Assembly: GCF_025917005.1 (NCBI RefSeq)
Contig: NZ_CP078091.1
Coordinates: 1,116,001 to 1,180,000, forward strand
Reading direction: 5' to 3'
Length of the DNA: 64,000 bases
DNA from: Porphyrobacter sp. ULC335
GTDB taxonomy: Bacteria; Pseudomonadota; Alphaproteobacteria; Sphingomonadales; Sphingomonadaceae
Part shown: piece after piece, positions 1 to 64,000 of the stretch
Numbering within the stretch: position 1 is the first letter of the stretch
Layout: each line of letters starts with the position of its first letter
Translations under genes and position numbers: made by a program
Notes under the pieces: model-generated
The model's database searches: none
The model's input: the letters and a program-made list of their open reading frames with translations, nothing else
What the model was told of the DNA's origin: nothing

Positions 1-666
1 TACACCACCGATCACGTCGATATCAGCCTCGACTCGATCTACCGCCTCAAGATGGACAGCAAGAACCCCGACATCGACCTGCCCCGCCGCCGTCAGGAAC
101 GTGCCGACGAGCCGACCCCGGTCGGCATCGCGATGAACGAGCAGCAGGGCCTGCCGATCTGGGTGCTCGAAAACCCGGGCGTCACCGATTTCTACGACAA
201 GAACGATGAATTCACCGTCACGCCCAAGGACCGCAAGGGCTACACCGACTTCCTCGAAGGGCTACAGCCGTGGGAGCGCGCCGCATTCGACCGCGCGGTG
301 AAGGAGGACGCCAATTACTACGTCCTCAACTTCACCAACAAGGGCGGGCTGGTGATGCCGATTGTCCTCGGCCTGACCTTTGCTGACGGGAAGAAGGAAA
401 AGCTCACCATCCCGGCCGAAATCTGGCGCCGCAACAGCAAGGAAGTGGCCAAGCTGCTGGTCTATCCCAAGGGCAAGGAGCTGGTGCAGGTGGTGGTCGA
501 TCCCGATTGGGAAACCGGCGACGCCGATCTTGAAAACAACCACTACCCGCGCCGCATCATCCCGAGCCGGGTCGAGGCCTTCAAGGACGAAGCGGCCAAG
601 TCGCGCGTCGGCCGCGATCTGATGGGCGAAGCGGCCGGGGCCGAGCCGCAGGGCAAGAAGAAGTGA
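1..666 (+). CDS. M1-family metallopeptidase, C-terminal part (partial at window edge)
   Basis: The reading frame is open from the first base, so the gene starts upstream and only about 221 C-terminal residues are seen. No HExxH zinc motif is present because that lies in the missing N-terminal part. The visible part resembles the C-terminal region of M1 aminopeptidase-like proteins of sphingomonads and Bacteroidetes: a stretch on support for custom hydride-like strands (MPIVLGLTF, KLTIPAEIWRRN) followed by VVVDPDWETGDADLENNHYP, a typical closing strand, and a charged tail ending in KKK. The next gene starts on the overlapping GTGA, so the two are translationally coupled. The M1 assignment is made from resemblance of this C-terminal segment and from the common pairing of such a peptidase with a DUF6702 gene. 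It is likely an exported or periplasmic peptidase, but that cannot be seen here. Confidence 0.7.
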   Translation, partial: YTTDHVDISLDSIYRLKMDSKNPDIDLPRRRQERADEPTPVGIAMNEQQGLPIWVLENPGVTDFYDKNDEFTVTPKDRKGYTDFLEGLQPWERAAFDRAVKEDANYYVLNFTNKGGLVMPIVLGLTFADGKKEKLTIPAEIWRRNSKEVAKLLVYPKGKELVQVVVDPDWETGDADLENNHYPRRIIPSRVEAFKDEAAKSRVGRDLMGEAAGAEPQGKKK

Positions 667-1178
667 TCCGGCGGCGGGCTTTGGCGCTGGGGCTTGCTCT
701 GGCGCTGGCCCCGCTCGCCGGGCCAGTCGCCGAGGCGCATCAGCAGAAGATCGCGATCAGCACCATCGCGCTCAACCCGCGCAGCGGGATGGTGGAGATC
801 GCGCATCAGGTGCCGGTCCACGATGCCGAACACGCACTGCGGGTGCAGGGGGCGAAAAACCCCGACATCATCGGCAGCGCCAAAAGCCGCGAGGATTTTG
901 CCGGCTATGTCACCCGCCGCTTCCTGTTCCAGATCAATGGCCAAGTGATCGAGCCCGCTTACGTGGGCAGCGAAATCACCGGCGGCAGCCTGTGGGTCTA
1001 TCAGGAAGCTCCTGCGCCTGCGGGGAGCGATCCGGCGCTGCTGCGGTTCAATTCGCAGATCCTCACCGACGTCTGGGCGCGGCAGGAAAACCGGGTGAAC
1101 ATCGGCGGCGGCACCAATGTCGCCACTTTCATCTTCAAGGCCGGAGACGCGCCCCGCAGCGCGGCGCTGACCGAATAA
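663..1178 (+). CDS. DUF6702 family exported protein
   Basis: A 171-residue protein starting at GTG, overlapping the stop codon of the upstream peptidase by four bases (GTGA). Residues 1-25 form a clear Sec signal peptide (RRR, then a Leu/Ala-rich core, AEA before HQQK), so the mature protein should be periplasmic. The mature start HQQKIAISTIALNPRSGMVEIAHQVPVHDAEHAL is typical of the DUF6702 family, a small beta-rich family of unknown function often found right after an M1-type peptidase gene. The overlap and shared direction suggest the two are made together, perhaps acting together in the periplasm; that is inference. It converges with the GGDEF/EAL gene, whose stop codon begins at the next base. 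Confidence 0.75.
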   Translation: MIRRRALALGLALALAPLAGPVAEAHQQKIAISTIALNPRSGMVEIAHQVPVHDAEHALRVQGAKNPDIIGSAKSREDFAGYVTRRFLFQINGQVIEPAYVGSEITGGSLWVYQEAPAPAGSDPALLRFNSQILTDVWARQENRVNIGGGTNVATFIFKAGDAPRSAALTE

Positions 1179-3374
1179 TCAGGCGCGGCGGCGTTCCGAA
1201 CCGGGAAGCGCCTGCGCCGAAGCTTCGAAGCGCGCCTGCAAATCTGCCAGCAACATCGGGTGGCCATAACGATAGCCCTGCACATGGCGGCAGCCAATGG
1301 CGCGCAGGAAGATCTCCTGCTCTTCGGTCTCCACCCCTTCCACCACCACGCGCAGGCCAAGGCTGTAGCCCATCTGCACGATCGCCTGGATGATCAGCCG
1401 TGACTGGTGATCCTCGCCGATGGCGGCGATGAAGTCGCGGTCGATCTTGACCTTGTGGATCGGGAAGGCGCGCAGATGGGTGAGCGACGAAAAGCCCGTG
1501 CCGAAATCGTCGAGGCAGATGGTGAACCCGCAAGCGTCGAGCATGGCGAGGGATTCGCGCAGATGCCCGCCAGCATCGAGCAGCATCGTCTCGGTCACTT
1601 CGATGGTGATGTTGTCGGGGCCAAGCGCGCTGTCATCGATCACTTCGACCAGATGCTGCACGAATTCCCCGCGCCGCAGATCCGCGTCGGATAGGTTGAT
1701 CCCGATCCGTGTCTCGGGTCCGAACAGGGCGAGGATCGCGGGGCCATCAGCCACCACCTGATCCAGCATCACCCGCGATACCCGGCGCGAAAGCTCGGGA
1801 TCGAGCAGTGCCGCAAAGACATCGCTTGCCGCGAACATCCGGCCGTCCTCGTCCCGCAGCCGCAGCAGCGCCTCGACCGAGACCACCTTCCCGCTCTCCA
1901 GCTCGACGATCGGCTGGTAAGCGGCCAGCGCGCGGCCCCCGTTGAGCGCGCTGCGCAGCCGGGCAATCGCGTGCTGACGCTCGGATTGCCGCGCTTCGAT
2001 CTGGCTATCCCAGCACACCACCGTGCCGCGCCCCAGTTCCTTGCCGCGATAGAGCGCAAGGTCGGCGCGGCGCATGATTTCCTCGCTGCCGGCCGATGTG
2101 GTCATCCGTGCAATCCCGCAGGTCGCCCCGATGCGCAGCAGCGTGGAGCCGAGCGGCGGTATCTCACCGAATTCGGCGAGCAGTTCTTCGAGGAAGCTGG
2201 TCACGTCCCCCAGCGCCATTCCCGGCGGGAACAGCAGAGCGAATTCGTCACCGCCCCAACGCGCCAGAAACACGCCCGATGCGGTTCTCAGCTGTAGCTG
2301 CGCGGCAATGGCTTCGAGCACACGGTCGCCGACGAGGTGGCCCAGCGTGTCGTTGACGTCCTTGAACCCGTCGAGATCGAGCAGGGCGATCGTCACCGGC
2401 TCGCTTTCGACCTGTTGCATCGCTTCGGCCAACCGCCGGTCGAAACTGGCGCGGTTGTAGAGTCCGGTCAGGCGATCCCGCTCCGCCGCGCGTTTCAGCG
2501 CGACATTGCGCAGGTGTTCTTCGGTGCAATCGAGAATGATCCCGGCAACGCTATCGGGCCGACCGTCGATATCCACCCGCTCTCCCACCACCCGGATGCG
2601 GCGCTGTTCACCGTCACGGCGGCGGATTGTGGTTTCGAACATGAACGGCTTGCCGTCATCGATCGTGTCGCTGAGCGCCTTGCTGACCATCATCCGGTCT
2701 TCGGGATGATACATCTGCACAGCATCGGGCACGCTTACCGAATTCCCGGATTCAAGCCCGGTGATCGCGTAAACCTGATCCGACCATTGCAACCTCCGCC
2801 GGGCGATATCCACCCGCCAGCTGCCGACATTGACCGCGCGTTCGGCCTGGCGGAAAATCTGGGTCGATTGCTGGAGTGCGGTGTTGGCAAGGCTGAGAGC
2901 GCGGGTGCGGGCGTGCAGCGCGAGGCTCTGTTCGGCGAGTTCGGCGAGCATCGCCAAGGGGGCGATCTGGTCGTCGCGGAATGCATCCGGCTCGGGCGAA
3001 ATGCCGCACAAGGCGCCCAGCAATACGCCGCCCTCGCCGCGGATCGGCACACCGATATAGGAACGGATAAACGGCGCACCCGTGACCAGATCATTGTCGG
3101 CAAGGCGCGGATCCTTGCGCGCATCAGTGATCAGCAAGGGGATTTCGCCCAGCACGCAAACGGCGCAGAAGCTGTCCTCGATCGATGTTTCCCGAAGATC
3201 GGTGCCGGTACGCCCGAGAAACCACTGGCGATCCTGCTCGACAACCGAAAGCAGCGAGATCGGGCAACCGAGCATCGTACTGGCAAGCAAGGTGATGCGC
3301 GAGAACAGGTCGCGATCCGGAATCGCGTCCAGTCCGAGACTGCGAATGGCATCAAGGCGGCGCGTGTCTTTCAC
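1179..3374 (-). CDS. GAF-PAS-GGDEF-EAL cyclic-di-GMP protein
   Basis: A 731-residue predicted cytoplasmic signalling protein. A GAF domain spans about residues 15-160, a PAS/PAC domain about 175-290, a diguanylate cyclase domain about 300-460 and an EAL phosphodiesterase domain about 475-720. The cyclase signature is intact (RWGGDEFALLFP), with no obvious RxxD inhibitory site just before it. The EAL domain keeps EALLRL, the NLSDADLRR asparagine, EVTETMLL, DDFGTGFSSL, KIDRDFI and EGVETEEQ, that is, all motifs expected of an active phosphodiesterase. No membrane segment is seen. It may therefore make or break c-di-GMP depending on what the GAF and PAS domains sense; which activity dominates cannot be told from sequence. 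The gene stands alone, converging with the DUF6702 gene and followed upstream by a 100-bp gap. Confidence 0.93.
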   Translation of the reverse strand: MKDTRRLDAIRSLGLDAIPDRDLFSRITLLASTMLGCPISLLSVVEQDRQWFLGRTGTDLRETSIEDSFCAVCVLGEIPLLITDARKDPRLADNDLVTGAPFIRSYIGVPIRGEGGVLLGALCGISPEPDAFRDDQIAPLAMLAELAEQSLALHARTRALSLANTALQQSTQIFRQAERAVNVGSWRVDIARRRLQWSDQVYAITGLESGNSVSVPDAVQMYHPEDRMMVSKALSDTIDDGKPFMFETTIRRRDGEQRRIRVVGERVDIDGRPDSVAGIILDCTEEHLRNVALKRAAERDRLTGLYNRASFDRRLAEAMQQVESEPVTIALLDLDGFKDVNDTLGHLVGDRVLEAIAAQLQLRTASGVFLARWGGDEFALLFPPGMALGDVTSFLEELLAEFGEIPPLGSTLLRIGATCGIARMTTSAGSEEIMRRADLALYRGKELGRGTVVCWDSQIEARQSERQHAIARLRSALNGGRALAAYQPIVELESGKVVSVEALLRLRDEDGRMFAASDVFAALLDPELSRRVSRVMLDQVVADGPAILALFGPETRIGINLSDADLRRGEFVQHLVEVIDDSALGPDNITIEVTETMLLDAGGHLRESLAMLDACGFTICLDDFGTGFSSLTHLRAFPIHKVKIDRDFIAAIGEDHQSRLIIQAIVQMGYSLGLRVVVEGVETEEQEIFLRAIGCRHVQGYRYGHPMLLADLQARFEASAQALPGSERRRA

Positions 3375-3474
3375 GCCCGTCCCATGCCCCGCAAGCGCTT
3401 AACAAACCGTGCCAGAACAGACCCGTACTCGCGGAAACTGCGTATAGCAGGTTAGGAAGTAAGTGCGCCGTGAC

Positions 3475-4860
3475 TTACGGCGGAGTCAGCATGATCCAGC
3501 CATCCTGCCTGCCCTTGTAGTCGTCGGCCTTGTAGCGGCCGAGGTCTCGAAGGCATTGCATGAACACCGGTTCGAACATCGCGCCGTCCGTCTTTTTCAT
3601 GCAGCCTCCGGGTTCGTCCTTTGTGGCCTCCCAGCCGGGGAATGGCCGTTCGTAGCCGTCAGCGGTGGCGACGCGCATCTCGGACGCGCCATTGCGCAGC
3701 CGGATCGCCTCGATGGCCGTGACTTCGGACTGGTTGACGATCAGGCTGTAGCCCCGCTCGGCGGTGGGAATGGCGTCCCGCTTGCGATCGGCATTCTTGT
3801 CGACCTTTGCCACCGTTGGCCCGTTGCGGATCATGTACACCGGCGGGGCCACAGCGAGCGCATCGGCTTCGGTGATATAGGCCTTGGCCGGGGCAAGGCG
3901 TTTGGCGTCGACCATCGCCATTGCTTTGACGGTTTCCCACAGGAACATCGATTGGCGCACGCCGCCATCGTAATAGGTCAGCGTCCGCTCTGCCACCGTA
4001 CGCGGCGGGTCCGATGTGACCTGCACCTGCTGGTAGAAGAACGGCATCGCCACCGATGCCAGCGCGCCGCCGGTAATGCACTGCTGTGCGTCCTTGATGG
4101 GCATGCTGTCATGGACGGCAGCCTGCGCGATGGCGCTGACATTGATCGCCTGCATCTCGCCCGAACGGGCCTCGACAAAGCCCAGCATGACAACAGGCGC
4201 GCCCGCAGTGCCCAGCGCCTTGATGAGGGGGCAATCATCAACCGTTTGCGGGTTGGCGGATACCTTGCTGCACAAAGCCTTTTCGATCTTCAGGCGAAGC
4301 GGATCGAGCTTGGCGACCGAGCCCCTGAGCAGCGCCCCGGCATAGCCGCCGCGATGGACGACCTCGTCTTCGTCCTTGATCGTGTATTCCGCCACCAGCT
4401 GATCCAGCAGCGCGCCGGTGTTCGCGCCGGGTGCCTGGCTTGCGCCCACGAACAGCGCCTGCAAGGCCCCAGTGCTGACCCCGGTGACCATCCGGAAGCG
4501 TGGCAACGCCCCCTTCTCGTTCAGTCTCTGCAGATACCCGGCGCCGAACGCACCCCATTGCCCGCCGCCCGAAAGCGCCAGCACGGCCCCGCTTGCGTCC
4601 TGCCCGGAACGGAGGTTGTTAGGCTGCGTGAGATTGACCAGCGCCCCATAGGCCTCGGCTCTGGCAGCTTCGGCGTCCGCCTCGGCCGCCAGTGCCTGAC
4701 CGGGCGGGAGAACGTCCTCCTGTATCTGCGCGACCGTGGTGGAGTGCGGGACCGCGCCCGTGAATTGCGTGCGGAACGGGTCGCAGTCGACCGTCATCGG
4801 TGTTGTGCTGCATCCGGCGAGGGAAAGCCCCCCGATCATCAGGGCAAAAGCGGTGCGCAT
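3475..4860 (-). CDS. Patatin-like phospholipase, predicted lipoprotein
   Basis: A 461-residue protein with a lipoprotein signal: hydrophobic residues 4-12 and a lipobox LAGC with Cys at about residue 16, so it is probably anchored to a membrane facing the periplasm. The patatin fold signatures are complete: the oxyanion loop SGGGQWGAFGAGYL near residue 95, the nucleophile elbow GVSTGALQ (GxSxG) near 127, and the catalytic Asp in YYDGGVRQ. This predicts a Ser-Asp dyad lipid acyl hydrolase acting on phospholipids or other acyl esters. It is the downstream gene of a two-gene unit with the FAD oxidase at 4863, separated by only two bases, which suggests co-expression. The natural substrate is unknown. 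Confidence 0.88.
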   Translation of the reverse strand: MRTAFALMIGGLSLAGCSTTPMTVDCDPFRTQFTGAVPHSTTVAQIQEDVLPPGQALAAEADAEAARAEAYGALVNLTQPNNLRSGQDASGAVLALSGGGQWGAFGAGYLQRLNEKGALPRFRMVTGVSTGALQALFVGASQAPGANTGALLDQLVAEYTIKDEDEVVHRGGYAGALLRGSVAKLDPLRLKIEKALCSKVSANPQTVDDCPLIKALGTAGAPVVMLGFVEARSGEMQAINVSAIAQAAVHDSMPIKDAQQCITGGALASVAMPFFYQQVQVTSDPPRTVAERTLTYYDGGVRQSMFLWETVKAMAMVDAKRLAPAKAYITEADALAVAPPVYMIRNGPTVAKVDKNADRKRDAIPTAERGYSLIVNQSEVTAIEAIRLRNGASEMRVATADGYERPFPGWEATKDEPGGCMKKTDGAMFEPVFMQCLRDLGRYKADDYKGRQDGWIMLTPP

Positions 4861-4862
4861 GA

Positions 4863-6635
4863 TTACGCCTCCTTCGCGCAGGTCTGGTCGGGATGGTTCA
4901 CAACGGCTTCGTCTTCCGGCGCAGGCTCCGGCCGGTCGAGCAGGCCGTAATCAATCAGCGCCTTGTTCCACAGCACGCGGGCAAAGGCCGGATCGAGCAG
5001 CCTAGCGCGGGTGGCACGCCAGCGGTCGATCGCTGAGCCGCGCTTTCCGGGCCGGCCGAAATCTGCCCGGACCTTGGCGGCGTCGAGCTTGCCCAGCTTG
5101 CCCCAGTGCATGCTGTAATCGAACTTGCGCCCCGGCGCGTTGGCACCATCAAGGCAGGCCCTGATCCGCGCCGCGCCCATCGCAATCACCTCGCCAAGCG
5201 CGGGTGGGAAGCCCGGCGCGTTGCGCGAAAATCCGTCGATCTCGATCACGCAAGTCTCGGCAAAGCGGGTGAAGGCGAGGGTGCCGCCCGGATTCGATAC
5301 GAACCGCAAGGTGAACACGAAGGTCGGTTGCAGCCCCTTCACCGCTTCGCAGATCAGCGGGATGATATCGGCCACCTCTTCGCGCCGCACCGCGTAGGAC
5401 GCGTTGTAGAGCGCGCCGGGATAGCCCCCGGTGATCTCGTCCATGTGCAGTTGGTTCCAGCGGGCATTGCGCGGCGGGTTGGTGTAATTCGGACTCGCCT
5501 CGAGCGCCTGGCAATACAGATCGAAGGCGCCGGGGCTGATCTCCTGCAACCCGCCCCGGGCCTTGAGATTGGTCTTGGCCGCAGAATAGGCGGCGATCAT
5601 CGTGCCCGACAGATCGCCAAAGCAGCGCGGTGAAACCTCCAAATCGCGCATGAAAGCCGCCTTCCGGCCGGGCAGGTACATGGTGTGCACCGCCCTGTTG
5701 CCGTTCCAGTTCAGCGGGTCGATGGTGAGTTCGTAGAACACCGGCTTGGCGTTGTGACCCAGTGCCTTGGCAATTTTGGGCCAGTGGCCCGCCGCCACGT
5801 CGCACAGCCAAGCATCGTCGATCAGCTTGCGCTTGATGCTCAGCTCGTAGCCGACGTCGCTCACCATCTCCATCGTGACGCCGTTGACGATCCCCATGCC
5901 GCCCAGATGCACCAGGGCATCGGCAAAGACGGCATCGTCGCGGATCGGCGGCTGGGTGGTGAAGCTGGCGATGATCGCGTCGTTCAGCACCGGGCGTGAC
6001 TTGCGCTCGATCCACACCGATTGCTTCGGCCCGTTCACTAGGTGCAGCCCGGTGACGAGATCCTGCATCCCGCCAAACCCAAGCCGCGATCCGTGGCTGG
6101 CCGTGGCAATCGCCCCGGCGACGGTCAGACCGAGATGGGTGCCGGACGTCTTGATCGAAAGCTTGTGTTCGCGCTGCGCCCAGGCCAGCAATTCGCGAAG
6201 CCGCGTCCCGCCGAGGACAAACGCGGTCCGCCGTGCAGGGTAGGCCGCCTGCTTTGCCATGTGCGATTTGCGCGCCAGCGCAAAGCCGGACAGCCCGGTC
6301 ATGTCGATCTGCGTGTCGATCCCGCCGACCAGTGCCGAAAAGCTCCAGCCCCGGCCAATTGGCACGAAGTCGACCGCCTTGCGCTTGGGCACCAGCAGGC
6401 TGGGCGGGTTCAGCACCCGGGCCACATAGGCCTGAAGTTCGGCCGCGGTGGCTGCGAACATCGCCGGGCCGGGCTCGCCCGCCAGATCGCTGCAATTGAT
6501 GTTCGCGGAATCGCGCACCGATCCGTCGGGATAGTCACCCTGCACCAGCACGCGCGCATAGTCGGGATCGGTCGGGAGCACGGGGACATAGCGACCCTGC
6601 TCTGTCAGGTGATAATTGCGCCACAGACCCATCAT
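4863..6635 (-). CDS. FAD-linked oxidase of the sugar-1,4-lactone oxidase (VAO) type
   Basis: An FAD-binding oxidoreductase of the vanillyl-alcohol-oxidase fold. The N-terminal FAD domain shows VDFVPIGRGWSFSALVGGIDTQIDMTGLSGF and the key stretch GTHLGLTVAGAIATASHGSRLGFGGMQDLVTGLHLVNG, which is characteristic of gulonolactone/arabinono-lactone oxidase relatives (the HG pair contacts FAD). The C-terminal half is compatible with the ALO domain. The frame is open up to 6866. I chose the ATGATG at 6635 because a GGAAAA element precedes it by about six bases and the resulting 590-residue protein begins near the conserved part; GTG at 6740 or ATG at 6866 are alternatives. It forms a two-gene unit with the patatin lipoprotein (2-bp gap). 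Substrate unknown; a sterol or sugar substrate would both fit the fold. Confidence 0.8.
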   Translation of the reverse strand: MMGLWRNYHLTEQGRYVPVLPTDPDYARVLVQGDYPDGSVRDSANINCSDLAGEPGPAMFAATAAELQAYVARVLNPPSLLVPKRKAVDFVPIGRGWSFSALVGGIDTQIDMTGLSGFALARKSHMAKQAAYPARRTAFVLGGTRLRELLAWAQREHKLSIKTSGTHLGLTVAGAIATASHGSRLGFGGMQDLVTGLHLVNGPKQSVWIERKSRPVLNDAIIASFTTQPPIRDDAVFADALVHLGGMGIVNGVTMEMVSDVGYELSIKRKLIDDAWLCDVAAGHWPKIAKALGHNAKPVFYELTIDPLNWNGNRAVHTMYLPGRKAAFMRDLEVSPRCFGDLSGTMIAAYSAAKTNLKARGGLQEISPGAFDLYCQALEASPNYTNPPRNARWNQLHMDEITGGYPGALYNASYAVRREEVADIIPLICEAVKGLQPTFVFTLRFVSNPGGTLAFTRFAETCVIEIDGFSRNAPGFPPALGEVIAMGAARIRACLDGANAPGRKFDYSMHWGKLGKLDAAKVRADFGRPGKRGSAIDRWRATRARLLDPAFARVLWNKALIDYGLLDRPEPAPEDEAVVNHPDQTCAKEA

Positions 6636-6950
6636 GTTTTCCGAAATGCTCGGCACCGGCTGCTCTCCCCCGTTTGGCAGTTGCTTGGTTTTCGGGACAA
6701 ATCTGCCACGCTTCGTCGTCAGTGCAATGGGAGTTTGCACTTTTCTCACTTTGCGGGCGGTTCTTTCACATCCCCATGCGGCGACCCCGGCACAGCACAT
6801 GTCGAGCCTGCAGCCAATCCGGCCCTCGTGTCCGATCTGTGCAGGAAAGCTGAGGAAGGTTGCCACTTACCCTGTGCGATGGAATGAAGGATCTGAGCGG
6901 TCAGTTGGCGCGACCGCGATCACGCGCTCCGGCTAGCAAGGAAGGCAAAG

Positions 6951-8603
6951 ATGCGTTCGATCCTCGGGTTTCTGGCCGCGGTGTTTCTTTGGGCCGGCGG
7001 TCTTCACGCCGCAGGGCCTGACGCGGATTACGACAAGCTTGTGGCGCTGCACGACGAGTTGCAGGAATTCATGCTCCCCGGTTTCACCACCGGTGTCGTG
7101 ATGGATTCGGGCGCGCGGATCGGCGATGTCTATGCCGATACGCTGATGGCCGAGAAGCTGGCCGGGCTCGACCATTTCGAGAAGAGCCTTGCGGCCATGC
7201 CTGTGCAGAGCTGGTCGCGTGCCGGGCAGGTCGATTTCCTCGCCGTCAAATCGATCCTCAACGGCTATCGCTTCAATCTTGAAGTGCTGCGGCCATGGAA
7301 GCGCGATCCGGGCTTTTACCTCGATCCCCTGATGGGGGTGGCCTTCACGGACCTCGCAGGGGGTGACGAGAAGGTCGCCCAACTGCGCGCGCGCCTGCGC
7401 ATGGTGCCGCCGCTACTGGCTTCTGCCCGCCAGAACCTGACCGAGGTGGCGGGCGATTATGCCGATCTTGCGATCCACAATCTCGAGAACAGCGACGGGG
7501 TCAACCACTACCACCCCTATCGCAAGGTCCCGCCAGCGGGGATCATCGGCTGGTATGATGACCTGCTGGCCCGCAGCCGTGCGGAACGACCCGACATCAC
7601 GGCCGATGTTGCCGCAGCCCGCGCCGCAGTTGCCGAATTCCGGGACTGGCTGCGCGACGAGCGTCCGCGCATGGCCGCACCGGGCGGGGTCGGGGCCGAG
7701 CGTTACGACTGGTACATCCGCCACGTCCGCATGATCCCGCTGACCGCGGGTGAAATGGTGACGCTGGCCGAGCGCGAGCATGAACGCATGACCGCCGCGC
7801 TCGCGCTGCTGCGCCACAGGAACCGCAACCTGCCCGCGCTCACCCTGTCGCAAAGCGCCGAGGAACAGGCGGGCAAGGTCAGTGCCACCGACAAGGAAGT
7901 GCGCCGGTTCCTCACCGAAGAGGATATCGTCACCATCCCCGATTTCGTCGGCGAGCTGGGCAGCAACACGCCCTATATCGAGCGGCCGGGTGGCCCCAAT
8001 TTCTGGGAGCAGATCCAGTTTCGCGATCCGATCCCCGATCACCTGCACGCGGTGATCCCCGGCCACCGTTTCGACGCCGTGCTCGCCGCGCGCGACACGC
8101 GCCCGATCCGGGGGCGCTATAGCGATGGCGCGCGGGCCGAGGGCTGGGCGACCTATCTTGAAGAAGCGATGATGCTCGCAGGCGGCACCCGCCATACCCC
8201 GCGCGCTGACGAGTTCATGGAACTGTTCGGCATCTTCCGCGCCGCCCGCGTACCGGCCGATATCTACATGCAGCACAACCGCTGGAGCGTTGCCGAGGCG
8301 GTCAGTTACATGCGCGCCAAGACCCCGTGGCTGGATGAGGATGTCGCCCGCGTCGATGCAGAGATCTACCTGCGCCGCCCGCCGGGTTACGGCGTCGCCT
8401 ATACGATCGGCAAGCTGCAGATGGACGCGCTGCTCGCTGACCGGGCGAGCCAGTTGGGAGACGCGTTCTCGCTGCGTGAATTTCACGATGCGTTTCTGGC
8501 GTCAGGCCGGCTGCCGATCGCGCTGGTTCGTTACGAGATGACCGGCGCGGATGATGAAGTGGCGCTGTTCTGGCAGACACCGCCGATACCGGGTGGTTCG
8601 TAA
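6951..8603 (+). CDS. Exported DUF885 family protein (predicted peptidase-like)
   Basis: A 550-residue protein with a Sec signal peptide (MRSILGFLAAVFLWAGGLHA before AGPDADYDKL), so it should act outside the cytoplasm. The rest is the DUF885 domain: an alpha-helical, zinc-peptidase-like family. The C-terminal half carries the typical GARAEGWATYLEEAMM element (EGWA-x-Y-x-EE) and, later, GYGVAYTIGKLQ, both family hallmarks thought to belong to the metal-binding/active region. Length is normal for the family. It is transcribed alone, divergent from the oxidase gene and converging with the DUF1501 gene 20 bp away. Hydrolysis of peptides is the family guess; there is no direct evidence of substrate in the sequence. 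Confidence 0.85.
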   Translation: MRSILGFLAAVFLWAGGLHAAGPDADYDKLVALHDELQEFMLPGFTTGVVMDSGARIGDVYADTLMAEKLAGLDHFEKSLAAMPVQSWSRAGQVDFLAVKSILNGYRFNLEVLRPWKRDPGFYLDPLMGVAFTDLAGGDEKVAQLRARLRMVPPLLASARQNLTEVAGDYADLAIHNLENSDGVNHYHPYRKVPPAGIIGWYDDLLARSRAERPDITADVAAARAAVAEFRDWLRDERPRMAAPGGVGAERYDWYIRHVRMIPLTAGEMVTLAEREHERMTAALALLRHRNRNLPALTLSQSAEEQAGKVSATDKEVRRFLTEEDIVTIPDFVGELGSNTPYIERPGGPNFWEQIQFRDPIPDHLHAVIPGHRFDAVLAARDTRPIRGRYSDGARAEGWATYLEEAMMLAGGTRHTPRADEFMELFGIFRAARVPADIYMQHNRWSVAEAVSYMRAKTPWLDEDVARVDAEIYLRRPPGYGVAYTIGKLQMDALLADRASQLGDAFSLREFHDAFLASGRLPIALVRYEMTGADDEVALFWQTPPIPGGS

Positions 8604-8623
8604 GCTCCGGCAGCGCCGCGCCG

Positions 8624-10072
8624 CTATCGGGACGCGGCCACGGTTGTCGACGCGGGCTTCATGAAGCCGATATCGGGCGAGGCAAAGCGCCCGATATTGG
8701 GCGCAACCGACGGCAGCTCCGAAGGCGCGACACCGAACCACAGGCCGAGGGTGGAGGACAGCTCGTCAACCGAAGTGGTTGGCAGCAGCCGACCTTGCCC
8801 GACCTGATCGCTGCTGGTGAGCGAGACTTGCGGGGCGCGTCCATAGAAGCGTCCACCGCGCACGCCCCCCCCTACGACAAAATGGTGCGCGCCCCAGCCA
8901 TGGTCGGAGCCATCGCCGTTCGAAGATAGCGTCCTTCCGAAATCGGAGGCGGTGAACGTGGTGACATTGTCCGCCACGCCCAGCTCCAGCGTGGCGCGGT
9001 AGAAGGCGTCGATCGCGGCGTCGACCTGACCAAGCAGCGCATCATGCGATCCGATCAGCCCGTCATGGTGATCGAACCCTCCGAGCGAAACGAGGAACAC
9101 CTGCCGCGTTACCCCCAGCCTTGCCCGCGCGCCGATCAGTTGGGCAACCACCCGGAGCTGGTCGGCAAGGCGGTTGCCGGTCCCGAAGCTGGTGTTCAGC
9201 GTCACGCTCCGCAGCGCATCATTGACGAAGGAACCGTACTGGATCGAGCGGTCGTTGAAGCGCGCATAGTCGGCCGCCATGACATTGCCCGAACCGCTGC
9301 GCAGCAAGGTGCCGAGCGCCTGCGAGGCCGCGGTGGAATTGAACAGCCGGTTGTTCTGCAACGGGTTGAACAGCGTCGCACCGGCAGGGGACACCTGATA
9401 GGGCAAAGCGGTCTGTCCGCTCAGGAACACGGCATTGCCGGTCGCGTTGATCGCGGTGAACATGGCATTGGTGTTCGAAGTCAGCGCCAGATCGCCCATC
9501 CGGCCGCCCCATCCTGTCCGCGATCCTTCCGGCTGCGAGCTTTGCCAGGTCGATTGCTGGTCGTTGTGCGAAAACAGCTTGGCCGGGCGCGGGACAACCC
9601 CCGCATCAAACTGCGCGCGGGTTAGCGGCTGGATCAGCGGGCCGACATTCAGCAGCGGGGCCATCGCGCCGGAATCGAACAGGGTCTTGAGGCGCGGCAT
9701 GGTGGGCGCGAGCGCATAGGTGATGTCGTCGGTCAGCCGCTGGTCCGACGGCGTGGCAAGCACGGTGTTGGCAAGCGCGCCGCGGCCGATGGCGATGCCC
9801 GATGCCTCCTCTGATCCTGCCGTTCCGCGGATCGTGGCATAGCGCGCGTAATTCGCCGCATCGACGGGGATCAGGGTGTTGCCGTGATCGTTGCCGCCAT
9901 ACAGGAACACGCAGACCAGCGCCTTGTAACCGCCCGCATTGCTGAACGCCGCCGCCTCTGCTAACCCGGCGAGGTCAAGCGCGTAGGACGAGGCTGCGCC
10001 CATCATCGCCAGCTGGCTGGTGCGCTTGAGAAACGCCCGCCGCTCGATTTCGATGCTCTTGCCGATGAACAT
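8624..10072 (-). CDS. DUF1501 family protein, twin-arginine exported
   Basis: A 482-residue protein. The N-terminus has a Tat-like signal (ERRAFLKRTSQLAMMGAASSYALDLAG), predicting export in folded form. The mature start KALVCVFLYGGNDHGNTLIP and later SLGGFDHHDG, TFTASDFGRTLSSNGDGSDHGWGAHHFVVGGGVRGGRFYG are diagnostic of DUF1501, a family structurally related to alkaline-phosphatase-fold enzymes and sulfatases. The His/Asp-rich motifs look like metal ligands. It lies directly downstream of the DUF1800 gene (20-bp gap, same strand), the standard pairing for these two families. Function is undetermined; the pair is widespread in Proteobacteria and is usually assumed to act together outside the cytoplasm. 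Confidence 0.9.
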   Translation of the reverse strand: MFIGKSIEIERRAFLKRTSQLAMMGAASSYALDLAGLAEAAAFSNAGGYKALVCVFLYGGNDHGNTLIPVDAANYARYATIRGTAGSEEASGIAIGRGALANTVLATPSDQRLTDDITYALAPTMPRLKTLFDSGAMAPLLNVGPLIQPLTRAQFDAGVVPRPAKLFSHNDQQSTWQSSQPEGSRTGWGGRMGDLALTSNTNAMFTAINATGNAVFLSGQTALPYQVSPAGATLFNPLQNNRLFNSTAASQALGTLLRSGSGNVMAADYARFNDRSIQYGSFVNDALRSVTLNTSFGTGNRLADQLRVVAQLIGARARLGVTRQVFLVSLGGFDHHDGLIGSHDALLGQVDAAIDAFYRATLELGVADNVTTFTASDFGRTLSSNGDGSDHGWGAHHFVVGGGVRGGRFYGRAPQVSLTSSDQVGQGRLLPTTSVDELSSTLGLWFGVAPSELPSVAPNIGRFASPDIGFMKPASTTVAASR

Positions 10073-10092
10073 ATCCGCGTTCCCTCCCGCGC

Positions 10093-11949
10093 CTATTTCT
10101 GGATCAGATAGTCGGTCGAAGCGAGGATCAGCGTGACGCCGATCTGCACCCGCCGCAGCCGGTCCGCGTTGGTGGAGCTGGCGGTCAGCGCCACATCTTC
10201 CATCGCGGTGCGGATCGTGTCGCGCACGCCTGCGCTGAGCTGTCGGCCTGTCAGCAGCAGATCGAGCCGGTCGAGCAGCGCAGCGGCGTCTTGGGCAAGG
10301 CCAACCTCGGTGGCGAAATCGAGCGCGATGTCGGCCACCGGCGCCCGTCCGCCGGTGAGGGCACGCTCGAGGAAATTGACATAGCCCGCCACCGAGGTCT
10401 CGTTGACCAGCTGGAACTCGGGCGCGAGCAGGCCGCGATTGGCGATTTCGGTATTGGTGGGGAAATAGCCCGGCCGGAAGAAGTTGAACACCGAAGGCGA
10501 GCGCAGCGGGCTTTGTCCCAGTGCGTTGGCCGCATCGCTGAGGTCGCCGATCTGCCAGTTGCCGCTGTTCGACCGCGCGCCGAAAGTTCTGGCTAGCTGG
10601 ACGTAGCGCAGCACGGGTTCGCGCAGCTTGCCGAAATTGGGATTGGTAAGCCCCGCCGCATCCAGCGCCTCGTTGTCGGTCAGGATCGCCTTGAACACCG
10701 CCGCCAGATCGCCGCGCCGCCCCTGCCCGTTATTGGCGAAGATCGCCGCGACGCGTCCGACATAGGCGGGCGAGGGATTGCTGGTCACCAGCCGCTGGAT
10801 CATCTGCCTGGCGAAGAACGGCCCGACATTGGCGTGGTTGAACAGATGGTCGAGCGCGAGGCGCAGACTGTCGGCAGCGTTGGTATTGGCCGGGATCGTA
10901 AGGCCGAGGAAAGTCTTGGCCTCGGCCGAATGGAAACCTGTGGCGCGGGCCGGAACCCAGCGCGCGGGATCGGCAGTCATCGGTCGCCGGGCAAATTCGG
11001 GATCGGGAATCTGGCGCGTGCCGCCCACTTCGGTCGTGAAGGCGAGGCCCGCTTGATCGAAGTCATAGCCGGTGAACACTCTGGCAAGCCCGCTCACATC
11101 GGCGCTGGTATAGGTCTCTATCGGATTGCCGCTTGCCAGCCGGTTCGTCCCGTCGGCGTTCAGTTCGAACAGGCCGATGGTGAACAGCTGCATCACCTCG
11201 CGCGCATAGTTCTCGTCGGGCACCCGGCCGCTGCTGTCCGCCCGGCGGTTGCCGCGGGTGTTGAGGAATGTCCCCATCGCCGGGTTCAGGGTGATATCCT
11301 GCAACAGGTCGCGGAAATTGCCGAATGCGTGGCGGTTGAGGATGTCCCAATACTCGCCGATCGCCGGAGCGCGCCAGACCATGTTGATCCCGGTGAGCGA
11401 CACCACGAAGAATTCCGAAAGCGCAAAGGCGATCCGCTTGCGCACGCTGTTGCCACCCGAAAGCAGCTGCGACCAGACCATGTAGTCGCCGGTGATCGTG
11501 CCATTGTAGAAGCGGTTGGCGTCGACCCGGTCGAAGCCTCTGTCGGCCAGGAATCCGCGACCGGTCTGCGCATTGGCAATGCCGAACTGGCGATCAAGCC
11601 AGGGGCCATAGCCTTCGCTGCGCAGGTCGGCGATCGCCCCGGTCGATGCCGAAAGCGAGGCCTGAAGCAGGAAGCGCGCGGCTTCCGCATCGGTCTGGGG
11701 CTTGCGCACCGTGGCGACGGGCGGACTGCCGCCGCCGCCGCTGCTGCCGCCTTCGCTCCCGCCGCCGCCGCAAGCAGCGACCGCCAGCGCAAGCGTGCTC
11801 GCGGCAGCGAATTTCGCGCGCGGGGCAAGAGGCGACGGGGCCGTCTGGGTCGAAGCAGCTGTGGGAGCGCCAAGGGTTGGCGAATGCCGAGGCACCTCGC
11901 GCACCTCATTCGGCCCCCCGACATTGTCGTCATCACCCGGAAGATACAT
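10093..11949 (-). CDS. DUF1800 family protein
   Basis: About 618 residues, from the ATG at 11949, which has GAAGGGGG ten bases upstream; a GTG at 11979 in the same frame is a weaker alternative. Residues 1-40 are Pro/Thr-rich and hydrophilic, followed by a hydrophobic segment ending AVAACGGGG, which looks like a lipobox, and a Gly/Ser-rich linker. The DUF1800 domain then runs to the end, with typical stretches: RFLLQASLSASTGAIADL, NYAREVMQLFTIGLFELNADGT, HFNH-like HLFNHANVGPFFARQMIQRLVTSNPSPAYVGRVAAIF and SPSVFNFFRPGYFPTNTEI. It is the upstream gene of the DUF1800-DUF1501 pair. The long N-terminal extension before the hydrophobic segment is unusual for a lipoprotein, so anchoring is uncertain. 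Function unknown. Confidence 0.88.
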   Translation of the reverse strand: MYLPGDDDNVGGPNEVREVPRHSPTLGAPTAASTQTAPSPLAPRAKFAAASTLALAVAACGGGGSEGGSSGGGGSPPVATVRKPQTDAEAARFLLQASLSASTGAIADLRSEGYGPWLDRQFGIANAQTGRGFLADRGFDRVDANRFYNGTITGDYMVWSQLLSGGNSVRKRIAFALSEFFVVSLTGINMVWRAPAIGEYWDILNRHAFGNFRDLLQDITLNPAMGTFLNTRGNRRADSSGRVPDENYAREVMQLFTIGLFELNADGTNRLASGNPIETYTSADVSGLARVFTGYDFDQAGLAFTTEVGGTRQIPDPEFARRPMTADPARWVPARATGFHSAEAKTFLGLTIPANTNAADSLRLALDHLFNHANVGPFFARQMIQRLVTSNPSPAYVGRVAAIFANNGQGRRGDLAAVFKAILTDNEALDAAGLTNPNFGKLREPVLRYVQLARTFGARSNSGNWQIGDLSDAANALGQSPLRSPSVFNFFRPGYFPTNTEIANRGLLAPEFQLVNETSVAGYVNFLERALTGGRAPVADIALDFATEVGLAQDAAALLDRLDLLLTGRQLSAGVRDTIRTAMEDVALTASSTNADRLRRVQIGVTLILASTDYLIQK

Positions 11950-12598
11950 GCGCCCGCCCCCTTCTATGCCCCTACGCACGAGGGCTATGATACCCTTCGT
12001 TGAATTCCAATTAAATTTGCGTCCGGCTGAAAAGAGCTGAACCGGAGCGGCTCGGGGAGAACAGGCCGGGCCATCCGGCTGGTGCTTGGGCCTTGCCGAA
12101 ACCTGTCATAAATAGCGTGCTTGGTCTGTGAAGCAGATGGTTGCTTGGTGTTGGTCCGCAACAATAAATCTCGTAGGTAGACGGCTGTCCCATGACCCCA
12201 GCGGCAACAGCGGGGATGCGCGCGTCTCCACTCAATTCACTGACACGCGCTTCTCGCCAAGGGAAATCTCCGGTCACATTGAAAGCGGATTGCTGAGGCG
12301 GGTGAAGCTGCCGCTACTTGATACGTCCTGATCCGGGTCATTAGGCCAATCTTCGGCGCGCCCCCAAATCGGTCGGCGGGGCTGCGCAGCAGCGATCCCT
12401 GTGCGACCGGCGATTATGCCGAGGCCGAGTTGCGCTTTTCGAGACTTTGCTGCTGGCGGAAAATCACGCATCTTTGTCATTCCTGCCAAATTTATGTCGC
12501 GCTAGTGCACAGTCGGTGGCGGGTTTGACCTTATGCTGCATTTGGAGTGCGCCACCGCAACGAAAGGCACGCGTTGTGCGCTGCCCAGCATAGTCTTT
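11950..12598. other. 650-bp intergenic region with no recognisable gene
   Basis: Between the divergent DUF1800 and PfpI-like genes. It must hold both promoters. By eye it is less GC-rich than its surroundings from about 12100 on and contains scattered stop codons in all frames. A 71-codon open frame on the minus strand (12489-12274) has no recognisable motif and no good ribosome site. No palindromic operator or terminator is convincing. It probably belongs to the islet that extends to the tRNA-Leu gene. Confidence 0.5.
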
Positions 12599-12613
12599 GT
12601 GAGTGACAGGACG

Positions 12614-13378
12614 ATGGAACGCCGCAATTTCTTACAGTATCTGGCGATTGCGACCGTGCCGGCTGCAGTGCCTATCCCGGTGAGTGCGCAGCAAGCGATT
12701 TGCGTTGGCGGTAATCAATCAGCCGTTCCGGACGCTCGTACCACTGCCCCTCTTGATGTCCCCGCGGCGGGCGTCATCAATGCAGGATTTCTGATTTCGA
12801 AAGGCGCGGAAATCGTTGATTTCGGTGGCCCATGGGGTGTGCTCGAATACGTCTATGTCGGAACGCCTCCGCGCAACCCATTCCGATTGTACACGGTAGC
12901 AGCGACACAGTCGCCAGTAACAGTGTCGGGCGGAATGGTCGTCGTTCCCAATTTTGCGATCGAGGATGCACCAAAGCCGGACATTCTTATCATACCAGCT
13001 ATGGACCTCAGCCAGGTCTCTCCGGAGGTCCTGGAATGGATCCGGCTGGTTCATGAGACAACGCAAGTCACTATGTCGGTCTGCAATGGTTCGTTCGTCC
13101 TTGCAAAGGCCGGCGTTCTTGATGGGCGGACCGCTACTGCCCATCATGGCGGTGCCGCCCAGCTCAAGAAAATGTTTCCGCGTGTGAATGTGATTAAAGG
13201 CAAGCGCTGGGTGGAAGATGGCCGGCTTGCCACAGCCGGTGGCCTGACGTCCGGACAGGATCTCGCGCTCAGGCTGGTCGAGAGATACTTCGGACGGGAG
13301 GTCGCCAAAGCGACGGCCACTGAACTCGAATACCTCGGCAATGGCTGGATGAACCCAGACACCAACTGGTATCGCTAA
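12614..13378 (+). CDS. DJ-1/PfpI superfamily protein with an export signal
   Basis: A 254-residue protein from the ATG at 12614; an in-frame GTG at 12599 is also possible. The N-terminus MERRNFLQYLAIATVPAAVPIPVSAQQ has a twin-arginine-like start and a signal-peptide shape, unusual for this normally cytoplasmic superfamily. The remaining domain is a class-I glutamine-amidotransferase-like fold: AGFLISKGAEIVDFGGPWGVLEY (with the conserved Glu/Asp region), then PDILIIPAMD, then the nucleophile elbow MSVCNGSFVLAKAGVLDGRTATAHHGG with the catalytic Cys in VCNGS. This pattern is closest to the GlxA/isonitrile-hydratase-like branch. Base composition looks lower in GC than neighbours and a recombinase remnant follows 12 bp later, suggesting acquisition by transfer. 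Substrate unknown. Confidence 0.82.
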   Translation: MERRNFLQYLAIATVPAAVPIPVSAQQAICVGGNQSAVPDARTTAPLDVPAAGVINAGFLISKGAEIVDFGGPWGVLEYVYVGTPPRNPFRLYTVAATQSPVTVSGGMVVVPNFAIEDAPKPDILIIPAMDLSQVSPEVLEWIRLVHETTQVTMSVCNGSFVLAKAGVLDGRTATAHHGGAAQLKKMFPRVNVIKGKRWVEDGRLATAGGLTSGQDLALRLVERYFGREVAKATATELEYLGNGWMNPDTNWYR

Positions 13379-13389
13379 TCGCCGAGGCG

Positions 13390-13632
13390 ATGGAGGTGCG
13401 CGAGCTGGTGCAGGCCTCGCCAGAACTTAGCGTCAATCAGCTGGGCAAGCGCGACGGGCGATGTCGGACTCAGCTTGGCAAGCTGTTCCGGCTTTCATGG
13501 CTGAGCCCACGCATCATCGAAGCGATCATCGATGGGCGCCAACCCGCTCGCCTGTATCGCAAGCAGCAGCTCGAAGCTAAACTGCCGATCTGCTGGAGCG
13601 CGCAGGAGCGCATGCTGGGGTTCGCTGCCTAA
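13390..13632 (+). pseudogene. Serine recombinase C-terminal remnant
   Basis: An 80-codon open frame whose product matches in style the extreme C-terminus of sphingomonad large serine recombinases: an arginine-rich helix (KRDGRCRTQLGKLFRLSWLSPRIIEAIIDGRQPARL) and an ending of the form LPICWSAQERMLGF. In intact recombinases of this family, the same two blocks close a protein of about 500 residues. The N-terminal catalytic resolvase domain with its nucleophilic serine is absent, because the preceding frame belongs to the PfpI-like gene. It is therefore a fragment, not a working enzyme. Its place beside tRNA-Leu and next to a foreign-looking gene marks the scar of an integrated element. Confidence 0.7.
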
Positions 13633-13685
13633 TGCAGCGCGGCCGCACTTGTGGTCACGTTTTTCCGGGCAGAGATATAAGGAGA

Positions 13686-13713
13686 AAAGGGCCGGGAGAT
13701 CCGGCTCTTTCTG
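13686..13713 (+). terminator. Probable transcription terminator
   Basis: Ten-base-pair hairpin (AAAGGGCCGG, five-base loop, CCGGCTCTTT, one G-U pair) followed by a few T residues, downstream of the recombinase remnant. Confidence 0.5.
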
Positions 13714-13824
13714 CGTGCTCTGGCACACCAGGCCCGATGACCGCACCCCAAATCCCGCAGAACTGCGCCGTTTTTGGCGCACTGCTCGCCGGTCGGCGAA
13801 ATCTCAATTTCAGGGATGACTGTT

Positions 13825-13911
13825 TGGTGCGGTCGAGAAGACTCGAACTTCCACGGGCTTTCGCCCACAACGACCTCAACGTTGCGCGTCTACCAATTCC
13901 GCCACGACCGC
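13825..13911 (-). tRNA. tRNA-Leu (anticodon GAG)
   Basis: On the minus strand an 87-base tRNA reads from GCGGTCGTGGCGGAATTGG to an encoded CCA. The acceptor stem GCGGTCG pairs with CGACCGC. The D-arm has TGGTAGACGC, the anticodon arm CAACG-TTGAGGT-CGTTG gives anticodon GAG, there is a long class-II variable arm (TGGGCGAAAGCCCG) as required for leucine, and the T-arm has the GTTCGAGTC loop. The CCA end is genomically encoded (13825-13827). It decodes CUC/CUU. Its 3' end faces the recombinase remnant and the PfpI gene, the usual side for integrated elements. Confidence 0.97.
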
Positions 13912-14020
13912 ACTCGGGTTTGTCGGGGTGGCCAAAGCGCCTTCCCCGCGGTAGGAGCGCGCCCCTAGCAAGGGGTTCGGGGCTGCGCAAGCTCTTTGAC
14001 GAAGGCGCGCGATTGCCGCC

Positions 14021-15028
14021 TTACTTGGGGGCCCAGCCGATATCAGCCATCGCCGCACCTGCCGGGATATTGGCGATCGCCTCGGTCACGGTAACGGTCT
14101 CGCCCGGGGCAAGCCGCCGCTTGGAGGGGGCCACCACCCAGTCACCAATATTGCGCTCGCGCCGGTCGCTGAACACCACCAGCACGTCGGGCACGTTGAG
14201 GCTTTCGCTTGCGGTATTGGTGATCGTGCCGCGCACGCGGAAAATCACTTCCCCGTTCTCGAGCGGTTCCTTCTTCTGCTGGGGCTTGGGGAAATCGAGC
14301 TCAAGCCCCGGCTGGCCCACCCCGAAGGTCGGGCGCTGGAGCGGCAGCCATTCGGGAAGGCCGTAGTAATTGACCGCCGCCACCGTGCCGGTCGCCAGCA
14401 CGGCGAACAGCGCGGCTGCGAGCGTCCACATCCGCAGCGGGTTGCGCCGCCGCGTGAAGGGCGCGCGGTAATCGAACTGCGAGCCGCCGTCGTCTTCGTC
14501 GCCCGCGTAGCCATCTTCGTCTTCGAAGGGTGGGTCGGGAATGTCGTCCCCCGGCGCGTCCGGCTCCGGGAAAGCCGGTTGCGGATCGTTACGCTCGGGC
14601 TCCTGAGGCGGGGCTGATGCCTCACCCGTGTTGTTCAACCCGTGGCGCAGGGCGCGGACGGCGAGGGATGCGTTCTCTTCGGTGTAGCCACGCTCGGGCG
14701 CAGCACCTTCGGGTGTGCGCCAATGACTGACCGACGGCCCTTCGCCCGCCCGCTCGGGCGCGGGTGCCGGCGGCGGGGGCGGCGGAGTTACGGGTTCGCG
14801 TTCCGGTGCGGCCGCTGTGGTTGCGGGCGGTGCCTGCGGTTCGGGCGCGGGCTGCGGCGCGGGTGCTGGAGGAGGCGTTGTTGGCGGCGTTCCGGCCGCT
14901 GCAAGCTCGGGCGGATCCTGAAACCAGCTATGCTTGCATTTGGCGCAGCGCACGGTGCGGCCTTCGCTGCCGATGGCAGCATCGGGCACGGCGTAGCGGG
15001 TGCCGCAGGCTGGGCAAGCGATTATCAT
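14021..15028 (-). CDS. MJ0042-type zinc-ribbon membrane protein
   Basis: A 335-residue protein started at the ATG at 15028, because the zinc ribbon begins there ([20 protein letters not shown], then [16 protein letters not shown]; two CxxC pairs); an open frame upstream to 15091 adds nothing recognisable. Residues of about 40-200 are a Pro/Ala/Glu-rich, probably disordered linker. One transmembrane helix follows ([25 protein letters not shown]), then a C-terminal periplasmic domain resembling DUF3426, a beta-sandwich-like module ([33 protein letters not shown]). The topology is zinc ribbon inside, beta domain outside. It is divergent from ftsE (166-bp gap). This arrangement of a zinc-ribbon gene beside ftsE-ftsX is common in alphaproteobacteria, and a role linked to the cell envelope is a reasonable guess only. 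Confidence 0.83.
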
Positions 15029-15194
15029 GTCACAATTTGCAATAGCCTTCGCGTGTCCGCGCACAAGAGCAACCGCCGTCCGCGTCCCCATTTACCTGTT
15101 GTTTTCCACATTACGGGGCGTAAATCGCCCGATCCAAGGCCCGTCTTGCGATCTGCGGCTTTCCCGCCGCCTGCCCCCCTGATAGGTGCGCGAC

Positions 15195-15941
15195 ATGAGT
15201 GATCATCTCGCCGAGATCGTGAAATTCGACAATGTCGGGCTGCGCTACGGCACCGATCCCGAGGTGCTGAGCAATCTGTCCTTCACGCTCTTCCCCGGCA
15301 GCTTCTATTTTCTGACCGGGGCGAGCGGGGCGGGCAAGACCAGTCTGCTCAAACTTCTGTACCTCGCGCAGCGACCTTCGCGCGGGGCGATCCGGATGTT
15401 CGGGCAGGATCTGGTGACCATGCCGCAAACCCGCCTGCCGGAGCTGCGGCGCAGGCTGGGGGTGGTGTTCCAGAACTTCCGGCTGGTCCCCTATCTCACC
15501 GCTTTCGACAATGTCGCCCTGCCGTTGCGGCTGGCGGGGACCGAGGAGAAGAAGGTCGTCAAGGCGGTTGGCGACATGCTCGACTGGGTGGGCCTGTCGC
15601 ACCGCGCCCATGCCATCCCGGCGACGATGTCGGGCGGGGAGCAGCAGCGTGTTGCCATTGCCCGCGCGGTGATCGCCCGTCCCCGGATGCTGATCGCCGA
15701 CGAACCGACCGGCAACGTCGATCCCGAAATGGCGCTGAAACTGCTGCGCTTGTTCGAGGCGCTCAACAACCGTGTTGGCACCACGGTGGTTGTGGCGACG
15801 CACGATGTCCACCTGCTCAAGAAGGTGCCGGATTCGCTGATCATGCGCCTGCACAAGGGCCAGCTCTCCGATCCGACGGGGGCGCTACGCTATCCGCCGC
15901 GCCCTTCCGGCATGAGCGGGGGAGGGAGCGGGATCGTATGA
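15195..15941 (+). CDS. ftsE: Cell-division ATP-binding protein FtsE
   Basis: A 248-residue ABC ATPase started at the ATG at 15195 (the frame also opens at GTG 15186). Walker [13 protein letters not shown] is at about residue 40, the Q-loop VVFQNFRL, the signature [14 protein letters not shown] and Walker [10 protein letters not shown] with the downstream His of the H-loop (VVATHD). Size and spacing match FtsE, the soluble ATPase that pairs with FtsX at the division site and controls peptidoglycan hydrolases. The following ftsX gene overlaps the stop codon by four bases (ATGA), so the two are translationally coupled. Confidence 0.93.
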
Positions 15942-16885
15942 GTACGCTTCCCCCGCTTCCCGTCCCGCCCGAGAGCGACGAGGCCGATACCCCGCCGGTG
16001 CGTCCGCGCGGGCGGGCTGCGGCGCGGCTGCTCCCGCCGACGCGCCTTACCGGGCCGATCCCCTGGGTGATCGCGATCCTGATTGCGCTGGTGGTCATCG
16101 CTGCCGCGGGGGGCCTCGCGCTGCGCAACCTTGCCACCAGCGCCAGCGCAGGCCTTTCGAGCGCGGTGAGCGTGCAGGTGATCGAGCCGAATCCCGATCT
16201 GCGCACCCAGCGCGGCGAGGCAGCGGTCAAGGTTCTGACCGGGATCGAAGGCGTCACGGCGGTTCGCCTGGTGCCCGAGGCCGAACTGGTCGCGATGCTC
16301 GAACCCTGGCTTGGCGAGGCCGCGGCGAGCGGTGACATTCCGATCCCCGCGCTGATCGATGTCGAGCTTGGCCGCAGCGCGGGGCCTGCCGAGATCAAGC
16401 GGATCGAGGCCGCACTCGCGGCCAAGGTGCCGGGCGCTCGGGTCGATGCGCAGGGCGATTTTCTGCGCCCGGTCAATGATGCGCTGATGGCGCTGCAATG
16501 GCTCGCGCTCGGCCTGATCGCGCTGGTTGCGCTGGCGACGGCGGCGGCGGTGTGGCTGGCGGCACGCAATGCCTTTGCCAGCGCGCGCGAAACGGTCGAG
16601 ATCATGCACCTGCTCGGCGCGAGCCAGCGCCAGATTTCTGCGGTGTTCCTGCGCGATGTGGTGCGGGAGGCGATTTTCGGGGCGGTGCTGGGTGCGGGGC
16701 TTGGCGTCGGGGCCGTCTGGCTGCTCGGCCAGCAGTTCGCGGCGCTCGATAGCGGGATGGTGAGCGGCGGCGGGCTGGTGCTGGCCGACTGGCTGGTGAT
16801 TGCCGCCATCCCGCTGGCCGGGGTACTGCTCGCGCTGGTGACCGCCCGCATTACCATTGCGCTCGCCCTGCGCGACATGCTTTAG
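15938..16885 (+). CDS. ftsX: Cell-division ABC transporter permease FtsX
   Basis: A 315-residue membrane protein. A Pro-rich cytoplasmic N-terminus of about 40 residues is followed by a first transmembrane helix (PWVIAILIALVVIAAAGGLAL), a periplasmic loop of about 130 residues (VKVLTGIEGVTAVRLVPEAEL...), and three further helices in the C-terminal half (ALGLIALVALATAAAVWLAARNAF; an internal helix; LADWLVIAAIPLAGVLLALVTARI). The cytoplasmic loop VEIMHLLGASQRQISAVFLRDVV is the coupling segment typical of FtsX. Four helices and one large periplasmic loop are the FtsX layout. It overlaps ftsE by four bases. The periplasmic loop is the part that would contact murein-hydrolase activators. Confidence 0.88.
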   Translation: MSTLPPLPVPPESDEADTPPVRPRGRAAARLLPPTRLTGPIPWVIAILIALVVIAAAGGLALRNLATSASAGLSSAVSVQVIEPNPDLRTQRGEAAVKVLTGIEGVTAVRLVPEAELVAMLEPWLGEAAASGDIPIPALIDVELGRSAGPAEIKRIEAALAAKVPGARVDAQGDFLRPVNDALMALQWLALGLIALVALATAAAVWLAARNAFASARETVEIMHLLGASQRQISAVFLRDVVREAIFGAVLGAGLGVGAVWLLGQQFAALDSGMVSGGGLVLADWLVIAAIPLAGVLLALVTARITIALALRDML

Positions 16886-16894
16886 GACGCGGCA

Positions 16895-17428
16895 ATGATC
16901 CGGCGCGTTATCTCTTTGGCAATTCTGGTCTGGGCGATCGGGTTCCTGTGGTTTGTGGTGGCCCTGCCGAAGCCGGCAGAGGGGCTGACCAAGACCGACG
17001 CGGTGATCGTGCTCACCGGCGGGCCGGGGCGGATCGCGCGCGGGCTGGTGGTGCTTGACGAGAAGCTGGCCGACAAGTTGCTGGTCAGCGGGGTCGATCC
17101 TGAGGTGCGCCCCGGCGAATTCGCCGCCGAGTTCGGTGTCTCCCCGCGCCAGATGGCCTGCTGCGTGACGCTCGGCTATACGGCGGTCGATACCCGCTCC
17201 AACGCTGCCGAGACCGCCAAGTGGGTGGCGCAGAACGAGGTCCGCTCGCTGCGGCTGGTGACGACCGACTGGCATATGCGCCGTGCGGCGGGCGAGCTTG
17301 ACCGGATGCTGCCCGATCATGTCACGGTGATCCGCGATGCGGTGCCCTCGCAGCCCGAATTGAAGACGCTGTTCCTTGAATATCACAAGCTGATCGCCAG
17401 CCGCGCGGCAGGACTGGCCGACCTTTGA
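16895..17428 (+). CDS. YdcF/ElyC-like DUF218 protein
   Basis: A 177-residue protein with one N-terminal membrane helix (VISLAILVWAIGFLWFVVALP) and a DUF218 domain. The domain shows DAVIVLTGGPGRIARGLVVLDE, LLVSGV, DTRSNAAETAKWV and LVTTDWHMRRAAGELDRML, the standard order of conserved blocks in the YdcF/SanA/ElyC family. The family is linked in other bacteria to envelope integrity, but its chemistry is not settled. It follows ftsX by nine bases and overlaps the acyltransferase gene by four, so it belongs to an ftsE-ftsX-ydcF-plsC run. That setting supports an envelope role. Confidence 0.83.
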   Translation: MIRRVISLAILVWAIGFLWFVVALPKPAEGLTKTDAVIVLTGGPGRIARGLVVLDEKLADKLLVSGVDPEVRPGEFAAEFGVSPRQMACCVTLGYTAVDTRSNAAETAKWVAQNEVRSLRLVTTDWHMRRAAGELDRMLPDHVTVIRDAVPSQPELKTLFLEYHKLIASRAAGLADL

Positions 17429-18120
17429 ACTGGTTGATGGCCGCGCTGCGTTCGCTTGCCTTCTATGTGCTGTTCTACAGCGGCAGCGCGCTGCTGGTGA
17501 TTGCATCGGTGGTCGCCGTGGCGGCGCAGCGGCGCTGGCTGCGCTGCGTGGTGGCGCGCTGGGGGCACTGGCACCTGTGGTGCGTGAACAACTTGCTGGG
17601 GATCGAAGTGGTGCTCGACGGCACCCTGCCCGAAGGCCCGATGCTGGTGGCGATGAAGCACGAAAGCTACTTCGAAGCGATCGATACCCCGCGCCTGTTT
17701 CCCTATCCGGCCGTGTTCGCCAAACAGGAGCTGTTCCGCATTCCCGGCTGGGGTTATTCGGCGATTGTCTACGGCCTGGTGCCGGTCGCGCGGGGCGAAG
17801 GCGCGCGGGCATTGCGGGCGATGATCGCGAGCGCCAAGGAGCGGGTAGCGGCGGGACGGCCGCTGGTAATCTTCCCGGAAGGGACACGGGTGGCCCACGG
17901 CACAACGCCGCCGCTTCAGGCCGGGTTTGCGGGTCTCTACAAGCTGCTCGGCCTGCCGGTGGTACCCATCGCGGTCGATAGCGGCGCGGCCTATCACCAC
18001 ATCGTCAAGCGCCCGGGGCGGATCACCTACAAGATTGGCGAGACGATCCCCGCAGGCCTCCCGCGCGAGGATGTCGAGGCGCGGGTGCATGCGGCGATCA
18101 ATGCGCTGAACGAAGCGTAG
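17425..18120 (+). CDS. Lysophospholipid acyltransferase (PlsC family)
   Basis: A 231-residue membrane-associated acyltransferase. Translation can start at TTG 17425 (overlapping the previous stop codon) or ATG 17437. A hydrophobic N-terminal helix (FYVLFYSGSALLVIASVVAVAA) is followed by the catalytic block MKHESYFEAIDT, which has His-x4-Glu instead of the classical His-x4-Asp, as often seen in alphaproteobacterial members, and by VIFPEGTRVAHG, the second family motif. KQELF and VPVAR lie between them. It would transfer an acyl group to a lysophosphatidic acid or a related lipid during phospholipid synthesis. It ends the ftsE-ftsX-ydcF run and is followed by the first parS element. Confidence 0.88.
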   Translation: MNWLMAALRSLAFYVLFYSGSALLVIASVVAVAAQRRWLRCVVARWGHWHLWCVNNLLGIEVVLDGTLPEGPMLVAMKHESYFEAIDTPRLFPYPAVFAKQELFRIPGWGYSAIVYGLVPVARGEGARALRAMIASAKERVAAGRPLVIFPEGTRVAHGTTPPLQAGFAGLYKLLGLPVVPIAVDSGAAYHHIVKRPGRITYKIGETIPAGLPREDVEARVHAAINALNEA

Positions 18121-18157
18121 GCCGGGGCTTGATCCTATGCAGGGGCCGCCAGATCAT

Positions 18158-18201
18158 GGTTAGACCCCGTCTAGACGCCCCTTAGACCCCTTCCAGCCCT
18201 G
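18158..18201 (-). repeat. Four 11-bp G-rich repeats beside parS, copy A
   Basis: Read on the minus strand away from parS, units of exactly 11 bp begin at 18201, 18190, 18179 and 18168: CAGGGCTGGAA, GGGGTCTAAGG, GGCGTCTAGAC, GGGGTCTAACC. The consensus with the other two copies is GGGGTCTAGnn. The first unit starts 12 bp from the end of parS. It lies in the 120-bp gap between plsC and the convergent hisC-tyrA gene. Confidence 0.85.
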
Positions 18202-18213
18202 CGCTGTAGCGTC

Positions 18214-18229
18214 TGTTCCACGTGAAACA
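18214..18229 (-). promoter_or_regulatory. parS: parS-like ParB-binding site A
   Basis: TGTTCCACGTGAAACA on the plus strand matches the bacterial parS consensus TGTTTCACGTGAAACA at 15 of 16 bases. On the strand that leads into the G-rich repeats it reads TGTTTCACGTGGAACA, identical to site B. It is intergenic, just outside the stop codon of hisC-tyrA. Confidence 0.85.
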
Positions 18230-18242
18230 TTGCCCGGACGGC

Positions 18243-20249
18243 CTATTCGCCGTGTTCCCGCCCGAAATCGGGCCGCTCGTCGTCCTGACCCTGTTCGATG
18301 ACCGCACGCCGGATCGCACGGGTGCGGGTGAAGAGGTCGAACAGCGTGTCCCCGTCACCCGAACGGATCGCGCGTTGCAGCGCGGTGAGATCCTCGGTGA
18401 AGCGGCCGAGCATCTCGAGCACCGCACCCTTGTTGGTCAGGAACACATCGCGCCACATGACGGGATCGGATGCGGCAATGCGGGTGAAATCGCGGAAGCC
18501 CCCGGCGGAATACTTGATGACCTCGCTCTGCGTCACATCCTCCAGATCGCTGGCGGTGCCGACGATGGTGTAGGCGATAAGGTGCGGGATGTGGCTGGTG
18601 ACGGCGAGCACCAGATCGTGGTGGGCGGCGTCCATCAGCTCGACCTTCGAGCCGAGCTGCGTCCAAAAGTCCGACAAGGCTTCCAGCGCTGCCGGATCGA
18701 CGCCTTCGGGCGGGGTGATGATGCACCAGCGGCCGGCGAACAGCGTCGCAAAGCCGGCATCAGGCCCGCTCTGCTCGGTTCCGGCCACGGGGTGCGCGGG
18801 GATGATGCAAGCGCTCGGCAGCGCAGCGGCAAGGGCATCGGCGACCGCCTCCTTGGACGAGCCGACATCGCTGATGATTGCGCTGGGTAAGAGGCCGGGG
18901 GCGATGGCCTTCGCGGCATCCTCCATCGCGCCGACCGGGACGCAGAGGATCACCAGATCCGCATTCGCGACGGCATCCTCGGCCCGCTCGCACACCGTCT
19001 CGACCAGACCGCGCTCTGCGGCCCTTTCGCGCACGGCAGCATCGCGGTCCCAGCCGGTGGTGGCGATGGCAAGCCCGCGCGCCTTGATCGCCAGCCCGAT
19101 CGAGCCGCCGAGCAGGCCGAGGCCGATAATCGCGACGGAGCGCACGCTCATGCTGCTACCCCCGCACAGGGTGCGCAAGCAGGCGATCACGCGGGTCATG
19201 TCGTCAGTTTTGCCGATGGTGATGCGCAAGGCATTGGGCAGGCCCTGTGACGGCAGATGGCGGACGGCGTAGCCCGCTTCGGACAACGCCTCCACTGCTT
19301 GCGTCGCGGTCACCTCGCCCTCGAAATGGACGAGCAGGAAGTTCGCTTCACTGGGGGAGGCTGAAAGCCCGTGATTGCCCAGCATCGCGATAGCTTCGGC
19401 GAGCCGGGTGCGTTCACGCGCGTTGTGCTCGCGCGAGGCAGCCACGAAGTCCTGATCGTCCAGCGCGGCGAGCGCGGCCTTCTGCCCGCTGACCGAGACG
19501 TTGAACGCGCCCCGCATGCGGTTGACGAGGTCGATCAGATGCGGCGCTCCGGTCACCCAGCCCACGCGCTCGGACGCGAGGCCATAGGCCTTGGAGAATG
19601 TGCGGCTGACCAGCACGTTCTCGTGCGCCGCCGCCAGTTCGAAGCCCACGCGTTGCAGGGCGGGATCGATATACTCGCCGTAAGCCTCGTCGACGACCAG
19701 CAGCACATCGGCGGGCAGCCCGGCGTGCAGGCGCGCGACCTCGCTGGGCGGCAGGAAAGTGCCGACCGGATTGTTAGGGTTGTCGAGCAGCACGACCTTC
19801 GTCCGCCCGGTCACCGCGGCCAGCAGATTGTCGACACTCGCGGCGTAGTTATCGTCCGCCGCCAGCACCGGCGTTGCGCCGATCTTCTGCGCGAGCAGCG
19901 GGTAGAGCGAGAAGGAATAGCGCGAAGCCAGCACCTCGTCCCCCGGCCCGCACAGGGCCTGCACCGCGCAATGCAGCAGCTCGCCCGAACCCGTGCCGCA
20001 CACGATCCGGTCAGCGTCGAGCCCATGCACTTCGGCGATCTTCTCGCGCAAGCCGCGGGCATCGGGATCGGGATAGTCCGCCGCGACATGGCCTTCGACA
20101 AGCGCCGCCAGTGCCGCCGGGCTGCTTCCCAGCGGGTTTTCATTGGCCGACAGCTTCACCAGCGGCTTTCCGCTCGCCGATTTGGACTTGCCCGGCACAT
20201 AGGCGTGAATCTGTGCGATCCAGGGCTTGGGTTGGGGTCTGGTGCTCAT
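18243..20249 (-). CDS. HisC-TyrA fusion: PLP aminotransferase plus prephenate dehydrogenase
   Basis: One frame of 668 residues covers two enzymes usually made separately. Residues 1-365 are a histidinol-phosphate/aromatic aminotransferase: [30 protein letters not shown] and the PLP-lysine motif [17 protein letters not shown]. From Met at 19151 the second part starts as a complete TyrA: NAD site [45 protein letters not shown], and [19 protein letters not shown]. The joint is TGC GGG GGT AGC AGC ATG, so a five-G run decides it: one extra G would give TGC GGG GGG TAG and a separate tyrA starting four bases later. Either a natural bifunctional enzyme of tyrosine (and possibly histidine) synthesis, or a one-base sequencing error. 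Start chosen at ATG 20249; the frame is open to 20285. Confidence 0.9.
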
Positions 20250-20276
20250 CGCAAGCCCGATTATAGAAAAACAGCC

Positions 20277-20348
20277 CTTCGACAAGCTTGGGACGAGCGG
20301 TTATGGGGGCGAGCCTCAAAAAACCCGCCCGTGCCGAGCCTGTCGAAG
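20277..20348. repeat. REP-like imperfect palindrome between hisC and metX
   Basis: Left arm CTTCGACAAGCTTGGGACGA (20277 on) and right arm ending GTGCCGAGCCTGTCGAAG (to 20348) are imperfect inverted copies over about 24 bases with a 23-bp centre. CTTCGACAAGCT/AGCCTGTCGAAG palindromes of this kind are common dispersed repeats in many proteobacterial genomes. It fills nearly all of the gap between the divergent hisC-tyrA and metX genes. Confidence 0.7.
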
Positions 20349-20376
20349 CACTGTCGTTCCTCCGGTAAAGTGCCAA

Positions 20377-21468
20377 GTGTCGAACTCTTCGCCCGTCTTC
20401 TCTCTCGCCCAACCCCTGCCGCTCGATAGCGGACAGGTGCTTGAAGGCGCGCAGATCGCCTACGAGACCTATGGCACGCTCGCTGCGGACAAGAGCAATG
20501 CGGTGCTGGTGTGCCACGCGCTGACCGGTGACCAGTATCTTGCCAGCCCGCACCCGATCACCGGCAAGCCCGGTTGGTGGGAGCGGATGGTCGGCCCGGG
20601 CAAGCCGATCGATACCGACCGCCACTTCGTCATCTGCGCCAATGTCATCGGCAGCTGCATGGGATCGAGCGGCCCCGCCAGTCTTGCGCCCGACGGCCAG
20701 CCTTACGCGATGCGGTTCCCCGTCATCACCATCCGCGACATGGTGCGCGGGCTGGTGGCGCTGCTTGACGGGTTGGGGATCGACAGGCTTCACGCCGTGG
20801 TTGGCGGCTCGATGGGCGGCATGCAGGCGCTCAGCCTCGCCGCCAACTGGCCCCAGCGTGCCGCGCGCGTGCTGGTGATCGCTTCGACCGCGCGCCATTC
20901 GGCACAGAATATCGCCTTTCACGAGGTCGGGCGGCAGGCGATCATGGCCGACCCCGCCTGGGCCGAAGGCGATTATTACGCGAGCGATGCCAAGCCCGAC
21001 AATGGCCTCGCCGTGGCGCGGATGGCGGCGCATATCACGTACCTTTCGGAGGCGGGCCTCACCGAGAAATTCGGGCGGCGCTTGCAGGACCGCGAGGCCA
21101 AGGGTTTCGGATTCGACGCCGAGTTTCAGGTCGAAAGCTACCTCAGATATCAAGGCAGCGGCTTCACCCGGCGCTTCGATGCCAACAGCTACCTCTACAT
21201 CACCCGCGCGATGGACTATTTCGACATCGCCGAGGAACACGGCGGCAAGCTTGCCAATGCCTTCGCGGGAACGCAGGCGCGGTTCTGCATCGTCAGCTTC
21301 GACACCGACTGGCTGTATCCCACCGCCGAAAGCCGCCACGTGGTCCACGCGCTCAATGCGGCGGGCGCGAAGGTCAGCTTTGTCGAACTGTCCGCGCCGC
21401 ATGGGCACGACAGCTTCCTGCTCGAGCATGACCAGCTCGACCGCGTGGTGAAGGGGTTTGTCGAATGA
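20377..21468 (+). CDS. metX: Homoserine O-acetyltransferase MetX
   Basis: A 363-residue alpha/beta-hydrolase-fold acyltransferase, started at GTG 20377; the frame is open further up, but the upstream part only translates the REP-like palindrome. Conserved blocks are [22 protein letters not shown], the nucleophile elbow [10 protein letters not shown] (Ser near residue 145), [14 protein letters not shown], and the acid and base in SFDTDWLYP and SAPHGHDSF. MetX makes O-acetylhomoserine (or O-succinylhomoserine) for methionine synthesis in the cytoplasm. The metW gene overlaps its end by four bases (ATGA), the usual metX-metW unit of alphaproteobacteria. I see no SAM-II riboswitch in front of it. 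Confidence 0.93.
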
Positions 21469-22052
21469 GCTTGCGCCCCGACCTTGCCGCCATCGCCGCG
21501 CATGTCGCGCCCGGCAGCCGGGTGCTCGATATCGGCTGCGGCGACGGCGCACTGATGGCGGAGCTGGAAAGCGCCAGCGGCTGCGATGCGCGCGGCATGG
21601 AGTTGGACGGCGCGCTGGTCGAGCGCTGCGTGTCGCGGGGCCTGAGCGTGGTGCAGGGCGACGCCAATCTCGACCTTGCCGAATATCCCGACAAGGCGTT
21701 CGATTACGCGATCCTCAGCCAGACCCTCCAGACCGCGACCCGGCCCGATCTGATGCTTGACGAGCTGCTGCGGGTGGGGCGGCGGGCCTTCGTATCGTTC
21801 CCGAACTTCGCGCATTGGCGCACCCGTGCCGCGCTGATGTTCGGCGGGCGGATGCCGGTCACACGCGCGCTTCCGGTCAGCTGGTTCGAGACCCAGAACA
21901 TCCACCACGTCACGGTCGAGGATTTCCGCGATCTTGCGAAGATGAAGGGCGCGGCGATCGAGCGCGCCTGGTTCTTCTCGGGCGAAAAGCAGATCGGCGC
22001 GCCAGCTGCTAACTGGCGCGCCGAATTCGCAGTGTTCGAGTTAAGTCGGTAA
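21465..22052 (+). CDS. metW: Methionine biosynthesis protein MetW
   Basis: A 195-residue SAM-methyltransferase-fold protein. Motif I is [12 protein letters not shown], followed by [46 protein letters not shown], the hallmark stretch of MetW, and [23 protein letters not shown]. MetW partners MetX and is required for its full activity in several alphaproteobacteria. It overlaps metX by four bases, so the two should be made in fixed ratio. It converges with the VOC gene two bases after its stop codon. Confidence 0.93.
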
Positions 22053-22054
22053 GA

Positions 22055-22447
22055 TCAGCCCGCGCGGTGCAGCATGCACAGCTTGTGGCCATCCAGATCG
22101 AGCACATAGCCGAGGTTCAGCGTGCCCATCGGGCCGACGCGCGGGCCCGGGGGGTCTTCGATCGACTTGCCACCCGCAGCCACGGCCGCATCGTGGAAGG
22201 CCTGCACCTGCTCAAGGCTGTCGCAGGCAAAGCCGACGGTCGAACCGTTCGAGCAGGTCGCGGGCGAATCGTTGATCGGCTCGCTGATCGAGAACATCCC
22301 GCCATTGTGCATCCAGAAGGCGCGCTTGTGGCCGGTGGCGGCGACGTTGATCATTCCCGGCCCTGCGCCGAGCGTGGCGAGCACGCTATCGTAGAACGCC
22401 TTGGCCCGGTCGAAATCGCTGGTTCCGAGCATGATGTGACTGAACAT
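22055..22447 (-). CDS. VOC family protein (glyoxalase/bleomycin-resistance fold)
   Basis: A 130-residue single-domain VOC protein, started at ATG 22447 with GAGGAGACGG upstream. It begins MFSHIMLGTSDFDRAKAFYDSVL, the typical first beta-alpha unit with a metal-ligand His, and ends GYVLDLDGHKLCMLHRAG. Such small cytoplasmic proteins form dimers with metal-centred active sites and act in dioxygenase, isomerase or resistance reactions. Nothing in the neighbourhood indicates a substrate. It is a single-gene unit between convergent metW and divergent 22569. Confidence 0.85.
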   Translation of the reverse strand: MFSHIMLGTSDFDRAKAFYDSVLATLGAGPGMINVAATGHKRAFWMHNGGMFSISEPINDSPATCSNGSTVGFACDSLEQVQAFHDAAVAAGGKSIEDPPGPRVGPMGTLNLGYVLDLDGHKLCMLHRAG

Positions 22448-22568
22448 GTAAATCCGTCTCCTCTCATAGGACGGGTTGCGGATTAGGACGGATTTTCGTC
22501 CTCGACAATCGGCAATCTTCGGCGATTCCGGTAGCCACAGGTTCATTTCGCAGGGCATAGGTAAGGTC

Positions 22569-22958
22569 ATGCTCATGCCCCTCCTCCTTGCCGCGCTGGC
22601 GCTTCAGGATGCCCCGCCTGTTGCCGCGCCAACCCCGCCCGCAGATGTCATCGCAATCGAGGAACTGCCGATCAAGGAGGCCGCCGCCACCCGCTGCGCA
22701 TTGGCCTTTGCCACCGTCAGCCGCTGGCAGAAGGCGCAGGACCCGCGCGGTGCGGCCTATCCCGATGTCGAAGCAACCGGCGGACGCGAATTCTTCGTGC
22801 AGGTGATGGCCAAGCTGATGGACAAGGGGCTCACGCGGGAAAACATCGTTATGATCGCCAGCAAGGGGGTCGATAGCAACGACAATCCCGAAGGCGACGC
22901 CCGGATTGCAGCGATGATGCCTGCTTGCGAGCTGATGAAATCCTCCGCCGGATTGTAA
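22569..22958 (+). CDS. Small exported protein of unknown function
   Basis: A 129-residue protein started at ATG 22569 (TAAGG just upstream); the frame is open from 22476 but the first part is poor. A signal peptide (MLMPLLLAALALQDAPPVAA) is followed by a short helical domain with one repeated Cys pair: AATRCALAFATVSRWQKAQ and MMPACELMKSS. The two cysteines could form a disulfide after export. I do not recognise the family with certainty. It stands alone between the VOC gene and the FzlA-like gene. Confidence 0.65.
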   Translation: MLMPLLLAALALQDAPPVAAPTPPADVIAIEELPIKEAAATRCALAFATVSRWQKAQDPRGAAYPDVEATGGREFFVQVMAKLMDKGLTRENIVMIASKGVDSNDNPEGDARIAAMMPACELMKSSAGL

Positions 22959-23019
22959 GCACACGACATATCCCCGCGCCTGCCCCGGCGAGCGCTGGAT
23001 TCGCCCGCGCAAGTGAGGC

Positions 23020-23703
23020 ATGGAAATAGTCACCATGTGGCTGCTCTATCAATTCCCGCTCTGCCCCTTCAGCCGCAAGATCCGGCTGCTGCTGAGCGAA
23101 AAGAACGTGCCTTTCGATCTGGCGCGCGAGGATCCGTGGGCCGCGTCCGACATGTTCTTCAACCTGAACCCGGCCGGCCGCACGCCGGTGATCGTCAATC
23201 AGGACAAGAACATCACCATCCCCGATAGCCGCGCGATTGCGGAATATTTCGAGGAGACGGTGGATCGCAACCCGATGATCAACGGCACCGCCACCCAGCG
23301 CGCCGAAATCCGCCGTCTGGTCGCGCTGTTCGACGAGAATTTCTACGCCGATGTCACCGCGCCGCTGCTGTCCGAACGCATGAAGAAACGCATGCTGCGC
23401 CTGCCGCCCGATAGCGGCGCGCTGCGCAATGCGATGAAGATGGCGCACGGGCATCTCGACTATCTCGACTGGCTGATCGACAACCGCCCGTGGGTGGCCG
23501 GTTCTACCATGAGCCTCGCCGATCTGGCGGCCGCCGCGCAGATATCGGTCGCGGATTATCTCGGCGGGATTGACTGGGCGGGGCATGAACAATCGCGCGG
23601 CTGGTATGCCGTGTTCAAGAGCCGCCCGAGCTTCCGCCCGTTGCTCACCGAGCGGATGGACGTGATCAAGCCGCCGCCGCATTACGCGCTTCTCGATTCT
23701 TGA
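23020..23703 (+). CDS. fzlA: Glutathione S-transferase-like protein, FzlA type
   Basis: A 227-residue protein of the GST fold. The thioredoxin-like N-domain starts LYQFPLCPFSRKIRLLLSEKNVPFDL and has NPAGRTPVIV and SRAIAEYFEE; the helical C-domain follows. Details match FzlA, the alphaproteobacterial GST relative that binds FtsZ and bends its filaments: the mixed N-terminal pocket, the FDENFY segment after the domain linker, and an ending with PPPHYALLDS like the PPPHY-type tail that FzlA uses to contact FtsZ. Start is ATG 23020 or 23035. If the assignment is right, it helps cell constriction rather than detoxification. A plain GST remains possible. Confidence 0.72.
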   Translation: MEIVTMWLLYQFPLCPFSRKIRLLLSEKNVPFDLAREDPWAASDMFFNLNPAGRTPVIVNQDKNITIPDSRAIAEYFEETVDRNPMINGTATQRAEIRRLVALFDENFYADVTAPLLSERMKKRMLRLPPDSGALRNAMKMAHGHLDYLDWLIDNRPWVAGSTMSLADLAAAAQISVADYLGGIDWAGHEQSRGWYAVFKSRPSFRPLLTERMDVIKPPPHYALLDS

Positions 23704-23704
23704 G

Positions 23705-23814
23705 AATCCTCGCTCACGCGACGTTTTTGCGGGCCTACCGCTTCGCTAATTGAGGCCAGGCGGCCGCAACGCTGCGGCCGCGCGGTCGCGCTTGCGGTTC
23801 ATCGGCGATGAACC
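23705..23814. repeat. Dispersed intergenic repeat with terminal hairpin, copy 1
   Basis: Begins AATCCTCGCTCACGCGA and ends GGTCGCGCTTGCGGTT in a 9-bp hairpin CGGTTCATC-GGC-GATGAACCG. A second hairpin, GCGGCCGCA-ACGC-TGCGGCCGC, lies in the middle. The first and last blocks recur at 42233-42305, where the final hairpin has different bases but the same shape. Confidence 0.6.
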
Positions 23815-23843
23815 GATATAGTGCCTCCTAGAGAGGACATTTC

Positions 23844-24254
23844 ATGGATAACCCCGACCCCCGCACCATCACCGACGCAGAGTGGCGCGAGAAGCTGAAC
23901 CCGATGCAGTATCACATCCTGCGCGAGGCCGGCACCGAACGCGCCTTCACCGGCGAATACGACAAGTTCTATGACGAGGGCGAATATCACTGCGCCGCCT
24001 GTGGCACCCAGCTGTTTTACTCGACCGCGAAGTATAACAGCGGCTGTGGCTGGCCCGCCTTCACCCGTCCGGCGGACGAGGAAGTGATCGAGGAGCACCG
24101 CGACACCGCCTACGGGATGATCCGCACCGAAGTGCGCTGCGGCAAGTGCGGCGGGCACCTTGGCCATGTCTTCCCCGATGGCCCACCCGAACAGGGCGGC
24201 CTGCGTTACTGCATCAATTCGGCCGCGCTGGTCTTCACCCCGGCTGATGGCTGA
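23844..24254 (+). CDS. msrB: Peptide-methionine (R)-S-oxide reductase MsrB
   Basis: A 136-residue protein with all MsrB marks: two zinc CxxC pairs (HCAACGTQLF and RCGKCGGHLGHVF), the conserved GCGWPAF and the active-site block RYCINSAAL with the catalytic Cys. It reduces the R form of methionine sulfoxide in proteins, using thioredoxin. No signal peptide, so cytoplasmic. GAGAGGAC precedes the start. The S-form enzyme, MsrA, is encoded separately at 39159. Confidence 0.95.
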   Translation: MDNPDPRTITDAEWREKLNPMQYHILREAGTERAFTGEYDKFYDEGEYHCAACGTQLFYSTAKYNSGCGWPAFTRPADEEVIEEHRDTAYGMIRTEVRCGKCGGHLGHVFPDGPPEQGGLRYCINSAALVFTPADG

Positions 24255-24376
24255 GCCGTTCTGACGCCGCATTGGGGGAGAGCATGGTAAACGCGGGTTC
24301 ACCCCCGGTTACAACTTGCCTATGCAATGGGCCGCTACCCACCCCGGACAGGGGGGGCATCAGATGGGCAGGGTGA

Positions 24377-26566
24377 ATGTCGAGACGGGGTGAGCAATTG
24401 CAGAACAAGGGCATGCGCGGAAAACGTCGTGCCGCGGCCGAGCGTTCCGACACGGCAAACGCCGGTTCGGGCACCGGCGCCGGCGGGTCGGGGCCGGAGA
24501 AGCCACGCTCGCGCTTTCGGTTATGGCTGAAGCGATTGTTTGTGTGGGGCGGCGCATTGGCGGTTCTCGGCCTTGTGTTCCTCGGCTTCGCAGTCGCCTT
24601 TGCCGCGTCCTCGCTGCCTGACTACCAGACACTCCAGGCAACTCAGCCGGGTCAGACCATTGTGGTGCGCGCACGTGACGGGCGCGAGCTGGTCGAGATC
24701 GGGCCGAGCTTCGGCGACTGGCTGGAATACAGCGAAATTCCCGAGAACATGACCAACGCGATGATCGCGGTGGAAGACAAGCGATTCCGCTCGCATATCG
24801 GCGTTGATCCGGTGCGTCTGACCGGCGCGCTTATCGAAGGCATAACCGGATCGCGCGCGCGGCTTGGCGGCACTTCGACGATAACGCAGCAGCTGGCGCG
24901 CAACCTGTTCCTCAACAATAACCGCTCGCTCGACCGCAAGGCGCGCGAGGCTGTGCTGGCGCTGGCGCTCGAATGGAAGTTCTCCAAGGAAGAGATTCTC
25001 GAGCTTTACCTCAACAAGGTCTATTTCGGCGGCGGGGCTTACGGCATCGATTCCGCCTCCCGCAAATTTTTCAGCCACCCCGCGACCGAACTCAACGTGG
25101 GCGAGGCAGCGATCATTGCCGGGCTGGTCAAGGCGCCCAGCCAGTATTCGCCGACTGCCGACGTGCAGGCAGCGGTGGACCGCGCCAGGGTGGTGCTCGG
25201 CCTGATGCGCGAGCAGGGCTATATCAACGCCGATCAGGCGAATGTCGATGTCAGCGCGGTGCAGCTCAAGGAGCAGGCCGGACAGAATTCGGTGCGCTAC
25301 TTCACTGATTGGGTGCTGCCGCAGCTCGATATCATCCTGCCCGAGACCTACGAACCGATCGAGGTGTGGACGACGCTCGACGTCGGGATGCAGCGCGCCG
25401 CGACCGCCGCGATCGAGTCCAATACGCCAAAGGGCGCACAGGGCGCGCTGGTCAGCCTTGACCGCGACGGGGCGATCCTCGCGATGGTCGGCGGCACCGA
25501 CTATGTCGCGAGCAACTATAACCGCGCCACCGCTTCACTGCGCCAGCCGGGTTCGGCATGGAAGCTGTTCGTCTATCTCTCCGCGCTGGAGGCGGGTTAC
25601 AAGCCCGAGGACAAGGTGGTCGACACGCCGGTCACGATCGACGGATGGACGCCGCGCAATTCCAATGGCCGCAATGTCGGCGAGACCGATCTGCGCACCG
25701 CCTTTGCCTATTCGATCAACACCGTTGCCGCGCAGCTTGGCAATGAAGTCGGGTTCGGGACGGTCGCGTCGATGGCGCGGCGGTTCGGGGTCAATTCGAA
25801 GATCGACACCAATCCCTCGATGGTGCTCGGTGCGTCCGAAATGCGGGTGATCGAGATGACGCAGGCCTTCGCCGGGATTTCCGCCAAGGGTACGCCTGTG
25901 GAGCCTTACGGCATCACCAAGGTGACCGGCGCGAGCGGCGAGGTGCTTTTCCGCCGCGAAGGCCAGCGCCAGTCGCCCGCCGTGCCCGACTACGTGGTGG
26001 CCGGAATCACCGATCTGCTGCAGGCAGCCGTGCAGACCGGTACAGGCCGCGCTGCCGATATTGGCAGGCCGGTGGCGGGCAAGACCGGCACCACTTCATC
26101 GAACAAGGACGGCTGGTTCATCGGCTTCTCCAGCGGGATCACCACCGGCGTGTGGATGGGCCGCGATGACGCCAAGGCGGTGCCTGGCCTTCAGGGCGGA
26201 CGTGCCCCGGCACAGGCCTTCGCATCCTATATGCGCTATGCCGTTAAGAGCCGCCCGGTCGAGGAATTCGACGTGACGCTCGAACTGCCCGAATGGCAGC
26301 TGGAGCCCGATCAGGAAGCGCTGTTCGGCGAGCCTGACGATTATTACTATATCGACGAACAGGGCAACATGGTCGAGCCCGGGCGGCGCGACCCCGATGG
26401 CGAGCCCTTCGATATCGAAGGCGAGCGCGGGCCGAATGCACCGCCGGCGGCCAGTCAGGACTTCCTTGAGGAAGCCACCGGCGGCACCCTGCCGCAGAAC
26501 CAGCGGCCCCAGCGAGAGCCGCGCCGTCCGCCGCCGCAGCCGGGCTTGAAGCCGTCTGATCAGTAG
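24377..26566 (+). CDS. Penicillin-binding protein 1A (glycosyltransferase/transpeptidase)
   Basis: A 729-residue class A PBP. A basic cytoplasmic tail and one membrane helix (residues about 52-78) come first. The glycosyltransferase domain follows, with the catalytic Glu in MIAVEDKRFRSHIGVD (Glu133) and GGTSTITQQLARNLFL. The transpeptidase domain has the SxxK motif PGSAWKLF (Ser393, Lys396), SIN near 448 and KTGTT near 570. The C-terminus is Pro/Arg-rich and probably disordered. It would polymerise and cross-link peptidoglycan in the periplasm. Start ATG 24377 with GGGCAGGGTGA upstream; ATG 24413 is an alternative. It converges with degP at a strong two-way terminator. Confidence 0.95.
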   Translation: MSRRGEQLQNKGMRGKRRAAAERSDTANAGSGTGAGGSGPEKPRSRFRLWLKRLFVWGGALAVLGLVFLGFAVAFAASSLPDYQTLQATQPGQTIVVRARDGRELVEIGPSFGDWLEYSEIPENMTNAMIAVEDKRFRSHIGVDPVRLTGALIEGITGSRARLGGTSTITQQLARNLFLNNNRSLDRKAREAVLALALEWKFSKEEILELYLNKVYFGGGAYGIDSASRKFFSHPATELNVGEAAIIAGLVKAPSQYSPTADVQAAVDRARVVLGLMREQGYINADQANVDVSAVQLKEQAGQNSVRYFTDWVLPQLDIILPETYEPIEVWTTLDVGMQRAATAAIESNTPKGAQGALVSLDRDGAILAMVGGTDYVASNYNRATASLRQPGSAWKLFVYLSALEAGYKPEDKVVDTPVTIDGWTPRNSNGRNVGETDLRTAFAYSINTVAAQLGNEVGFGTVASMARRFGVNSKIDTNPSMVLGASEMRVIEMTQAFAGISAKGTPVEPYGITKVTGASGEVLFRREGQRQSPAVPDYVVAGITDLLQAAVQTGTGRAADIGRPVAGKTGTTSSNKDGWFIGFSSGITTGVWMGRDDAKAVPGLQGGRAPAQAFASYMRYAVKSRPVEEFDVTLELPEWQLEPDQEALFGEPDDYYYIDEQGNMVEPGRRDPDGEPFDIEGERGPNAPPAASQDFLEEATGGTLPQNQRPQREPRRPPPQPGLKPSDQ

Positions 26567-26594
26567 CGGCTCAAGCGAGGATCGAGGCCAAACA

Positions 26595-26627
26595 AAAAGG
26601 CGCCGGGATCTGCTCCCGGCGCCTTTT
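26595..26627. terminator. Bidirectional rho-independent terminator
   Basis: Perfect 14-bp stem (AAAAGGCGCCGGGA, loop TCTGC, TCCCGGCGCCTTTT) with A and T tails on either side. It serves both the PBP1A gene from the left and degP from the right. Confidence 0.95.
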
Positions 26628-26661
26628 GTCTTGGCGGATTGTCGTGCCGCGCTGCGCCGGA

Positions 26662-28203
26662 TCAGCGCAGGCGAACCGCCACGAAGGCCGCCGGCGTGGT
26701 GCGGCGCTGGATGCGCAGCAGGATCGCCTCGCGCTTTTCGGCGACCGCGGCGTTGACCTGCGCCAGCAGCGCGTCGACCGTGGCGGTCGGCTGATAATTG
26801 GCGGACAGGATGATGTCCCCGCGGCGAAGGCCCTTGCGGGCTGCATCGCCGTTCGGATCGACCGTTGCGATGACCACACCCTGCGTTTCGACCGGAACCC
26901 CGAGCGAACGGGCAATCGCCGCGCTCATCGGCATCACCTGCATCCCGAGCTTCTGCTCGATCGTGCCGTCCGAGGTGCCGGGCGCCATCGGCTCCTCGGC
27001 ATCGGGATCGAAGGTCTGCGCTTGAGTCTGCAATTCCGCCTCGCTGGGGCGCTTGCCCAGCGTGACGTTGATGCTTACCCGCTGGCCTTCGCGCAGCACT
27101 TCAACCGGGACGGTCGTGCCCGGCTGGAGATTGGCGACGAGGAACGAGACAGTCTGTTCAGAGGTCACGTCCTTGCCGTTGACCTTGGTAAGGATGTCGC
27201 CCGACTTGAGCCCGGCCTTGGCGGCGGGGCTGTTGTCCTCGACCGTCTGCGCCAGTTCGCCGCGGCGCTTGGGCAGGCCAAGCGACAGCGCCAGATCCTC
27301 GTCGATCGGCTGCAGCCGAACGCCAAGATAACCGCGCTGGATTTCCTGGCCGCTGCGCAGCTTTTCGACGATCGGCGCGGCGATTTCGGCGGGGATCGCA
27401 AAGCCGATTCCGACGCTGCCGCCAGAAGGCGAGAAGATCGCGTTGTTGATGCCGATCACGTTGCCGCGCATGTCGAACAGCGGGCCGCCCGAATTGCCGC
27501 GGTTGATGCTGGCATCGGTCTGGAGATAGCGGTCATAGGCGCCGCCCTGGCCGGTGTTGCGATACACCGCCGAGATGATCCCGCTGGTCACCGTGCCGCC
27601 AAGGCCGAAGGGGTTGCCGATCGCCACCACCCACTCGCCCACGCGGGCCGAGCTCGAATCCCCGAACCGTACGAAGGGGAAGGTGCGGTTGGAGCGGATC
27701 TTCAGCACCGCAAGGTCTGAGGCGGCGTCGGCGCCGATCACGTCGGCTTCGTATTCGGTGCCATCGGAAAGGGTGATGGTGATCGATTCGAGCTTCGCGC
27801 GCGTATCCGGGGGCGAGATCACGTGGTTGTTGGTGACCACGATGCCATCGGCGGAGATGATGAAGCCCGATCCCAGCGACTGCGCTTCACGGGTCTGCGG
27901 CTGCGCGCCATTGCCGTCTCCGCCGCGGCGGTTGAACAGTTCGGCAAAGGGCGTGCCTGCGAAGGGGTTGTTCTGCACTTCGACCCGCTGGCGCGTGGCG
28001 ATGTTGACCACGGCCGGCTGCAACTGCGCGGTCAGATCGGCGAAGCTGGCCGGGGCGCCCGCAACCGGCACCACGCGGTCCATCACCGCACCATCGTTCT
28101 GCGCCACCTGCGCGCCCAGCGGCGATCCGGTGATCATCGAAATGGCAGCGCCGCCCACCAGCAGCGCGCTTGAAAGTCCATACACGTAGCGCACGTTGTT
28201 CAC
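26662..28203 (-). CDS. Do-family periplasmic serine protease DegP/HtrA
   Basis: A 513-residue protein started at GTG 28203 (GAGGAC upstream); the frame stays open to 28338 but adds no signal-like sequence. A signal/anchor segment (YGLSSALLVGGAAISMI) precedes the trypsin-like domain with catalytic His in VVTNNHVI (127), Asp in ASDLAVLKI (163) and Ser in INRGNSGGPLF (238). Two PDZ domains follow (GYLGVRLQP... and GMQVMPMSAAIARSLGV...). It degrades or refolds misfolded envelope proteins. hflC starts about 180 bp upstream on the same strand, so degP may share a transcript with hflK-hflC, a common order in alphaproteobacteria. Confidence 0.94.
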   Translation of the reverse strand: MNNVRYVYGLSSALLVGGAAISMITGSPLGAQVAQNDGAVMDRVVPVAGAPASFADLTAQLQPAVVNIATRQRVEVQNNPFAGTPFAELFNRRGGDGNGAQPQTREAQSLGSGFIISADGIVVTNNHVISPPDTRAKLESITITLSDGTEYEADVIGADAASDLAVLKIRSNRTFPFVRFGDSSSARVGEWVVAIGNPFGLGGTVTSGIISAVYRNTGQGGAYDRYLQTDASINRGNSGGPLFDMRGNVIGINNAIFSPSGGSVGIGFAIPAEIAAPIVEKLRSGQEIQRGYLGVRLQPIDEDLALSLGLPKRRGELAQTVEDNSPAAKAGLKSGDILTKVNGKDVTSEQTVSFLVANLQPGTTVPVEVLREGQRVSINVTLGKRPSEAELQTQAQTFDPDAEEPMAPGTSDGTIEQKLGMQVMPMSAAIARSLGVPVETQGVVIATVDPNGDAARKGLRRGDIILSANYQPTATVDALLAQVNAAVAEKREAILLRIQRRTTPAAFVAVRLR

Positions 28204-28379
28204 GTCCTCATGGTCCTTATCCTGTGCAGGAATGCGCGGGGTTGCCGCAGCGTTCCTCAAACCCTTGACGGAGCCAGCCGGGATGGCTGGTCTTCGCGCC
28301 CCAAATGCCCTTTCCGGGGCTGAACGCCGATTGAACATAGGTGTCGCCCATCGCCATCGGTTGGCGCTTGGTCGATTGC

Positions 28380-29225
28380 TCAGCGCTCGCCCTTGAACTG
28401 GCGGAAATACTCGCTGTCCTCCGACAGCACCATCGTGCTCTGGCCTTCGCCCGTCAGGAACGTCTGCCGGTAGCTCTGCATGGCGCGATAGAAGTCGTAG
28501 AACTTCGGGTCTTTTCCATAAGCTTCGGCATAGATGTTCGCGGCTTGCGCTGATGCTTCAGCCTGGATGATCTGCGCATCGCGCTGCCCCGCCGCACGAA
28601 TGGTAGCGGCTTCTTCCTGCCGGTCGGTCTCCATGCGGGTGAAGGCAGCATCAAGCGGGCGGCCTTCGGGAAGGTCAGCCGCCTTGATCCGCACGTCGAG
28701 CACCTGCGCACCGTAATTGCGCGCCTGCTTGTCGAGCGTTGCGGTGATGTTCGCCATCGCGGTCCCGCGTTCGGCATTGATCAGCGCCGAGAAGGGCCGC
28801 CGTCCCAGCTCCTGCCGCAGCACCGAAGTGAGGATCGGCAGCAACTGCGCTTCAAGCTGGCGTTCGGTCCCGGCCTTTTCGACCAGCTTGACCGGATCGA
28901 TGATGCGATATCGCGCATAGGCATCGACCTGCAGGCGCTGCTGATCGTTGGAGAGCACCTGCGTGCGCTCCATATCGAGATCGAGCACCCGGCGGTCGAT
29001 CATCCGCACTTCCTCGACAAAAGGAATGCGCGGCGCGATGCCCGCACCTGTCGATCCATAGGGCTTATCGGGTCGGAACTGGTTGATGACACGCACGGGT
29101 TCGCCCGTGCGAATCACGACCGCCTGATGGGTTTCAGGCACGATCACCATGCTCGAAAGCAGGGCAACCACCACCACGATCGCGCCGATGATCAGGCCCT
29201 TGGCGTTTTGGAATACGCTGTCCAT
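28380..29225 (-). CDS. hflC: HflC, modulator of the FtsH protease
   Basis: A 281-residue SPFH/prohibitin-domain protein with one N-terminal transmembrane helix (LIIGAIVVVVALLSSMVIV) and a large periplasmic part. EAVVIRTGEP-like HQAVVIRTGEPVRVINQ opens the SPFH domain; a coiled-coil-prone Ala/Glu/Arg helix (MRTDRQEEAATIRAAGQRDAQIIQAEASAQAANIYAEAYGKD) is typical of HflC. With HflK it forms a cage around FtsH in the inner membrane. It lies four bases downstream of hflK. Confidence 0.93.
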   Translation of the reverse strand: MDSVFQNAKGLIIGAIVVVVALLSSMVIVPETHQAVVIRTGEPVRVINQFRPDKPYGSTGAGIAPRIPFVEEVRMIDRRVLDLDMERTQVLSNDQQRLQVDAYARYRIIDPVKLVEKAGTERQLEAQLLPILTSVLRQELGRRPFSALINAERGTAMANITATLDKQARNYGAQVLDVRIKAADLPEGRPLDAAFTRMETDRQEEAATIRAAGQRDAQIIQAEASAQAANIYAEAYGKDPKFYDFYRAMQSYRQTFLTGEGQSTMVLSEDSEYFRQFKGER

Positions 29226-29229
29226 CGCC

Positions 29230-30339
29230 TCAGTTCCCCTGTGCCGGCGCGGCTTGCGCGGCGCGACGTTTGATTTCGGGAAGCGGCAAATAGGGTGTCA
29301 CATTGCCGGATTCGACGATGGTCTTGTCGGTCTTGGACAGGATCTGCTCCATGGTCTCGTAATAAAGGCGGCGGCGCGTCACTTCGGGCGCGAGCTTGTA
29401 TTCCTCGTAGATGTCGTTGAATTCGCTGGCGTCGCCTTGCGCGCGGGCGAGGACCTGCTGGGCCACTGCGCGCGAACGGTTGATGGCTGCGTCGGCGTCC
29501 TGCTGGGCGGAGGAGACGTCCTTGAAGGCCTCTTCCACGCGGCTCGGCGGATCGACCTTGTTGATTTCGATCCCCTGCACGCTGATGCCCGAACGATAGG
29601 CATCAAGCCGCGCCTGCATCGCCGCGCGAACATCCTGTTCAATCTCGGCGCGGCCTGCACCGGTCAAAACGGAATCGAGCTTCTGCCTGGCCACCGCCGC
29701 GCGCATCGCCGCCTCGCCGATCTCGAGCAGTGCGTTTCGCGGATCGGAGAGCTGGTATTTGTACAGTGCAAGGTCGGAGATGTTCCAGCGGATCAGGTAG
29801 CTCAGATCGACGAGGTTCTGGTCGCCGGTCAGGATCAGCTTTTCGGTCTTGGTGCCGGGCACCTCTTCAAGCCGTACCTGCGTCACGTTTTCCTTTTCGA
29901 CCATGTGGAGCGGCCAGGGTGCGGTGATGTTGGTACCGGAATCGAGCGTGTCGTAATATTTGCCGCCGAGCCAGGTGACCACCGCCTGTTCGCCCGGCTG
30001 GACGAAGTGGAAGCTTGTCACCGCCACCCACACAAGCGCGACGCCGCCAATGATCACCGGCAGCCAGCTTTTGCCATCGGGACGTTCGGGCAGGCGGAAC
30101 GTCGGGCCGCCGCCTCCGCCACCGGCGCGGCGCGGTCCTTCGGGGCCGCGGCTCTTGAAAATGTCCTCGATGCTGGCTGAACGCCGCTTGCCCGGCTCGC
30201 CGCTGCCCGGAAGCCACGGATTGCGCGGGCCGCCGCCATCGCCGCCGCTACCGCCTGCGCCGTCATCGCCCGATGACCCGTCGCCACCCGGCTCGTCGCC
30301 GTTACCGCCGCCGCCCCAGGGGTTGTTCTTACCAGCCAT
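29230..30339 (-). CDS. hflK: HflK, modulator of the FtsH protease
   Basis: A 369-residue protein started at ATG 30339 (AAGG about ten bases upstream); ATG 30387 in the same frame is an alternative. The N-terminus is a Gly/Asp/Pro-rich cytoplasmic segment (NNPWGGGGNGDEPGG...), a hallmark of HflK, followed by one membrane helix (WLPVIIGGVALVWVAVTSF), the SPFH domain (QPGEQAVVTWLGGKYYDTL) and a long helix. It pairs with HflC four bases downstream. The promoter lies in the 130-bp gap shared with the divergent mrp gene. Confidence 0.93.
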   Translation of the reverse strand: MAGKNNPWGGGGNGDEPGGDGSSGDDGAGGSGGDGGGPRNPWLPGSGEPGKRRSASIEDIFKSRGPEGPRRAGGGGGGPTFRLPERPDGKSWLPVIIGGVALVWVAVTSFHFVQPGEQAVVTWLGGKYYDTLDSGTNITAPWPLHMVEKENVTQVRLEEVPGTKTEKLILTGDQNLVDLSYLIRWNISDLALYKYQLSDPRNALLEIGEAAMRAAVARQKLDSVLTGAGRAEIEQDVRAAMQARLDAYRSGISVQGIEINKVDPPSRVEEAFKDVSSAQQDADAAINRSRAVAQQVLARAQGDASEFNDIYEEYKLAPEVTRRRLYYETMEQILSKTDKTIVESGNVTPYLPLPEIKRRAAQAAPAQGN

Positions 30340-30471
30340 GGCAAAGCCCTTAAGGCCCGCGCCAAGACGTTCTCTCCAGCCGTCCATACTCTGCATAAGG
30401 CAGTTATAGGCACGGGTTCTCGCGAAAAACAGGGGTTCGCTGCGTGATTTTGGTGTTAGAGGCGTGCCGAA

Positions 30472-31479
30472 ATGAACAACTCGCCCCAACCGCCCCGCCA
30501 GCCCGATGCCGAAGAGGCGCTCATCCGCGCTGCGCTGAGCCCTGAAATCAACCACCGCTTGCGATCTGCAAGGATCGTTTCGCGCCGCGCTGTGATCGTT
30601 GCCGAGGCAGGCGATCTGCCGGATTCCGGCCGCGCCGAGCTGGAAGCCGCGATCACTGCCGCGCTCCAGCCACTGCCGGAAATAGACGAGGTGCGCGTGG
30701 CGCTTATCGGAGAGCGGCGCCGACGCAGATTGATCGCAGTCGGATCGGGCAAGGGCGGAGTCGGCAAGTCGACGCTGACCACCAATCTCGCAGTCGCTCT
30801 GGCGAAGATGGGCCGCCGCGTCGGCGTGATCGATGGCGATATCTACGGCCCCTCGCAGCCCAAGCTGCTCAAGACCGAAGGGATCAAGCCCGCCGCCACG
30901 CCCGACGGCAAACAGCTTGTGGCGATCGATAGCCCCTACGGCGTCAAGGTGCTGTCGATGGGCCACATCGTCGCCCCGGGCAAAGCGCTGGCCTGGCGCG
31001 GGCCGATGACCGGCAAGGCGCTGACCCAGCTGGTCGATGCCGATTGGGGCGATACCGACCTGCTGCTGGTCGATCTTCCGCCGGGAACGGGCGATGTGCA
31101 GCTTTCGATGCTCTCGGCGCACAAGCCCGATGGCGCAGTGCTGGTGTCGACCCCGCAGGATCTCGCGCTGATCGATGCCGCGCGCGCCGGGCAACTCTTC
31201 GAACAGGGCGAGGTGCCGATCATCGGCCTGGTCGAGAACATGGCGGGATATTGCTGTCCCGAATGCGGGCATATCAGCGATCCCTTCGGCTCGGGCGGGG
31301 TGGAGAAATTCGCCGCTGCGCTGGAGATTCCGTTCCTCGGCCGCATTCCCCTGACGCTGGCAACCCGTATTGCGGGCGACAAGGGTGAGCCGCCTGCCGC
31401 GGGTGACGACGAGACCGCCGCGCCATTCCGCGCCATCGCGGAAAAGCTGTCCCGCTGGCTCGACACGGGGAAAACCTGA
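30472..31479 (+). CDS. Mrp/NBP35-type iron-sulfur cluster carrier ATPase
   Basis: A 335-residue P-loop ATPase. A short MIP18-like N-terminal domain is followed by the deviant Walker A SGKGGVGKSTLTTNLAVALA, DGDIYGPSQPKLL, LLLVDLPPGTGDVQLS and, near the C-terminus, the CxxC pair ENMAGYCCPECG that binds a bridging [4Fe-4S] cluster. It carries iron-sulfur clusters to target proteins in the cytoplasm. The next gene, a molybdopterin hydroxylase-like subunit, starts three bases later, so both are likely on one transcript. Confidence 0.93.
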   Translation: MNNSPQPPRQPDAEEALIRAALSPEINHRLRSARIVSRRAVIVAEAGDLPDSGRAELEAAITAALQPLPEIDEVRVALIGERRRRRLIAVGSGKGGVGKSTLTTNLAVALAKMGRRVGVIDGDIYGPSQPKLLKTEGIKPAATPDGKQLVAIDSPYGVKVLSMGHIVAPGKALAWRGPMTGKALTQLVDADWGDTDLLLVDLPPGTGDVQLSMLSAHKPDGAVLVSTPQDLALIDAARAGQLFEQGEVPIIGLVENMAGYCCPECGHISDPFGSGGVEKFAAALEIPFLGRIPLTLATRIAGDKGEPPAAGDDETAAPFRAIAEKLSRWLDTGKT

Positions 31480-31482
31480 CCG

Positions 31483-33756
31483 ATGGCGGTAACGCGGCGC
31501 GGGTTGCTGGTGGGGGCGGCGGCGGGCGGCGGGCTCGTGGTCGCCTGGTGGCTGATGCCGCGCAATTACCGCACCCCGCTGATCGCGGCGACAGGCGAGC
31601 ATATCTTCGGGGCGTGGCTCAAGATTGCGACCGATGGCGTGGTCACCGTCGCGGTGCCGCAGCTCGAGATGGGTCAGGGGATCACCACGATCCTGCCGCA
31701 GATCGTCGCCTATGAACTGGGTGCAGACTGGCGGCAGGTCGCGGTCGAGCCTGCGCCGATTTCAGGCATCTATGCCAATCTTCCGCTGGCGAAGAAGTGG
31801 ATGGCCCTGTGGGACCCTAGCTTCACCGGACTGTCTGCCGCAACCGACGACTTGATCGCGGCGCGTTTTGCCGGATCGCAGCGCTTCAACGCGACCGCCG
31901 GAGGCACTTCGCTCGAAGCCTATGAACTGCCTTGCCGCGAAGCCGCTGCCGCCGCGCGGGCGATGCTGGCGCAGGAAGCCGCCTCGCGCTGGGGCGTCGC
32001 CTGGGAGGAATGCGAGGTCGAGAACGGCTTTGTCACCCACGGAACCCAGCGCGCCAGCTTTGGCGAACTGGCCGAGGCGGCGGCGGAATACACGCCGCCC
32101 GATCCTCCGCCGCTGCGCCCCGAGCCTCCGCGTGAAAAGCCGCTGCCCGCCGATGTCGACGGCGCGCCGGCCTATCCGCGCATCGATCTGCCTTCCAAGG
32201 TTGATGGCTCCTACCGCTTTGCCGGCGATGTGCGCCTGCCCGGCATGGTGTTCGCCTCAATCCGCCACGGGCAGATCGGCGCTTCGGAGCTTTCCGGGTT
32301 CAACCGCGATGCTGCCGCCGGGATCAGGGGCCTCGCCGGGATCGTCGAGAGCAAGCGCTGGCTGGCGGTGGCCGCCGACACATGGTGGAGCGCGGAGACC
32401 GCGCTCGCCGCGATGAAGCCGCGTTTCAAGACCACTGGCGCGGTCAGCAGCACCGATATCGCCGCGCGGCTCGATGCCGTGCTGACCGCGGGCGAGGCGC
32501 ATGTCATCGCCGAGACCGGCTATGGCGGCGATGCGCTCCAGCGGGTCGATATCGGACGGCGCTACGAGGTCGAGCCGACATACGCCGCCCCGCTTGAAAC
32601 TGCGACCGCAACGGCGCGATACGCGGACGGGCGGCTGGACCTGTGGATCGCCACCCAGGCGCCCGAACAGGCGCGCATCGCCGCCGCGCGCGCGATCGGC
32701 ATTCCGACCGAGGATGTCGCGCTTTACCCCATGCCCGCCGGTGGCAGCTTCGACGCGCGGCTCGAGCATGACCACGCCATCGAGATCGCGCTCATCGCCA
32801 AGGAGCTGGGGCGTCCGGTGCAGCTCACCTGGCCGCGCCGTGACGAGCTGATCCGCGCCCGTCCGCGTGCCCCGGCCTGGCTGCTGCTCGGCGCACAACT
32901 TGCCAAGGGTGGAGACGGCGCGATTGACGCCATGCGCATCCGCATCGCCACGCCGCCCGCCGCGCTGGAGTTCGGCAAGCGATTGTTCGGCAACCTCACC
33001 AGCATGGCCGCGATCCGCGAGACCAGCGGCGAACCCGATCCGCTCGCCTGCGAGGGCGCTGTCCCGCCCTATCAGCTGCCCGCGCTGCTGGTGGAGCATG
33101 TGCCGGTGGAGATCGGCCTTCCGGTCGGGCGGGTGCGCGGCAACGCCCACGGGCCGACGATCTTCGCCATCGAAAGCTTCATCGACGAGATCGCTGCCAA
33201 GAATAAGCGCGAGCCATTGTCGTTCCGCATGTCGATGCTTGGCAGCGATGTGCGGCTGGCCGCCTGTCTCCAGCGCGCGGCACAGCTTGCCGGGTGGGAC
33301 GGCGGCGCTGACCAGAGCGGGCAGGGCATCGCCTGCGCCCGTATCGGCGAAGGGCCGGAAGCCGCGCGCATCGCCTGCGTCGCCACTGCGCGCCAAGGCG
33401 AAGGCGGCGTGCGCGTCATCCGCCTTTCGGCAGCGGCGGATATCGGCCGGATCGTCAATCACGACATTGCCCGCCAGCAGATCGAGGGCGGTCTGGTGTT
33501 CGGTATCGGCATTGCCCTTGGCAACGCGGTGCAGCTACGCGGCGGGCTGCCCGATGCAGCTGACGACAACGCGATGGGCCTGCCCACGCTGGCCGATTGC
33601 CCCGAGATGCGGATCGAATTCATCGCCAGTGAGGCACCGCCTGCCGATCCGGGGGAGCTTGGCGCGGTGGTTGCCCCGCCCGCGATTGCCAATGCGCTTT
33701 ATTCGGCTACAGGCTTGCGACTGAGACGACTGCCCCTACTTTCGGACGGCATATGA
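31483..33756 (+). CDS. Molybdopterin-binding subunit of a xanthine dehydrogenase-family enzyme, Tat exported
   Basis: A 757-residue protein of the isoquinoline 1-oxidoreductase beta-subunit (IorB) type. The N-terminus has a twin-arginine signal (TRRGLLVGAAAGGGLVVAWWL). The body shows VPQLEMGQGITTILPQIVAYELGADW, ATAGGTSLEAY-like TAGGTSLEAYELPCREAAAAARAML, DLPSKVDGSYRFAGDVRLPGMVFA and GRIVNHDIARQQIEGGLVFGIG, the usual cofactor-binding blocks. Enzymes of this type normally need a small [2Fe-2S] partner, and none is encoded next to it. It follows mrp by three bases; Mrp might serve cluster supply of a partner encoded elsewhere. Substrate unknown; aldehyde or N-heterocycle oxidation is the family range. 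Confidence 0.85.
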   Translation: MAVTRRGLLVGAAAGGGLVVAWWLMPRNYRTPLIAATGEHIFGAWLKIATDGVVTVAVPQLEMGQGITTILPQIVAYELGADWRQVAVEPAPISGIYANLPLAKKWMALWDPSFTGLSAATDDLIAARFAGSQRFNATAGGTSLEAYELPCREAAAAARAMLAQEAASRWGVAWEECEVENGFVTHGTQRASFGELAEAAAEYTPPDPPPLRPEPPREKPLPADVDGAPAYPRIDLPSKVDGSYRFAGDVRLPGMVFASIRHGQIGASELSGFNRDAAAGIRGLAGIVESKRWLAVAADTWWSAETALAAMKPRFKTTGAVSSTDIAARLDAVLTAGEAHVIAETGYGGDALQRVDIGRRYEVEPTYAAPLETATATARYADGRLDLWIATQAPEQARIAAARAIGIPTEDVALYPMPAGGSFDARLEHDHAIEIALIAKELGRPVQLTWPRRDELIRARPRAPAWLLLGAQLAKGGDGAIDAMRIRIATPPAALEFGKRLFGNLTSMAAIRETSGEPDPLACEGAVPPYQLPALLVEHVPVEIGLPVGRVRGNAHGPTIFAIESFIDEIAAKNKREPLSFRMSMLGSDVRLAACLQRAAQLAGWDGGADQSGQGIACARIGEGPEAARIACVATARQGEGGVRVIRLSAAADIGRIVNHDIARQQIEGGLVFGIGIALGNAVQLRGGLPDAADDNAMGLPTLADCPEMRIEFIASEAPPADPGELGAVVAPPAIANALYSATGLRLRRLPLLSDGI

Positions 33757-33835
33757 TCCCGACAAATTTGCAACATTCGCGCCGGGTCAGCCGCTTTGCC
33801 CGGAAACGAAACGCCTGCCGACCGTTAGGCGGGCT

Positions 33836-34870
33836 ATGACCTGGCAGACCCAGCGCCTTCCGGGCGACCACCCTCCTGCGAAAAGCGGCCGCATCGGCGT
33901 GCTGCTGATCAACCTCGGCACACCTGACGGGCCAGACCCGGATTCGGTCAAGCGCTACCTCAAGCAGTTCCTTTCGGACACGCGGGTGGTGGAGATTCCG
34001 CCGATCGCCTGGCAGCTGATCCTGCGCGGGATCATCCTCAACACGCGGCCCCAGAAAAGCGCCAAGGCCTACGCCAAGATCTGGACCGATCGCGGATCGC
34101 CGCTGGCCGACATCACGTCGCGCCAGGCCGAGGCGATGGTCGGGCGGTTCGGTGAGAAGGTCGCGGTCGATTACGCGATGCGTTACGGCAACCCCTCGAT
34201 CGAAAGCCGCTTGACCGCGATGATGGCCGACGGGTGCGACCGCATCCTGATCGCGCCGATGTACCCGCAATATTGCGCCGCGACGACCGCCACCGTGTTC
34301 GACGAGGTCGCCCGGGTGCTCAAGAAGATGCGGTGGCAACCGGCGCTGCGCTTCGTCCCGCCCTATCACGACGAGCCCGGTTACATCGCCGCGCTGGCCG
34401 ATGATCTGACCCGGCAGGTCAAGGCGCTGACCTTCAAGCCCGAGGTCATGCTGCTCAGTTTCCACGGGATGCCGCAGCAGACGCTGGAAAAGGGCGATCC
34501 CTATTACTGCCACTGTTCCAAGACCGCGCGGCTGCTGCGCGAGGAGTTGGCGACGCGACCCGAATTTGCCGGCGTGCGGTTTGAAACCACCTTCCAGTCG
34601 CGCTTCGGCCCGGCGGCATGGCTTGAGCCTTCGACCGACGCGACCCTGATGGCCGAGGGCGACAAGGGCACCAAGCGGCTTGTGGTCGCTGCCCCCGGTT
34701 TTGCGGCGGACTGCGTGGAGACGCTGGAGGAGCTGGCGCTCGAAGGGCGGGATGAATTCATGGAGCATGGGGGCGAGGAATACGCCGTGCTCGATTGCCT
34801 CAACACCTCGGATGATGGCCTCGCGATGATCGATGCGATGCTGCGCCGCGAGCTGGCGGGATGGATTTGA
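33836..34870 (+). CDS. hemH: Ferrochelatase HemH
   Basis: A 344-residue enzyme that inserts Fe2+ into protoporphyrin IX, the last step of heme synthesis. Conserved blocks: RIGVLLINLGTPDGPDPDSVKRYLKQFLSD at the start, RYGNPSIESRL, APMYPQYCAATTATVFDEV, LLSFHGMPQ with the catalytic-site His, YYCHCSKTARLL and VVAAPGFAADCVETLEEL. Length is normal. The following gene is a P450 that would use heme, and bphO at 58 kb uses it too. It has its own 80-bp upstream gap with no recognised operator. Confidence 0.95.
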   Translation: MTWQTQRLPGDHPPAKSGRIGVLLINLGTPDGPDPDSVKRYLKQFLSDTRVVEIPPIAWQLILRGIILNTRPQKSAKAYAKIWTDRGSPLADITSRQAEAMVGRFGEKVAVDYAMRYGNPSIESRLTAMMADGCDRILIAPMYPQYCAATTATVFDEVARVLKKMRWQPALRFVPPYHDEPGYIAALADDLTRQVKALTFKPEVMLLSFHGMPQQTLEKGDPYYCHCSKTARLLREELATRPEFAGVRFETTFQSRFGPAAWLEPSTDATLMAEGDKGTKRLVVAAPGFAADCVETLEELALEGRDEFMEHGGEEYAVLDCLNTSDDGLAMIDAMLRRELAGWI

Positions 34871-34953
34871 CAATCGCGCCAGATTGACCGGCGCGAGTAT
34901 TTACACCAGAGTCAGTTGCGAATCCGAACCTTCACCGGAGCATCGAGACGACC

Positions 34954-36369
34954 ATGGCCACCCTTGCCAAAGCCCCGCACTCCCCTGACGGCGCGCCCGC
35001 GGATGCGCCCCGCCACTGGAGCGATCTGCGCCTGAGCGAGGCGGACCTCGCCCATATCCCCGGCGAGGCAGGCTGGCCGCTGGTCGGTAACACCTTCACC
35101 ATGCTCGCCGATCCGCACGCCTTTGCCGACCGGATGATCAAGACCCATGGCAAGGTCTACAAGAACCGCGCCTTCGGTGGCTGGCAGATCGCGCTGATTG
35201 GCGCCGAGGCGAACGAGCTGCTTTTGTTCAACAAGGACAAGATCTTCTCCAGCGAACAGGGTTGGGGCCCGGTGCTCGACCAGCTGTTCCCGCGCGGGCT
35301 GATGCTGATGGATTTCGATCATCACCGGATCGACCGCCGCGCGCTTTCGATCGCCTTCAAGCCGGAGCCGATGCGGCACTATTCGGGTGCGCTCAATCGC
35401 GGGATCGCGCGCGAAGTGGCGGACTGGGCTGGGCCCATGGAGTTCTATCCGGCGATCAAGAAGCTCACGCTCGATCTCGCGGCGGACAGCTTCATCGGCC
35501 TGCCCTGGGGGCCGGAAGCCGACAAGATCAACGAAGCCTTCGTCGACATGGTGCAGGCCTCGGTCGCGCCGGTGCGTCGTCCGCTGCCCTTCACCAAGAT
35601 GAAGAAGGGTGTCGATGGCCGGGCCTTCCTCGTCGAGTATTTCACCCGCGAAACCCTGCGCCGCCGCGCCGAAGGCGGGGGGCAGGACATGTTCAGCCAG
35701 TTCGCCACCGCAACGCGCGAGGATGGCAGCCTGCTGCCGGTCGACGAGGTGGTCGATCACATGAACTTCCTGATGATGGCGGCGCATGACACCATCACCT
35801 CCTCGGCCACTTCGCTGATCTATCACCTTGCCACCAACTTGGTGTGGCAGGAAAAACTTCGCGAGGAAATTCTGGCGGTTACCGGCGGACCGGACGGCGA
35901 TGGCAACCCGCGCCCGCTCGACTATGACGATCTCGCCAAGCTTGATCTGACCGAGATGGCGTTCAAGGAATCGCTGCGGATGATCCCGCCGGTGCCCTCC
36001 ATGCCGCGGAGGGCTTTGCGCGAGTTCGAATATGGCGGCTATCGCATTCCGGCGGGCGCGATGGTGGGGATCAACATCTACTGGACCCATCATTCCGAGG
36101 AATATTGGGAGAACCCCTTCGCCTTCGATCCGCTGCGCTTCACGCCGGAGCAGGTGAAGGCGCGGCACAAATACGCATGGGTGCCGTTCGGCGGTGGCGC
36201 GCACATGTGCCTTGGCCTGCACTTTGCCTATATGCAGGTGAAGATCCTGCTCGCCCAATTGCTCCAGCGTTACCGGATCGAGGCGGCCGAGGGGTATAAC
36301 CCCGAATGGCAGGACTGGCCGATCCCGCAGCCCAAGGATGGGTTGAAGGTGACGTTCACGCCGCTCTGA
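34954..36369 (+). CDS. Cytochrome P450
   Basis: A 471-residue P450 without membrane anchor. The heme-ligand motif is WVPFGGGAHMCLGLHFAYMQVK (Cys ligand), the K-helix ExxR is FKESLRMIPPVP, the I-helix oxygen-activation segment is MMAAHDTITSSATSLIY, and the meander has PFAFDPLRFTPEQ. All marks of a catalytically competent P450 are present. The overall layout is like bacterial relatives of eukaryotic-type P450s (CYP51/CYP26 style), but I cannot assign the CYP family or substrate. It follows hemH by 83 bp. The second parS element begins eight bases after its stop codon. Confidence 0.93.
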   Translation: MATLAKAPHSPDGAPADAPRHWSDLRLSEADLAHIPGEAGWPLVGNTFTMLADPHAFADRMIKTHGKVYKNRAFGGWQIALIGAEANELLLFNKDKIFSSEQGWGPVLDQLFPRGLMLMDFDHHRIDRRALSIAFKPEPMRHYSGALNRGIAREVADWAGPMEFYPAIKKLTLDLAADSFIGLPWGPEADKINEAFVDMVQASVAPVRRPLPFTKMKKGVDGRAFLVEYFTRETLRRRAEGGGQDMFSQFATATREDGSLLPVDEVVDHMNFLMMAAHDTITSSATSLIYHLATNLVWQEKLREEILAVTGGPDGDGNPRPLDYDDLAKLDLTEMAFKESLRMIPPVPSMPRRALREFEYGGYRIPAGAMVGINIYWTHHSEEYWENPFAFDPLRFTPEQVKARHKYAWVPFGGGAHMCLGLHFAYMQVKILLAQLLQRYRIEAAEGYNPEWQDWPIPQPKDGLKVTFTPL

Positions 36370-36377
36370 AAATTGCG

Positions 36378-36393
36378 TGTTTCACGTGGAACA
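36378..36393 (+). promoter_or_regulatory. parS: parS-like ParB-binding site B
   Basis: TGTTTCACGTGGAACA, 15 of 16 bases of the parS consensus, with the single change in the half nearest the G-rich repeats. Intergenic, eight bases past the P450 stop codon. Confidence 0.87.
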
Positions 36394-36405
36394 CGCGTTC
36401 TGGCG

Positions 36406-36491
36406 GGGGCCTAAGCGGGGTCTAGAGGGGGTCTAGCAGGGGTCTAAGCGCGGCTGGGCGGGGTCTGGATCCGTTTGCGCCGGGTCTGGAA
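36406..36491 (+). repeat. Phased 11-bp G-rich repeats beside parS, copy B
   Basis: Units start at 36406, 36417, 36428 and 36439 at exactly 11-bp steps: GGGGCCTAAGC, GGGGTCTAGAG, GGGGTCTAGCA, GGGGTCTAAGC. A degenerate 10-bp unit and further GGGTCTGGA copies follow at 36460 and 36481. The first unit begins 12 bp after parS, as in the other copies. The array runs up to the stop codon of the small DUF1674 gene. Confidence 0.87.
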
Positions 36492-36653
36492 TCAGAAATC
36501 GACCGCGATCCCGTCACCCCTCTCCCAATCACCATAGCGGGTGGGAGAGAGCTTTTCGTTGTTCTCGACTGCCTTTGGCGCCGGCACCGGATCGTTGCTC
36601 CAGTGGGCGGGCTTCTTGAACTGCTTGGCAGCTTCGGACTTCTCTTTGGTCAT
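36492..36653 (-). CDS. DUF1674 small protein (SDHAF4/SdhE-pathway type)
   Basis: A 53-residue gene starting at ATG 36653 with TAAGG just upstream. The C-terminus reads LSPTRYGDWERGDGIAVDF, the diagnostic TRYGDWE...DF signature of DUF1674, the bacterial family of the mitochondrial succinate dehydrogenase assembly factor SDHAF4. The N-terminal half is Lys/Ala/Pro-rich and variable, as is normal. In eukaryotes the homologue binds flavinylated SdhA and protects it before assembly of complex II; a similar role here is inference. It is divergent from rsmB, a frequent neighbour of DUF1674 genes in alphaproteobacteria. Its 3' end abuts the parS-linked repeats. Confidence 0.87.
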   Translation of the reverse strand: MTKEKSEAAKQFKKPAHWSNDPVPAPKAVENNEKLSPTRYGDWERGDGIAVDF

Positions 36654-36778
36654 GCCTTACCAAATGCCCATGCTGGCACCTTGTTTCAAGCGCGGGTAGG
36701 GGCGCCGTGATTGGCCGGCATCGCCGGGGAGCGAAAAACCGGTTCCCACTTTTTCGCGCGATGCTCTAGAGGCCTCCC

Positions 36779-38032
36779 ATGTCAGCCACCCCCGGACTTC
36801 CCGTGCGCCGCGCCGCGCTTCGCCTGCTTGATGCCGTGTTCCGGCGGGGCGAGACGCTCGAACAGGCCGAGGCGGCGGCGCTTGGCGATGTCCGCAAGGC
36901 GCCCGACCGCGCTCTGGCCAAGGCGATCGCTGGGGAGAGCCTGCGCTGGCTCACCGATCTCGACGCCCTGATCGACAGCGCCACCAAGCAGACCCTGCCC
37001 CATGACGCCAAGGTGCGGATGGTGCTGCGGATCATGCTGGCGCAGGCGCTGCGGCTCGATACCCCGGCTCATGCCGTGATCGCTACCGGCCTGCCACTGC
37101 TGGCGGGCGGGCCGCGCAGGCTGGCGCATGGGGTGTTTTCAGCTCTGGTGAAGCCGGGGCGCAGCGTGCTGCCCGAAGCACCAACCCTGCCGGAGCGCGT
37201 GGCCGAGCGCTGGGGCGCTCAGAAGGCCGCCGCCATCGCGCCGGGCCTCGCCTTCCCGCCTGAACTCGATCTGGCGCTGAAGGACGCTGCCGAAACCGAA
37301 ACCCGCGCCGTGGCGATGGGCGGCGTGACCTTTGCCCCCGGCCATGTCCGCCTGCCGCGCGGCGCGGCGGTGGACACGCTCGCCGATTTCAAGGCGGGCG
37401 ACTGGTGGGTGCAGGACTTGGCGGCTTCCATCCCGGCGCGCCTTCTCGGTCCCGGGGAGGGCAAACACGCGCTCGACCTGTGCGCGGCCCCCGGCGGCAA
37501 GACCATGCAACTCGCCGCAGCCGGGTGGAATGTTACCGCGCTCGACAGTTCGAAACGCCGGCTGGAACTGCTCAAGGACAATCTCAAGCGCACCGGCTTG
37601 AAAGCCTCGCCCGTGCGCGCCGATGCGCTGACGTGGGAGCCGAAACACCGCTTCGACGCGATCCTGATCGACGCGCCGTGCTCGGCGACCGGCACCTGCC
37701 GCCGCCACCCCGATGTGCTCCACCGCATCGGCAAGGGGCAGATCGGCGACATGGTAGAACTGCAACGCGCGCTGGCGGCCAAGGCTGCCGAATGGCTCAA
37801 CCCCGGCGGGGTGCTTGTCTATGCGGTATGCTCGCTGGAGGTGGAGGAAGGCGAGGAGCAGGCGGTGTGGATTGACGCCAATTGCGGCCTTGCGCCCAAG
37901 CCGATCACGGCGGAGGAACTGCCCGCCGGTCTCGCCCCCACCGCCGAGGGCTGGCTGCGCACCCATCCCGGGATGCTGGCGGACGAGGGCGGGCTGGACG
38001 GGTTTTTCGTAGGGCGGTGGGTGAAACCATAG
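36779..38032 (+). CDS. RsmB-family 16S rRNA (cytosine-5) methyltransferase
   Basis: A 417-residue protein: an N-terminal NusB-like RNA-binding domain (residues about 5-130, RRAALRLLDAVFRRGETLEQAEA) and a C-terminal Rossmann methyltransferase. SAM motif I is LDLCAAPGGKTMQLAAAG; motif IV has DAILIDAPCSATGTCRRHPD and motif VI YAVCSLEVEEGE, giving the two cysteines of the m5C mechanism. This combination is RsmB/Sun, which methylates C967 of 16S rRNA in E. coli. Start ATG 36779. Cytoplasmic. Confidence 0.92.
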   Translation: MSATPGLPVRRAALRLLDAVFRRGETLEQAEAAALGDVRKAPDRALAKAIAGESLRWLTDLDALIDSATKQTLPHDAKVRMVLRIMLAQALRLDTPAHAVIATGLPLLAGGPRRLAHGVFSALVKPGRSVLPEAPTLPERVAERWGAQKAAAIAPGLAFPPELDLALKDAAETETRAVAMGGVTFAPGHVRLPRGAAVDTLADFKAGDWWVQDLAASIPARLLGPGEGKHALDLCAAPGGKTMQLAAAGWNVTALDSSKRRLELLKDNLKRTGLKASPVRADALTWEPKHRFDAILIDAPCSATGTCRRHPDVLHRIGKGQIGDMVELQRALAAKAAEWLNPGGVLVYAVCSLEVEEGEEQAVWIDANCGLAPKPITAEELPAGLAPTAEGWLRTHPGMLADEGGLDGFFVGRWVKP

Positions 38033-38139
38033 TCACGCTGACCGCTTTTAGGATTTGCTGCGCTCGGCTGGAATGTCCGGCAGTGGGTGGATTGCTGAAA
38101 TTCCGCTGCTAATCTCTTCAAGCTGTGTTGGGAGTGAGA

Positions 38140-38544
38140 ATGGTCGAGATACCGCAAGATGGTGATGCACCGCTGATTAGATGCGACTTCTCAAACATGG
38201 CCGCTTGGGAGAGGCTCGTCGCAGCGACAAAAGAGCCATCTCCCGACGGCTTCGTGCCAAATCTGCAAATCATCGATAACGATCGCTATGATGGAGCGTC
38301 GGCCAACCAGATTGGGAGCGCAGCGCGCGACACCAATCATGCGGTCGTGTTCATTGCTGACGAAATCACGATGGGTAATGATGACCTCTCTGTCCTATGT
38401 CTTAATGTCTCTGCGACCGAACAGAGGTTTCGGGTCATTCCCAGTGAACTCTGGGGCGTGGAGAACAACCTTTCGCTGGGCAACATGGACTTTGAGGAGT
38501 TCGCTGATGCTACCGGGGCGGACGGCATATTCAGAGGGTTCTAA
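38140..38544 (+). CDS. DUF6924-like small protein
   Basis: A 134-residue protein started at ATG 38140 with GGAG five bases before it. It begins MVEIPQDGDAPLIRCDFSNMAAWERLVAATKEP and contains VVFIADEITMGNDDLSVLCLNVS and FRVIPSELWGVENNLSLGNMDFEEFADA, which resembles the DUF6924 family of small cytoplasmic proteins of unknown function. Its base composition is visibly less GC-rich than that of the neighbours, and similar GTGGGTGGATT stretches flank it (near 38091 and 38650), which suggests that it arrived by transfer. No operon partner. Confidence 0.68.
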   Translation: MVEIPQDGDAPLIRCDFSNMAAWERLVAATKEPSPDGFVPNLQIIDNDRYDGASANQIGSAARDTNHAVVFIADEITMGNDDLSVLCLNVSATEQRFRVIPSELWGVENNLSLGNMDFEEFADATGADGIFRGF

Positions 38545-38677
38545 TGTCCATTTCGGGGTCGGTTTCAGAATGGCAGAAATTTTTTAGATGGCCGCTGAAG
38601 CCGACATGCCGCTTTCGGGATCGCGTATCGACCCGTCTCATGACCGTTTGTGGGTGGATTTCTGCCGCTCCAAGATC

Positions 38678-38707
38678 CGTCGCCCCGTGCTTGACACGGG
38701 GCTTGGC
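38678..38707 (+). repeat. Left 30-bp terminal inverted repeat of the GIY-YIG unit
   Basis: Thirty bases that are the perfect reverse complement of 39054-39083. Inside lies an 8-bp hairpin, GCCCCGTG-CTTGA-CACGGGGC. It starts 35 bp before the GIY-YIG start codon. Confidence 0.93.
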
Positions 38708-38742
38708 GTTTCTTTTTCAGCCGTCGCGGCGATACTCGGACC

Positions 38743-39054
38743 ATGGCGACGGGTGGCTGGGTCTACATCATGGCAAATCGCTACCGCGGCGGCATGTATG
38801 TCGGCGTCACCTCGGATGCTTTGGCCCGCGTGTATCAGCACCGCGAGGGGATGGGCTCGCGCCATGTCGCTGATTTCGGAAAGACCCGGCTCGTTTATGT
38901 CGAGCGCCATGAAGAGATCGAACAGGCGATTGCTCGCGAAAAGCTGATCAAGAGATGGCGGCGCGATTGGAAGTTTGTGCTGATCGAGGCGGACAATCCA
39001 GAATGGGACGATCTTTGGGAAAGATGGTTCGCACTCCCGCCGGAGCAGAAGTAG
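38743..39054 (+). CDS. GIY-YIG nuclease-domain protein
   Basis: A 103-residue single-domain protein: GGWVYIMANRYRGGMYVGVTSDALARVYQHREG, where YIM and YVG stand for the GIY and YIG strands, followed by the Arg of helix 1 and later VYVERHEEIEQAIAREKLIKRW with the conserved Glu. This is the compact UvrC-N/YhbQ-like type, common in multi-copy in sphingomonads. It predicts a small DNA endonuclease. The gene sits in a 406-bp unit enclosed by perfect 30-bp inverted repeats, and its stop codon overlaps the first base of the right arm. The compact repeat-gene-repeat build suggests that nuclease and repeat belong together. Confidence 0.92.
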   Translation: MATGGWVYIMANRYRGGMYVGVTSDALARVYQHREGMGSRHVADFGKTRLVYVERHEEIEQAIAREKLIKRWRRDWKFVLIEADNPEWDDLWERWFALPPEQK

Positions 39055-39083
39055 CCAAGCCCCGTGTCAAGCACGGGGCGACG
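39054..39083 (-). repeat. Right 30-bp terminal inverted repeat of the GIY-YIG unit
   Basis: Perfect reverse complement of 38678-38707, beginning with the last base of the GIY-YIG stop codon. Identity ends abruptly on both sides of the 30 bases. Confidence 0.93.
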
Positions 39084-39158
39084 ACGAGGGGAAGGACCGC
39101 AATGGGGCGATACCCCAACGGCAGCTTTTTTGAATGATGACGAAAGCAGCCCTTCCGC

Positions 39159-39713
39159 TCAGTCCTTCACATATTTCTGAAAACTCTTCCGCAGCTTCAT
39201 CAGCTTCGGCGGGATCACCGCGAGGCAATAGGGATTGCTCTGGCCCTGACCGTCCCAGTATTCCTGATGGTAATCCTCGGCCGGGTACCATTCGGCAGTC
39301 TGCGCGCCGCCGGACAGGCCTTCGATGGTGGTCACAGCCAGTTTGCCATGATCCGCATTCCAGCGCGCAATCGCGGCTTCGGCCTCGGCGCCCTGTTCGT
39401 CTGACAGCGGGAAGATCGCAGAACGATACTGCGTCCCGACATCGCCGCCCTGCCGGTTCAGCTGCGTCGGATCATGCGTGCCGAGGAACACGTCGTAGAT
39501 CTGGGGAAGGCCGATCACATCCGTATCAAACGTCACGCGGATCGCTTCGGCATGGCCGGTCGTGCCGGTGCATACTTCCTTGTAGGTCGGGTTCGCCTTG
39601 GTGCCGCCGATATAGCCGCTTTCGACCAGGCTCACGCCGATGACATCGCGGAACACCGCTTCGGTGCACCAGAAGCACCCGCCTGCAATGATCGCCGTGT
39701 CCATGTTGCTCAT
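39159..39713 (-). CDS. msrA: Peptide-methionine (S)-S-oxide reductase MsrA
   Basis: A 184-residue enzyme started at ATG 39713; the frame is open to 40064 but the upstream part is antisense to the methyltransferase gene. The catalytic motif IAGGCFWCTEAVFRDV is at the N-terminus, with SGYIGG, GHAEAIRVTFD, NRQGGDVGTQYRSAIF and YHQEYW all present. It reduces methionine S-sulfoxide in proteins, complementing MsrB at 23844. No signal peptide. It is divergent from the exported methyltransferase-like gene. Confidence 0.95.
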   Translation of the reverse strand: MSNMDTAIIAGGCFWCTEAVFRDVIGVSLVESGYIGGTKANPTYKEVCTGTTGHAEAIRVTFDTDVIGLPQIYDVFLGTHDPTQLNRQGGDVGTQYRSAIFPLSDEQGAEAEAAIARWNADHGKLAVTTIEGLSGGAQTAEWYPAEDYHQEYWDGQGQSNPYCLAVIPPKLMKLRKSFQKYVKD

Positions 39714-39809
39714 CGAAATCTCCGTTGGTTTGTGGCAGAGATAGGCTAGCAAACCGCGATTGCTACCTCCCAAAGGGTGGCATTCCTCGATTCCCCGGAG
39801 AGAGAACCC

Positions 39810-40706
39810 ATGAAGAAGCTGATCCTTGCCCTCGCCACCGCGAGCGGCCTTGCCCTTGCCGCGCCCGCGCTGGCCCAGCATGCCGGGCACGCCGGCCATG
39901 CCATGAACGGCGCCGACGCCGACGAAGCGCATATCAAGGACACCGCGCATTTCATGAAGATGCATGGCGAGCAGGTGTCGGCGGCGATCAATCACCCGAC
40001 CCGCGCCGAAGACAAGGCGCGCGATGCCTTCCGCAAACCCGCTGAAACGCTGGCCTTCTTCCATGTCGGCCCGGAAATGAAGGTCGGCGAATATGCGCCC
40101 GGCGGCGGCTGGTATTCGCGCCTACTCGGCCATTATCTGGGCGGCGAAGGTCAGCTGGTCGGCCTCTATGCCAACCCGCTCACCGCCACCGCCGATCCCG
40201 CGCGCCAGCAGCGCATCCGCGATACGGCGGCCGGTTTCGGCAAGGAAGTGGCGGGCTACACCGGGCTTCCGGCTGAAAAGTTCAGCGGCATCACGCTCGA
40301 CAATCTCGAAGGGCAGAAGGGCACCTTCGACCGCATTCTGGTGATGCGCGCGATGCACAACCTGATGCGCGGCGGCACCGCCGATACCGAACTGCGCGCG
40401 ATGCGCGAACTGCTCAAGGATGATGGTCTGCTCGGCATCGAACAGCACCGTGCCAAGACGGATGCGGCGTGGTCCTATGCCAACGGCACCAAGGGCTACC
40501 TGCGTCAGCAGGACGTGATCGACTTCATGCGCATCAACGGCTTCGAACTGGTCGGCACCAGCGAGATCCTCGCCAATCCCAAGGACACCGCCGATCACAA
40601 GGAAGGCGTGTGGGAAATGCCCCCCGTGCTCGCCACCAAGCGCGAAGACCTGAAGGGTCTTGGCGAAAGCGACCGGATGACTCTCCTGTTCAAGAAGGCC
40701 AAGTAA
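39810..40706 (+). CDS. Exported methyltransferase-like protein (COG4798 type)
   Basis: A 298-residue protein started at ATG 39810 (CCGGAGAGAG upstream). Residues 1-24 are a clean Sec signal peptide (MKKLILALATASGLALAAPALA before QHAGHAGHAM). The mature part has a His-rich start and then a Rossmann methyltransferase-like domain: MKVGEYAPGGGWYSRLLGHYL stands in for motif I, followed by DRILVMRAMHNL and ELLKDDGLLGIEQHR. A SAM-type fold in the periplasm is odd because SAM is not normally present there. Proteins like this are widely annotated as predicted methyltransferases with unknown role. It precedes aguB by 18 bp. Confidence 0.8.
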   Translation: MKKLILALATASGLALAAPALAQHAGHAGHAMNGADADEAHIKDTAHFMKMHGEQVSAAINHPTRAEDKARDAFRKPAETLAFFHVGPEMKVGEYAPGGGWYSRLLGHYLGGEGQLVGLYANPLTATADPARQQRIRDTAAGFGKEVAGYTGLPAEKFSGITLDNLEGQKGTFDRILVMRAMHNLMRGGTADTELRAMRELLKDDGLLGIEQHRAKTDAAWSYANGTKGYLRQQDVIDFMRINGFELVGTSEILANPKDTADHKEGVWEMPPVLATKREDLKGLGESDRMTLLFKKAK

Positions 40707-40724
40707 TAAGCTAGGGGCGGCGGC

Positions 40725-41603
40725 ATGACTGCAATCACCGTCGCCGCCCTTCAGCTTGCTCTCGGCTCCGAAGACGAAGCCACCAACATCGCTGCCGTCA
40801 GCGCGCTGGTCGAGGAGGCTGCCGCGAAAGGCGCGCAGCTGATCCTGCCGCCCGAGCTGTTCTCCGGCCCCTATTTCTGCCGCGAGGAAGATGAAGCGCT
40901 GTTCGCGCTCGCCCGGCCCACGGCGGAGCATCCCAGCGTCATCGCGATGCAGGCGCTTGCCGCGAAGCTGAAGGTGACGATCCCCACCAGCTTCTTCGAG
41001 CGGGACGGGCACCACTATTACAACACCCTCGCGATGATCGGCCCCGACGGGCAGGTCATGGGCACCTATCGCAAGAGCCACATCCCCGACGGGCCGGGAT
41101 ACGAGGAAAAGTACTATTTCCGCCCCGGAAACGACGGCTTCAAGGTGTGGGATGTGCCGGGCGAGGACGGCGGACACGTCAAGGTCGGCGTCGGCATCTG
41201 CTGGGACCAGTGGTATCCCGAATGCGCGCGCGTCATGGCGCTGATGGGCGCGGAAGTGCTGCTCTATCCCACCGCGATCGGTTCCGAGCCCTATGACGCG
41301 GATCTGGACACCAGCCGCATGTGGCGGCGCGCGATGATCGGCCATTCGGTGTCGAACTGCATGCCGGTGGTGGCGTCGAACCGCATCGGCCACGAAGGGC
41401 CCGAGGACCGCGCACAGAGCTTCTACGGCCATTCTTTCATCTGCGACGAATGGGGGGATGATCTCGCCCTGTTCGGCGCGGGGGAGACCGGCGTGCTGAC
41501 CGCCCGGCTCGATCTGGCGCAGGCGGCCAAGCACCGCGCGGGGATGGGCTTCTTCCGCGACCGCCGCCCGCAGCTTTACGGGCGCATCGCGCAAGATATC
41601 TGA
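40725..41603 (+). CDS. aguB: N-carbamoylputrescine amidase
   Basis: A 292-residue carbon-nitrogen hydrolase. The Glu-Lys-Cys catalytic triad is visible: Glu in LILPPELFSGPYFC, Lys in YRKSHIPDGPGYEEKYYF and Cys in GVGICWDQWYPECAR. Adjacent sequence, including the CRxxE-type loop, matches the plant-type N-carbamoylputrescine amidase that makes putrescine from arginine via agmatine. No agmatine deiminase (aguA) gene is beside it in the window. Cytoplasmic. folK follows two bases after the stop codon. Confidence 0.88.
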   Translation: MTAITVAALQLALGSEDEATNIAAVSALVEEAAAKGAQLILPPELFSGPYFCREEDEALFALARPTAEHPSVIAMQALAAKLKVTIPTSFFERDGHHYYNTLAMIGPDGQVMGTYRKSHIPDGPGYEEKYYFRPGNDGFKVWDVPGEDGGHVKVGVGICWDQWYPECARVMALMGAEVLLYPTAIGSEPYDADLDTSRMWRRAMIGHSVSNCMPVVASNRIGHEGPEDRAQSFYGHSFICDEWGDDLALFGAGETGVLTARLDLAQAAKHRAGMGFFRDRRPQLYGRIAQDI

Positions 41604-41605
41604 TC

Positions 41606-42115
41606 TTGAGCAGCACCTACCTGATCGCGCTGGGCAGCAACCGGCGGCATGTCGCCTATGGCCTGCCGCAAGCGGTGGTGCGCGCGGGACTGGAGGAATG
41701 CGCCGCGCTCGGCACGGTTACAGCACGCTCGCCGGTGATCGCGACCCCGCCGATGGGCGCGGCCCGCCGCCGTTTCGCCAATGCGGCGCTGGTGCTGGAG
41801 AGCGAGCTTGCGCCCCCTTCGCTCCTCGCCGCGCTCAAGCGCATGGAGCGTGAATTCGGCCGCCGCCGTGGGCAACGCTGGGGGGACCGCGTGCTTGACC
41901 TCGACATTGTGCTGTGGAGCGGCGGGCGCTGGGTCAGCCCCGGCCTCACGATCCCGCATCCGGCCTTTGCGCAGCGGCGCTTCGTGCTCGATCCGGCCTG
42001 CACCATCGCCCCCGGTTGGCGCGACCCGGTGAGCGGTTTGACCCTCGCCCATCACCATGCCCGCTTGACCCGCCCGCGCCCCCTCCTTAGGGGAGCGCGC
42101 TCATTGCCGAAGTGA
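41606..42115 (+). CDS. folK: 6-hydroxymethyl-7,8-dihydropterin pyrophosphokinase (FolK)
   Basis: A 169-residue protein starting at TTG 41606, two bases after the aguB stop codon. YLIALGSN opens the fold, and the signature REFGRRRGQRWGDRVLDLDIVLW provides the ATP and pterin ligands, followed by PHPAFAQRRFVLDP. This is HPPK of folate synthesis. The TTG start and close spacing suggest translation coupled to aguB. A tRNA-Lys gene follows ten bases later. Confidence 0.9.
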   Translation: MSSTYLIALGSNRRHVAYGLPQAVVRAGLEECAALGTVTARSPVIATPPMGAARRRFANAALVLESELAPPSLLAALKRMEREFGRRRGQRWGDRVLDLDIVLWSGGRWVSPGLTIPHPAFAQRRFVLDPACTIAPGWRDPVSGLTLAHHHARLTRPRPLLRGARSLPK

Positions 42116-42124
42116 GGCATGTGA

Positions 42125-42200
42125 GGACCCGTAGCTCAGTTGGTAGAGCGGCGGACTTTTAATCTGTAGGTCTCGGGTTCGAGCCCCGACGGGTCCACCA
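42125..42200 (+). tRNA. tRNA-Lys (anticodon TTT)
   Basis: A 76-base tRNA with acceptor stem GGACCCG/CGGGTCC, D-arm AGCTCAGTTGGTAGAGC, anticodon loop CTTTTAA giving anticodon TTT, T-arm CGGGTTCGAGCCCCG and encoded CCA. Transcribed in the direction of folK, ten bases after its stop codon. Confidence 0.97.
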
Positions 42201-42232
42201 TTGCTTGTTTCCGCACGCCGTCCGGCCTGCGA

Positions 42233-42305
42233 AATCCTCGCTCACACGAGCTGAAGCTCGCGTCGCTGCGGGCGCCCGGTCGGGCTTGCGGTCGCTGTGC
42301 GACCG
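42233..42305. repeat. Dispersed intergenic repeat with terminal hairpin, copy 2
   Basis: Begins AATCCTCGCTCACACGA, has CGGTCGGGCTTGCGGT near the end, and closes in the hairpin CGGTCGC-TGT-GCGACCG. It corresponds to 23705-23814 but lacks the middle hairpin. It lies 32 bp after tRNA-Lys. Confidence 0.6.
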
Positions 42306-42360
42306 TTCTTGCGCCTAACGTTCCGGTTGCGTTTGCCGCTTTGGGTTTGGGCGCGCGACG

Positions 42361-43056
42361 TCAGCCTTTCTTTTTCCGGTCCAGCCACCGCGCCGCCCGC
42401 ACTCCGCCGGTGATCAGGAACGGCACCAGCACCAGGCTCAGCACCACTTTGGCGAGCACCTGCCCGATCATCAGGTCGGTGATGTCGAACTCGCCGTAGA
42501 AGGCCAGGGTGATGAAGATCACCGAATCGACCGCCTGGCTGAGCGCCGAGGCAATCGCGCCGCGCACCATCAGCCCGATTGTGCTCTCCTCGCCTCCGCC
42601 GCGCAACCGGTCGAAGATCCAGATGTTGAGCAGCAGCGAGGTGATGTAGGACGCCGGGCCCGCCATCCACACCCGCCAGGTCGACCGGTGCACCCGCTCG
42701 AACGCGGCCAGATCATCGGGGCGGAAGGCGATCATCTCGGACGAGGCGGGGAGCGAGAGCACCAGCCACATCAGCAGCGCCGACAGGCCGAGCGGGAAGA
42801 ATCCCCACCACACGATCCGCTGCGCCATCTGCCGCCCATACAACTGCGACAGCGTGCTGGAGATCACGACCAGCAGCAGGAAGGGGAAAATCCCGCTCTC
42901 CACCGCCAGCCCCGTCGGCCACAATTGCACCTGCTTGAAGGCGAGCACGCCCGCCAGCACCGTCATCCCGCCGTACAGCAGCGTGAAGACAAACAGCCCC
43001 AGCGGCATGGAATCGAGCGGGTTGTGGGTGGGCGTCTCGGGTGCGGGTGTGTTCAT
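42361..43056 (-). CDS. VUT-family (YhhQ-type) queuosine precursor transporter
   Basis: A 231-residue integral membrane protein started at ATG 43056; the frame is open to 43200 without added homology. Six hydrophobic segments are visible (MPLGLFVFTLLYGGMTVLAGVLAF; GIFPFLLLVVISSTLSQLYG; IVWWGFFPLGLSALLMWLVL; MAGPASYITSLLLNIWIFD; GAIASALSQAVDSVIFITLAF; IGQVLAKVVLSLVLVPFLI). SQLYGRQMAQR and SQAVDSVIF are the family hallmarks. It would import queuine-related precursors for tRNA modification. It is a larger, slightly divergent member of the VUT family, so the substrate is the family guess. Confidence 0.83.
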   Translation of the reverse strand: MNTPAPETPTHNPLDSMPLGLFVFTLLYGGMTVLAGVLAFKQVQLWPTGLAVESGIFPFLLLVVISSTLSQLYGRQMAQRIVWWGFFPLGLSALLMWLVLSLPASSEMIAFRPDDLAAFERVHRSTWRVWMAGPASYITSLLLNIWIFDRLRGGGEESTIGLMVRGAIASALSQAVDSVIFITLAFYGEFDITDLMIGQVLAKVVLSLVLVPFLITGGVRAARWLDRKKKG

Positions 43057-43269
43057 CGCCTGAGTGCTAGCCAGCGCGCGGGCAAAAGAAAAGCGCGAGG
43101 CCCGCCCTGTCACCGGTGGTTTATTGCGGGATAGGCGCGGGCTCGCGGCATCCCCGCTTGCAAGTCGAAGCGCAAACTGCCACGCCCGAACGTGCTGCAC
43201 GCGGGGCAGGGGGACTTGCGCGCACGGGGATCAAGTCGCTTTCAGCCACATTGAGGGACATTTGCCGCC

Positions 43270-44751
43270 GTGAACGAGAGTATCACGTCCATTCTGCTGA
43301 GCCTTGTCGGCGTTTTCGCCATTCTCGGCATTGCTTTCGCGCTGTCCTCGGCGCGGCGCAGGATCAACCTGCGCGTGGTCGGATCGGCCTTCGCGCTTCA
43401 GGCCGTCACCGCGCTGATCGTACTGCGCACCGATGCGGGCGTGGCGGTGATCGGCGGGTTGTCCAGCGGCGTGATCGCGCTGCTCGATTTCTCCAAGATC
43501 GGCATCACTTCGGTGTTCGGGCCGATGGAGACCAATCCCTTCGCCAACACCTTCGTGATCGCCGCGCTGCCGGTGATCGTGTTCTTCGCCGCGATCGTTT
43601 CGATCCTCTACCACCTCGGCATCATGCAGCGGCTGGTGCGCTGGGTTGGCGGGGCGATCGGCTGGATCACCGGCATCAGCAAGGTCGAGGCGCTGGGCGC
43701 TGCGGCAAACATCTTCGTCGGCCAGTCGGAAAGCCCGCTGGTGGTGCGGCCCTATCTCGCGGCGCTCAGCCCGGCCGGGCTGTTCACGCTGATGACCGTG
43801 GGCATGGCAGGCGTGGCGGGGACGATCCTGGCCGCCTATGCCAGCTTCATTGGCGAGGATGCAGTGCCGTTCCTGCTGGCCGCCGCCTTCATGTCGGCGC
43901 CGGGCGGGATTTTGATGGCCAAGATCATGATGCCTGATGATCCCGCTGCCCCCTTTGCGCAGGGCAATGGTGTCGGCGTGGCGGCGGTCGCGCGGGCGCG
44001 CGGCAAGAGCAATTCCCTGACCGAGGCGACCCGCGTCGTCATGTATGACGAAAACGGGCAGGAGGTCGAACTCCCCCAGGCACGCATCAGCGCGGTCGGC
44101 CCGGCCTCTCTGGTAGAGGGCGGCGCGAAGGCTGACGAGGTGAGCGCAGCGGAAACCTTCGAGGAAGGCCAGCGCCCCGCCAATATTATCGAAGCCGCCG
44201 CACAAGGCACGCAGACCGGGGTGAAGCTCGCGGTCGCGGTCGGTGCGATGGTGATGGTGTTCGTCGCGCTTGTCGCGCTGGCGAACGGGATGCTTGCCGG
44301 GATCGGCGGCGGGATCGTCAACCTTGCTGACGGTATGGGCGCACCGCTCAGCCCCGAAGCGGCGTCATGGCTGCAGGCTGTCAGCTTCCAGAAGCTGCTC
44401 GGCTACCTGTTCGCGCCGGTCATGTTCCTGATCGGCATTTCCGACTGGGAGCAGGCACAGATCGCGGGCGGATTGTTCGGCACCAAGATCGTGCTCAACG
44501 AATTCGTCGCCTTCATCGACCTTGGCAAGATGCAGGCGGGCGAGCTGACCGCGCGCAGCCGGGCGATTGTCACCTTTGCGCTGTGCGGTTTTGCCAACTT
44601 CTCGTCGATCGCGATCCAGATGGCGGTGACCGGCGGCCTGGCCCCCAACCAGCGCCCGGTGATCGCGAAGCTGGGCCTCAAGGCGCTGGCCGCAGGCAGC
44701 CTCGCCAACCTGATGAGCGCGGCGCTCGCCAGCCTGTTCCTGCCTTACTGA
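43270..44751 (+). CDS. Concentrative nucleoside transporter (NupC/CNT family)
   Basis: A 493-residue inner-membrane transporter started at GTG 43270. The CNT signatures are present: INLRVVGSAFALQAVTALIV, ITSVFGPM with a short re-entrant loop, AALPVIVFFAAIVSILYHLGIMQ, NIFVGQSESPLVVRPYL (the nucleoside-binding GQ-E-P loop), GEDAVPFLLAAAFMSAPGGILMAKI and NEFVAFIDLG. A hydrophilic loop of about 90 residues (residues about 225-310) sits in the middle. It would import nucleosides with a cation gradient. It is divergent from the VUT gene. Confidence 0.93.
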   Translation: MNESITSILLSLVGVFAILGIAFALSSARRRINLRVVGSAFALQAVTALIVLRTDAGVAVIGGLSSGVIALLDFSKIGITSVFGPMETNPFANTFVIAALPVIVFFAAIVSILYHLGIMQRLVRWVGGAIGWITGISKVEALGAAANIFVGQSESPLVVRPYLAALSPAGLFTLMTVGMAGVAGTILAAYASFIGEDAVPFLLAAAFMSAPGGILMAKIMMPDDPAAPFAQGNGVGVAAVARARGKSNSLTEATRVVMYDENGQEVELPQARISAVGPASLVEGGAKADEVSAAETFEEGQRPANIIEAAAQGTQTGVKLAVAVGAMVMVFVALVALANGMLAGIGGGIVNLADGMGAPLSPEAASWLQAVSFQKLLGYLFAPVMFLIGISDWEQAQIAGGLFGTKIVLNEFVAFIDLGKMQAGELTARSRAIVTFALCGFANFSSIAIQMAVTGGLAPNQRPVIAKLGLKALAAGSLANLMSAALASLFLPY

Positions 44752-44802
44752 CCGGCGCTTCAGGCTTGGCAGGCGTGTGTGCCCGCGTGTAAAGGCGCGG
44801 GC

Positions 44803-45732
44803 ATGATCAACATCGCATCTGTCAGCCTCGCCCAGCCGCTTGAAACCATCGCCGACGAACTCGGCCGAAGCTTCGGTGAATATGGCTTTGCCGTGGTGCG
44901 CGATCACGGCATCCCGCAAGATCTGATCGACGAGGCCGAGCGGGTATCGAAAGCGTTCTTCGCGCTGCCCGATGCGGTCAAGCGCGCCTACAAGATCGAA
45001 GGCGGCGGCGGCGCGCGCGGCTACACCCCGTTCGGCACCGAAAAGGCCAAGGACGCCGAGGTCTTCGACCTCAAGGAATTCTGGCATGTCGGCCGCTCGC
45101 TTCCCGAAGGCCACCCGCTGAGCGCGTTCATGGCCCCCAATGTCTGGCCCACCGAGGTCGAAGGTTTCCGCGAAACGTTGAGCGCGCTGTTCGCCGCCTT
45201 CGAAACCGCCGGGGGGCGCGTGCTTGAAGCGATCGCGCTGCATCTTGGCCGCCCGCGCACCTTCTTCGCTGACAGCGTCGAGGACGGCAATTCGGTGATG
45301 CGCCTGCTGCATTACCCGCCGCTTGGCCCCGGTGCGCCCGAAGGCGCGATTCGCGCAGCCGGGCACGAGGACATCAACACCATCACCCTGCTGCTGGGCG
45401 CGGAGGAAGCGGGTCTCGAACTGCTCACCCGTTCGGGTGAGTGGCATGCGGTGGACGTGCCCAAAGGCGCGCTGGTCATCAATGTCGGCGACATGCTGCA
45501 ACGCCAGACCAACGGCAAGCTGCGCTCGACCACGCACCGGGTGGTGAACCCGCGCGGAGAAGCGGCGCAGCGGGCGCGCTATTCGATGCCGTTCTTCCTG
45601 CATTTCCGGCCCGATTTCCTGATCGAAGCCCTGCCCGAATGCATCGATGAAAGCGCCGCGAATCCGCCGCCCGCGCCGATCACCGCGCATGATTTCCTGA
45701 TGCAGCGCCTGCGCGAGATCAATCTCGCCTGA
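44803..45732 (+). CDS. Isopenicillin N synthase-family 2OG-Fe(II) oxygenase
   Basis: A 309-residue protein started at ATG 44803. An N-terminal DIOX_N domain has GFAVVRDHGIPQDLIDEAERVSKAFFALP. The jelly-roll core carries the iron ligands in AGHEDINTITLLL (HxD) and STTHRVVNPR (distal His), and ARYSMPFFLHF gives the RxS motif for 2-oxoglutarate. All ligands for an active non-heme iron oxygenase are kept. Substrate unknown. It follows the nucleoside transporter by about 50 bp, but a functional link is not evident. Confidence 0.88.
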   Translation: MINIASVSLAQPLETIADELGRSFGEYGFAVVRDHGIPQDLIDEAERVSKAFFALPDAVKRAYKIEGGGGARGYTPFGTEKAKDAEVFDLKEFWHVGRSLPEGHPLSAFMAPNVWPTEVEGFRETLSALFAAFETAGGRVLEAIALHLGRPRTFFADSVEDGNSVMRLLHYPPLGPGAPEGAIRAAGHEDINTITLLLGAEEAGLELLTRSGEWHAVDVPKGALVINVGDMLQRQTNGKLRSTTHRVVNPRGEAAQRARYSMPFFLHFRPDFLIEALPECIDESAANPPPAPITAHDFLMQRLREINLA

Positions 45733-45776
45733 GGGCGTCATTTTCGGCCCATTGATAGGCTTGAAGAAATTCGTTC

Positions 45777-45802
45777 CGGGCGTTGCTGCGATGCAACACC
45801 CG
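45777..45802 (+). terminator. Possible terminator hairpin after the oxygenase gene
   Basis: CGGGCGTTGC-TGCGAT-GCAACACCCG forms a ten-pair stem with one mismatch, 45 bp after the stop codon. No T tract follows, so termination is only possible. Confidence 0.4.
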
Positions 45803-45883
45803 GAGGCGGAACTCGCGCAAATCCGACACTTTTCTGGTGTTCGCGGAGACTCGCAGTAATGAAACGGCCCGTAGGGGCAGGGC

Positions 45884-45912
45884 ATTTCATCAAACTGTCA
45901 CAGAACAGTCGC
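45884..45912 (+). promoter_or_regulatory. Possible PHO box upstream of the TonB-dependent receptor
   Basis: ATTTCAT-CAAA-CTGTCAC-AGAA-CAGTCGC: three 7-base blocks at 11-bp steps resembling the PhoB half-site CTGTCAT. The middle block is the best match. It lies about 85 bp before the receptor start codon. Known consensus: two CTGTCAT copies 4 bp apart. Confidence 0.45.
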
Positions 45913-45994
45913 TTTGCCGCAAGCGTTCGGGCCTAGGGCAGGCCGCATCACCTTATTCTGTACCACTCTCCACTGTTACCAGGGGCTTGCAACC

Positions 45995-48900
45995 ATGAAG
46001 CTTAAGTATCTCCTTGCGGCGAGCATCGTCAGCCTTGCTGCGACGACCACCATCGCCACGCCGGCATTCGCTCAGCAGATCGTCACCGAAGTCGAAGGTC
46101 GCGTGACCGACGAAAACGGCAACCCGCTTGCGGGTTCGGTCGTCACCGTGACCAACACCAGCACCAACGCGGTCCGCACCGTCACCACCGGGAGCGACGG
46201 TACTTTCCGCGTGACTGCTCTGCCGCCGGGCGGCCCTTACGAAGTGACGGCCAACTCGGACGGCTTCGAAGGCCAGACCGTGCAGGATGTTTACACCGCG
46301 CTCGGTCGTCCGACCTCCTTCAGCTTCGGCCTGACCGCGACCGCTGCGGGCGCATCGGACAATGTCATCATCGTTTCGGGCTCGCGCGCTGGCGTGGCCC
46401 AGGTTGCAGTCGGTCCGGGCCAGGCCTTTGGTTCGCTCCAGCTTGAAGCTTTCCCGTCGATCACGCGCGACATCCGCGACATCATCCGCATCGACCCGCG
46501 CGTCAGCCTCGAATTCAACGGCACCGAAGGCTTTGACCGCATTTCGTGCCTTGGCGGCAACGACCGCGCCAACACCTTCACCGTCGACGGCATCGTGCAG
46601 GCGGACGTGTTCGGCCTGAACGGCACGCCCTTCGCTGCGCGCAACTCGCTGCCGCTTCCCTTCGACGCGGTCGATCAGACTTCGGTCGAATTCGCTCCGT
46701 TCGACGTCGAGTACTCGGACTTCACCGGCTGTCTCATCAACGTGGTGACCAAGGCCGGTTCGAACGAGTTCTCGGGCTCGGCCTTCGTCACCTACTTCGA
46801 TGGCGGAATGCAGAACGACGAAGTCGTGCTTGCCGACGGCCGCCGCCAGAACGTGAACGCCGGCGAAGAAAAGCGCTGGGGCGCGACGCTCTCCGGCCCG
46901 ATCTTCAAGGACCGCCTGTTCTTCAGCTTCGCTTATGAAGAAGTCGACCTGATCGAAGGCGCATTCGATTCGCCGTCGGGCGCGGGCATCGGCAACCCCG
47001 AACTCGGCGTGACGCTGGCGGAATTCAACCGCTTCCGTGAAATCGCCCAGCGCGTTTACGGGCAGGACACCGGCCCGTTTGCCACCTCGCTTGCCAACAC
47101 CAGCCTGCGTTACTTCGGCCGTCTCGACGGTCAGATCACCGATGATCACCGCGTGGTTGTGACCTACCAGCGCCTCGACGAAAGCAAGATCGAAGACGAT
47201 TCGGGTGCGGCCTTCTCGGGCATCAATTCCTTCGAAAACGAAGGCACCATCTCCGATTACTACTCCGCCCAGCTCTACTCGCAGTGGAGCGATTCGGTGT
47301 CGACCGAGTTCCGCATGAGCCGTGCTGACGTCTCCGACGTTCAGGGCCCGCTGGGCTTCGACGAAGCCAATGGCGCCAACCCCGTGCCCCGTCTGATCGT
47401 CGGCACCAACAACCTGCCCCCGGCAGGCTCGATCGCGGGCGGCCGCAATGGTCAGCTGTTCTCGGGCCCGGGCTTCTCGCGCGCTCTTAACCAGCTCGAC
47501 TCGAAGGTCGATCAGGCTCGCTTCATCATGAACATCGATGCGGGCGGCGGCCACAACATCAAGCTGGGTGCGGAATACAACAACCTGGAAGTGTTCAACC
47601 TCTTCCTCCAGAATGCCACCGGCACGCTGTACTTCGCCAACCTCAACGACTTCGAGAACGGCCTGATTGCGGGCGGCACCAACATCAACGTCAACAGCGA
47701 TCGCCTGGTAGCCAACCAGACCATCGGTGCTGACATCAACGTCCCCGTGGGCTTTGACGTCAACAATTCGGCGGCTGAATTCTCGCGCACGATCTATTCG
47801 TTCTTCGCACAGGACGATTGGCAGGCAACCGATCAGCTCTCGATCAACGCCGGTGTTCGCGTACAGCTGTTCGATGGCGGCGCGCCCAGCCAGAACAACC
47901 TGTACAGCCAGCGCATCGGCTTCTCGAACTCGACCGGTTTCTCGTCGCTCGATCCGCAGATCCTGCCGCGTCTTTCGGCAACCTACGACTTCGACAATGA
48001 TGGCTTCTTGTCGAACACCCGCCTCACCGGCGGCGTCGGGATCTTCTCGGGTGGCGATCCGGTTGTGTTCTTCTCGAACGCGTTCTCGAACGACGGCTTC
48101 ACCTCCGGCCTCGGCAACACCAATAGCTGCGCGGCCGGTCAGCTGACCCGCGGTGCGGGCGGCAAGATCAGCGTGCTCGATGCGCAGGGCCGCTTCACCG
48201 GTATCCCGCAGTGCGTGGCCAATGCCGGTCAGGCCATTGCTGCTGCTGGCGGTGGCAACGTGCAGACCGTCGATCCGAACCTTGACGTGCCGACTGCGGT
48301 GCGTGCCAACATCGGCCTCTCGACCGAATTCGGCACCGAGAGCGGGTTCTTCAGCAACTGGCGTCTGAACCTCGACTACATCTACACCCGCTTCAACGAC
48401 ACGCTGACGGTCGTCGACCTGCTCCAGCAGATCGACCCCTCGCAGGGCCTCAACGGGCGCACGGTGGATGGTCGCCCGATCTACCGCCCGATCGATCCGC
48501 TGCGCGCGGGTTGCTCGGCACGGATTGTCGGCACTGGTGGCAACAATCCGCAGTGGACCGGTGTGAGCCCGGCATGCTTCAACTCGGCAAACTCGACGCT
48601 GCAGGAGTTCCTGCAGCTGACCAACGGGCCGAGCTTCGAAGCGCACAACGCCTCGCTGATCCTGACCAAGCGTTTCAGCAAGGGCATCATCACCGACGGC
48701 GGAAGCGTGAACGTGAACTTCGGTTACGCGTTCACCGACAGCCAGCAGTCGCCCAACGCGCGTGATGCCACGGCCGGCTCGTTCTTCGATGGTACTGCGG
48801 CGTTTGATCCGCAGAACCTCGGCGTGTCGCAGTCGGGCTTTGAAACCCGCCACAACTTCACGATGTCGATGGCCTTCCAGGAAGAGTTCATCGAAGACTA

Positions 48901-49537
48901 CAAGACCAGCTTCGGCTTCTTCTTCCGTGCCTCTGAAGGCCGTCCGTACAGCCTCGTCTATGATGATGCGACTCCGACCTTCCGCGGCAGCCAGTCGGCT
49001 GAAGAAAACATTCTGGCCTACATTCCGACCGGCGCCAACGATCCGAACATCGCTCCGGCGATCTTCAACTCGTCGGGTGTGCGGACGGGTGGTTCGGACC
49101 CGGCAGCTGTGGCCGCGTTCATCGATGCCTTGCAGAACGGCGTTCCGATCGGCACCACCGGCCGTCGCCAGCAGCTCAACTGCAACTTCACTCCCGGCCA
49201 GACCGTGGAGCGGAACCAGTGCCGCAACCCTTGGGTGTTCGATCTCGATCTGCGGATCAGCCAGGAACTGCCGTTCCTCGGCAAGCTGACCGGCATCAAA
49301 AAGGACCGGATCGAACTGTTCGCCGACGTCGTCAACGTGCTCAACCTGATCGACGATGAAGCGAACTCGGTGCGCACGCTGGGCGGTTCCGATGGCCGCG
49401 TCGACCTCGTCGATGGCAGCTACGACGCGCAGGGTCGCTATGTGATCACCGGCTTCACCGCCGCACAGGGCCTGCCCGACACGATCGTAGCGCCTTCGGT
49501 CTGGCGCGTTCAGATCGGCGCACGTTACGAATTCTAA
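45995..49537 (+). CDS. Oar-like TonB-dependent receptor
   Basis: A 1180-residue outer-membrane protein started at ATG 45995 (AGGGG about ten bases upstream). Signal peptide MKLKYLLAASIVSLAATTTIATPAFA is followed by a carboxypeptidase-regulatory-like beta-sandwich (residues about 30-115: VEGRVTDENGNPLAGSVVTVTN...), a plug domain (SITRDIRDIIRIDPRVSLEF..., DRANTFTVDGI, GCLINVVTKAGSNEFSGSAF) and a barrel ending in the required terminal Phe (VQIGARYEF). Codon use is notably biased to one codon per residue, typical of a highly expressed gene. It imports an unknown large ligand using TonB. A PHO-box-like site lies upstream and a terminator downstream. No TonB box is seen with certainty. Confidence 0.92.
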   Translation: MKLKYLLAASIVSLAATTTIATPAFAQQIVTEVEGRVTDENGNPLAGSVVTVTNTSTNAVRTVTTGSDGTFRVTALPPGGPYEVTANSDGFEGQTVQDVYTALGRPTSFSFGLTATAAGASDNVIIVSGSRAGVAQVAVGPGQAFGSLQLEAFPSITRDIRDIIRIDPRVSLEFNGTEGFDRISCLGGNDRANTFTVDGIVQADVFGLNGTPFAARNSLPLPFDAVDQTSVEFAPFDVEYSDFTGCLINVVTKAGSNEFSGSAFVTYFDGGMQNDEVVLADGRRQNVNAGEEKRWGATLSGPIFKDRLFFSFAYEEVDLIEGAFDSPSGAGIGNPELGVTLAEFNRFREIAQRVYGQDTGPFATSLANTSLRYFGRLDGQITDDHRVVVTYQRLDESKIEDDSGAAFSGINSFENEGTISDYYSAQLYSQWSDSVSTEFRMSRADVSDVQGPLGFDEANGANPVPRLIVGTNNLPPAGSIAGGRNGQLFSGPGFSRALNQLDSKVDQARFIMNIDAGGGHNIKLGAEYNNLEVFNLFLQNATGTLYFANLNDFENGLIAGGTNINVNSDRLVANQTIGADINVPVGFDVNNSAAEFSRTIYSFFAQDDWQATDQLSINAGVRVQLFDGGAPSQNNLYSQRIGFSNSTGFSSLDPQILPRLSATYDFDNDGFLSNTRLTGGVGIFSGGDPVVFFSNAFSNDGFTSGLGNTNSCAAGQLTRGAGGKISVLDAQGRFTGIPQCVANAGQAIAAAGGGNVQTVDPNLDVPTAVRANIGLSTEFGTESGFFSNWRLNLDYIYTRFNDTLTVVDLLQQIDPSQGLNGRTVDGRPIYRPIDPLRAGCSARIVGTGGNNPQWTGVSPACFNSANSTLQEFLQLTNGPSFEAHNASLILTKRFSKGIITDGGSVNVNFGYAFTDSQQSPNARDATAGSFFDGTAAFDPQNLGVSQSGFETRHNFTMSMAFQEEFIEDYKTSFGFFFRASEGRPYSLVYDDATPTFRGSQSAEENILAYIPTGANDPNIAPAIFNSSGVRTGGSDPAAVAAFIDALQNGVPIGTTGRRQQLNCNFTPGQTVERNQCRNPWVFDLDLRISQELPFLGKLTGIKKDRIELFADVVNVLNLIDDEANSVRTLGGSDGRVDLVDGSYDAQGRYVITGFTAAQGLPDTIVAPSVWRVQIGARYEF

Positions 49538-49566
49538 TTCGTAGCACTACGTTCCGGACACATGAG

Positions 49567-49593
49567 CGGCGGGGCCTTCGGGCTCCGCCGTTT
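49567..49593 (+). terminator. Rho-independent terminator of the receptor gene
   Basis: Ten-pair stem CGGCGGGGCC-TTCG-GGCTCCGCCG (one G-U pair) with a UUCG-type loop and TTTGTGT after it, 30 bp past the stop codon. Confidence 0.88.
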
Positions 49594-49684
49594 GTGTATT
49601 GTGGCTTGTGCAATTGCTGACGAACGAAGGGGTGGTCCCGAAACGTGCCGCGCTTTTGCTCTAAAGGGCCCCGGCGGCGCTGGT

Positions 49685-52609
49685 TCAGGGCCGCCCGGCG
49701 GGGGTGCCATCTCTGGTTGCGGTAAGTCCCTGACCCTCGGCGAGGAGCGTTGTGGCGAGCGCCGTGCAGGTTGCAGCATCCGCGCCCGCGACCAGCGCCC
49801 GTTCGAGCGCCGCGGCCGCTTCGCCCAGAGGGGCTTCATCGAACATCGCTGCCGTGCCTGCGATCCGGTGGAGCATTCGCGCCAGATCGCCCGCACGTTC
49901 ATCAGGCGTCGTGCCCGTTCCGGCCAGCCAGCCCTCTCCGAGCCCGGCCTCCACCGCCACAATCGCCTCGCGCCGCCGCGCCTGCCAGCGTGCCACGAGC
50001 CGCGGGGATCGCGCCATCGCCGATGCCCGCGCGGCGGCAGGCATGGCCGCGTTGCCGGGACCCGGCGGGCCAAGCTCGTCCGCTTCGACGATCCACGTCG
50101 GCAGCCAGCGCTGCAATGTGCGGGCGAGCTGGGCGAACACCACGGGCTTGGCGAGATGCCCCTGCATCCCCGCCGCGCGTGCCGCTGCAACATCCTCCGG
50201 GTAGGCATTGGCGGTCAGCGCGATCACCGGCAGCAGGCCCGGCCCGATCCCCTCGGCGCGGATCGCGCGCGTTGCGGCGAGTCCGTCACAATCAGGCATC
50301 TGCACATCCATCAGCACCAGATTATAGGGCCGCCCGCGCATGATCGAATCGATCACCATCGCGATGGCCTCGTTCCCGTCATGCGCCTGATCGACCTCCT
50401 GCCCGCAGCGTTCGAGCATCTCGCTGACCAGCAGGCGGTTAATGTCGTGATCCTCGACCAGCAGGATGCGCGAAGGCGCCAGCGCGCGCGGCGGCAGTTC
50501 GGGCGAGGGCGTGACTTCGGGCAGGATATCGTCGGCCACCGGCGGTGCGAGCGTGGCGGGGAGCACCAGCGTGAAGCGTGACCCTTCGCCAGGCGTGCTG
50601 TCCACCTCGATCCGCCCGCCGAGCAACGCGGCGAGCTGGCGGCTGATCGACAGGCCAAGCCCGGTTCCGCCAAAGCGCCGGGCCGTATCGGCCTCGCCCT
50701 GGGTAAAGGGATGGAAGATCGTTTCAAGTTGGCGCGGACTGATCCCGATGCCGCTATCGGCAACCGTGACACGCACTTCGTTACGGCTGATGCGATAGCT
50801 CACGCGGATATGGCCTGCTTCGGTGAACTTGACCGCGTTGCCGATGAGATTGAGCAGGATCTGCCGCAGCCGCAGCCCATCGGTCAGCACCCAGGGCGCG
50901 CGCGCTTCGCCGGGGCGGGGGTCCGGCTCCTCGCCGCCCTCCCATGCGAGTTCCAAGGTCAGCCCCTTGCGCTCGGCCGCGGGGCGGTGGAGCGCGGCGC
51001 ATTCCGCCAGGCTGGCGTGCAGATCGACCGGCGCAGGGTCGATCGCGAACTGCCCGCTCTCGATCTTGGAGAGGTCGAGCACATCGTTGAGGAGCATCAT
51101 CATCGACCGGCCCGACTGCACGATCAGCTCGGCAAAGCGGCGCTGATCGTCGGCAAGATCGCCCTGCAACATCAGTTCGGCAAAGCCCAGCACCCCGTTC
51201 ATGGGCGTGCGGATCTCATGGCTCATATTGGCGAGGAATTCGGACTTGGCCCGCGCCGCATTCTCGGCATGGCGGCGCGCGCGGGTGAGAAGCAGTTCCA
51301 GCTCGACCCGCTCGGTCACGTCGCGCGCGGCGACCACCACGCCTTCGCGCGCGCCTGTTTCGGGATTGCAGACGACCGCGCAATCGGCCTCGATGAACAC
51401 GGGCGAACCATCGGGAGCATCGGCGAAACGGCGATAGGTCACCCGCTCGCGATCGCTTTCGCCCTCAAGCAGCCGTTGCAGCGCCTGCACCGCGCGGTCA
51501 TGCGCATCGGGATGCAGGCGTGCTGTGACGTGACGGCCCACGAAGGTTTCCGGCTGCGTTTGCATCACATCGCGGACCGAAGGCGAGGCATAGGTGCACA
51601 CCCCCGCCAGATCGAAGCGCAGGATCGCATCACTGATATTCTCGGCCAGCAGATCGACCTCGCGCTTGCCCGCTTCGAGCCGCGCCCTGATCCGGTCACG
51701 CCCGGCAAGGATCGCGGCCACGGGGAGTCCGGTCAGGAAATTGGCGGCAATGAAGGCCTGAAGCAGGTGCAGTTCGGCAATGGCCGTGCCGCTCGCCGCT
51801 GCGATTGGCCCCAAACCGACAAGGGTCATCACCCCCGCCACTACCGCCACCCCCACCACGTTGAGCGCGCTGCCGAGGCTGCCGAGCCGGAAGGCGTGCA
51901 GCAGGGTGACCGGCTGGATCAGGAACAGCAGCGGATAATGCGTCTGGTTGAACACCAGGAAGGCGCTGACCATTCCCCCGCAGAGCAGGGCTGCGCTCTC
52001 CAGCGGGCGGGCCGGGGCAGGGGCGAGCCGGCCGGCGAAGCGATCAACCAGCAGCAGCGCCACTGGAACGATCAGCAGCATCGCCATGCTTTCGGTGAGG
52101 AACCACGCCATCGCTCCGGCGCGCAGCTGATCGACGCTGCTGCCCATTACCGGCAGGACGACGAGCGCCGAGAGCAACGGGCCAATCAGTCCGCCCGCCC
52201 AGACGAAGCGGGCCAAATCGCCGATGCGGTTCATATCCGGCGCCCGTCGTCCCGCGACGCGGGTCAGCGCCAGCACGGCGATGATCTCCACCAGATTGGC
52301 AAAGGAGAACAGCACCGCGGTCTGATCGGGCAGCTGCACCACGGCGTTGGCCGCGAGGCTGGCGGCCAGGCAGGCGAGCAGGAACGGCACCTCGCACCGC
52401 AACCGCGCGCGCAACAGGAAGGCAACCACGCAGGCATTGGGCAGCCAGATCGGGCTGACGGTGTCGCCCGCATGGGCCAGCATAAGGCTGAGGCAGGCAA
52501 AGGCGAGATATCCCGCACCGCCGATCAGCGCCGCGGCGAGGCTTCTGCGGTCGATGGGCCCGGTGGCAATCCCGGCAAGGTGCGCCCGGTGCCAAAGGGA
52601 TGATGTCAC
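49685..52609 (-). CDS. MASE1 hybrid sensor histidine kinase with receiver and HPt domains
   Basis: About 974 residues from GTG 52609; the frame is open to 52720, so the start is uncertain. The N-terminal MASE1 membrane domain has about eight helices (residues about 15-300, including VSPIWLPNACVVAFLLR). Then come a PAS/PAC domain (about 320-445), HisKA with the phospho-His in FLANMSHEIRTPMNGVL, HATPase with N box NLIGNAVKF, DSGIGIS and GGTGLGLSI, a receiver with VEDHDINR, phospho-Asp in VLMDVQMPDCDG and Lys in LAKP, and a C-terminal HPt domain with LHRIAGTAAMFD. All steps of a phosphorelay up to the final regulator are in one chain. MASE1 senses unknown small ligands in the membrane. No partner regulator gene is adjacent. 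Confidence 0.92.
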   Translation of the reverse strand: MTSSLWHRAHLAGIATGPIDRRSLAAALIGGAGYLAFACLSLMLAHAGDTVSPIWLPNACVVAFLLRARLRCEVPFLLACLAASLAANAVVQLPDQTAVLFSFANLVEIIAVLALTRVAGRRAPDMNRIGDLARFVWAGGLIGPLLSALVVLPVMGSSVDQLRAGAMAWFLTESMAMLLIVPVALLLVDRFAGRLAPAPARPLESAALLCGGMVSAFLVFNQTHYPLLFLIQPVTLLHAFRLGSLGSALNVVGVAVVAGVMTLVGLGPIAAASGTAIAELHLLQAFIAANFLTGLPVAAILAGRDRIRARLEAGKREVDLLAENISDAILRFDLAGVCTYASPSVRDVMQTQPETFVGRHVTARLHPDAHDRAVQALQRLLEGESDRERVTYRRFADAPDGSPVFIEADCAVVCNPETGAREGVVVAARDVTERVELELLLTRARRHAENAARAKSEFLANMSHEIRTPMNGVLGFAELMLQGDLADDQRRFAELIVQSGRSMMMLLNDVLDLSKIESGQFAIDPAPVDLHASLAECAALHRPAAERKGLTLELAWEGGEEPDPRPGEARAPWVLTDGLRLRQILLNLIGNAVKFTEAGHIRVSYRISRNEVRVTVADSGIGISPRQLETIFHPFTQGEADTARRFGGTGLGLSISRQLAALLGGRIEVDSTPGEGSRFTLVLPATLAPPVADDILPEVTPSPELPPRALAPSRILLVEDHDINRLLVSEMLERCGQEVDQAHDGNEAIAMVIDSIMRGRPYNLVLMDVQMPDCDGLAATRAIRAEGIGPGLLPVIALTANAYPEDVAAARAAGMQGHLAKPVVFAQLARTLQRWLPTWIVEADELGPPGPGNAAMPAAARASAMARSPRLVARWQARRREAIVAVEAGLGEGWLAGTGTTPDERAGDLARMLHRIAGTAAMFDEAPLGEAAAALERALVAGADAATCTALATTLLAEGQGLTATRDGTPAGRP

Positions 52610-52920
52610 GCTATCGCCGCTGATGGGCGAAGCGGTGCTGGCGCTTTTCGAAGTTTGCTTGCCCCATGCGAAAGGCCCGGAGCGGCGACGTGCAAAGCGT
52701 GTCCGAGCGGGCAAGGGCATGCCTTCGGCAACCGCTTCCCCTTGGGCGAAGTCGGCGTCGGCGTCCGGCGGGGCGGTTCCGCCGGGCCACTCCTGATCCA
52801 GTGCGCGCTCGATCGCTGCGCTCCATCGCCAATTGCTGGGGCTTTGCTATAATCGGGTCTCGGCGATTGCGCGGAAAACCACATCCGGAACGGATCGATC
52901 GGAGGGGCAGGCTGGCAGAT
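52610..52920. other. 310-bp intergenic region between divergent kinase and tonB genes
   Basis: No gene is seen. It must contain both promoters. One REP-like hairpin, CCGGCGG with a 7-base loop and CCGCCGG, lies at 52765-52785 within a GC-rich stretch that has repeated GTCGGC/GTCCGGC. An alternative start of the kinase (to 52720) would use part of it. Confidence 0.5.
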
Positions 52921-53646
52921 ATGGCGACCAAGGAGACCTTCGGCGCGCGCAAGCGGCGGCTGAGCTGGCCGCTGATTGCGGGCATCGTGCTGCTGCACAT
53001 CGCCGCGCTCTATGGCCTCGCGCGTGCGCTGGCGCCCGATATGACCGCCGCTGTCGAGCGCGAGGTCGTGGCCGCCTTCAACCTTTCCCCGCCCGAGCCT
53101 CCGGCTCCGCCTCCGCCGGAGAATCAGTCCGAACCGGATGAAGGCGCGCAGGGCGATCCCGGGCGCGACGCCGTGGCAAAGCCTGTCACCAGCCAGCCGC
53201 CCAAGGTGCGGGTGAAGAAGGACGATCCGCTGCCCCGCGCGTCGTCAACCGGCACGGCCAACCAGTCGGGCGCGGCGGCGGCGGGCGATGGCACCGGCGC
53301 GGCGGGTAGCGGGCTGGGCACCGGCAGCGGCAACAGCGGGAGCGGGCGCGGGGGGATTGCGGTGTCGAAACCCGTCCACATCTCCGGCCGGATCGATAAT
53401 GCCCGCGACTTTCCCGTTCCGCCTGGCGGGCGGGACGCACGGCGCGGGACGCAGGTGATCGTTCGCGTGGTTGTCGGCACCGATGGCCGCGCGCGCGATT
53501 GCGCGGTGGTCCGCCCCAGTCCCGATGCCGAGGCCGATCGCATCACCTGCCGGCTGGTCGAGACGCGCCTCGGCTTCCGTCCGGCGATGGACGCCCAAGG
53601 CAATCCGGTTGCCGCTCCGTTCTACTGGCGCCAACAGTGGTTCTGA
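52921..53646 (+). CDS. TonB energy transducer
   Basis: A 241-residue protein started at ATG 52921. It has a short cytoplasmic N-terminus, one membrane helix (WPLIAGIVLLHIAALYGLARAL) with the Ser/His face typical of TonB anchors, a Pro/Glu- then Gly/Ser-rich periplasmic linker, and a C-terminal TonB domain (VSKPVHISGRIDNARDFPVPPGGRDARRGTQVIVRVVVGTDGRARDCAVVRPSPDAEADRITCRLVETRLGFRPA). It transmits the proton gradient to outer-membrane receptors. No exbB/exbD genes are adjacent. The 1180-residue receptor gene lies about 3.4 kb away, with the kinase between. Confidence 0.87.
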   Translation: MATKETFGARKRRLSWPLIAGIVLLHIAALYGLARALAPDMTAAVEREVVAAFNLSPPEPPAPPPPENQSEPDEGAQGDPGRDAVAKPVTSQPPKVRVKKDDPLPRASSTGTANQSGAAAAGDGTGAAGSGLGTGSGNSGSGRGGIAVSKPVHISGRIDNARDFPVPPGGRDARRGTQVIVRVVVGTDGRARDCAVVRPSPDAEADRITCRLVETRLGFRPAMDAQGNPVAAPFYWRQQWF

Positions 53647-53732
53647 TGCGACCGACGGCGGAATAATCCGAAGGTCAGACTCGTTTCCGCAAGGCGAATT
53701 GCTATAGCCAGCTGCAAACGAGGGGTATTCGA

Positions 53733-54773
53733 GTGTCAGTGATACATCCGGTCATCCTGTGCGGGGGCAGCGGCACGCGGCTCTGGCCGGTCAGCCGCAA
53801 GGCTGTTCCCAAGCCGTTCCTGCCGCTGGTGAGCGAAGAGACGCTGTTTCAGCAGGCCGTGCGCCGGGTGGCAGGCGATGGCGGCTTTGCCCCGCCGATG
53901 GTGGTGGCAGGCGCGGCCCATGCCGATCTCATCATGGCGCAGTGGGGCGATACGCCCGGCGCGCGGCTGGTGATCGAACCGGCAGCCAAGAACACCGCCC
54001 CCGCCATCGCGCTCGCCGCCGCCTTGCTGCCCGAGGACGCGGTGATGCTGGTCTGCCCGAGCGACCACCACATTGCGGACACCGATGCCTTCCGCGCCGC
54101 CGCGTATGCCGCCGCGGCGCTGGCGCGCGAGGATTACCTCGTCAGCTTCGGCATCGCGGCTGACCGGCCCGAGACCGGCTATGGCTACCTGCGGCGCGGC
54201 GAGCCCCTGCCGGGCGGCTATGCGATCCGCGAATTCGTTGAAAAGCCCGATCTGGCGCGCGCCGAGGCGTACCTCGCCAGCGGCGAATACAGTTGGAACG
54301 GCGGGATCTTCGCCTTCCGCGCCGGGCACCTGCTCGCCGAACTCGCCGCCCACCGGCCAGAGATGGCGCGGCTGGTGGCCGAAGCGGTGGCAGGCGGCAG
54401 CACCGAGGGCGCCTGCTTCCACCCCGCACCCGGTCCCTTCGCCGCGATTGACGGGGACTCGATCGATTACGCGGTGATGGAGAACACCGCCCGCGCCGCG
54501 ATGGTCCCGGCCGACATGGGCTGGTCCGACATCGGCAACTGGGCCGCGCTCGCCGATGCGCTCGCGGGTGAGGCGGACGGCGCGGGCAATGTGGCGCGCG
54601 GTGCTGCCGACCTCGCCGGGTGCAGCGGCGTATTCGCCATGACCGATGGCCCGCGCATTTCGGCGGTGGGGCTCTCCGATATCTGCATCATCGTCGCCAA
54701 TGGCGAGGTGCTGGTCACCACCCGCGACGGCGCGCAGGCTGTCGGCAAGCTGCCGGGAGCGCTGAACCAGTGA
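53733..54773 (+). CDS. manC: Mannose-1-phosphate guanylyltransferase
   Basis: A 346-residue nucleotidyltransferase starting at GTG 53733 with GAGGGG upstream. It opens HPVILCGGSGTRLWPVSRKAVPKPFLPL (the nucleotide-binding GGSGTRLWP loop), followed by EPAAKNTAPAIALAAALL, CPSDHHI, PETGYGYLRRGEPL, FVEKPDLARAEAYLASGEYSWNGGIFAFRAG and DMGWSDIGNWAAL, all typical of ManC. It makes GDP-mannose from GTP and mannose-1-phosphate for polysaccharide synthesis. It lacks the fused isomerase domain of the larger type; the isomerase is the next gene, overlapping by one base (TGATG). Confidence 0.93.
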   Translation: MSVIHPVILCGGSGTRLWPVSRKAVPKPFLPLVSEETLFQQAVRRVAGDGGFAPPMVVAGAAHADLIMAQWGDTPGARLVIEPAAKNTAPAIALAAALLPEDAVMLVCPSDHHIADTDAFRAAAYAAAALAREDYLVSFGIAADRPETGYGYLRRGEPLPGGYAIREFVEKPDLARAEAYLASGEYSWNGGIFAFRAGHLLAELAAHRPEMARLVAEAVAGGSTEGACFHPAPGPFAAIDGDSIDYAVMENTARAAMVPADMGWSDIGNWAALADALAGEADGAGNVARGAADLAGCSGVFAMTDGPRISAVGLSDICIIVANGEVLVTTRDGAQAVGKLPGALNQ

Positions 54774-55570
54774 TGGCGCGTCAGCTCCCGACGCGGATGG
54801 TCGACAAGGTGTGGGGCCGCGATGTGCTGCCCGCGCCCTTCGCCGCGCCGCCGGGAGAGCGGATCGGCGAGATCTGGTTCGAACCTCCACCCGAAGTGCC
54901 GCAGGTGCTGGTCAAATACCTGTTCACCTCGGAGAAGCTGTCGGTGCAGGTCCACCCGTCGGACGCGACGGCGTTGCCCGGCGAGGCGGGCAAGGAAGAA
55001 TGCTGGCTGGTGCTGGATGCCGAGCCTGACGCACGGCTGGCGATCGGGTTCGAGCGGGAGGTGACACCTGCCGAGATCGAAGCGGCAGCAAAGGACGGCA
55101 CGATCGAGACGCTGCTGACCTGGCATCCCGCGCAGCCCGGCGATCTGTTCTACCTGCCCGCAGGCACTGTTCACGCGATCGGCCCCGGCCTGTCGCTGGT
55201 CGAGGTGCAGCAGACCTCGGACACCACCTTCCGCCTCTACGATTATGGCCGCCCGCGCGAGCTTCATCTCGAACGCGCGCTGGCTGTGGCCGAGGGCACG
55301 CCCTACGCCGCACAGCATCGCCGCACGATTGCCGATGGCCCGGTGCTGGTCGATGGTCCGCATTTCCGGCTCGACCGGGTAGAGGGCGCGCCTGACGCGG
55401 CGACCATGGCGGCCTATCCGGGCGCGCTGCTGGTGCTGCCGCTGGCGGGAGAGGTGGCCGCAAAGGATGGATCGGCGCGCGCGGGGGCAGGGGAGTGCCT
55501 TGTGGCTCATGGCCTCGGCACCCTCGATTTCAGCGGCGCGGGTGTGACCTTGCTGACGCGTTCGGCCTGA
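54773..55570 (+). CDS. manA: Class I mannose-6-phosphate isomerase
   Basis: A 265-residue cupin enzyme started at ATG 54773, overlapping the manC stop codon by one base. Zinc ligands are in SVQVHPSDATA (Gln and His), KEECWLVLD (Glu) and GTVHAIGPG (His). VDKVWGRDVLPAPF opens the protein. It interconverts fructose-6-phosphate and mannose-6-phosphate and so feeds GDP-mannose synthesis by the previous gene. No phosphomannomutase gene is in the window. It converges with bphP three bases past its stop codon. Confidence 0.92.
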   Translation: MARQLPTRMVDKVWGRDVLPAPFAAPPGERIGEIWFEPPPEVPQVLVKYLFTSEKLSVQVHPSDATALPGEAGKEECWLVLDAEPDARLAIGFEREVTPAEIEAAAKDGTIETLLTWHPAQPGDLFYLPAGTVHAIGPGLSLVEVQQTSDTTFRLYDYGRPRELHLERALAVAEGTPYAAQHRRTIADGPVLVDGPHFRLDRVEGAPDAATMAAYPGALLVLPLAGEVAAKDGSARAGAGECLVAHGLGTLDFSGAGVTLLTRSA

Positions 55571-55573
55571 CCT

Positions 55574-58120
55574 TTACGCCTCGACCAGCAGCCGCTCGAT
55601 CTCGGTCATGCCATAGGGTTTGCGCAGCACCGCTTCCGCGCCCATCCGCTCGAACCCGCCCGCCGCTTCGGCGTAGCCCGTGGCCAGCACGAAGCGCACG
55701 CCCGCTGCACGCAGGGCATCGGCAATCGGTTCGGAGGATTCGCCGCCGAGATTGAAGTCGATGATCGCGAATTCCCAGTGGCTCTCGGCAATCGCGGCGA
55801 GCGCGCCGGTGACCGAACTTTCCAGCCGCACCTCGGCCACGCCAAGGCGTTTCAGGTTCTCTTCGGTGTCGAGCGCGATGATGATGCTGTCCTCCACCAC
55901 CAGCACCCGCGCCGGATGGGCGCCCGATGGGCTGGCCGGATCGCGCAGCGGCTCGCGCGGGCGCGGGGGGATGCTGCTTGCGCCCGCTTCGGGGAGAGCG
56001 AGATAGCGCGCCGGCACGAGGAAATCGGCCTCCACCCCCGTCAGCTTGTAGCGCACGTCCGCCTCGCCCTGAAGGTCGTGGGGGATCGAGCGGGTGATGA
56101 TCGTCGATCCGAAGCCGTGGCGGGTCGGCGCGGTGACCGGCGGGCCGCCCGCCTCGCGCCAGCGCAGCGCAAGATCGCCGAAAGCGGTGCGCGCAAGGCT
56201 CACCTCGATGGTTCCGGCGCGGGCCGAAAGGCTGCCATATTTGGCGCTGTTGGTGGCAAGTTCGTGCACCACCAACGCAAGGATGGTGTAGGCCTCGGGC
56301 GTGACCAGCACATCATCGCCGCTCAGCCGGAAGCGCGCGCGCTCCGCGCCGCCATAGGGGGCGAGTTCCGCTGCGATCAGCTGGGCGAGGCTTGCCGGGC
56401 CCCAGTTCTTGGCGGTGATATTGTCATGCGCCGCCGCCAGTGCGGCAATTCGCCCGCCGATGATCGCGGCAAAGCCGGGAACGCTCAGCGCCTCGGCCTG
56501 CGATTGCGATACCAGCGCGCGGATCAGCCCGAGGATATTGCGCACCCGGTGGTTGAGCTCGGCGATCAGCAGGTCCTGCTGTTCGGCCGCGCGGGCACGT
56601 TCGCGGGTCAGATCCTCGCTCATGCGCAGGATCACCTCGATCAGCGTGCGGCGCAGGCGCGCGGCGATCTCGCATTCGTCGGCGCTCCATTCGGCACTGT
56701 GGCCGCGCACGGTCTCCTGCCACGCTGCAAAGCTGGCGCGCGGCTGGAGCAGTTCGCCCGGCGCTGCGGCCGCCTTCGCCGGATCGCCTGCCCAGGTGAT
56801 GACCCGTTCCAGCGGACGGCGCCACAGCACCAGCGCATCGCGGGTACCGCGCGACAGGGGCAGCACCAGAGCGCCCGCCGCACGTTGGGTGAAACAGGCG
56901 GCATCTTTGATCTGGTCGGCCAGCCGCGTGGTCGAATGGGTCGCCCCGCCCAGCGTGCTGGCGAGCAGCGGCGCGATGGCGCGGAACTCCGCCTCTGCGG
57001 GCGCATCGCCGCTGGCGCGGTATTCGCCATCGGCGAAGAGCGATATGCCGTCATGCTGGATCGTGCCGTGCAGCAGCTCCTCGATCATCGGCAGACTGTC
57101 CGCCAGGGTCACACCCCCGGCGAGGCGCAGCAGCAGCCGGTCGTTCAACTGCCGCGCCCGTTCGCGCAAGGCTTCGGCCTGCGCCACCAGAATGCGATCA
57201 AGCATCAGCGAGAAGGTCTGGCTGAGCAGTTCGGCCACGGTGCGCAGCGAGTAGGGCGGCAGGCGGGCTTCGCGGTGGTGGCAGGAGATCATCCCCCACA
57301 GCCGGTCGTGCCGCACGATCGCAATCGCCAGCGACGCGCCCACGCCCATGTTGCGCATATAGGCGAGGTGCATCTTCGAGTGCGAACGCAGCATCGACAT
57401 CGACAGGTCGAGCGGGGTGTCCTCCGGCCCGGTGGCAGGGATGATCGGCACGGCGTCCGAATCCATGTCGGCGATGATGCGGAAGCGGTTGCGGCGGAAC
57501 AGTTCGCGGGCCTGTTGCGGGATATCGGCGGCGGGGTAGCGCAGGCCCTTGAACGGTTCGAGAGCCTCGTCGCGGTCTTCAGCGATCACCTCCCCGCTGT
57601 CGTCCGGGTGGAAGCGGTAGATCATCACCCGGTCATAGCCGGTCATCTGCCGCACCAACCGCGCGGCCGTGTCGCACAGTGCGGTGACGGTTCCGGCCCG
57701 TTCGAGCTGGGCGACGACCGGAACGATCATGCTGACATGATCGGCAAAATCATTGCGGGCGTGGGGTTCGAACTCGATCACAGAGAGCCCGCAACTGATA
57801 TGCACCGCGCAGTCGAACAGTTGACCTTTGCCTGTCAAATCAACGCCAAAGCGGCGTTCCAGCGTGTCGATACCGGCAAGGTTGGCGAGCGCGTTGGTGA
57901 GGGTCTCAAATGCGCCGGGCGCGATGATGTCCGCTAACGGCGTTCCGGTCGCGGGGAGGTTTTCCAGCCCGAGAAATTCGGCGACATTGGCCGAGATGTG
58001 CGCCACCCGGCCGTGCTGGTCCGCCGCGATCAATCCGCCGAAGTCCTGCACGGCAGCGATATGGTGGATCGCCTCGCGGTCGCATTCGGTGAGCGTGTCG
58101 TTGCGCTGGTGGAGGTTCAT
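55574..58120 (-). CDS. bphP: Bacteriophytochrome histidine kinase with fused receiver
   Basis: An 848-residue red/far-red photoreceptor started at ATG 58120, overlapping the bphO stop codon (ATGA). The chromophore-binding Cys is Cys13 in LTECDREAIHHIAAVQDFG; the PAS domain spans 15-125 and the GAF domain 140-310 with DIP at 199-201 and His251 in KMHLAYMRNMG. The PHY domain (320-495) has the tongue motif PRASFAAWQE at 460-469. The kinase is of the HWE/HisKA_2 class with phospho-His524 in ELNHRVRNILGLIRAL. A receiver (about 725-845, VLVVEDSIIIALDTEENL; Asp in IIDFNLGGES) closes the protein. Biliverdin comes from the upstream bphO gene. Confidence 0.94.
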   Translation of the reverse strand: MNLHQRNDTLTECDREAIHHIAAVQDFGGLIAADQHGRVAHISANVAEFLGLENLPATGTPLADIIAPGAFETLTNALANLAGIDTLERRFGVDLTGKGQLFDCAVHISCGLSVIEFEPHARNDFADHVSMIVPVVAQLERAGTVTALCDTAARLVRQMTGYDRVMIYRFHPDDSGEVIAEDRDEALEPFKGLRYPAADIPQQARELFRRNRFRIIADMDSDAVPIIPATGPEDTPLDLSMSMLRSHSKMHLAYMRNMGVGASLAIAIVRHDRLWGMISCHHREARLPPYSLRTVAELLSQTFSLMLDRILVAQAEALRERARQLNDRLLLRLAGGVTLADSLPMIEELLHGTIQHDGISLFADGEYRASGDAPAEAEFRAIAPLLASTLGGATHSTTRLADQIKDAACFTQRAAGALVLPLSRGTRDALVLWRRPLERVITWAGDPAKAAAAPGELLQPRASFAAWQETVRGHSAEWSADECEIAARLRRTLIEVILRMSEDLTRERARAAEQQDLLIAELNHRVRNILGLIRALVSQSQAEALSVPGFAAIIGGRIAALAAAHDNITAKNWGPASLAQLIAAELAPYGGAERARFRLSGDDVLVTPEAYTILALVVHELATNSAKYGSLSARAGTIEVSLARTAFGDLALRWREAGGPPVTAPTRHGFGSTIITRSIPHDLQGEADVRYKLTGVEADFLVPARYLALPEAGASSIPPRPREPLRDPASPSGAHPARVLVVEDSIIIALDTEENLKRLGVAEVRLESSVTGALAAIAESHWEFAIIDFNLGGESSEPIADALRAAGVRFVLATGYAEAAGGFERMGAEAVLRKPYGMTEIERLLVEA

Positions 58121-58758
58121 GCGGGCAGATTTTCCGCAGCACTTCCAGCCACTTCGCCATGTTCCGCGATGGCAAGGAAATGGGCGAAAACGGCCTCTGC
58201 CGCGCGGGTTGCGCCTTCTGCCTCCTCCGGCGCGGCGGGACGTTCGATCCGGGCGCGCAGGCCTTGCCAGAACGCCATCATCATATCGTCGCCAAGGAAG
58301 GCGACCGGCCATTCGCCGCCGCCGATCCGCGCCACCTGCTTGGCAATCGCCTTGTTGCCGAGCGCCGATCCGGCCAGCACCCATGCCGCCCCCACACAGG
58401 CATGTTTCACGTGAAACGCCCCTGCCGACGGGGGTTTGGACAGGGTCTGGAGGGGGTCAAAGGGGGGGCTGGAGGGGGGCAAGGCCACACCAAGCGCCGC
58501 CAGATCGCGGGCAAGCAGCGGGGTCTGCGCTGGCGGGACGAGATCGGCAGGCGCATTGGCTAGCAGCCATGCTTCCAGTGGCACACGCGCGGCGTGTTGC
58601 AGCGCGAGGAAGCGGGCATAATCGGCGCGGGTCTGCCATCCGCTGGCGGCCTGCATTGCGTGATCGAGCAGATCATGCGCGGCCATCGTCGCAGCCCGCA
58701 GGCCTGCGCGCAGGCTTTCGCCCGGCTCTACCTTTGCCATGTCCCTGACCGGCGCCAT
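58117..58758 (-). CDS. bphO: Biliverdin-producing heme oxygenase
   Basis: A 213-residue protein started at ATG 58758 (GGAAGGA upstream); ATG 58740 and a frame open to 58818 are alternatives. SLRAGLRAATMAAHDLLDHAM contains the likely heme-ligand His, and LQHAARVPLEAWLL and GAAWVLAGSALGNKAIAKQVAR match the core helices; the Gly-rich distal helix is replaced by the AGSALG form. It opens heme to biliverdin for the phytochrome it is coupled to. Residues about 95-120 (PPSSPPFDPLQTLSKPPSAGAFHVKHA) are the translated parS element and G-rich repeats, an insert-like loop just before a conserved helix. Confidence 0.88.
   Translation of the reverse strand: MAPVRDMAKVEPGESLRAGLRAATMAAHDLLDHAMQAASGWQTRADYARFLALQHAARVPLEAWLLANAPADLVPPAQTPLLARDLAALGVALPPSSPPFDPLQTLSKPPSAGAFHVKHACVGAAWVLAGSALGNKAIAKQVARIGGGEWPVAFLGDDMMMAFWQGLRARIERPAAPEEAEGATRAAEAVFAHFLAIAEHGEVAGSAAENLPA
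58403..58418 (+). promoter_or_regulatory. parS: parS-like ParB-binding site C, inside bphO
   Basis: TGTTTCACGTGAAACG, 15 of 16 bases of parS, lying within the bphO coding sequence, where it encodes the residues around FHVKH on the opposite strand. Confidence 0.83.
58431..58480 (+). repeat. Phased 11-bp G-rich repeats beside parS, copy C
   Basis: Units begin at 58431, 58442, 58453, 58464 and 58475 at exactly 11-bp steps: GGGGTTTGGAC, AGGGTCTGGAG, GGGGTCAAAGG, GGGGGCTGGAG, then a partial unit. The array starts 12 bp after parS, as in copies A and B, although here it is constrained by the bphO reading frame. Confidence 0.83.
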
Positions 58759-58828
58759 GCCACCCGTCCTTCCTGCCCGAATCGGCTCGCGGCCGAATTG
58801 CCGCGCGATCCTCGGCATTCTACCCGAG

Positions 58829-58846
58829 TGTAAGGCAAATTAGGCA
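58829..58846. promoter_or_regulatory. Possible second, degenerate PpsR half-site pair
   Basis: TGTAAGGCAAATTAGGCA fits TGT-N12-GCA, one base off the TGT-N12-ACA consensus, 26 bp from the better site at 58855. Confidence 0.3.
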
Positions 58847-58851
58847 ACTTA

Positions 58852-58875
58852 ATGTGTCAAATAATTATGACACAT
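58852..58875. promoter_or_regulatory. PpsR/CrtJ-type operator upstream of bphO-bphP
   Basis: A perfect inverted repeat ATGTGTCA, 8-bp AT-only spacer, TGACACAT. It contains TGT-N12-ACA (58855-58872), the known recognition pattern of the PpsR/CrtJ repressors of anoxygenic phototrophs. It lies in an AT-rich island about 95 bp before the bphO start codon. A site for another dyad-binding regulator would look similar. Confidence 0.65.
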
Positions 58876-58921
58876 AGGTGAGGGACTGGCAATCGGGTTC
58901 GGATCGTGCGCGCTGCGCTGT

Positions 58922-59221
58922 TCAGGGAGCAAGCAGCCGTCCGGCTTCTTTCTTCACCGCAGCTTCCAGCGGGCCCTTCATCACGCTGAGCAGCAGCGGC
59001 AGGTCCATTTCGATCACCACCTCGTCCTCGCGGATTTCCACGCCGCCGGGGATCGCCTGACCCATGACTTCGGCGGTGATGTTCATGCGGTCCTCGTTCG
59101 GCCAGCCCGTCGTCACCTTGGCGAGTCCTGCCGGAAAGAAGTTACCGATCTCGTCCGCGTGCTTGTGCATGCGGCGGCGCACTTCCTCTTTGCCGAGGGT
59201 GTGGGGAAGGGTCACGCGCAT
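58922..59221 (-). CDS. Polyhydroxyalkanoic acid system family protein
   Basis: A 99-residue cytoplasmic protein that begins MRVTLPHTLGKEEVRRRMHKHADEIGNFF and has VTTGWPNEDRMNITAEVMGQAIPGGVEIREDEVVIEMDLPLLLSVMKGPLEAAVKKEAGRLL, the layout of the PHA-granule-region family (a small Bet-v-1-like domain). Members are found near polyhydroxyalkanoate genes in some bacteria but also alone, so a role in PHA storage is not certain; no PHA synthase gene is in the window. It lies three bases downstream of the XpaC-like gene on the same strand, so it is probably the last gene of a telA-xpaC-like operon. Confidence 0.78.
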   Translation of the reverse strand: MRVTLPHTLGKEEVRRRMHKHADEIGNFFPAGLAKVTTGWPNEDRMNITAEVMGQAIPGGVEIREDEVVIEMDLPLLLSVMKGPLEAAVKKEAGRLLAP

Positions 59222-59224
59222 GGC

Positions 59225-60043
59225 TCAGCGCTCCTGTTCTCTGGCCTGTTTCGTCGGGATGGCCGAGAAGTCCGGCAGCGGCACGCCGGTATCGGGCATC
59301 ATGTCTTCCAGCGCCTCCGCCCCGCCATAGCGGTATTCGAGATAGCGGCTCTTGATCGCCAGATCGTCGAGCGCACCTTCGGCAAGCCGCCGCGTCACCC
59401 GGTCGACCTCGCCCGAAAGCTTGGTGAGGCTTTCGGTCAGGCGCTCGTCGGCGGTCTTGCCGGCATATTCCTCGGAGCGCAGGTGCGCCGGAATCTTGCG
59501 ATAATTGTCGATTGTTTCGGGGATGTATTCGCCGACGAGTTCGCGCACCTCGGCCATCGCTGGCTCATTATCGCCCAGCCCCTTCAGTTGCAGGCCAAGC
59601 GCATCGAGCTGCACGCCGAGCTGATCGACGATCACCTGAGCGGACGGGGGCAGGGCGGAGCGCTGCGATTCCAGCCACAATTCGGTGCGCGCGACCATCT
59701 GCTGCGGATTGCCCAGCTTGAGTTCCTCGCGCTTGGGCACTTTCACCTTGGGGAAGGACGCGAACAGGGCGATCGCGATGCCGGTGGCAAGCAGCATCGC
59801 CATGAAGCCCCAGAACAACAGCGGGCCGATGACCGCGCTGAAAATCCCCGCACCGATCCAGATCGCCACCACCGCGATGGCGATATTGCGCACCCGCTTG
59901 AGCAGGCTCTTCATCTTGAGCTCGGCCGAACCCTTGCCGATGCTGTTGCCGCGCGGGGCGGGACGGTGGGTGCCGCCCTCACGCTGCGTCGCCAGCGACC
60001 GCTTGGCGCTCTGAAGCTGCTGTTCGGGCGTTTCGTAGACCAT
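59225..60043 (-). CDS. XpaC-like membrane protein, partner of TelA
   Basis: A 272-residue protein. Residues 1-45 are basic and hydrophilic; two adjacent membrane helices follow (NIAIAVVAIWIGAGIFSAVIG and LLFWGFMAMLLATGIAIALFASF), and residues about 110-272 form a long helical cytoplasmic domain (LPPSAQVIVDQLGVQLDALGLQLKGLGDNEPAMAEVRELVGEYIPETIDNYRKIP). A membrane protein of this build encoded directly before or after telA resembles the XpaC family that accompanies TelA in Bacillus and other bacteria. I assign it from that layout and the VGEYIPETIDNY segment. It lies 11 bp downstream of telA. Function unknown; the pair is linked to toxic-anion and cell-envelope stress. Confidence 0.65.
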   Translation of the reverse strand: MVYETPEQQLQSAKRSLATQREGGTHRPAPRGNSIGKGSAELKMKSLLKRVRNIAIAVVAIWIGAGIFSAVIGPLLFWGFMAMLLATGIAIALFASFPKVKVPKREELKLGNPQQMVARTELWLESQRSALPPSAQVIVDQLGVQLDALGLQLKGLGDNEPAMAEVRELVGEYIPETIDNYRKIPAHLRSEEYAGKTADERLTESLTKLSGEVDRVTRRLAEGALDDLAIKSRYLEYRYGGAEALEDMMPDTGVPLPDFSAIPTKQAREQER

Positions 60044-60054
60044 CAGACTCCCGA

Positions 60055-61266
60055 TCAGCGATCCAGCGACAGCAGCGAAGGCTCACTCGCCGCGACCTTG
60101 GATTGCGCCTGCGCCTGGCCTTCTGCCCGGGCGATATAGCCCTTGGACTTCTCGACCTCGCTGGTCAGCACGTTCACCGTCTGCTTCATCGAATCCAGCG
60201 CGCGCACCTTGAAGGCGTCGACCTCGTCCATCGTGTCATAGATGTTCTGGAAGGCGCGCTGCAGCGTTTCGAGCGGGATCGTGCTGGACGCCGCCTGCTC
60301 GTGGATCTGCGCGGTCTGTTCGCGCAGCAACGTGCTGGTCGAATCGATGATGTCGCTGGTGGTCTTGTTCAATGCGGTGATCTGGCCGAGCACGAGGCGC
60401 TGGTTGGTCATCGCCTGCGCCACAGTCACCGCGGTGCGCAGCGCGCCGACGGTGGTGGTGCTGGCACGGTCGACGCCCTTGACCAGTTCGACATTGTTCT
60501 TCTTGACCAGATCGAGCGCGAGGTAGCCCTGCACGCTCACCGCCATCTGCGTCAGCAGGTCCTGCGTGCGCTGGCGGACATAGAACAGCGCGGATTCGCG
60601 CAGCGCCTTGGCCTTGGACGGATCGGAGCTGTCCAGCTCCAGCGCCTTGGCCTCCAGCCGCGCGTCGAGCGTCTTGGCGATGTGGATCATCTGCTCCAGC
60701 TCGCCCATCGCGGCCCACAGCTTCTGGCGTTCGGTATCGATGGCGGCGTTATCGAGATGCAACTCCTTCTTGCCGCTTTCCAGCCGCTGAAGGATCGCCA
60801 CGATATGCCCCTGCGCCGAGGTGTAGCTATCGAAGTAGTTCTTGATCTTGTTACCGAAAGGAATGATCCCGAGGATCTTGCGCGGCCCCGAAAGCTTGCC
60901 CTGCCGGCCCGGATCGAGGTCTTCGACCGTGCGGCGCAGTTCGGCCAGATCATTGCCCACCGACCCATCGGCATCCATCGCGCGCACCGGGCGGTCGAGG
61001 AAGCGGTTGGACATCGCGGCAGCGGCGCGGATCTGTTCCTGACCCATGCGGGTGATCTGGTCGACCTTCTCGCCGAATGCGGGCGAGTTGGCATCGGCGA
61101 CCACCAGATCATTGACGAAGGCATCGACCTTGCTGTCGAGCTTCGACTTCTGTTCGGTGGTGACCGGCACCAACCCTGCCGCCTGTTCGGGCGCGACCTG
61201 CGGCACCGGATCGGGCGGGGTCAGCGAGAAGGGGGTGGCGGTTGCCGTCTGCGTTTCGGTGCTCAT
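60055..61266 (-). CDS. TelA family toxic-anion resistance protein
   Basis: A 403-residue all-helical protein started at ATG 61266; ATG 61284 and the frame to 61299 are alternatives. Typical TelA blocks include FGEKVDQITRMGQEQIRAAAAMSNRFLDRPV, LRRTVEDLDPGRQGKLSGPRKILGIIPFGNKIKNYFDSYTSAQGHI, IAKTLDARLEAKALELD and VKKNNVELVKGVDRASTTTVGALRTAVTVAQAM. No signal peptide or membrane helix, so cytoplasmic or peripheral. The family was named for tellurite resistance but its biochemical action is not known. It is followed by the XpaC-like gene (11 bp) and the PHA-system gene, which probably form one transcript. Confidence 0.9.
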   Translation of the reverse strand: MSTETQTATATPFSLTPPDPVPQVAPEQAAGLVPVTTEQKSKLDSKVDAFVNDLVVADANSPAFGEKVDQITRMGQEQIRAAAAMSNRFLDRPVRAMDADGSVGNDLAELRRTVEDLDPGRQGKLSGPRKILGIIPFGNKIKNYFDSYTSAQGHIVAILQRLESGKKELHLDNAAIDTERQKLWAAMGELEQMIHIAKTLDARLEAKALELDSSDPSKAKALRESALFYVRQRTQDLLTQMAVSVQGYLALDLVKKNNVELVKGVDRASTTTVGALRTAVTVAQAMTNQRLVLGQITALNKTTSDIIDSTSTLLREQTAQIHEQAASSTIPLETLQRAFQNIYDTMDEVDAFKVRALDSMKQTVNVLTSEVEKSKGYIARAEGQAQAQSKVAASEPSLLSLDR

Positions 61267-61352
61267 GCCAGTCTCGTGCTCCCTCATGGCCAGCCACACG
61301 CCGCATGCGCGCGCCGGGCAATCCCCACTGTATTAGTCATCTAAAACACGCC

Positions 61353-61384
61353 TTTCAAGCGTGGGGTGCATGCTACGCTTGAAA
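61353..61384. promoter_or_regulatory. Inverted repeat upstream of telA / downstream of the PhyH gene
   Basis: TTTCAAGCGT and ACGCTTGAAA are perfect 10-bp inverted arms with a 12-bp centre. It lies 87 bp before the telA start and 72 bp after the PhyH gene, so it may be an operator of telA or a terminator hairpin. Confidence 0.5.
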
Positions 61385-61455
61385 CCGCGGCCGCGTCTAT
61401 CACCGGTTTCGTCGTGATGAGCGGCAACAATGGCCGCAGATCGACCCTGACAGGA

Positions 61456-62550
61456 TCAATCCGCCAGCCCGGCGACCCGGCGGCTCGGCGCCGCTGACGA
61501 TGCGGGGAGACCGGGGAAGTCGAGAAGATCGCCGAAGCACAAGGGCTGGGCGGTAAGGGTGGGGTGCGGCGAATAGCCATCGTGCCAGTATTTGTGTTCG
61601 ATGACATCGCGCGCGATGCTCATCCCGAAGAACCGCCGGGGGGCGGGCGAGCGGTTGTCCGGCCCGGCATGGAGCAGATCGCTCCGGTACAGGATCACCG
61701 ATCCCTTGCGCGGCGCTGTCTGCACCAGATGGAACAGCCTGCGCAGTTCCGCACGGTGGCGATGGAGCTTCCACAAGGTGCGGGGGCCGAGCATGGCGAT
61801 GCTGAACTGGGCGTTCTTTCCCAGCATGAAGCGCAGCACGTTTGGCTGGTGCTGATCCCAGCTGCGCGAGAACACGCGATCGGTGAATTCACCGGGGGCC
61901 AAGGGCGGCTGCGCGCCCTTGCGCATGCGCCACAGTTTCCTGAAATTGTGCAGGAAAATGCGGTAATTGCAGCTCAGGCGGAACAGCGCCATCAGTTCCT
62001 CGGCCTGGCCGTCATGCGTGTTGCCGACCCCGCCATAGAGGTGCGTACCCGGAACGAACACGGTGCCGCCTTGCTGTTCCGAGACATCTTCCACGGCAGC
62101 AAAAAGGCTGATCACGCCGCTGGGGTCGCGGTGGATATATTGATGCGATGACCCAATGTAGCTGGTGAAGGTGGCGACTTCGAGAAGCGGGCGCGACCGG
62201 CCGCAATATTCGGACAGCACGCCTTCAAGCCGCTGGCACAAGGTCGCCGCAAAGCTCTTTACGGGCGGCGTCGAAGGCAGCGAGCAGAAGTCGCGACGCT
62301 TGTAGCGATTATCGGTCTCGCTCGCGAAAGAGCACTTGCTGCGATCGGGATTGTCGATCGTCTCGCGCATCAGCTCCAGACCGGCATCGGCTTCGGCGTC
62401 CGACAGGAGGCCTGTCAGGACAACCAGTCCGTGGGCATCCATCATCGTCAGGGCTTTGCGGACGCAGTGATCGGCAAGCCTGCCGTGTTCATCCAGAACG
62501 GCTGGCACTTCGAACACGGACGTGTCGCTGGAAACCTCGAGTTCAGTCAT
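61456..62550 (-). CDS. Phytanoyl-CoA dioxygenase (PhyH) family protein
   Basis: A 364-residue 2-oxoglutarate/Fe(II) oxygenase started at ATG 62550 (AAGG nine bases upstream). The iron ligands are in SSHQYIHRDPSGVISLFAAV (HxD type: His and Asp of HRD) and LYRSDLLHAGPDNRS (second His, with Arg for 2-oxoglutarate), and VFVPGTHLYGG is the usual middle block. The C-terminal third is longer than in minimal PhyH proteins. Substrate unknown. It is downstream of the fatty-acyl-AMP ligase gene on the same strand (160-bp gap with the palindrome CGGGTTAACCCG at 62665), so a lipid or lipopeptide substrate is plausible. Confidence 0.83.
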   Translation of the reverse strand: MTELEVSSDTSVFEVPAVLDEHGRLADHCVRKALTMMDAHGLVVLTGLLSDAEADAGLELMRETIDNPDRSKCSFASETDNRYKRRDFCSLPSTPPVKSFAATLCQRLEGVLSEYCGRSRPLLEVATFTSYIGSSHQYIHRDPSGVISLFAAVEDVSEQQGGTVFVPGTHLYGGVGNTHDGQAEELMALFRLSCNYRIFLHNFRKLWRMRKGAQPPLAPGEFTDRVFSRSWDQHQPNVLRFMLGKNAQFSIAMLGPRTLWKLHRHRAELRRLFHLVQTAPRKGSVILYRSDLLHAGPDNRSPAPRRFFGMSIARDVIEHKYWHDGYSPHPTLTAQPLCFGDLLDFPGLPASSAAPSRRVAGLAD

Positions 62551-62709
62551 GTCGATCCGCCTTGAACGATCCGGCAATCCACGCGCGGTCTGCCGCCGGT
62601 CGCGATGCGTGCGGGACAGTGGCGCGGGGCCCAGCCGGATTTCTTGGCGCGGAACATTCACCATCGGGTTAACCCGGCGGTAGCGAGCGCAATCTCGCCC
62701 GGAGTTACC

Positions 62710-64000
62710 CTAGGCCGCCAAGTCGATCGGAACGATCTCGCCCGCCAGATACAGCTTCTTGGCCTTGGCGCGGCTGAGCTTGCCCGATGATGTGCGCGGC
62801 AGGGTGCGCGGGGGGACGAGTTCGACGATGCAGCTCATGCCGGTGACCGAGCGCACCTTGTCGGCGATCTGGTCGCGCAGCTTCACGCGTTCCTCGGGGT
62901 CGGAGACCTTGCAATGCACCAGCACCGCGGGCGCTTCCTCGCCGTTTTCCATCTCGATCGAGAAGGCCGCGATGTCGCCGTGGTTGAAGCCGGGCAGCTG
63001 TTCCACCGCCCACTCGATATCCTGCGGCCAGTGGTTCTTGCCGTTGATGATGATCATATCCTTCGCCCGGCCGACGATGAACAGATAGCCGTTGGCGGTG
63101 TAGCCCATGTCCCCGGTGTCGAGCCATCCGTCGACCAGGCAGTCGCTGGTCGCTTCCTCGTTGCGGAAATAGGAGTGCATGACGCTGGGGCCGCGGCACC
63201 ATACCTTGCCGATCTGGTGATCGGCGCGATGCTTGCCATCCTCGCCCTTGATGGCGACTTCCATGTCGGGCAGCGGCTTGCCGCAGTTGACGATGGCGCG
63301 GTAGCGGGCCGGGCGCGACAGGTCACGCGGGGCGCCTGAGAGGCGCTCTTCCTCGACCAGTTCGACGCGGATACCCTCGCCCGGCGGCATCACCGTCACC
63401 GCCAGCACCGCTTCGGCGAGGCCATAGGACGGCGTGAAGGACGAAGCCTTGAAGCCCGCTTCGGCAAAGGCATTGACGAAGTTCTGCATCACGTCGGGGC
63501 GGATCATGTCCGCGCCGTTGCCCGCGATGCGCCAGCGCGACAGGTCGAAGCGCTCTGCCACCTGGCTCTGGCTCGAAATGCGGCGCGCGCAGATGTCGTA
63601 ACCGAAGGTCGGCGAATAGGAGAGCGTGTTGCCCGGGTTGCGGCTGATCATGTCGAGCCATGCCAGCGGGCGGCGCGCAAAGGCATCGGGCTTGAGGTAA
63701 TCGCCCGAGACCTGATTGGCGATCAGCGAGAGCAGGCAGCCGACCAGCCCCATGTCGTGATACCACGGCAGCCAGCTGACGCAGCGGTCGTTGGTGCCAA
63801 GCTCCATCGTGGTCGAGTGGCCGTAGAGATTGTGCAGCAGCGCGCGGTGCGTCACGGCCACGCCGGTCGGGAAGCGGGTCGATCCGGAGGAGTATTGCAG
63901 ATAGCAGATATCGTCCGGCGAGGCCTGCGGCAGATCGCAATCGGGCGCAGGCGTCTGTGCGAAATCCTGCCAGCTTTGCGCGGCACAGCCCTGACGCGCG
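62710..64000 (-). CDS. Fatty-acyl-AMP ligase, C-terminal part (partial at window edge)
   Basis: The frame runs off the right edge, so the N-terminus is missing; about 429 residues are visible. The AMP-binding P-loop CYLQYSSGSTRFPTGVAVTHRALLHN lies at the edge, with VSWLPWYHDMGLVG, SFTPSYGLAEAVLAVTVMPPG, GWLDTGDMGYTANGYLFIVGRAKDMIIINGKNHWPQDIEW and the final SSGKLSRAKAKKLYL containing the catalytic Lys region. YGLAEAVLAVT and the HDMGLVG block mark the FAAL branch (FadD32-like), which makes acyl-adenylates and passes them to acyl carrier proteins rather than CoA. No PKS, NRPS or carrier gene is in the window. It ends 160 bp before the PhyH gene. Confidence 0.88.
   Translation of the reverse strand, partial: ARQGCAAQSWQDFAQTPAPDCDLPQASPDDICYLQYSSGSTRFPTGVAVTHRALLHNLYGHSTTMELGTNDRCVSWLPWYHDMGLVGCLLSLIANQVSGDYLKPDAFARRPLAWLDMISRNPGNTLSYSPTFGYDICARRISSQSQVAERFDLSRWRIAGNGADMIRPDVMQNFVNAFAEAGFKASSFTPSYGLAEAVLAVTVMPPGEGIRVELVEEERLSGAPRDLSRPARYRAIVNCGKPLPDMEVAIKGEDGKHRADHQIGKVWCRGPSVMHSYFRNEEATSDCLVDGWLDTGDMGYTANGYLFIVGRAKDMIIINGKNHWPQDIEWAVEQLPGFNHGDIAAFSIEMENGEEAPAVLVHCKVSDPEERVKLRDQIADKVRSVTGMSCIVELVPPRTLPRTSSGKLSRAKAKKLYLAGEIVPIDLAA

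Follow-up and report, generated by a model that had tools for sequence, protein, structure and literature searches.

The parS-like palindrome and the phased 11-bp array found inside the putative heme oxygenase gene bphO of Porphyrobacter sp. ULC335 form one of about 60 modules dispersed over the host chromosome (a single contig of 3.62 Mb). These are probably ParB-loading modules, in which the palindrome would be recognised by the chromosomal ParB and the array by a reader different from the ParB HTH. The prediction comes from sequence comparison within the genus. The features of the window, that is, of the whole 64-kb stretch of DNA that was analysed, are listed in Table 1; the module in bphO is referred to as copy C.

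Table 1. Features discussed in the text, with positions in the window
Feature	Positions	Strand	Description
bphO	58117..58758	-	putative heme oxygenase gene; hosts copy C; assigned from a Pfam match below cut-off and from the operon
bphP	55574..58120	-	bacteriophytochrome histidine kinase; PAS_2, GAF, PHY, HWE_HK; overlaps the end of bphO
Copy C, palindrome	58403..58418	.	parS-like, TGTTTCACGTGAAACG; encodes FHVKH on the - strand
Copy C, first 11-bp block	58419..58429	+	CCCCTGCCGAC; between palindrome and array; codes for a loop segment of low conservation
Copy C, array	58430..58484	+	five 11-bp units in the register of the palindrome: GGGGGTTTGGA CAGGGTCTGGA GGGGGTCAAAG GGGGGGCTGGA GGGGGGCAAGG
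Sibling module A	18158..18229	-	palindrome 18214-18229, array to its left; convergent intergenic gap
Sibling module B	36378..36470	+	palindrome 36378-36393, array to its right; convergent gap (crude gene call)

The module within bphO

The ORF harbouring copy C likely encodes the heme oxygenase BphO. The assignment follows from its operon with bphP (the end of bphO and the start of bphP overlap by 4 bp) and from a match of the product to the Pfam family Heme_oxygenase (PF01126) at 17.5 bits, under the cut-off of 23. A PDB sequence search with the product gave no match, and the AlphaFold model built from the single sequence (pLDDT 42) was excluded from the evidence.

The palindrome of copy C differs from TGTTTCACGTGAAACA by one mismatch. 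Scanning the window with up to three mismatches yielded six matches, corresponding to three sites read on both strands, against 0.55 expected from shuffled sequences. Tandem Repeats Finder independently reported a repeat of period 11 with 4.5 copies at 58430-58478. The only known structured RNAs found by Rfam in the 64-kb window are two tRNAs. The palindrome and array inside the ORF confirm the initial annotation, which had placed a parS site with a repeat tail inside this gene. Two details of it have to be adjusted: the gap of 12 bp is 11 or 12 depending on the chosen start of the first unit, and the module end at 58480 made the last unit 4 bp too short. Copy C lies about 600 kb away from parB, that is, outside the ori domain. 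This location is unusual, as clusters of parS are normally found around the replication origin, and the sites have otherwise been described mainly in the ori domain (PMC7022226).

Six of the 30 closest bphO homologues (G000, G085, G017, G083, G016 and G081) contain the palindrome, with zero to two mismatches, at the same codon position, 32 bases ahead of the AWVLAG codons. The other 24 contain neither the palindrome nor the FHV[K/E]H loop, and a wider scan including more distant bphO homologues found no palindrome outside the carriers. As had been proposed, the FHV[K/E]H peptide is missing where the site is missing, the loop of such homologues being mostly shorter, and none of the homologues examined has this peptide without the palindrome.

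The second proposal, that synonymous positions vary less in the module than in other parts of the gene and DNA-level selection prevails over selection on the protein, is also supported in the six carriers. The module has a lower amino-acid identity than the remainder of the gene (0.67 vs 0.75), whereas codon identity at positions with the same amino acid is higher (0.81 vs 0.60). When columns matched by amino acid were drawn from the rest of bphO, the mean was 0.66 (sd 0.044), and none of the 20,000 draws reached the value of the module, 0.82. The test is to be read as strong but not exact, since the six sequences are related, the columns depend on one another, and the borders of the module were chosen once the alignment had been seen. 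The 11-bp register, whose persistence had been taken as a further sign of selection on DNA, is indeed retained in all six carriers, although coding DNA would purge frameshifting indels anyway.

One could suppose instead that selection at the protein level keeps the FHV[KE]H loop and that the DNA pattern merely follows from it. In favour of this, the loop is read in frame, and its FHV is invariant across the six carriers. However, the third positions of the F, H and V codons are identical in all pairs as well, and the replacement of K by E in two carriers coincides with the C/T choice between two parS alleles; both this and the combination of less conserved amino acids with more conserved codons speak against such selection, and we consider this explanation highly improbable. 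The conclusion that the module in bphO is kept by selection on DNA, with the protein apparently tolerating the loop, is well supported by the codon comparison.

The bphO homologue of G064 has a partial loop and five units in register with the palindrome absent, and thus palindrome and array seem to be separable. This single case is suggestive, as a loose unit count also reaches four in two module-less homologues, but it speaks against the proposal that such modules move or arise as one unit. The bphO tree is too weak on a single gain of the module in the six carriers, as one clade is not rejected (p-AU 0.55).

Modules around the chromosome and among relatives

Genome-wide, 62 palindromes were found at up to two mismatches vs six for the reversed pattern, and 126 array matches vs one for the control. 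The array unit is GGGGTCTARNN, and the array occupies only one side of the palindrome in 38 of 39 modules. Distances from the palindrome to the first GGGGTCTR cluster near 11, 22, 33 and 44 bp. Among modules chosen for having two or more GGGGTCTR units in a stretch of 100 bp, a selection in which the register played no part, the Rayleigh R at period 11 is 0.85 in this genome (37 modules) and 0.88 in named relatives (56 modules). With the first gap alone, periods of 10.5 and 11.5 fit nearly as well; with all units, period 11 is the best.

The two parts of the module do not always occur together. About 15 arrays have no recognisable palindrome in the scan used, and six palindromes clustered near parB and mnmG (the latter identified by eye) carry no array. 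The palindromes of this genome are often degenerate (centres CACGCG, CATGTG, CCCGTG), and thus some of them may function weakly or not at all. Near position 1302943 of G000 (L040) lies an array that has no palindrome and is perhaps in coding DNA, as judged by eye; it has counterparts at the corresponding place in two relatives (L137 and L148). A different repeat, around CTGAGCTTGTCGAAGG, was seen beside parS in L003 (palindrome at position 445681 of G000) and also in L274.

Nineteen of 37 modules lie in convergent gaps, 15 in co-directional and two in divergent ones, and one lies within a gene; the bphO copy, which is below the unit threshold of this list, is a second in-gene case. With the in-gene module omitted, convergent gaps are in excess (19/36 vs 19% expected, p ~7e-6) and divergent gaps are avoided (2/36 vs 44% expected, p ~6e-7), these p-values being rough, as our own gene caller is crude and unvalidated and the baseline is the base-pair shares of one 64-kb window. 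If parB is taken as the origin and, by assumption, the point opposite it as the terminus, the sites are distributed evenly between the two (KS p 0.48), and the terminus is not depleted. Their spacing is somewhat more regular than random (CV 0.74 vs 0.98, p 0.007). Module orientation relative to replication has no bias (18 with, 21 against).

Comparison of the module loci by blastn with 78 loci of relatives gave alignments for 42 of this genome's loci. In most of these the relative, too, has a module or an array close to the matching position; a few alignments stopped short of the module. The loci of relatives had been preselected for containing arrays, and thus the comparison demonstrates shared old positions rather than a rate of gain and loss. 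These correspondences point to old, vertically inherited sites, contrary to the proposal that modules move as a unit. They also bear on the possibility that the module is a short mobile or REP-like repeat whose palindrome resembles parS by chance. Such a repeat would agree with the many copies and with their scarcity in divergent, promoter-bearing gaps, but the copies share the motif only, and the palindrome change in the relative G022, described below, takes in most of the cluster adjacent to parB. A REP/MITE-type or other mobile element was rejected on the shared positions of modules in related species, and the chance that the module is of this kind is very small.

Within the genus, 47 of 114 genomes contain 9-86 parS sites at up to one mismatch and the other 67 contain 0-4; several patterns were used in the scans of genus and order, and the thresholds (one to three mismatches, at least nine sites) were picked while viewing the data, but, with a gap between four and nine sites per genome, the split into dispersed and origin-only genomes hardly depends on where the cut is placed. 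In other genera of the order, no genome out of 276 has more than eight parS. GGGGTCTAR arrays are present in 33 genomes of the genus, some with one match only; among named relatives, arrays occur for example in Erythrobacter dokdonensis, E. sanguineus and Porphyrobacter sp. AAP60. By these scans, the dispersed candidate modules belong to a clade within one Erythrobacteraceae genus. In the tree of 28 ParB proteins, the 18 from dispersed-parS genomes are on one side of a branch with support 100/100. The length of this branch is 0.69 in ParB (0.12 on the other side of the midpoint) vs 0.11 and 0.0085 in ParA; only part of the excess is special to this branch, as ParB end branches are also about three times longer than those of ParA. 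Both groups were sampled by hand, not at random, when genomes were selected for comparing ParB, ParA and arrays.

Different units with the same period occur elsewhere in the genus: in G025, G035, G046 and G082 the DNA beside dispersed palindromes has 11-bp autocorrelation (z 3.7 to 4.8 at lag 11). No clear 11-bp autocorrelation was seen in G028, G076 and G086, which also have dispersed parS. Loci of G035, G046 and G082 (L193-L202, L264-L274, L288, L294, L300, L306-L313) have period 11 with units GGCAAAGC, GCAACG and GCRACSA. Tandem parS sites 36-39 bp apart were noticed near parB (G025:C34:255508-255562, G086:C1:1232464-1232515, G082:C245:5587-5679). In 36 of 234 flanks the pentamer GAACA is found at an offset of precisely +6 from the palindrome, vs 0-2 flanks at the other 59 offsets, some palindromes being counted more than once because of overlap of the fetched loci. 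This position is one helical turn from the palindrome half-site, and it is occupied in the flanks of dispersed parS of several species.

Candidate readers of the palindrome and the array

Genome G022 has arrays but few standard parS. Instead, it contains 56 palindromes of the form TGTTNCACGTGNAACA, and all but four of those listed are TGTTCCACGTGGAACA (chromosome C1; L219-L233). Eight palindromes lie at 418-423 kb, near parB (424 kb), seven of them TGTTCCACGTGGAACA-type and one TGTTTCACGTGGAACA. The G022 ParB, alone among the 28 full-length ParB sequences, has the substitutions R219K, A220T, M215F and M195H. By a constant offset of 15, inferred from motif positions and not from a structural alignment, R219 aligns with R204 of Caulobacter ParB, listed among the residues that contact parS and are conserved in both ParB and Noc (PMC7383237). 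As one genome shows the change, this co-change is suggestive rather than a repeated pattern. Since palindromes both near and far from parB have changed, the dispersed palindromes are likely to share their reader with the parB cluster. Recognition of the palindrome by the chromosomal ParB is a prediction that sequence supports well, if indirectly.

The array unit behaves differently. It is unchanged in G022 although the palindrome has changed, and thus a single helix of ParB does not seem to be the plain reader of both. Conversely, in G035, G046 and G082 the unit has changed while the palindrome has not. These independent changes are difficult to reconcile with the possibility that the units are weak ParB half-sites and ParB alone binds every helical turn outward from the palindrome. 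Half-parS binding is known in Pseudomonas aeruginosa (PMC10419367), the 36 flanks with GAACA could be seen as having a third half-site one exact turn past the palindrome, and the unit fits the half-site best at the observed register, the top of 11 rotations, albeit weakly (four of nine positions). On balance, we regard binding by ParB alone as unlikely.

Another possibility is that the array serves gyrase, HU or SMC as a phased bend or as a place of wrapping, and is not a site for a sequence-specific protein. The 11-bp period with one pyrimidine-purine step per turn, the retention of the period in species with different units, and the preference of modules for convergent gaps, which is where positive supercoils gather, all agree with this. 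However, the conservation of GGGGTCTAR exceeds what shape alone should need, and a pure bending site seems somewhat unlikely.

In the preferred reading, the palindrome would be the loading point for ParB, and the array a one-sided, same-face ladder phased with it. We infer that this ladder is read by something besides the ParB HTH, as palindrome and unit change independently in G022 and in G035, G046 and G082. Some other protein could be the reader, or the array could act as a phased bend, and ParB clamps that have been loaded at the palindrome would be held or blocked there; clamp locking, DNA bending and recruitment of a partner are the possible modes of action. Less surely, the modules may spread ParB over the whole nucleoid, in the service either of nucleoid organisation or, via the ParB partner MipZ, of a Noc-like veto on division over DNA. 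MipZ was found in all 27 genomes tried, with or without dispersed parS, and thus it does not separate the two groups and its presence alone is no argument; given that it is present, nucleoid-wide ParB could extend division control over the DNA. A bolder and quite tentative suggestion is that ParB doubles as the origin centromere factor and a Noc-like nucleoid-wide factor with no duplication of ParB, the arrays recruiting a clamp-locking partner.

Relation to known systems and significance

Noc/NBS sites are depleted at the terminus. The terminus is not depleted here, and the sequence is that of parS, not NBS. What is shared is the presence of dozens of ParB-family sites scattered round the chromosome, as described for Noc in Bacillus, a protein with a membrane-binding N-terminal amphipathic helix (PMC4331003). 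A second ParB or Noc paralogue was considered and rejected, as the genome has one HTH_ParB match, and this sole protein scores 196 bits with the Noc model, whose cut-off is 315.

With chromosomal ParABS systems the modules have in common the palindrome, the single chromosomal ParB beside ParA and the cluster near parB. The difference is in about 60 further sites, evenly spread from origin to terminus, most of them with a one-sided 11-bp array. The half-parS sites of P. aeruginosa likewise provide many extra ParB targets across the genome (PMC10419367), whereas here the sites are mostly whole palindromes with phased arrays and positions shared between species. No description of dispersed parS or of the array sequence was found in the open-access papers searched.

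In Bacillus, chromosome folding is affected by how many SMC loading sites there are and by where they lie (PMC8357415). With dozens of natural parS sites at an even spread, ParB/SMC traffic in the absence of a single loading zone would become testable in these bacteria, at least one of whose parS sites appears to be kept within a gene at the cost of the protein sequence.

Follow-up and report, generated by a model that had tools for sequence, protein, structure and literature searches.

PpsR is known for its regulation of genes for pigments and antennae, and it is itself a known target of phytochromes. CrtJ binds pairs of palindromes as a tetramer, the two palindromes being “typically separated by eight nucleotides” (PMC9144470). 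In Rhodobacter capsulatus, those of bchC lie at -47 to -30 and -21 to -4, i.e., in a 26-bp register (PMC5362033). The PpsR target at crtI of Rubrivivax gelatinosus is a pair of imperfect palindromes with an 8-bp spacing, (TGa-N12-ACA)-N8-(cGT-N12-ACA) (PMC4452267). Phototroph circuits that link a bacteriophytochrome and PpsR have been described in Rhodopseudomonas palustris and Bradyrhizobium ORS278 (PMC6899989, PMC5362033). In these circuits, the PpsR protein is the target of BphP, and the two partners are encoded side by side; the contact is made by the PAS9-HOS output domain of BphP, which touches PpsR2 (PMC6899989).

The operator described here lies in front of a bacteriophytochrome operon, bphO-bphP, in a 64-kb window (the whole stretch of DNA that was analyzed). 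It is of the ordinary PpsR/CrtJ kind; what is new, within the literature searched, is which gene it targets and which way the control runs, from PpsR onto a phytochrome operon. The search, whose coverage left out most subscription journals, returned no paper tying PpsR to the regulation of bphO, and the sole paper found to name both, on Gemmatimonas, merely lists genes.

The bphO-bphP operon and the photosynthesis genes of the host

The first gene of the operon, bphO (58117..58758, minus strand), codes for a biliverdin-producing heme oxygenase of 213 aa, the match of which to the Pfam family Heme_oxygenase is weak (17.5 bits, under the 23-bit cut-off). Its start was placed at ATG 58758 because this start is conserved in relatives, as is the Shine-Dalgarno sequence GGAAGGA that precedes it. 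The start of bphP (55574..58120, minus strand) at 58120 overlaps the bphO stop. According to Pfam, BphP is a bacteriophytochrome of PAS_2-GAF-PHY-HWE_HK architecture with HWE_HK as its output domain (75 bits); the N-terminal cysteine in TECDRE and the receiver-like C-terminal part were read from the sequence, without a Pfam score. The gene preceding bphO on the minus strand belongs to the PHA_gran_rgn family and ends at 58922.

The host genome is a single contig of 3.62 Mb, and the nearest named relatives are Erythrobacter and Porphyrobacter. The original prediction, made from the window, held that the organism carries a photosynthesis gene cluster and named a search for ppsR and puf, bch, and crt genes as the test that could overturn it; the genes are there. 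ppsR scores 370.8 bits against TIGR02040 (cut-off 275.4) and its product combines PAS domains with a Fis-type HTH. Also found were pufL and pufM, bchC, bchX, bchY, bchF, bchN, and crtD, as well as a B12-binding aerR-like gene that adjoins ppsR, between bchF and ppsR, and a bchG-like gene of the UbiA family that comes after ppsR. On this contig bphP and ppsR are far apart, near 1.17 Mb and at 3.31 Mb, respectively.

A probable tandem operator over a predicted promoter

A perfect 8+8 inverted repeat, ATGTGTCA-AATAATTA-TGACACAT, occupies positions 58852-58875 of the window, exactly as first read. Counted from the likely bphO start codon on the minus strand (58758), it lies about 94 bp upstream, in the intergenic stretch bounded by the upstream gene's stop (58922) and bphO itself; within it, at 58855-58872, is the TGT-N12-ACA palindrome of PpsR/CrtJ sites (operator 1, the strong one, TGTCATAATTATTTGACA, minus strand). 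Taken bare, neither pattern is remarkable in 64 kb, and the case is carried by comparative evidence. By arithmetic (4^-8 per position), 64 kb should hold about one perfect 8-bp inverted repeat around an 8-base loop, and for TGT-N12-ACA the window has 6 occurrences vs. 4.2 expected. The extended core TGTCA-N8-TGACA, on the other hand, has a single occurrence in the 3.62-Mb genome.

When 49 genomes are aligned on the operator, 94-98% of them share TTGC at positions -20 to -17 relative to its start, without any shift. Together with CATAAT at +3 to +8, this gives TTGCCA-N17-CATAAT. Spacing and conservation suggest a sigma-70-like promoter with a -35 box TTGCCA at 58887..58892 and, after a 17-bp spacer, a -10 box CATAAT at 58864..58869 (both on the minus strand), from which the start site is also predicted. 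Since the predicted -10 box falls within operator 1, a bound repressor would cover both this box and the start site; overlap with the promoter, here itself a prediction, is a feature of PpsR/CrtJ operators. A second promoter starting from the right arm TTGACA was rejected, as no -10 box was seen by eye at a usable distance.

The dyad lies 47-70 bp past the stop codon of the upstream gene and its 8-bp stem would fold with -9.9 kcal/mol, and it could accordingly be read as an RNA hairpin or a terminator of that gene. We hold this for highly improbable: the stem is AT-rich, no T run follows it, and among 48 genomes the two arms do not stay complementary beyond TGTC/GACA, an A-T pair being found in 46% at the fifth pair and in 2% at the sixth. 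An intrinsic terminator was thus dropped, the GC-rich stem, the T run and the compensatory changes expected of one being absent. Further downstream, the predicted bphO 5′ UTR (58758-58857, minus strand; L009-L029) has a conserved hairpin, TCGGC-loop-GCCGA, that directly precedes the Shine-Dalgarno sequence; no pair of this hairpin was altered on both sides, i.e., there was no compensatory change.

In the same alignment, a second conserved block follows operator 1. It corresponds to TGC-N12-ACA at +26 bp, a weak operator 2 (TGCCTAATTTGCCTTACA, 58829..58846, minus strand) located 8 bp downstream of operator 1. In a search for TGT-N12-ACA matches at offsets of -60 to +60 around the operator, the close clade has its highest match at +26 (a mean of 3.81 of 6 vs. 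1.40), tied with the trivial -2 shift, and the more distant clade peaks at +25, with a perfect TGT-N12-ACA in two genomes (G325 and G348). By the same search, bchC peaks at +26 and bchG has +26 as its second-highest offset. The full pattern TGTC-N9-KGACA-N8-TGY-N12-ACA, with zero mismatches, is found at only two places in the genome, before bchC and before bphO. A separate regulator for the conserved TTGCCTAATTTGCCTTACAC element, initially read as a direct-repeat site for a response regulator, was dropped, this element being the TGC-N12-ACA in the 26-bp register. The strong dyad singled out by the original prediction thus stands, whereas its single-palindrome view gives way to a tandem pair with an overlapping predicted promoter.

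This pair, with its 8-bp gap and imperfect second palindrome, is built like the CrtJ/PpsR operator of R. capsulatus bchC, in which the palindromes are 8 bp apart, in a 26-bp register, and one covers the -10 box (PMC5362033, PMC9144470). The two differ in the place of the other palindrome, which at bphO is degenerate (TGC) and downstream of the start site and at R. capsulatus bchC covers the -35 box. They also differ in their target: that of the bphO pair is a bacteriophytochrome operon located away from the photosynthesis gene cluster. The pair at Rubrivivax crtI shares the 8-bp spacing; unlike bphO, however, crtI is a pigment gene of a beta-proteobacterium and both of its palindromes are imperfect (PMC4452267).

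The shared motif and the proposed control by PpsR

Across the genus, related sites precede photosynthesis genes: the region separating crtD from crtF-like genes has TGTCCAATTATTTAGACA-like sites, the region in front of bchC has TGTCCAAGTTGTTTGACA-like sites, and bchG is preceded by TGTCAAAATAATTTGACG. A matrix was trained on these crtD/crtF, bchC, and bchG operators only, the bphO sites being left out, and was run over the 64-kb window and over an 80-kb region spanning the photosynthesis gene cluster. The bphO dyad came out on top of the window with 24.5 bits, the runner-up place scoring 9.2, and falls inside the range of the training sites (at least 23.2 bits, median 28.0). No score reached 20 bits in 8 Mb of first-order simulated sequence. 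The best scores in the 80 kb around the cluster were 31.2 (bchG), 30.8 (crtD/F), 25.1 (bchC), and 19.5 bits; the last belongs to a PpsR-like site, CGTCCAATCTAGTTGACA, at 3312658 (L007 ~7658), in the intergenic region of the aerR-like gene and bchF.

Seven one-mismatch copies of TGTCA-N8-TGACA exist genome-wide, three of which (3271121, 3297896, and 3309882) fall in a 40-kb stretch at the photosynthesis gene cluster. The ORFs flanking the one-mismatch sites L031, L032, and L035 showed no photosynthesis link. The site at 3271121 (L032), about 25 kb from the cluster, reads TGTCTAACCTAAATGACA, scores 14.5 bits, and lies between ORFs without an evident photosynthesis role. At 3492996 (L035 ~1501), two alike AT-rich stretches, ATGTTTTTACATTCTCGTTG and ATGTCAAAAGGTTTTTACATTCGAG, precede an ORF for a small membrane protein and one of HTH type and are perhaps sites of another regulator.

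The preferred half-sites are TGTCATA at bphO, TGTCCA at bchC and crtD/F, and TGTCAA at bchG. This difference is what a bphO-specific regulator with a similar dyad, responding for example to biliverdin, heme or BphP, would have in its favor; such a regulator in place of PpsR seems improbable nonetheless, for bphO and bchC share the core, the 26-bp tandem register, and the uniqueness of the pattern genome-wide, and where ppsR is missing from the genome, the bphO promoter nearly always lacks the site.

Taken with the presence of ppsR and the conservation described below, the match to the operators of the photosynthesis gene cluster bears out the PpsR/CrtJ-type operator proposed at the outset, and we infer that PpsR binds it. 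The tandem operator very probably overlaps the bphO-bphP promoter and serves PpsR to repress the operon as part of the photosynthesis regulon. The dyad would be the high-affinity half; a PpsR tetramer sitting on both palindromes across the 8-bp gap would occlude the -10 box and the start site and, by analogy with CrtJ at bchC, block transcription of bphO-bphP. Release of PpsR may come through redox state, or through light by way of the adjoining B12-type AerR-like protein, and upon release bphO and bphP would be made along with the bacteriochlorophyll genes. By such joint release the red-light sensor and its biliverdin supply would be members of the photosynthesis regulon in the genus. Because the bphO promoter and the bacteriochlorophyll genes share the paired PpsR site, the sensor is probably switched together with the photosystem in this group of light-using aquatic bacteria.

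PpsR could also bind and activate, or change sign with an AerR partner, bphO-bphP then being up when the operator is bound. An activating role is possible because the long AerR form converts CrtJ to an activator in R. capsulatus (PMC9144470); furthermore, one PpsR of Bradyrhizobium is activating (PMC12654162), and an aerR-like gene adjoins ppsR in this genome. The operator, however, lies over the predicted -10 box and start site, the classic blocking position, whereas activators usually bind upstream of -35, and activation is in our view unlikely, though more plausible than a separate regulator. Repression by PpsR remains the preferred reading.

A PpsR operator on a phytochrome operon reverses the known arrow and would set the production of the sensor to the time of the photosystem. 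The original prediction went further and drew a closed loop between sensor and repressor. The arm from PpsR to the bphOP promoter is backed by the operator; the arm from BphP to PpsR is not, and no sign of BphP acting on PpsR was seen in this genome analysis. RpBphP1-type phytochromes have a PAS9-HOS output replacing the kinase and a bphP gene adjoining ppsR, while BphP here ends in an HWE kinase and its gene is distant from ppsR. The likeness to R. palustris and ORS278 is that of a phototroph circuit with the same two partners, in which PpsR would here act on a promoter.

PpsR is reported to be a heme sensor in Rhodobacter (work cited in PMC6879726). A tetrapyrrole/light feedback, in which a heme-sensing PpsR would control the heme-consuming, biliverdin-making bphO and the phytochrome would signal back on the photosystem genes, is a speculative extension that we rate as rather doubtful. 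Under it, the genus would have evolved a second, transcriptional coupling of PpsR and a phytochrome, which runs against the direction of the known protein contact. The wiring proposed here is concrete and testable for aerobic anoxygenic phototrophs, the regulation of which is little studied; the 44-bp bphO pair offers a probe, with bchC as a positive control in the same genome.

Conservation and distribution of the operator

Conservation of the dyad upstream of bphO in relatives, the other test set at the outset, holds in all 21 of the 21 named relatives, one of which (L017) has one base fewer between the half-sites. Ten core positions are retained while the loop and flanks vary among genomes, and distant members with unalignable surroundings retain both the site and the second palindrome. 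A chance dyad, conserved only through the closeness of relatives, would agree with the background counts in the window, where about one bare dyad is expected and TGT-N12-ACA is not enriched. These patterns of retention argue against it, as do the matrix score, the conservation of promoter and operator, and the two-place uniqueness of the tandem pattern, which together leave chance with hardly any likelihood.

The genus comprises 114 genomes, 70 with bphO and 86 with ppsR. The bphO site is present with at most one mismatch in 48 of 63 bphO genomes that have ppsR vs. one of six that do not (one-sided Fisher p = 0.007, phylogeny ignored); a further ppsR-bearing genome (G319) was left out of the 63, its site region being cut by a contig end. 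By matrix score (at least 10 bits), the counts are 44/64 vs. 0/6 (two-sided p = 0.0018, phylogeny ignored). Both comparisons are to be read with the small size of the ppsR-lacking group (n = 6) and the non-independence of genomes within one genus. All six genomes with bphO and without ppsR also lack pufL/M; one of the genus's ppsR-lacking genomes (G253, 84% complete) retains a partial pair. Conversely, 8 of the 63 genomes with ppsR have no site within two mismatches, and among such genomes G255, G304, and G317 retain a decayed or shifted version. Upstream of bphO in G280, TGTAACAATATCTGTACA stands in the place of the operator; it retains TGT-N12-ACA and has lost the adjacent CA/TG, and the promoter and second block are still conserved.

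In the family outside the genus, the site was found in none of 27 bphO upstream regions, including those of five genomes of two other genera that carry ppsR (G100, G162, G006, and G211; G226). The link between PpsR and bphO therefore looks specific to this lineage, judging from these upstream sequences, and not a general rule. Two of the genomes from another genus (G100 and G162) have four Photo_RC matches each, i.e., two pufLM sets in separate places.
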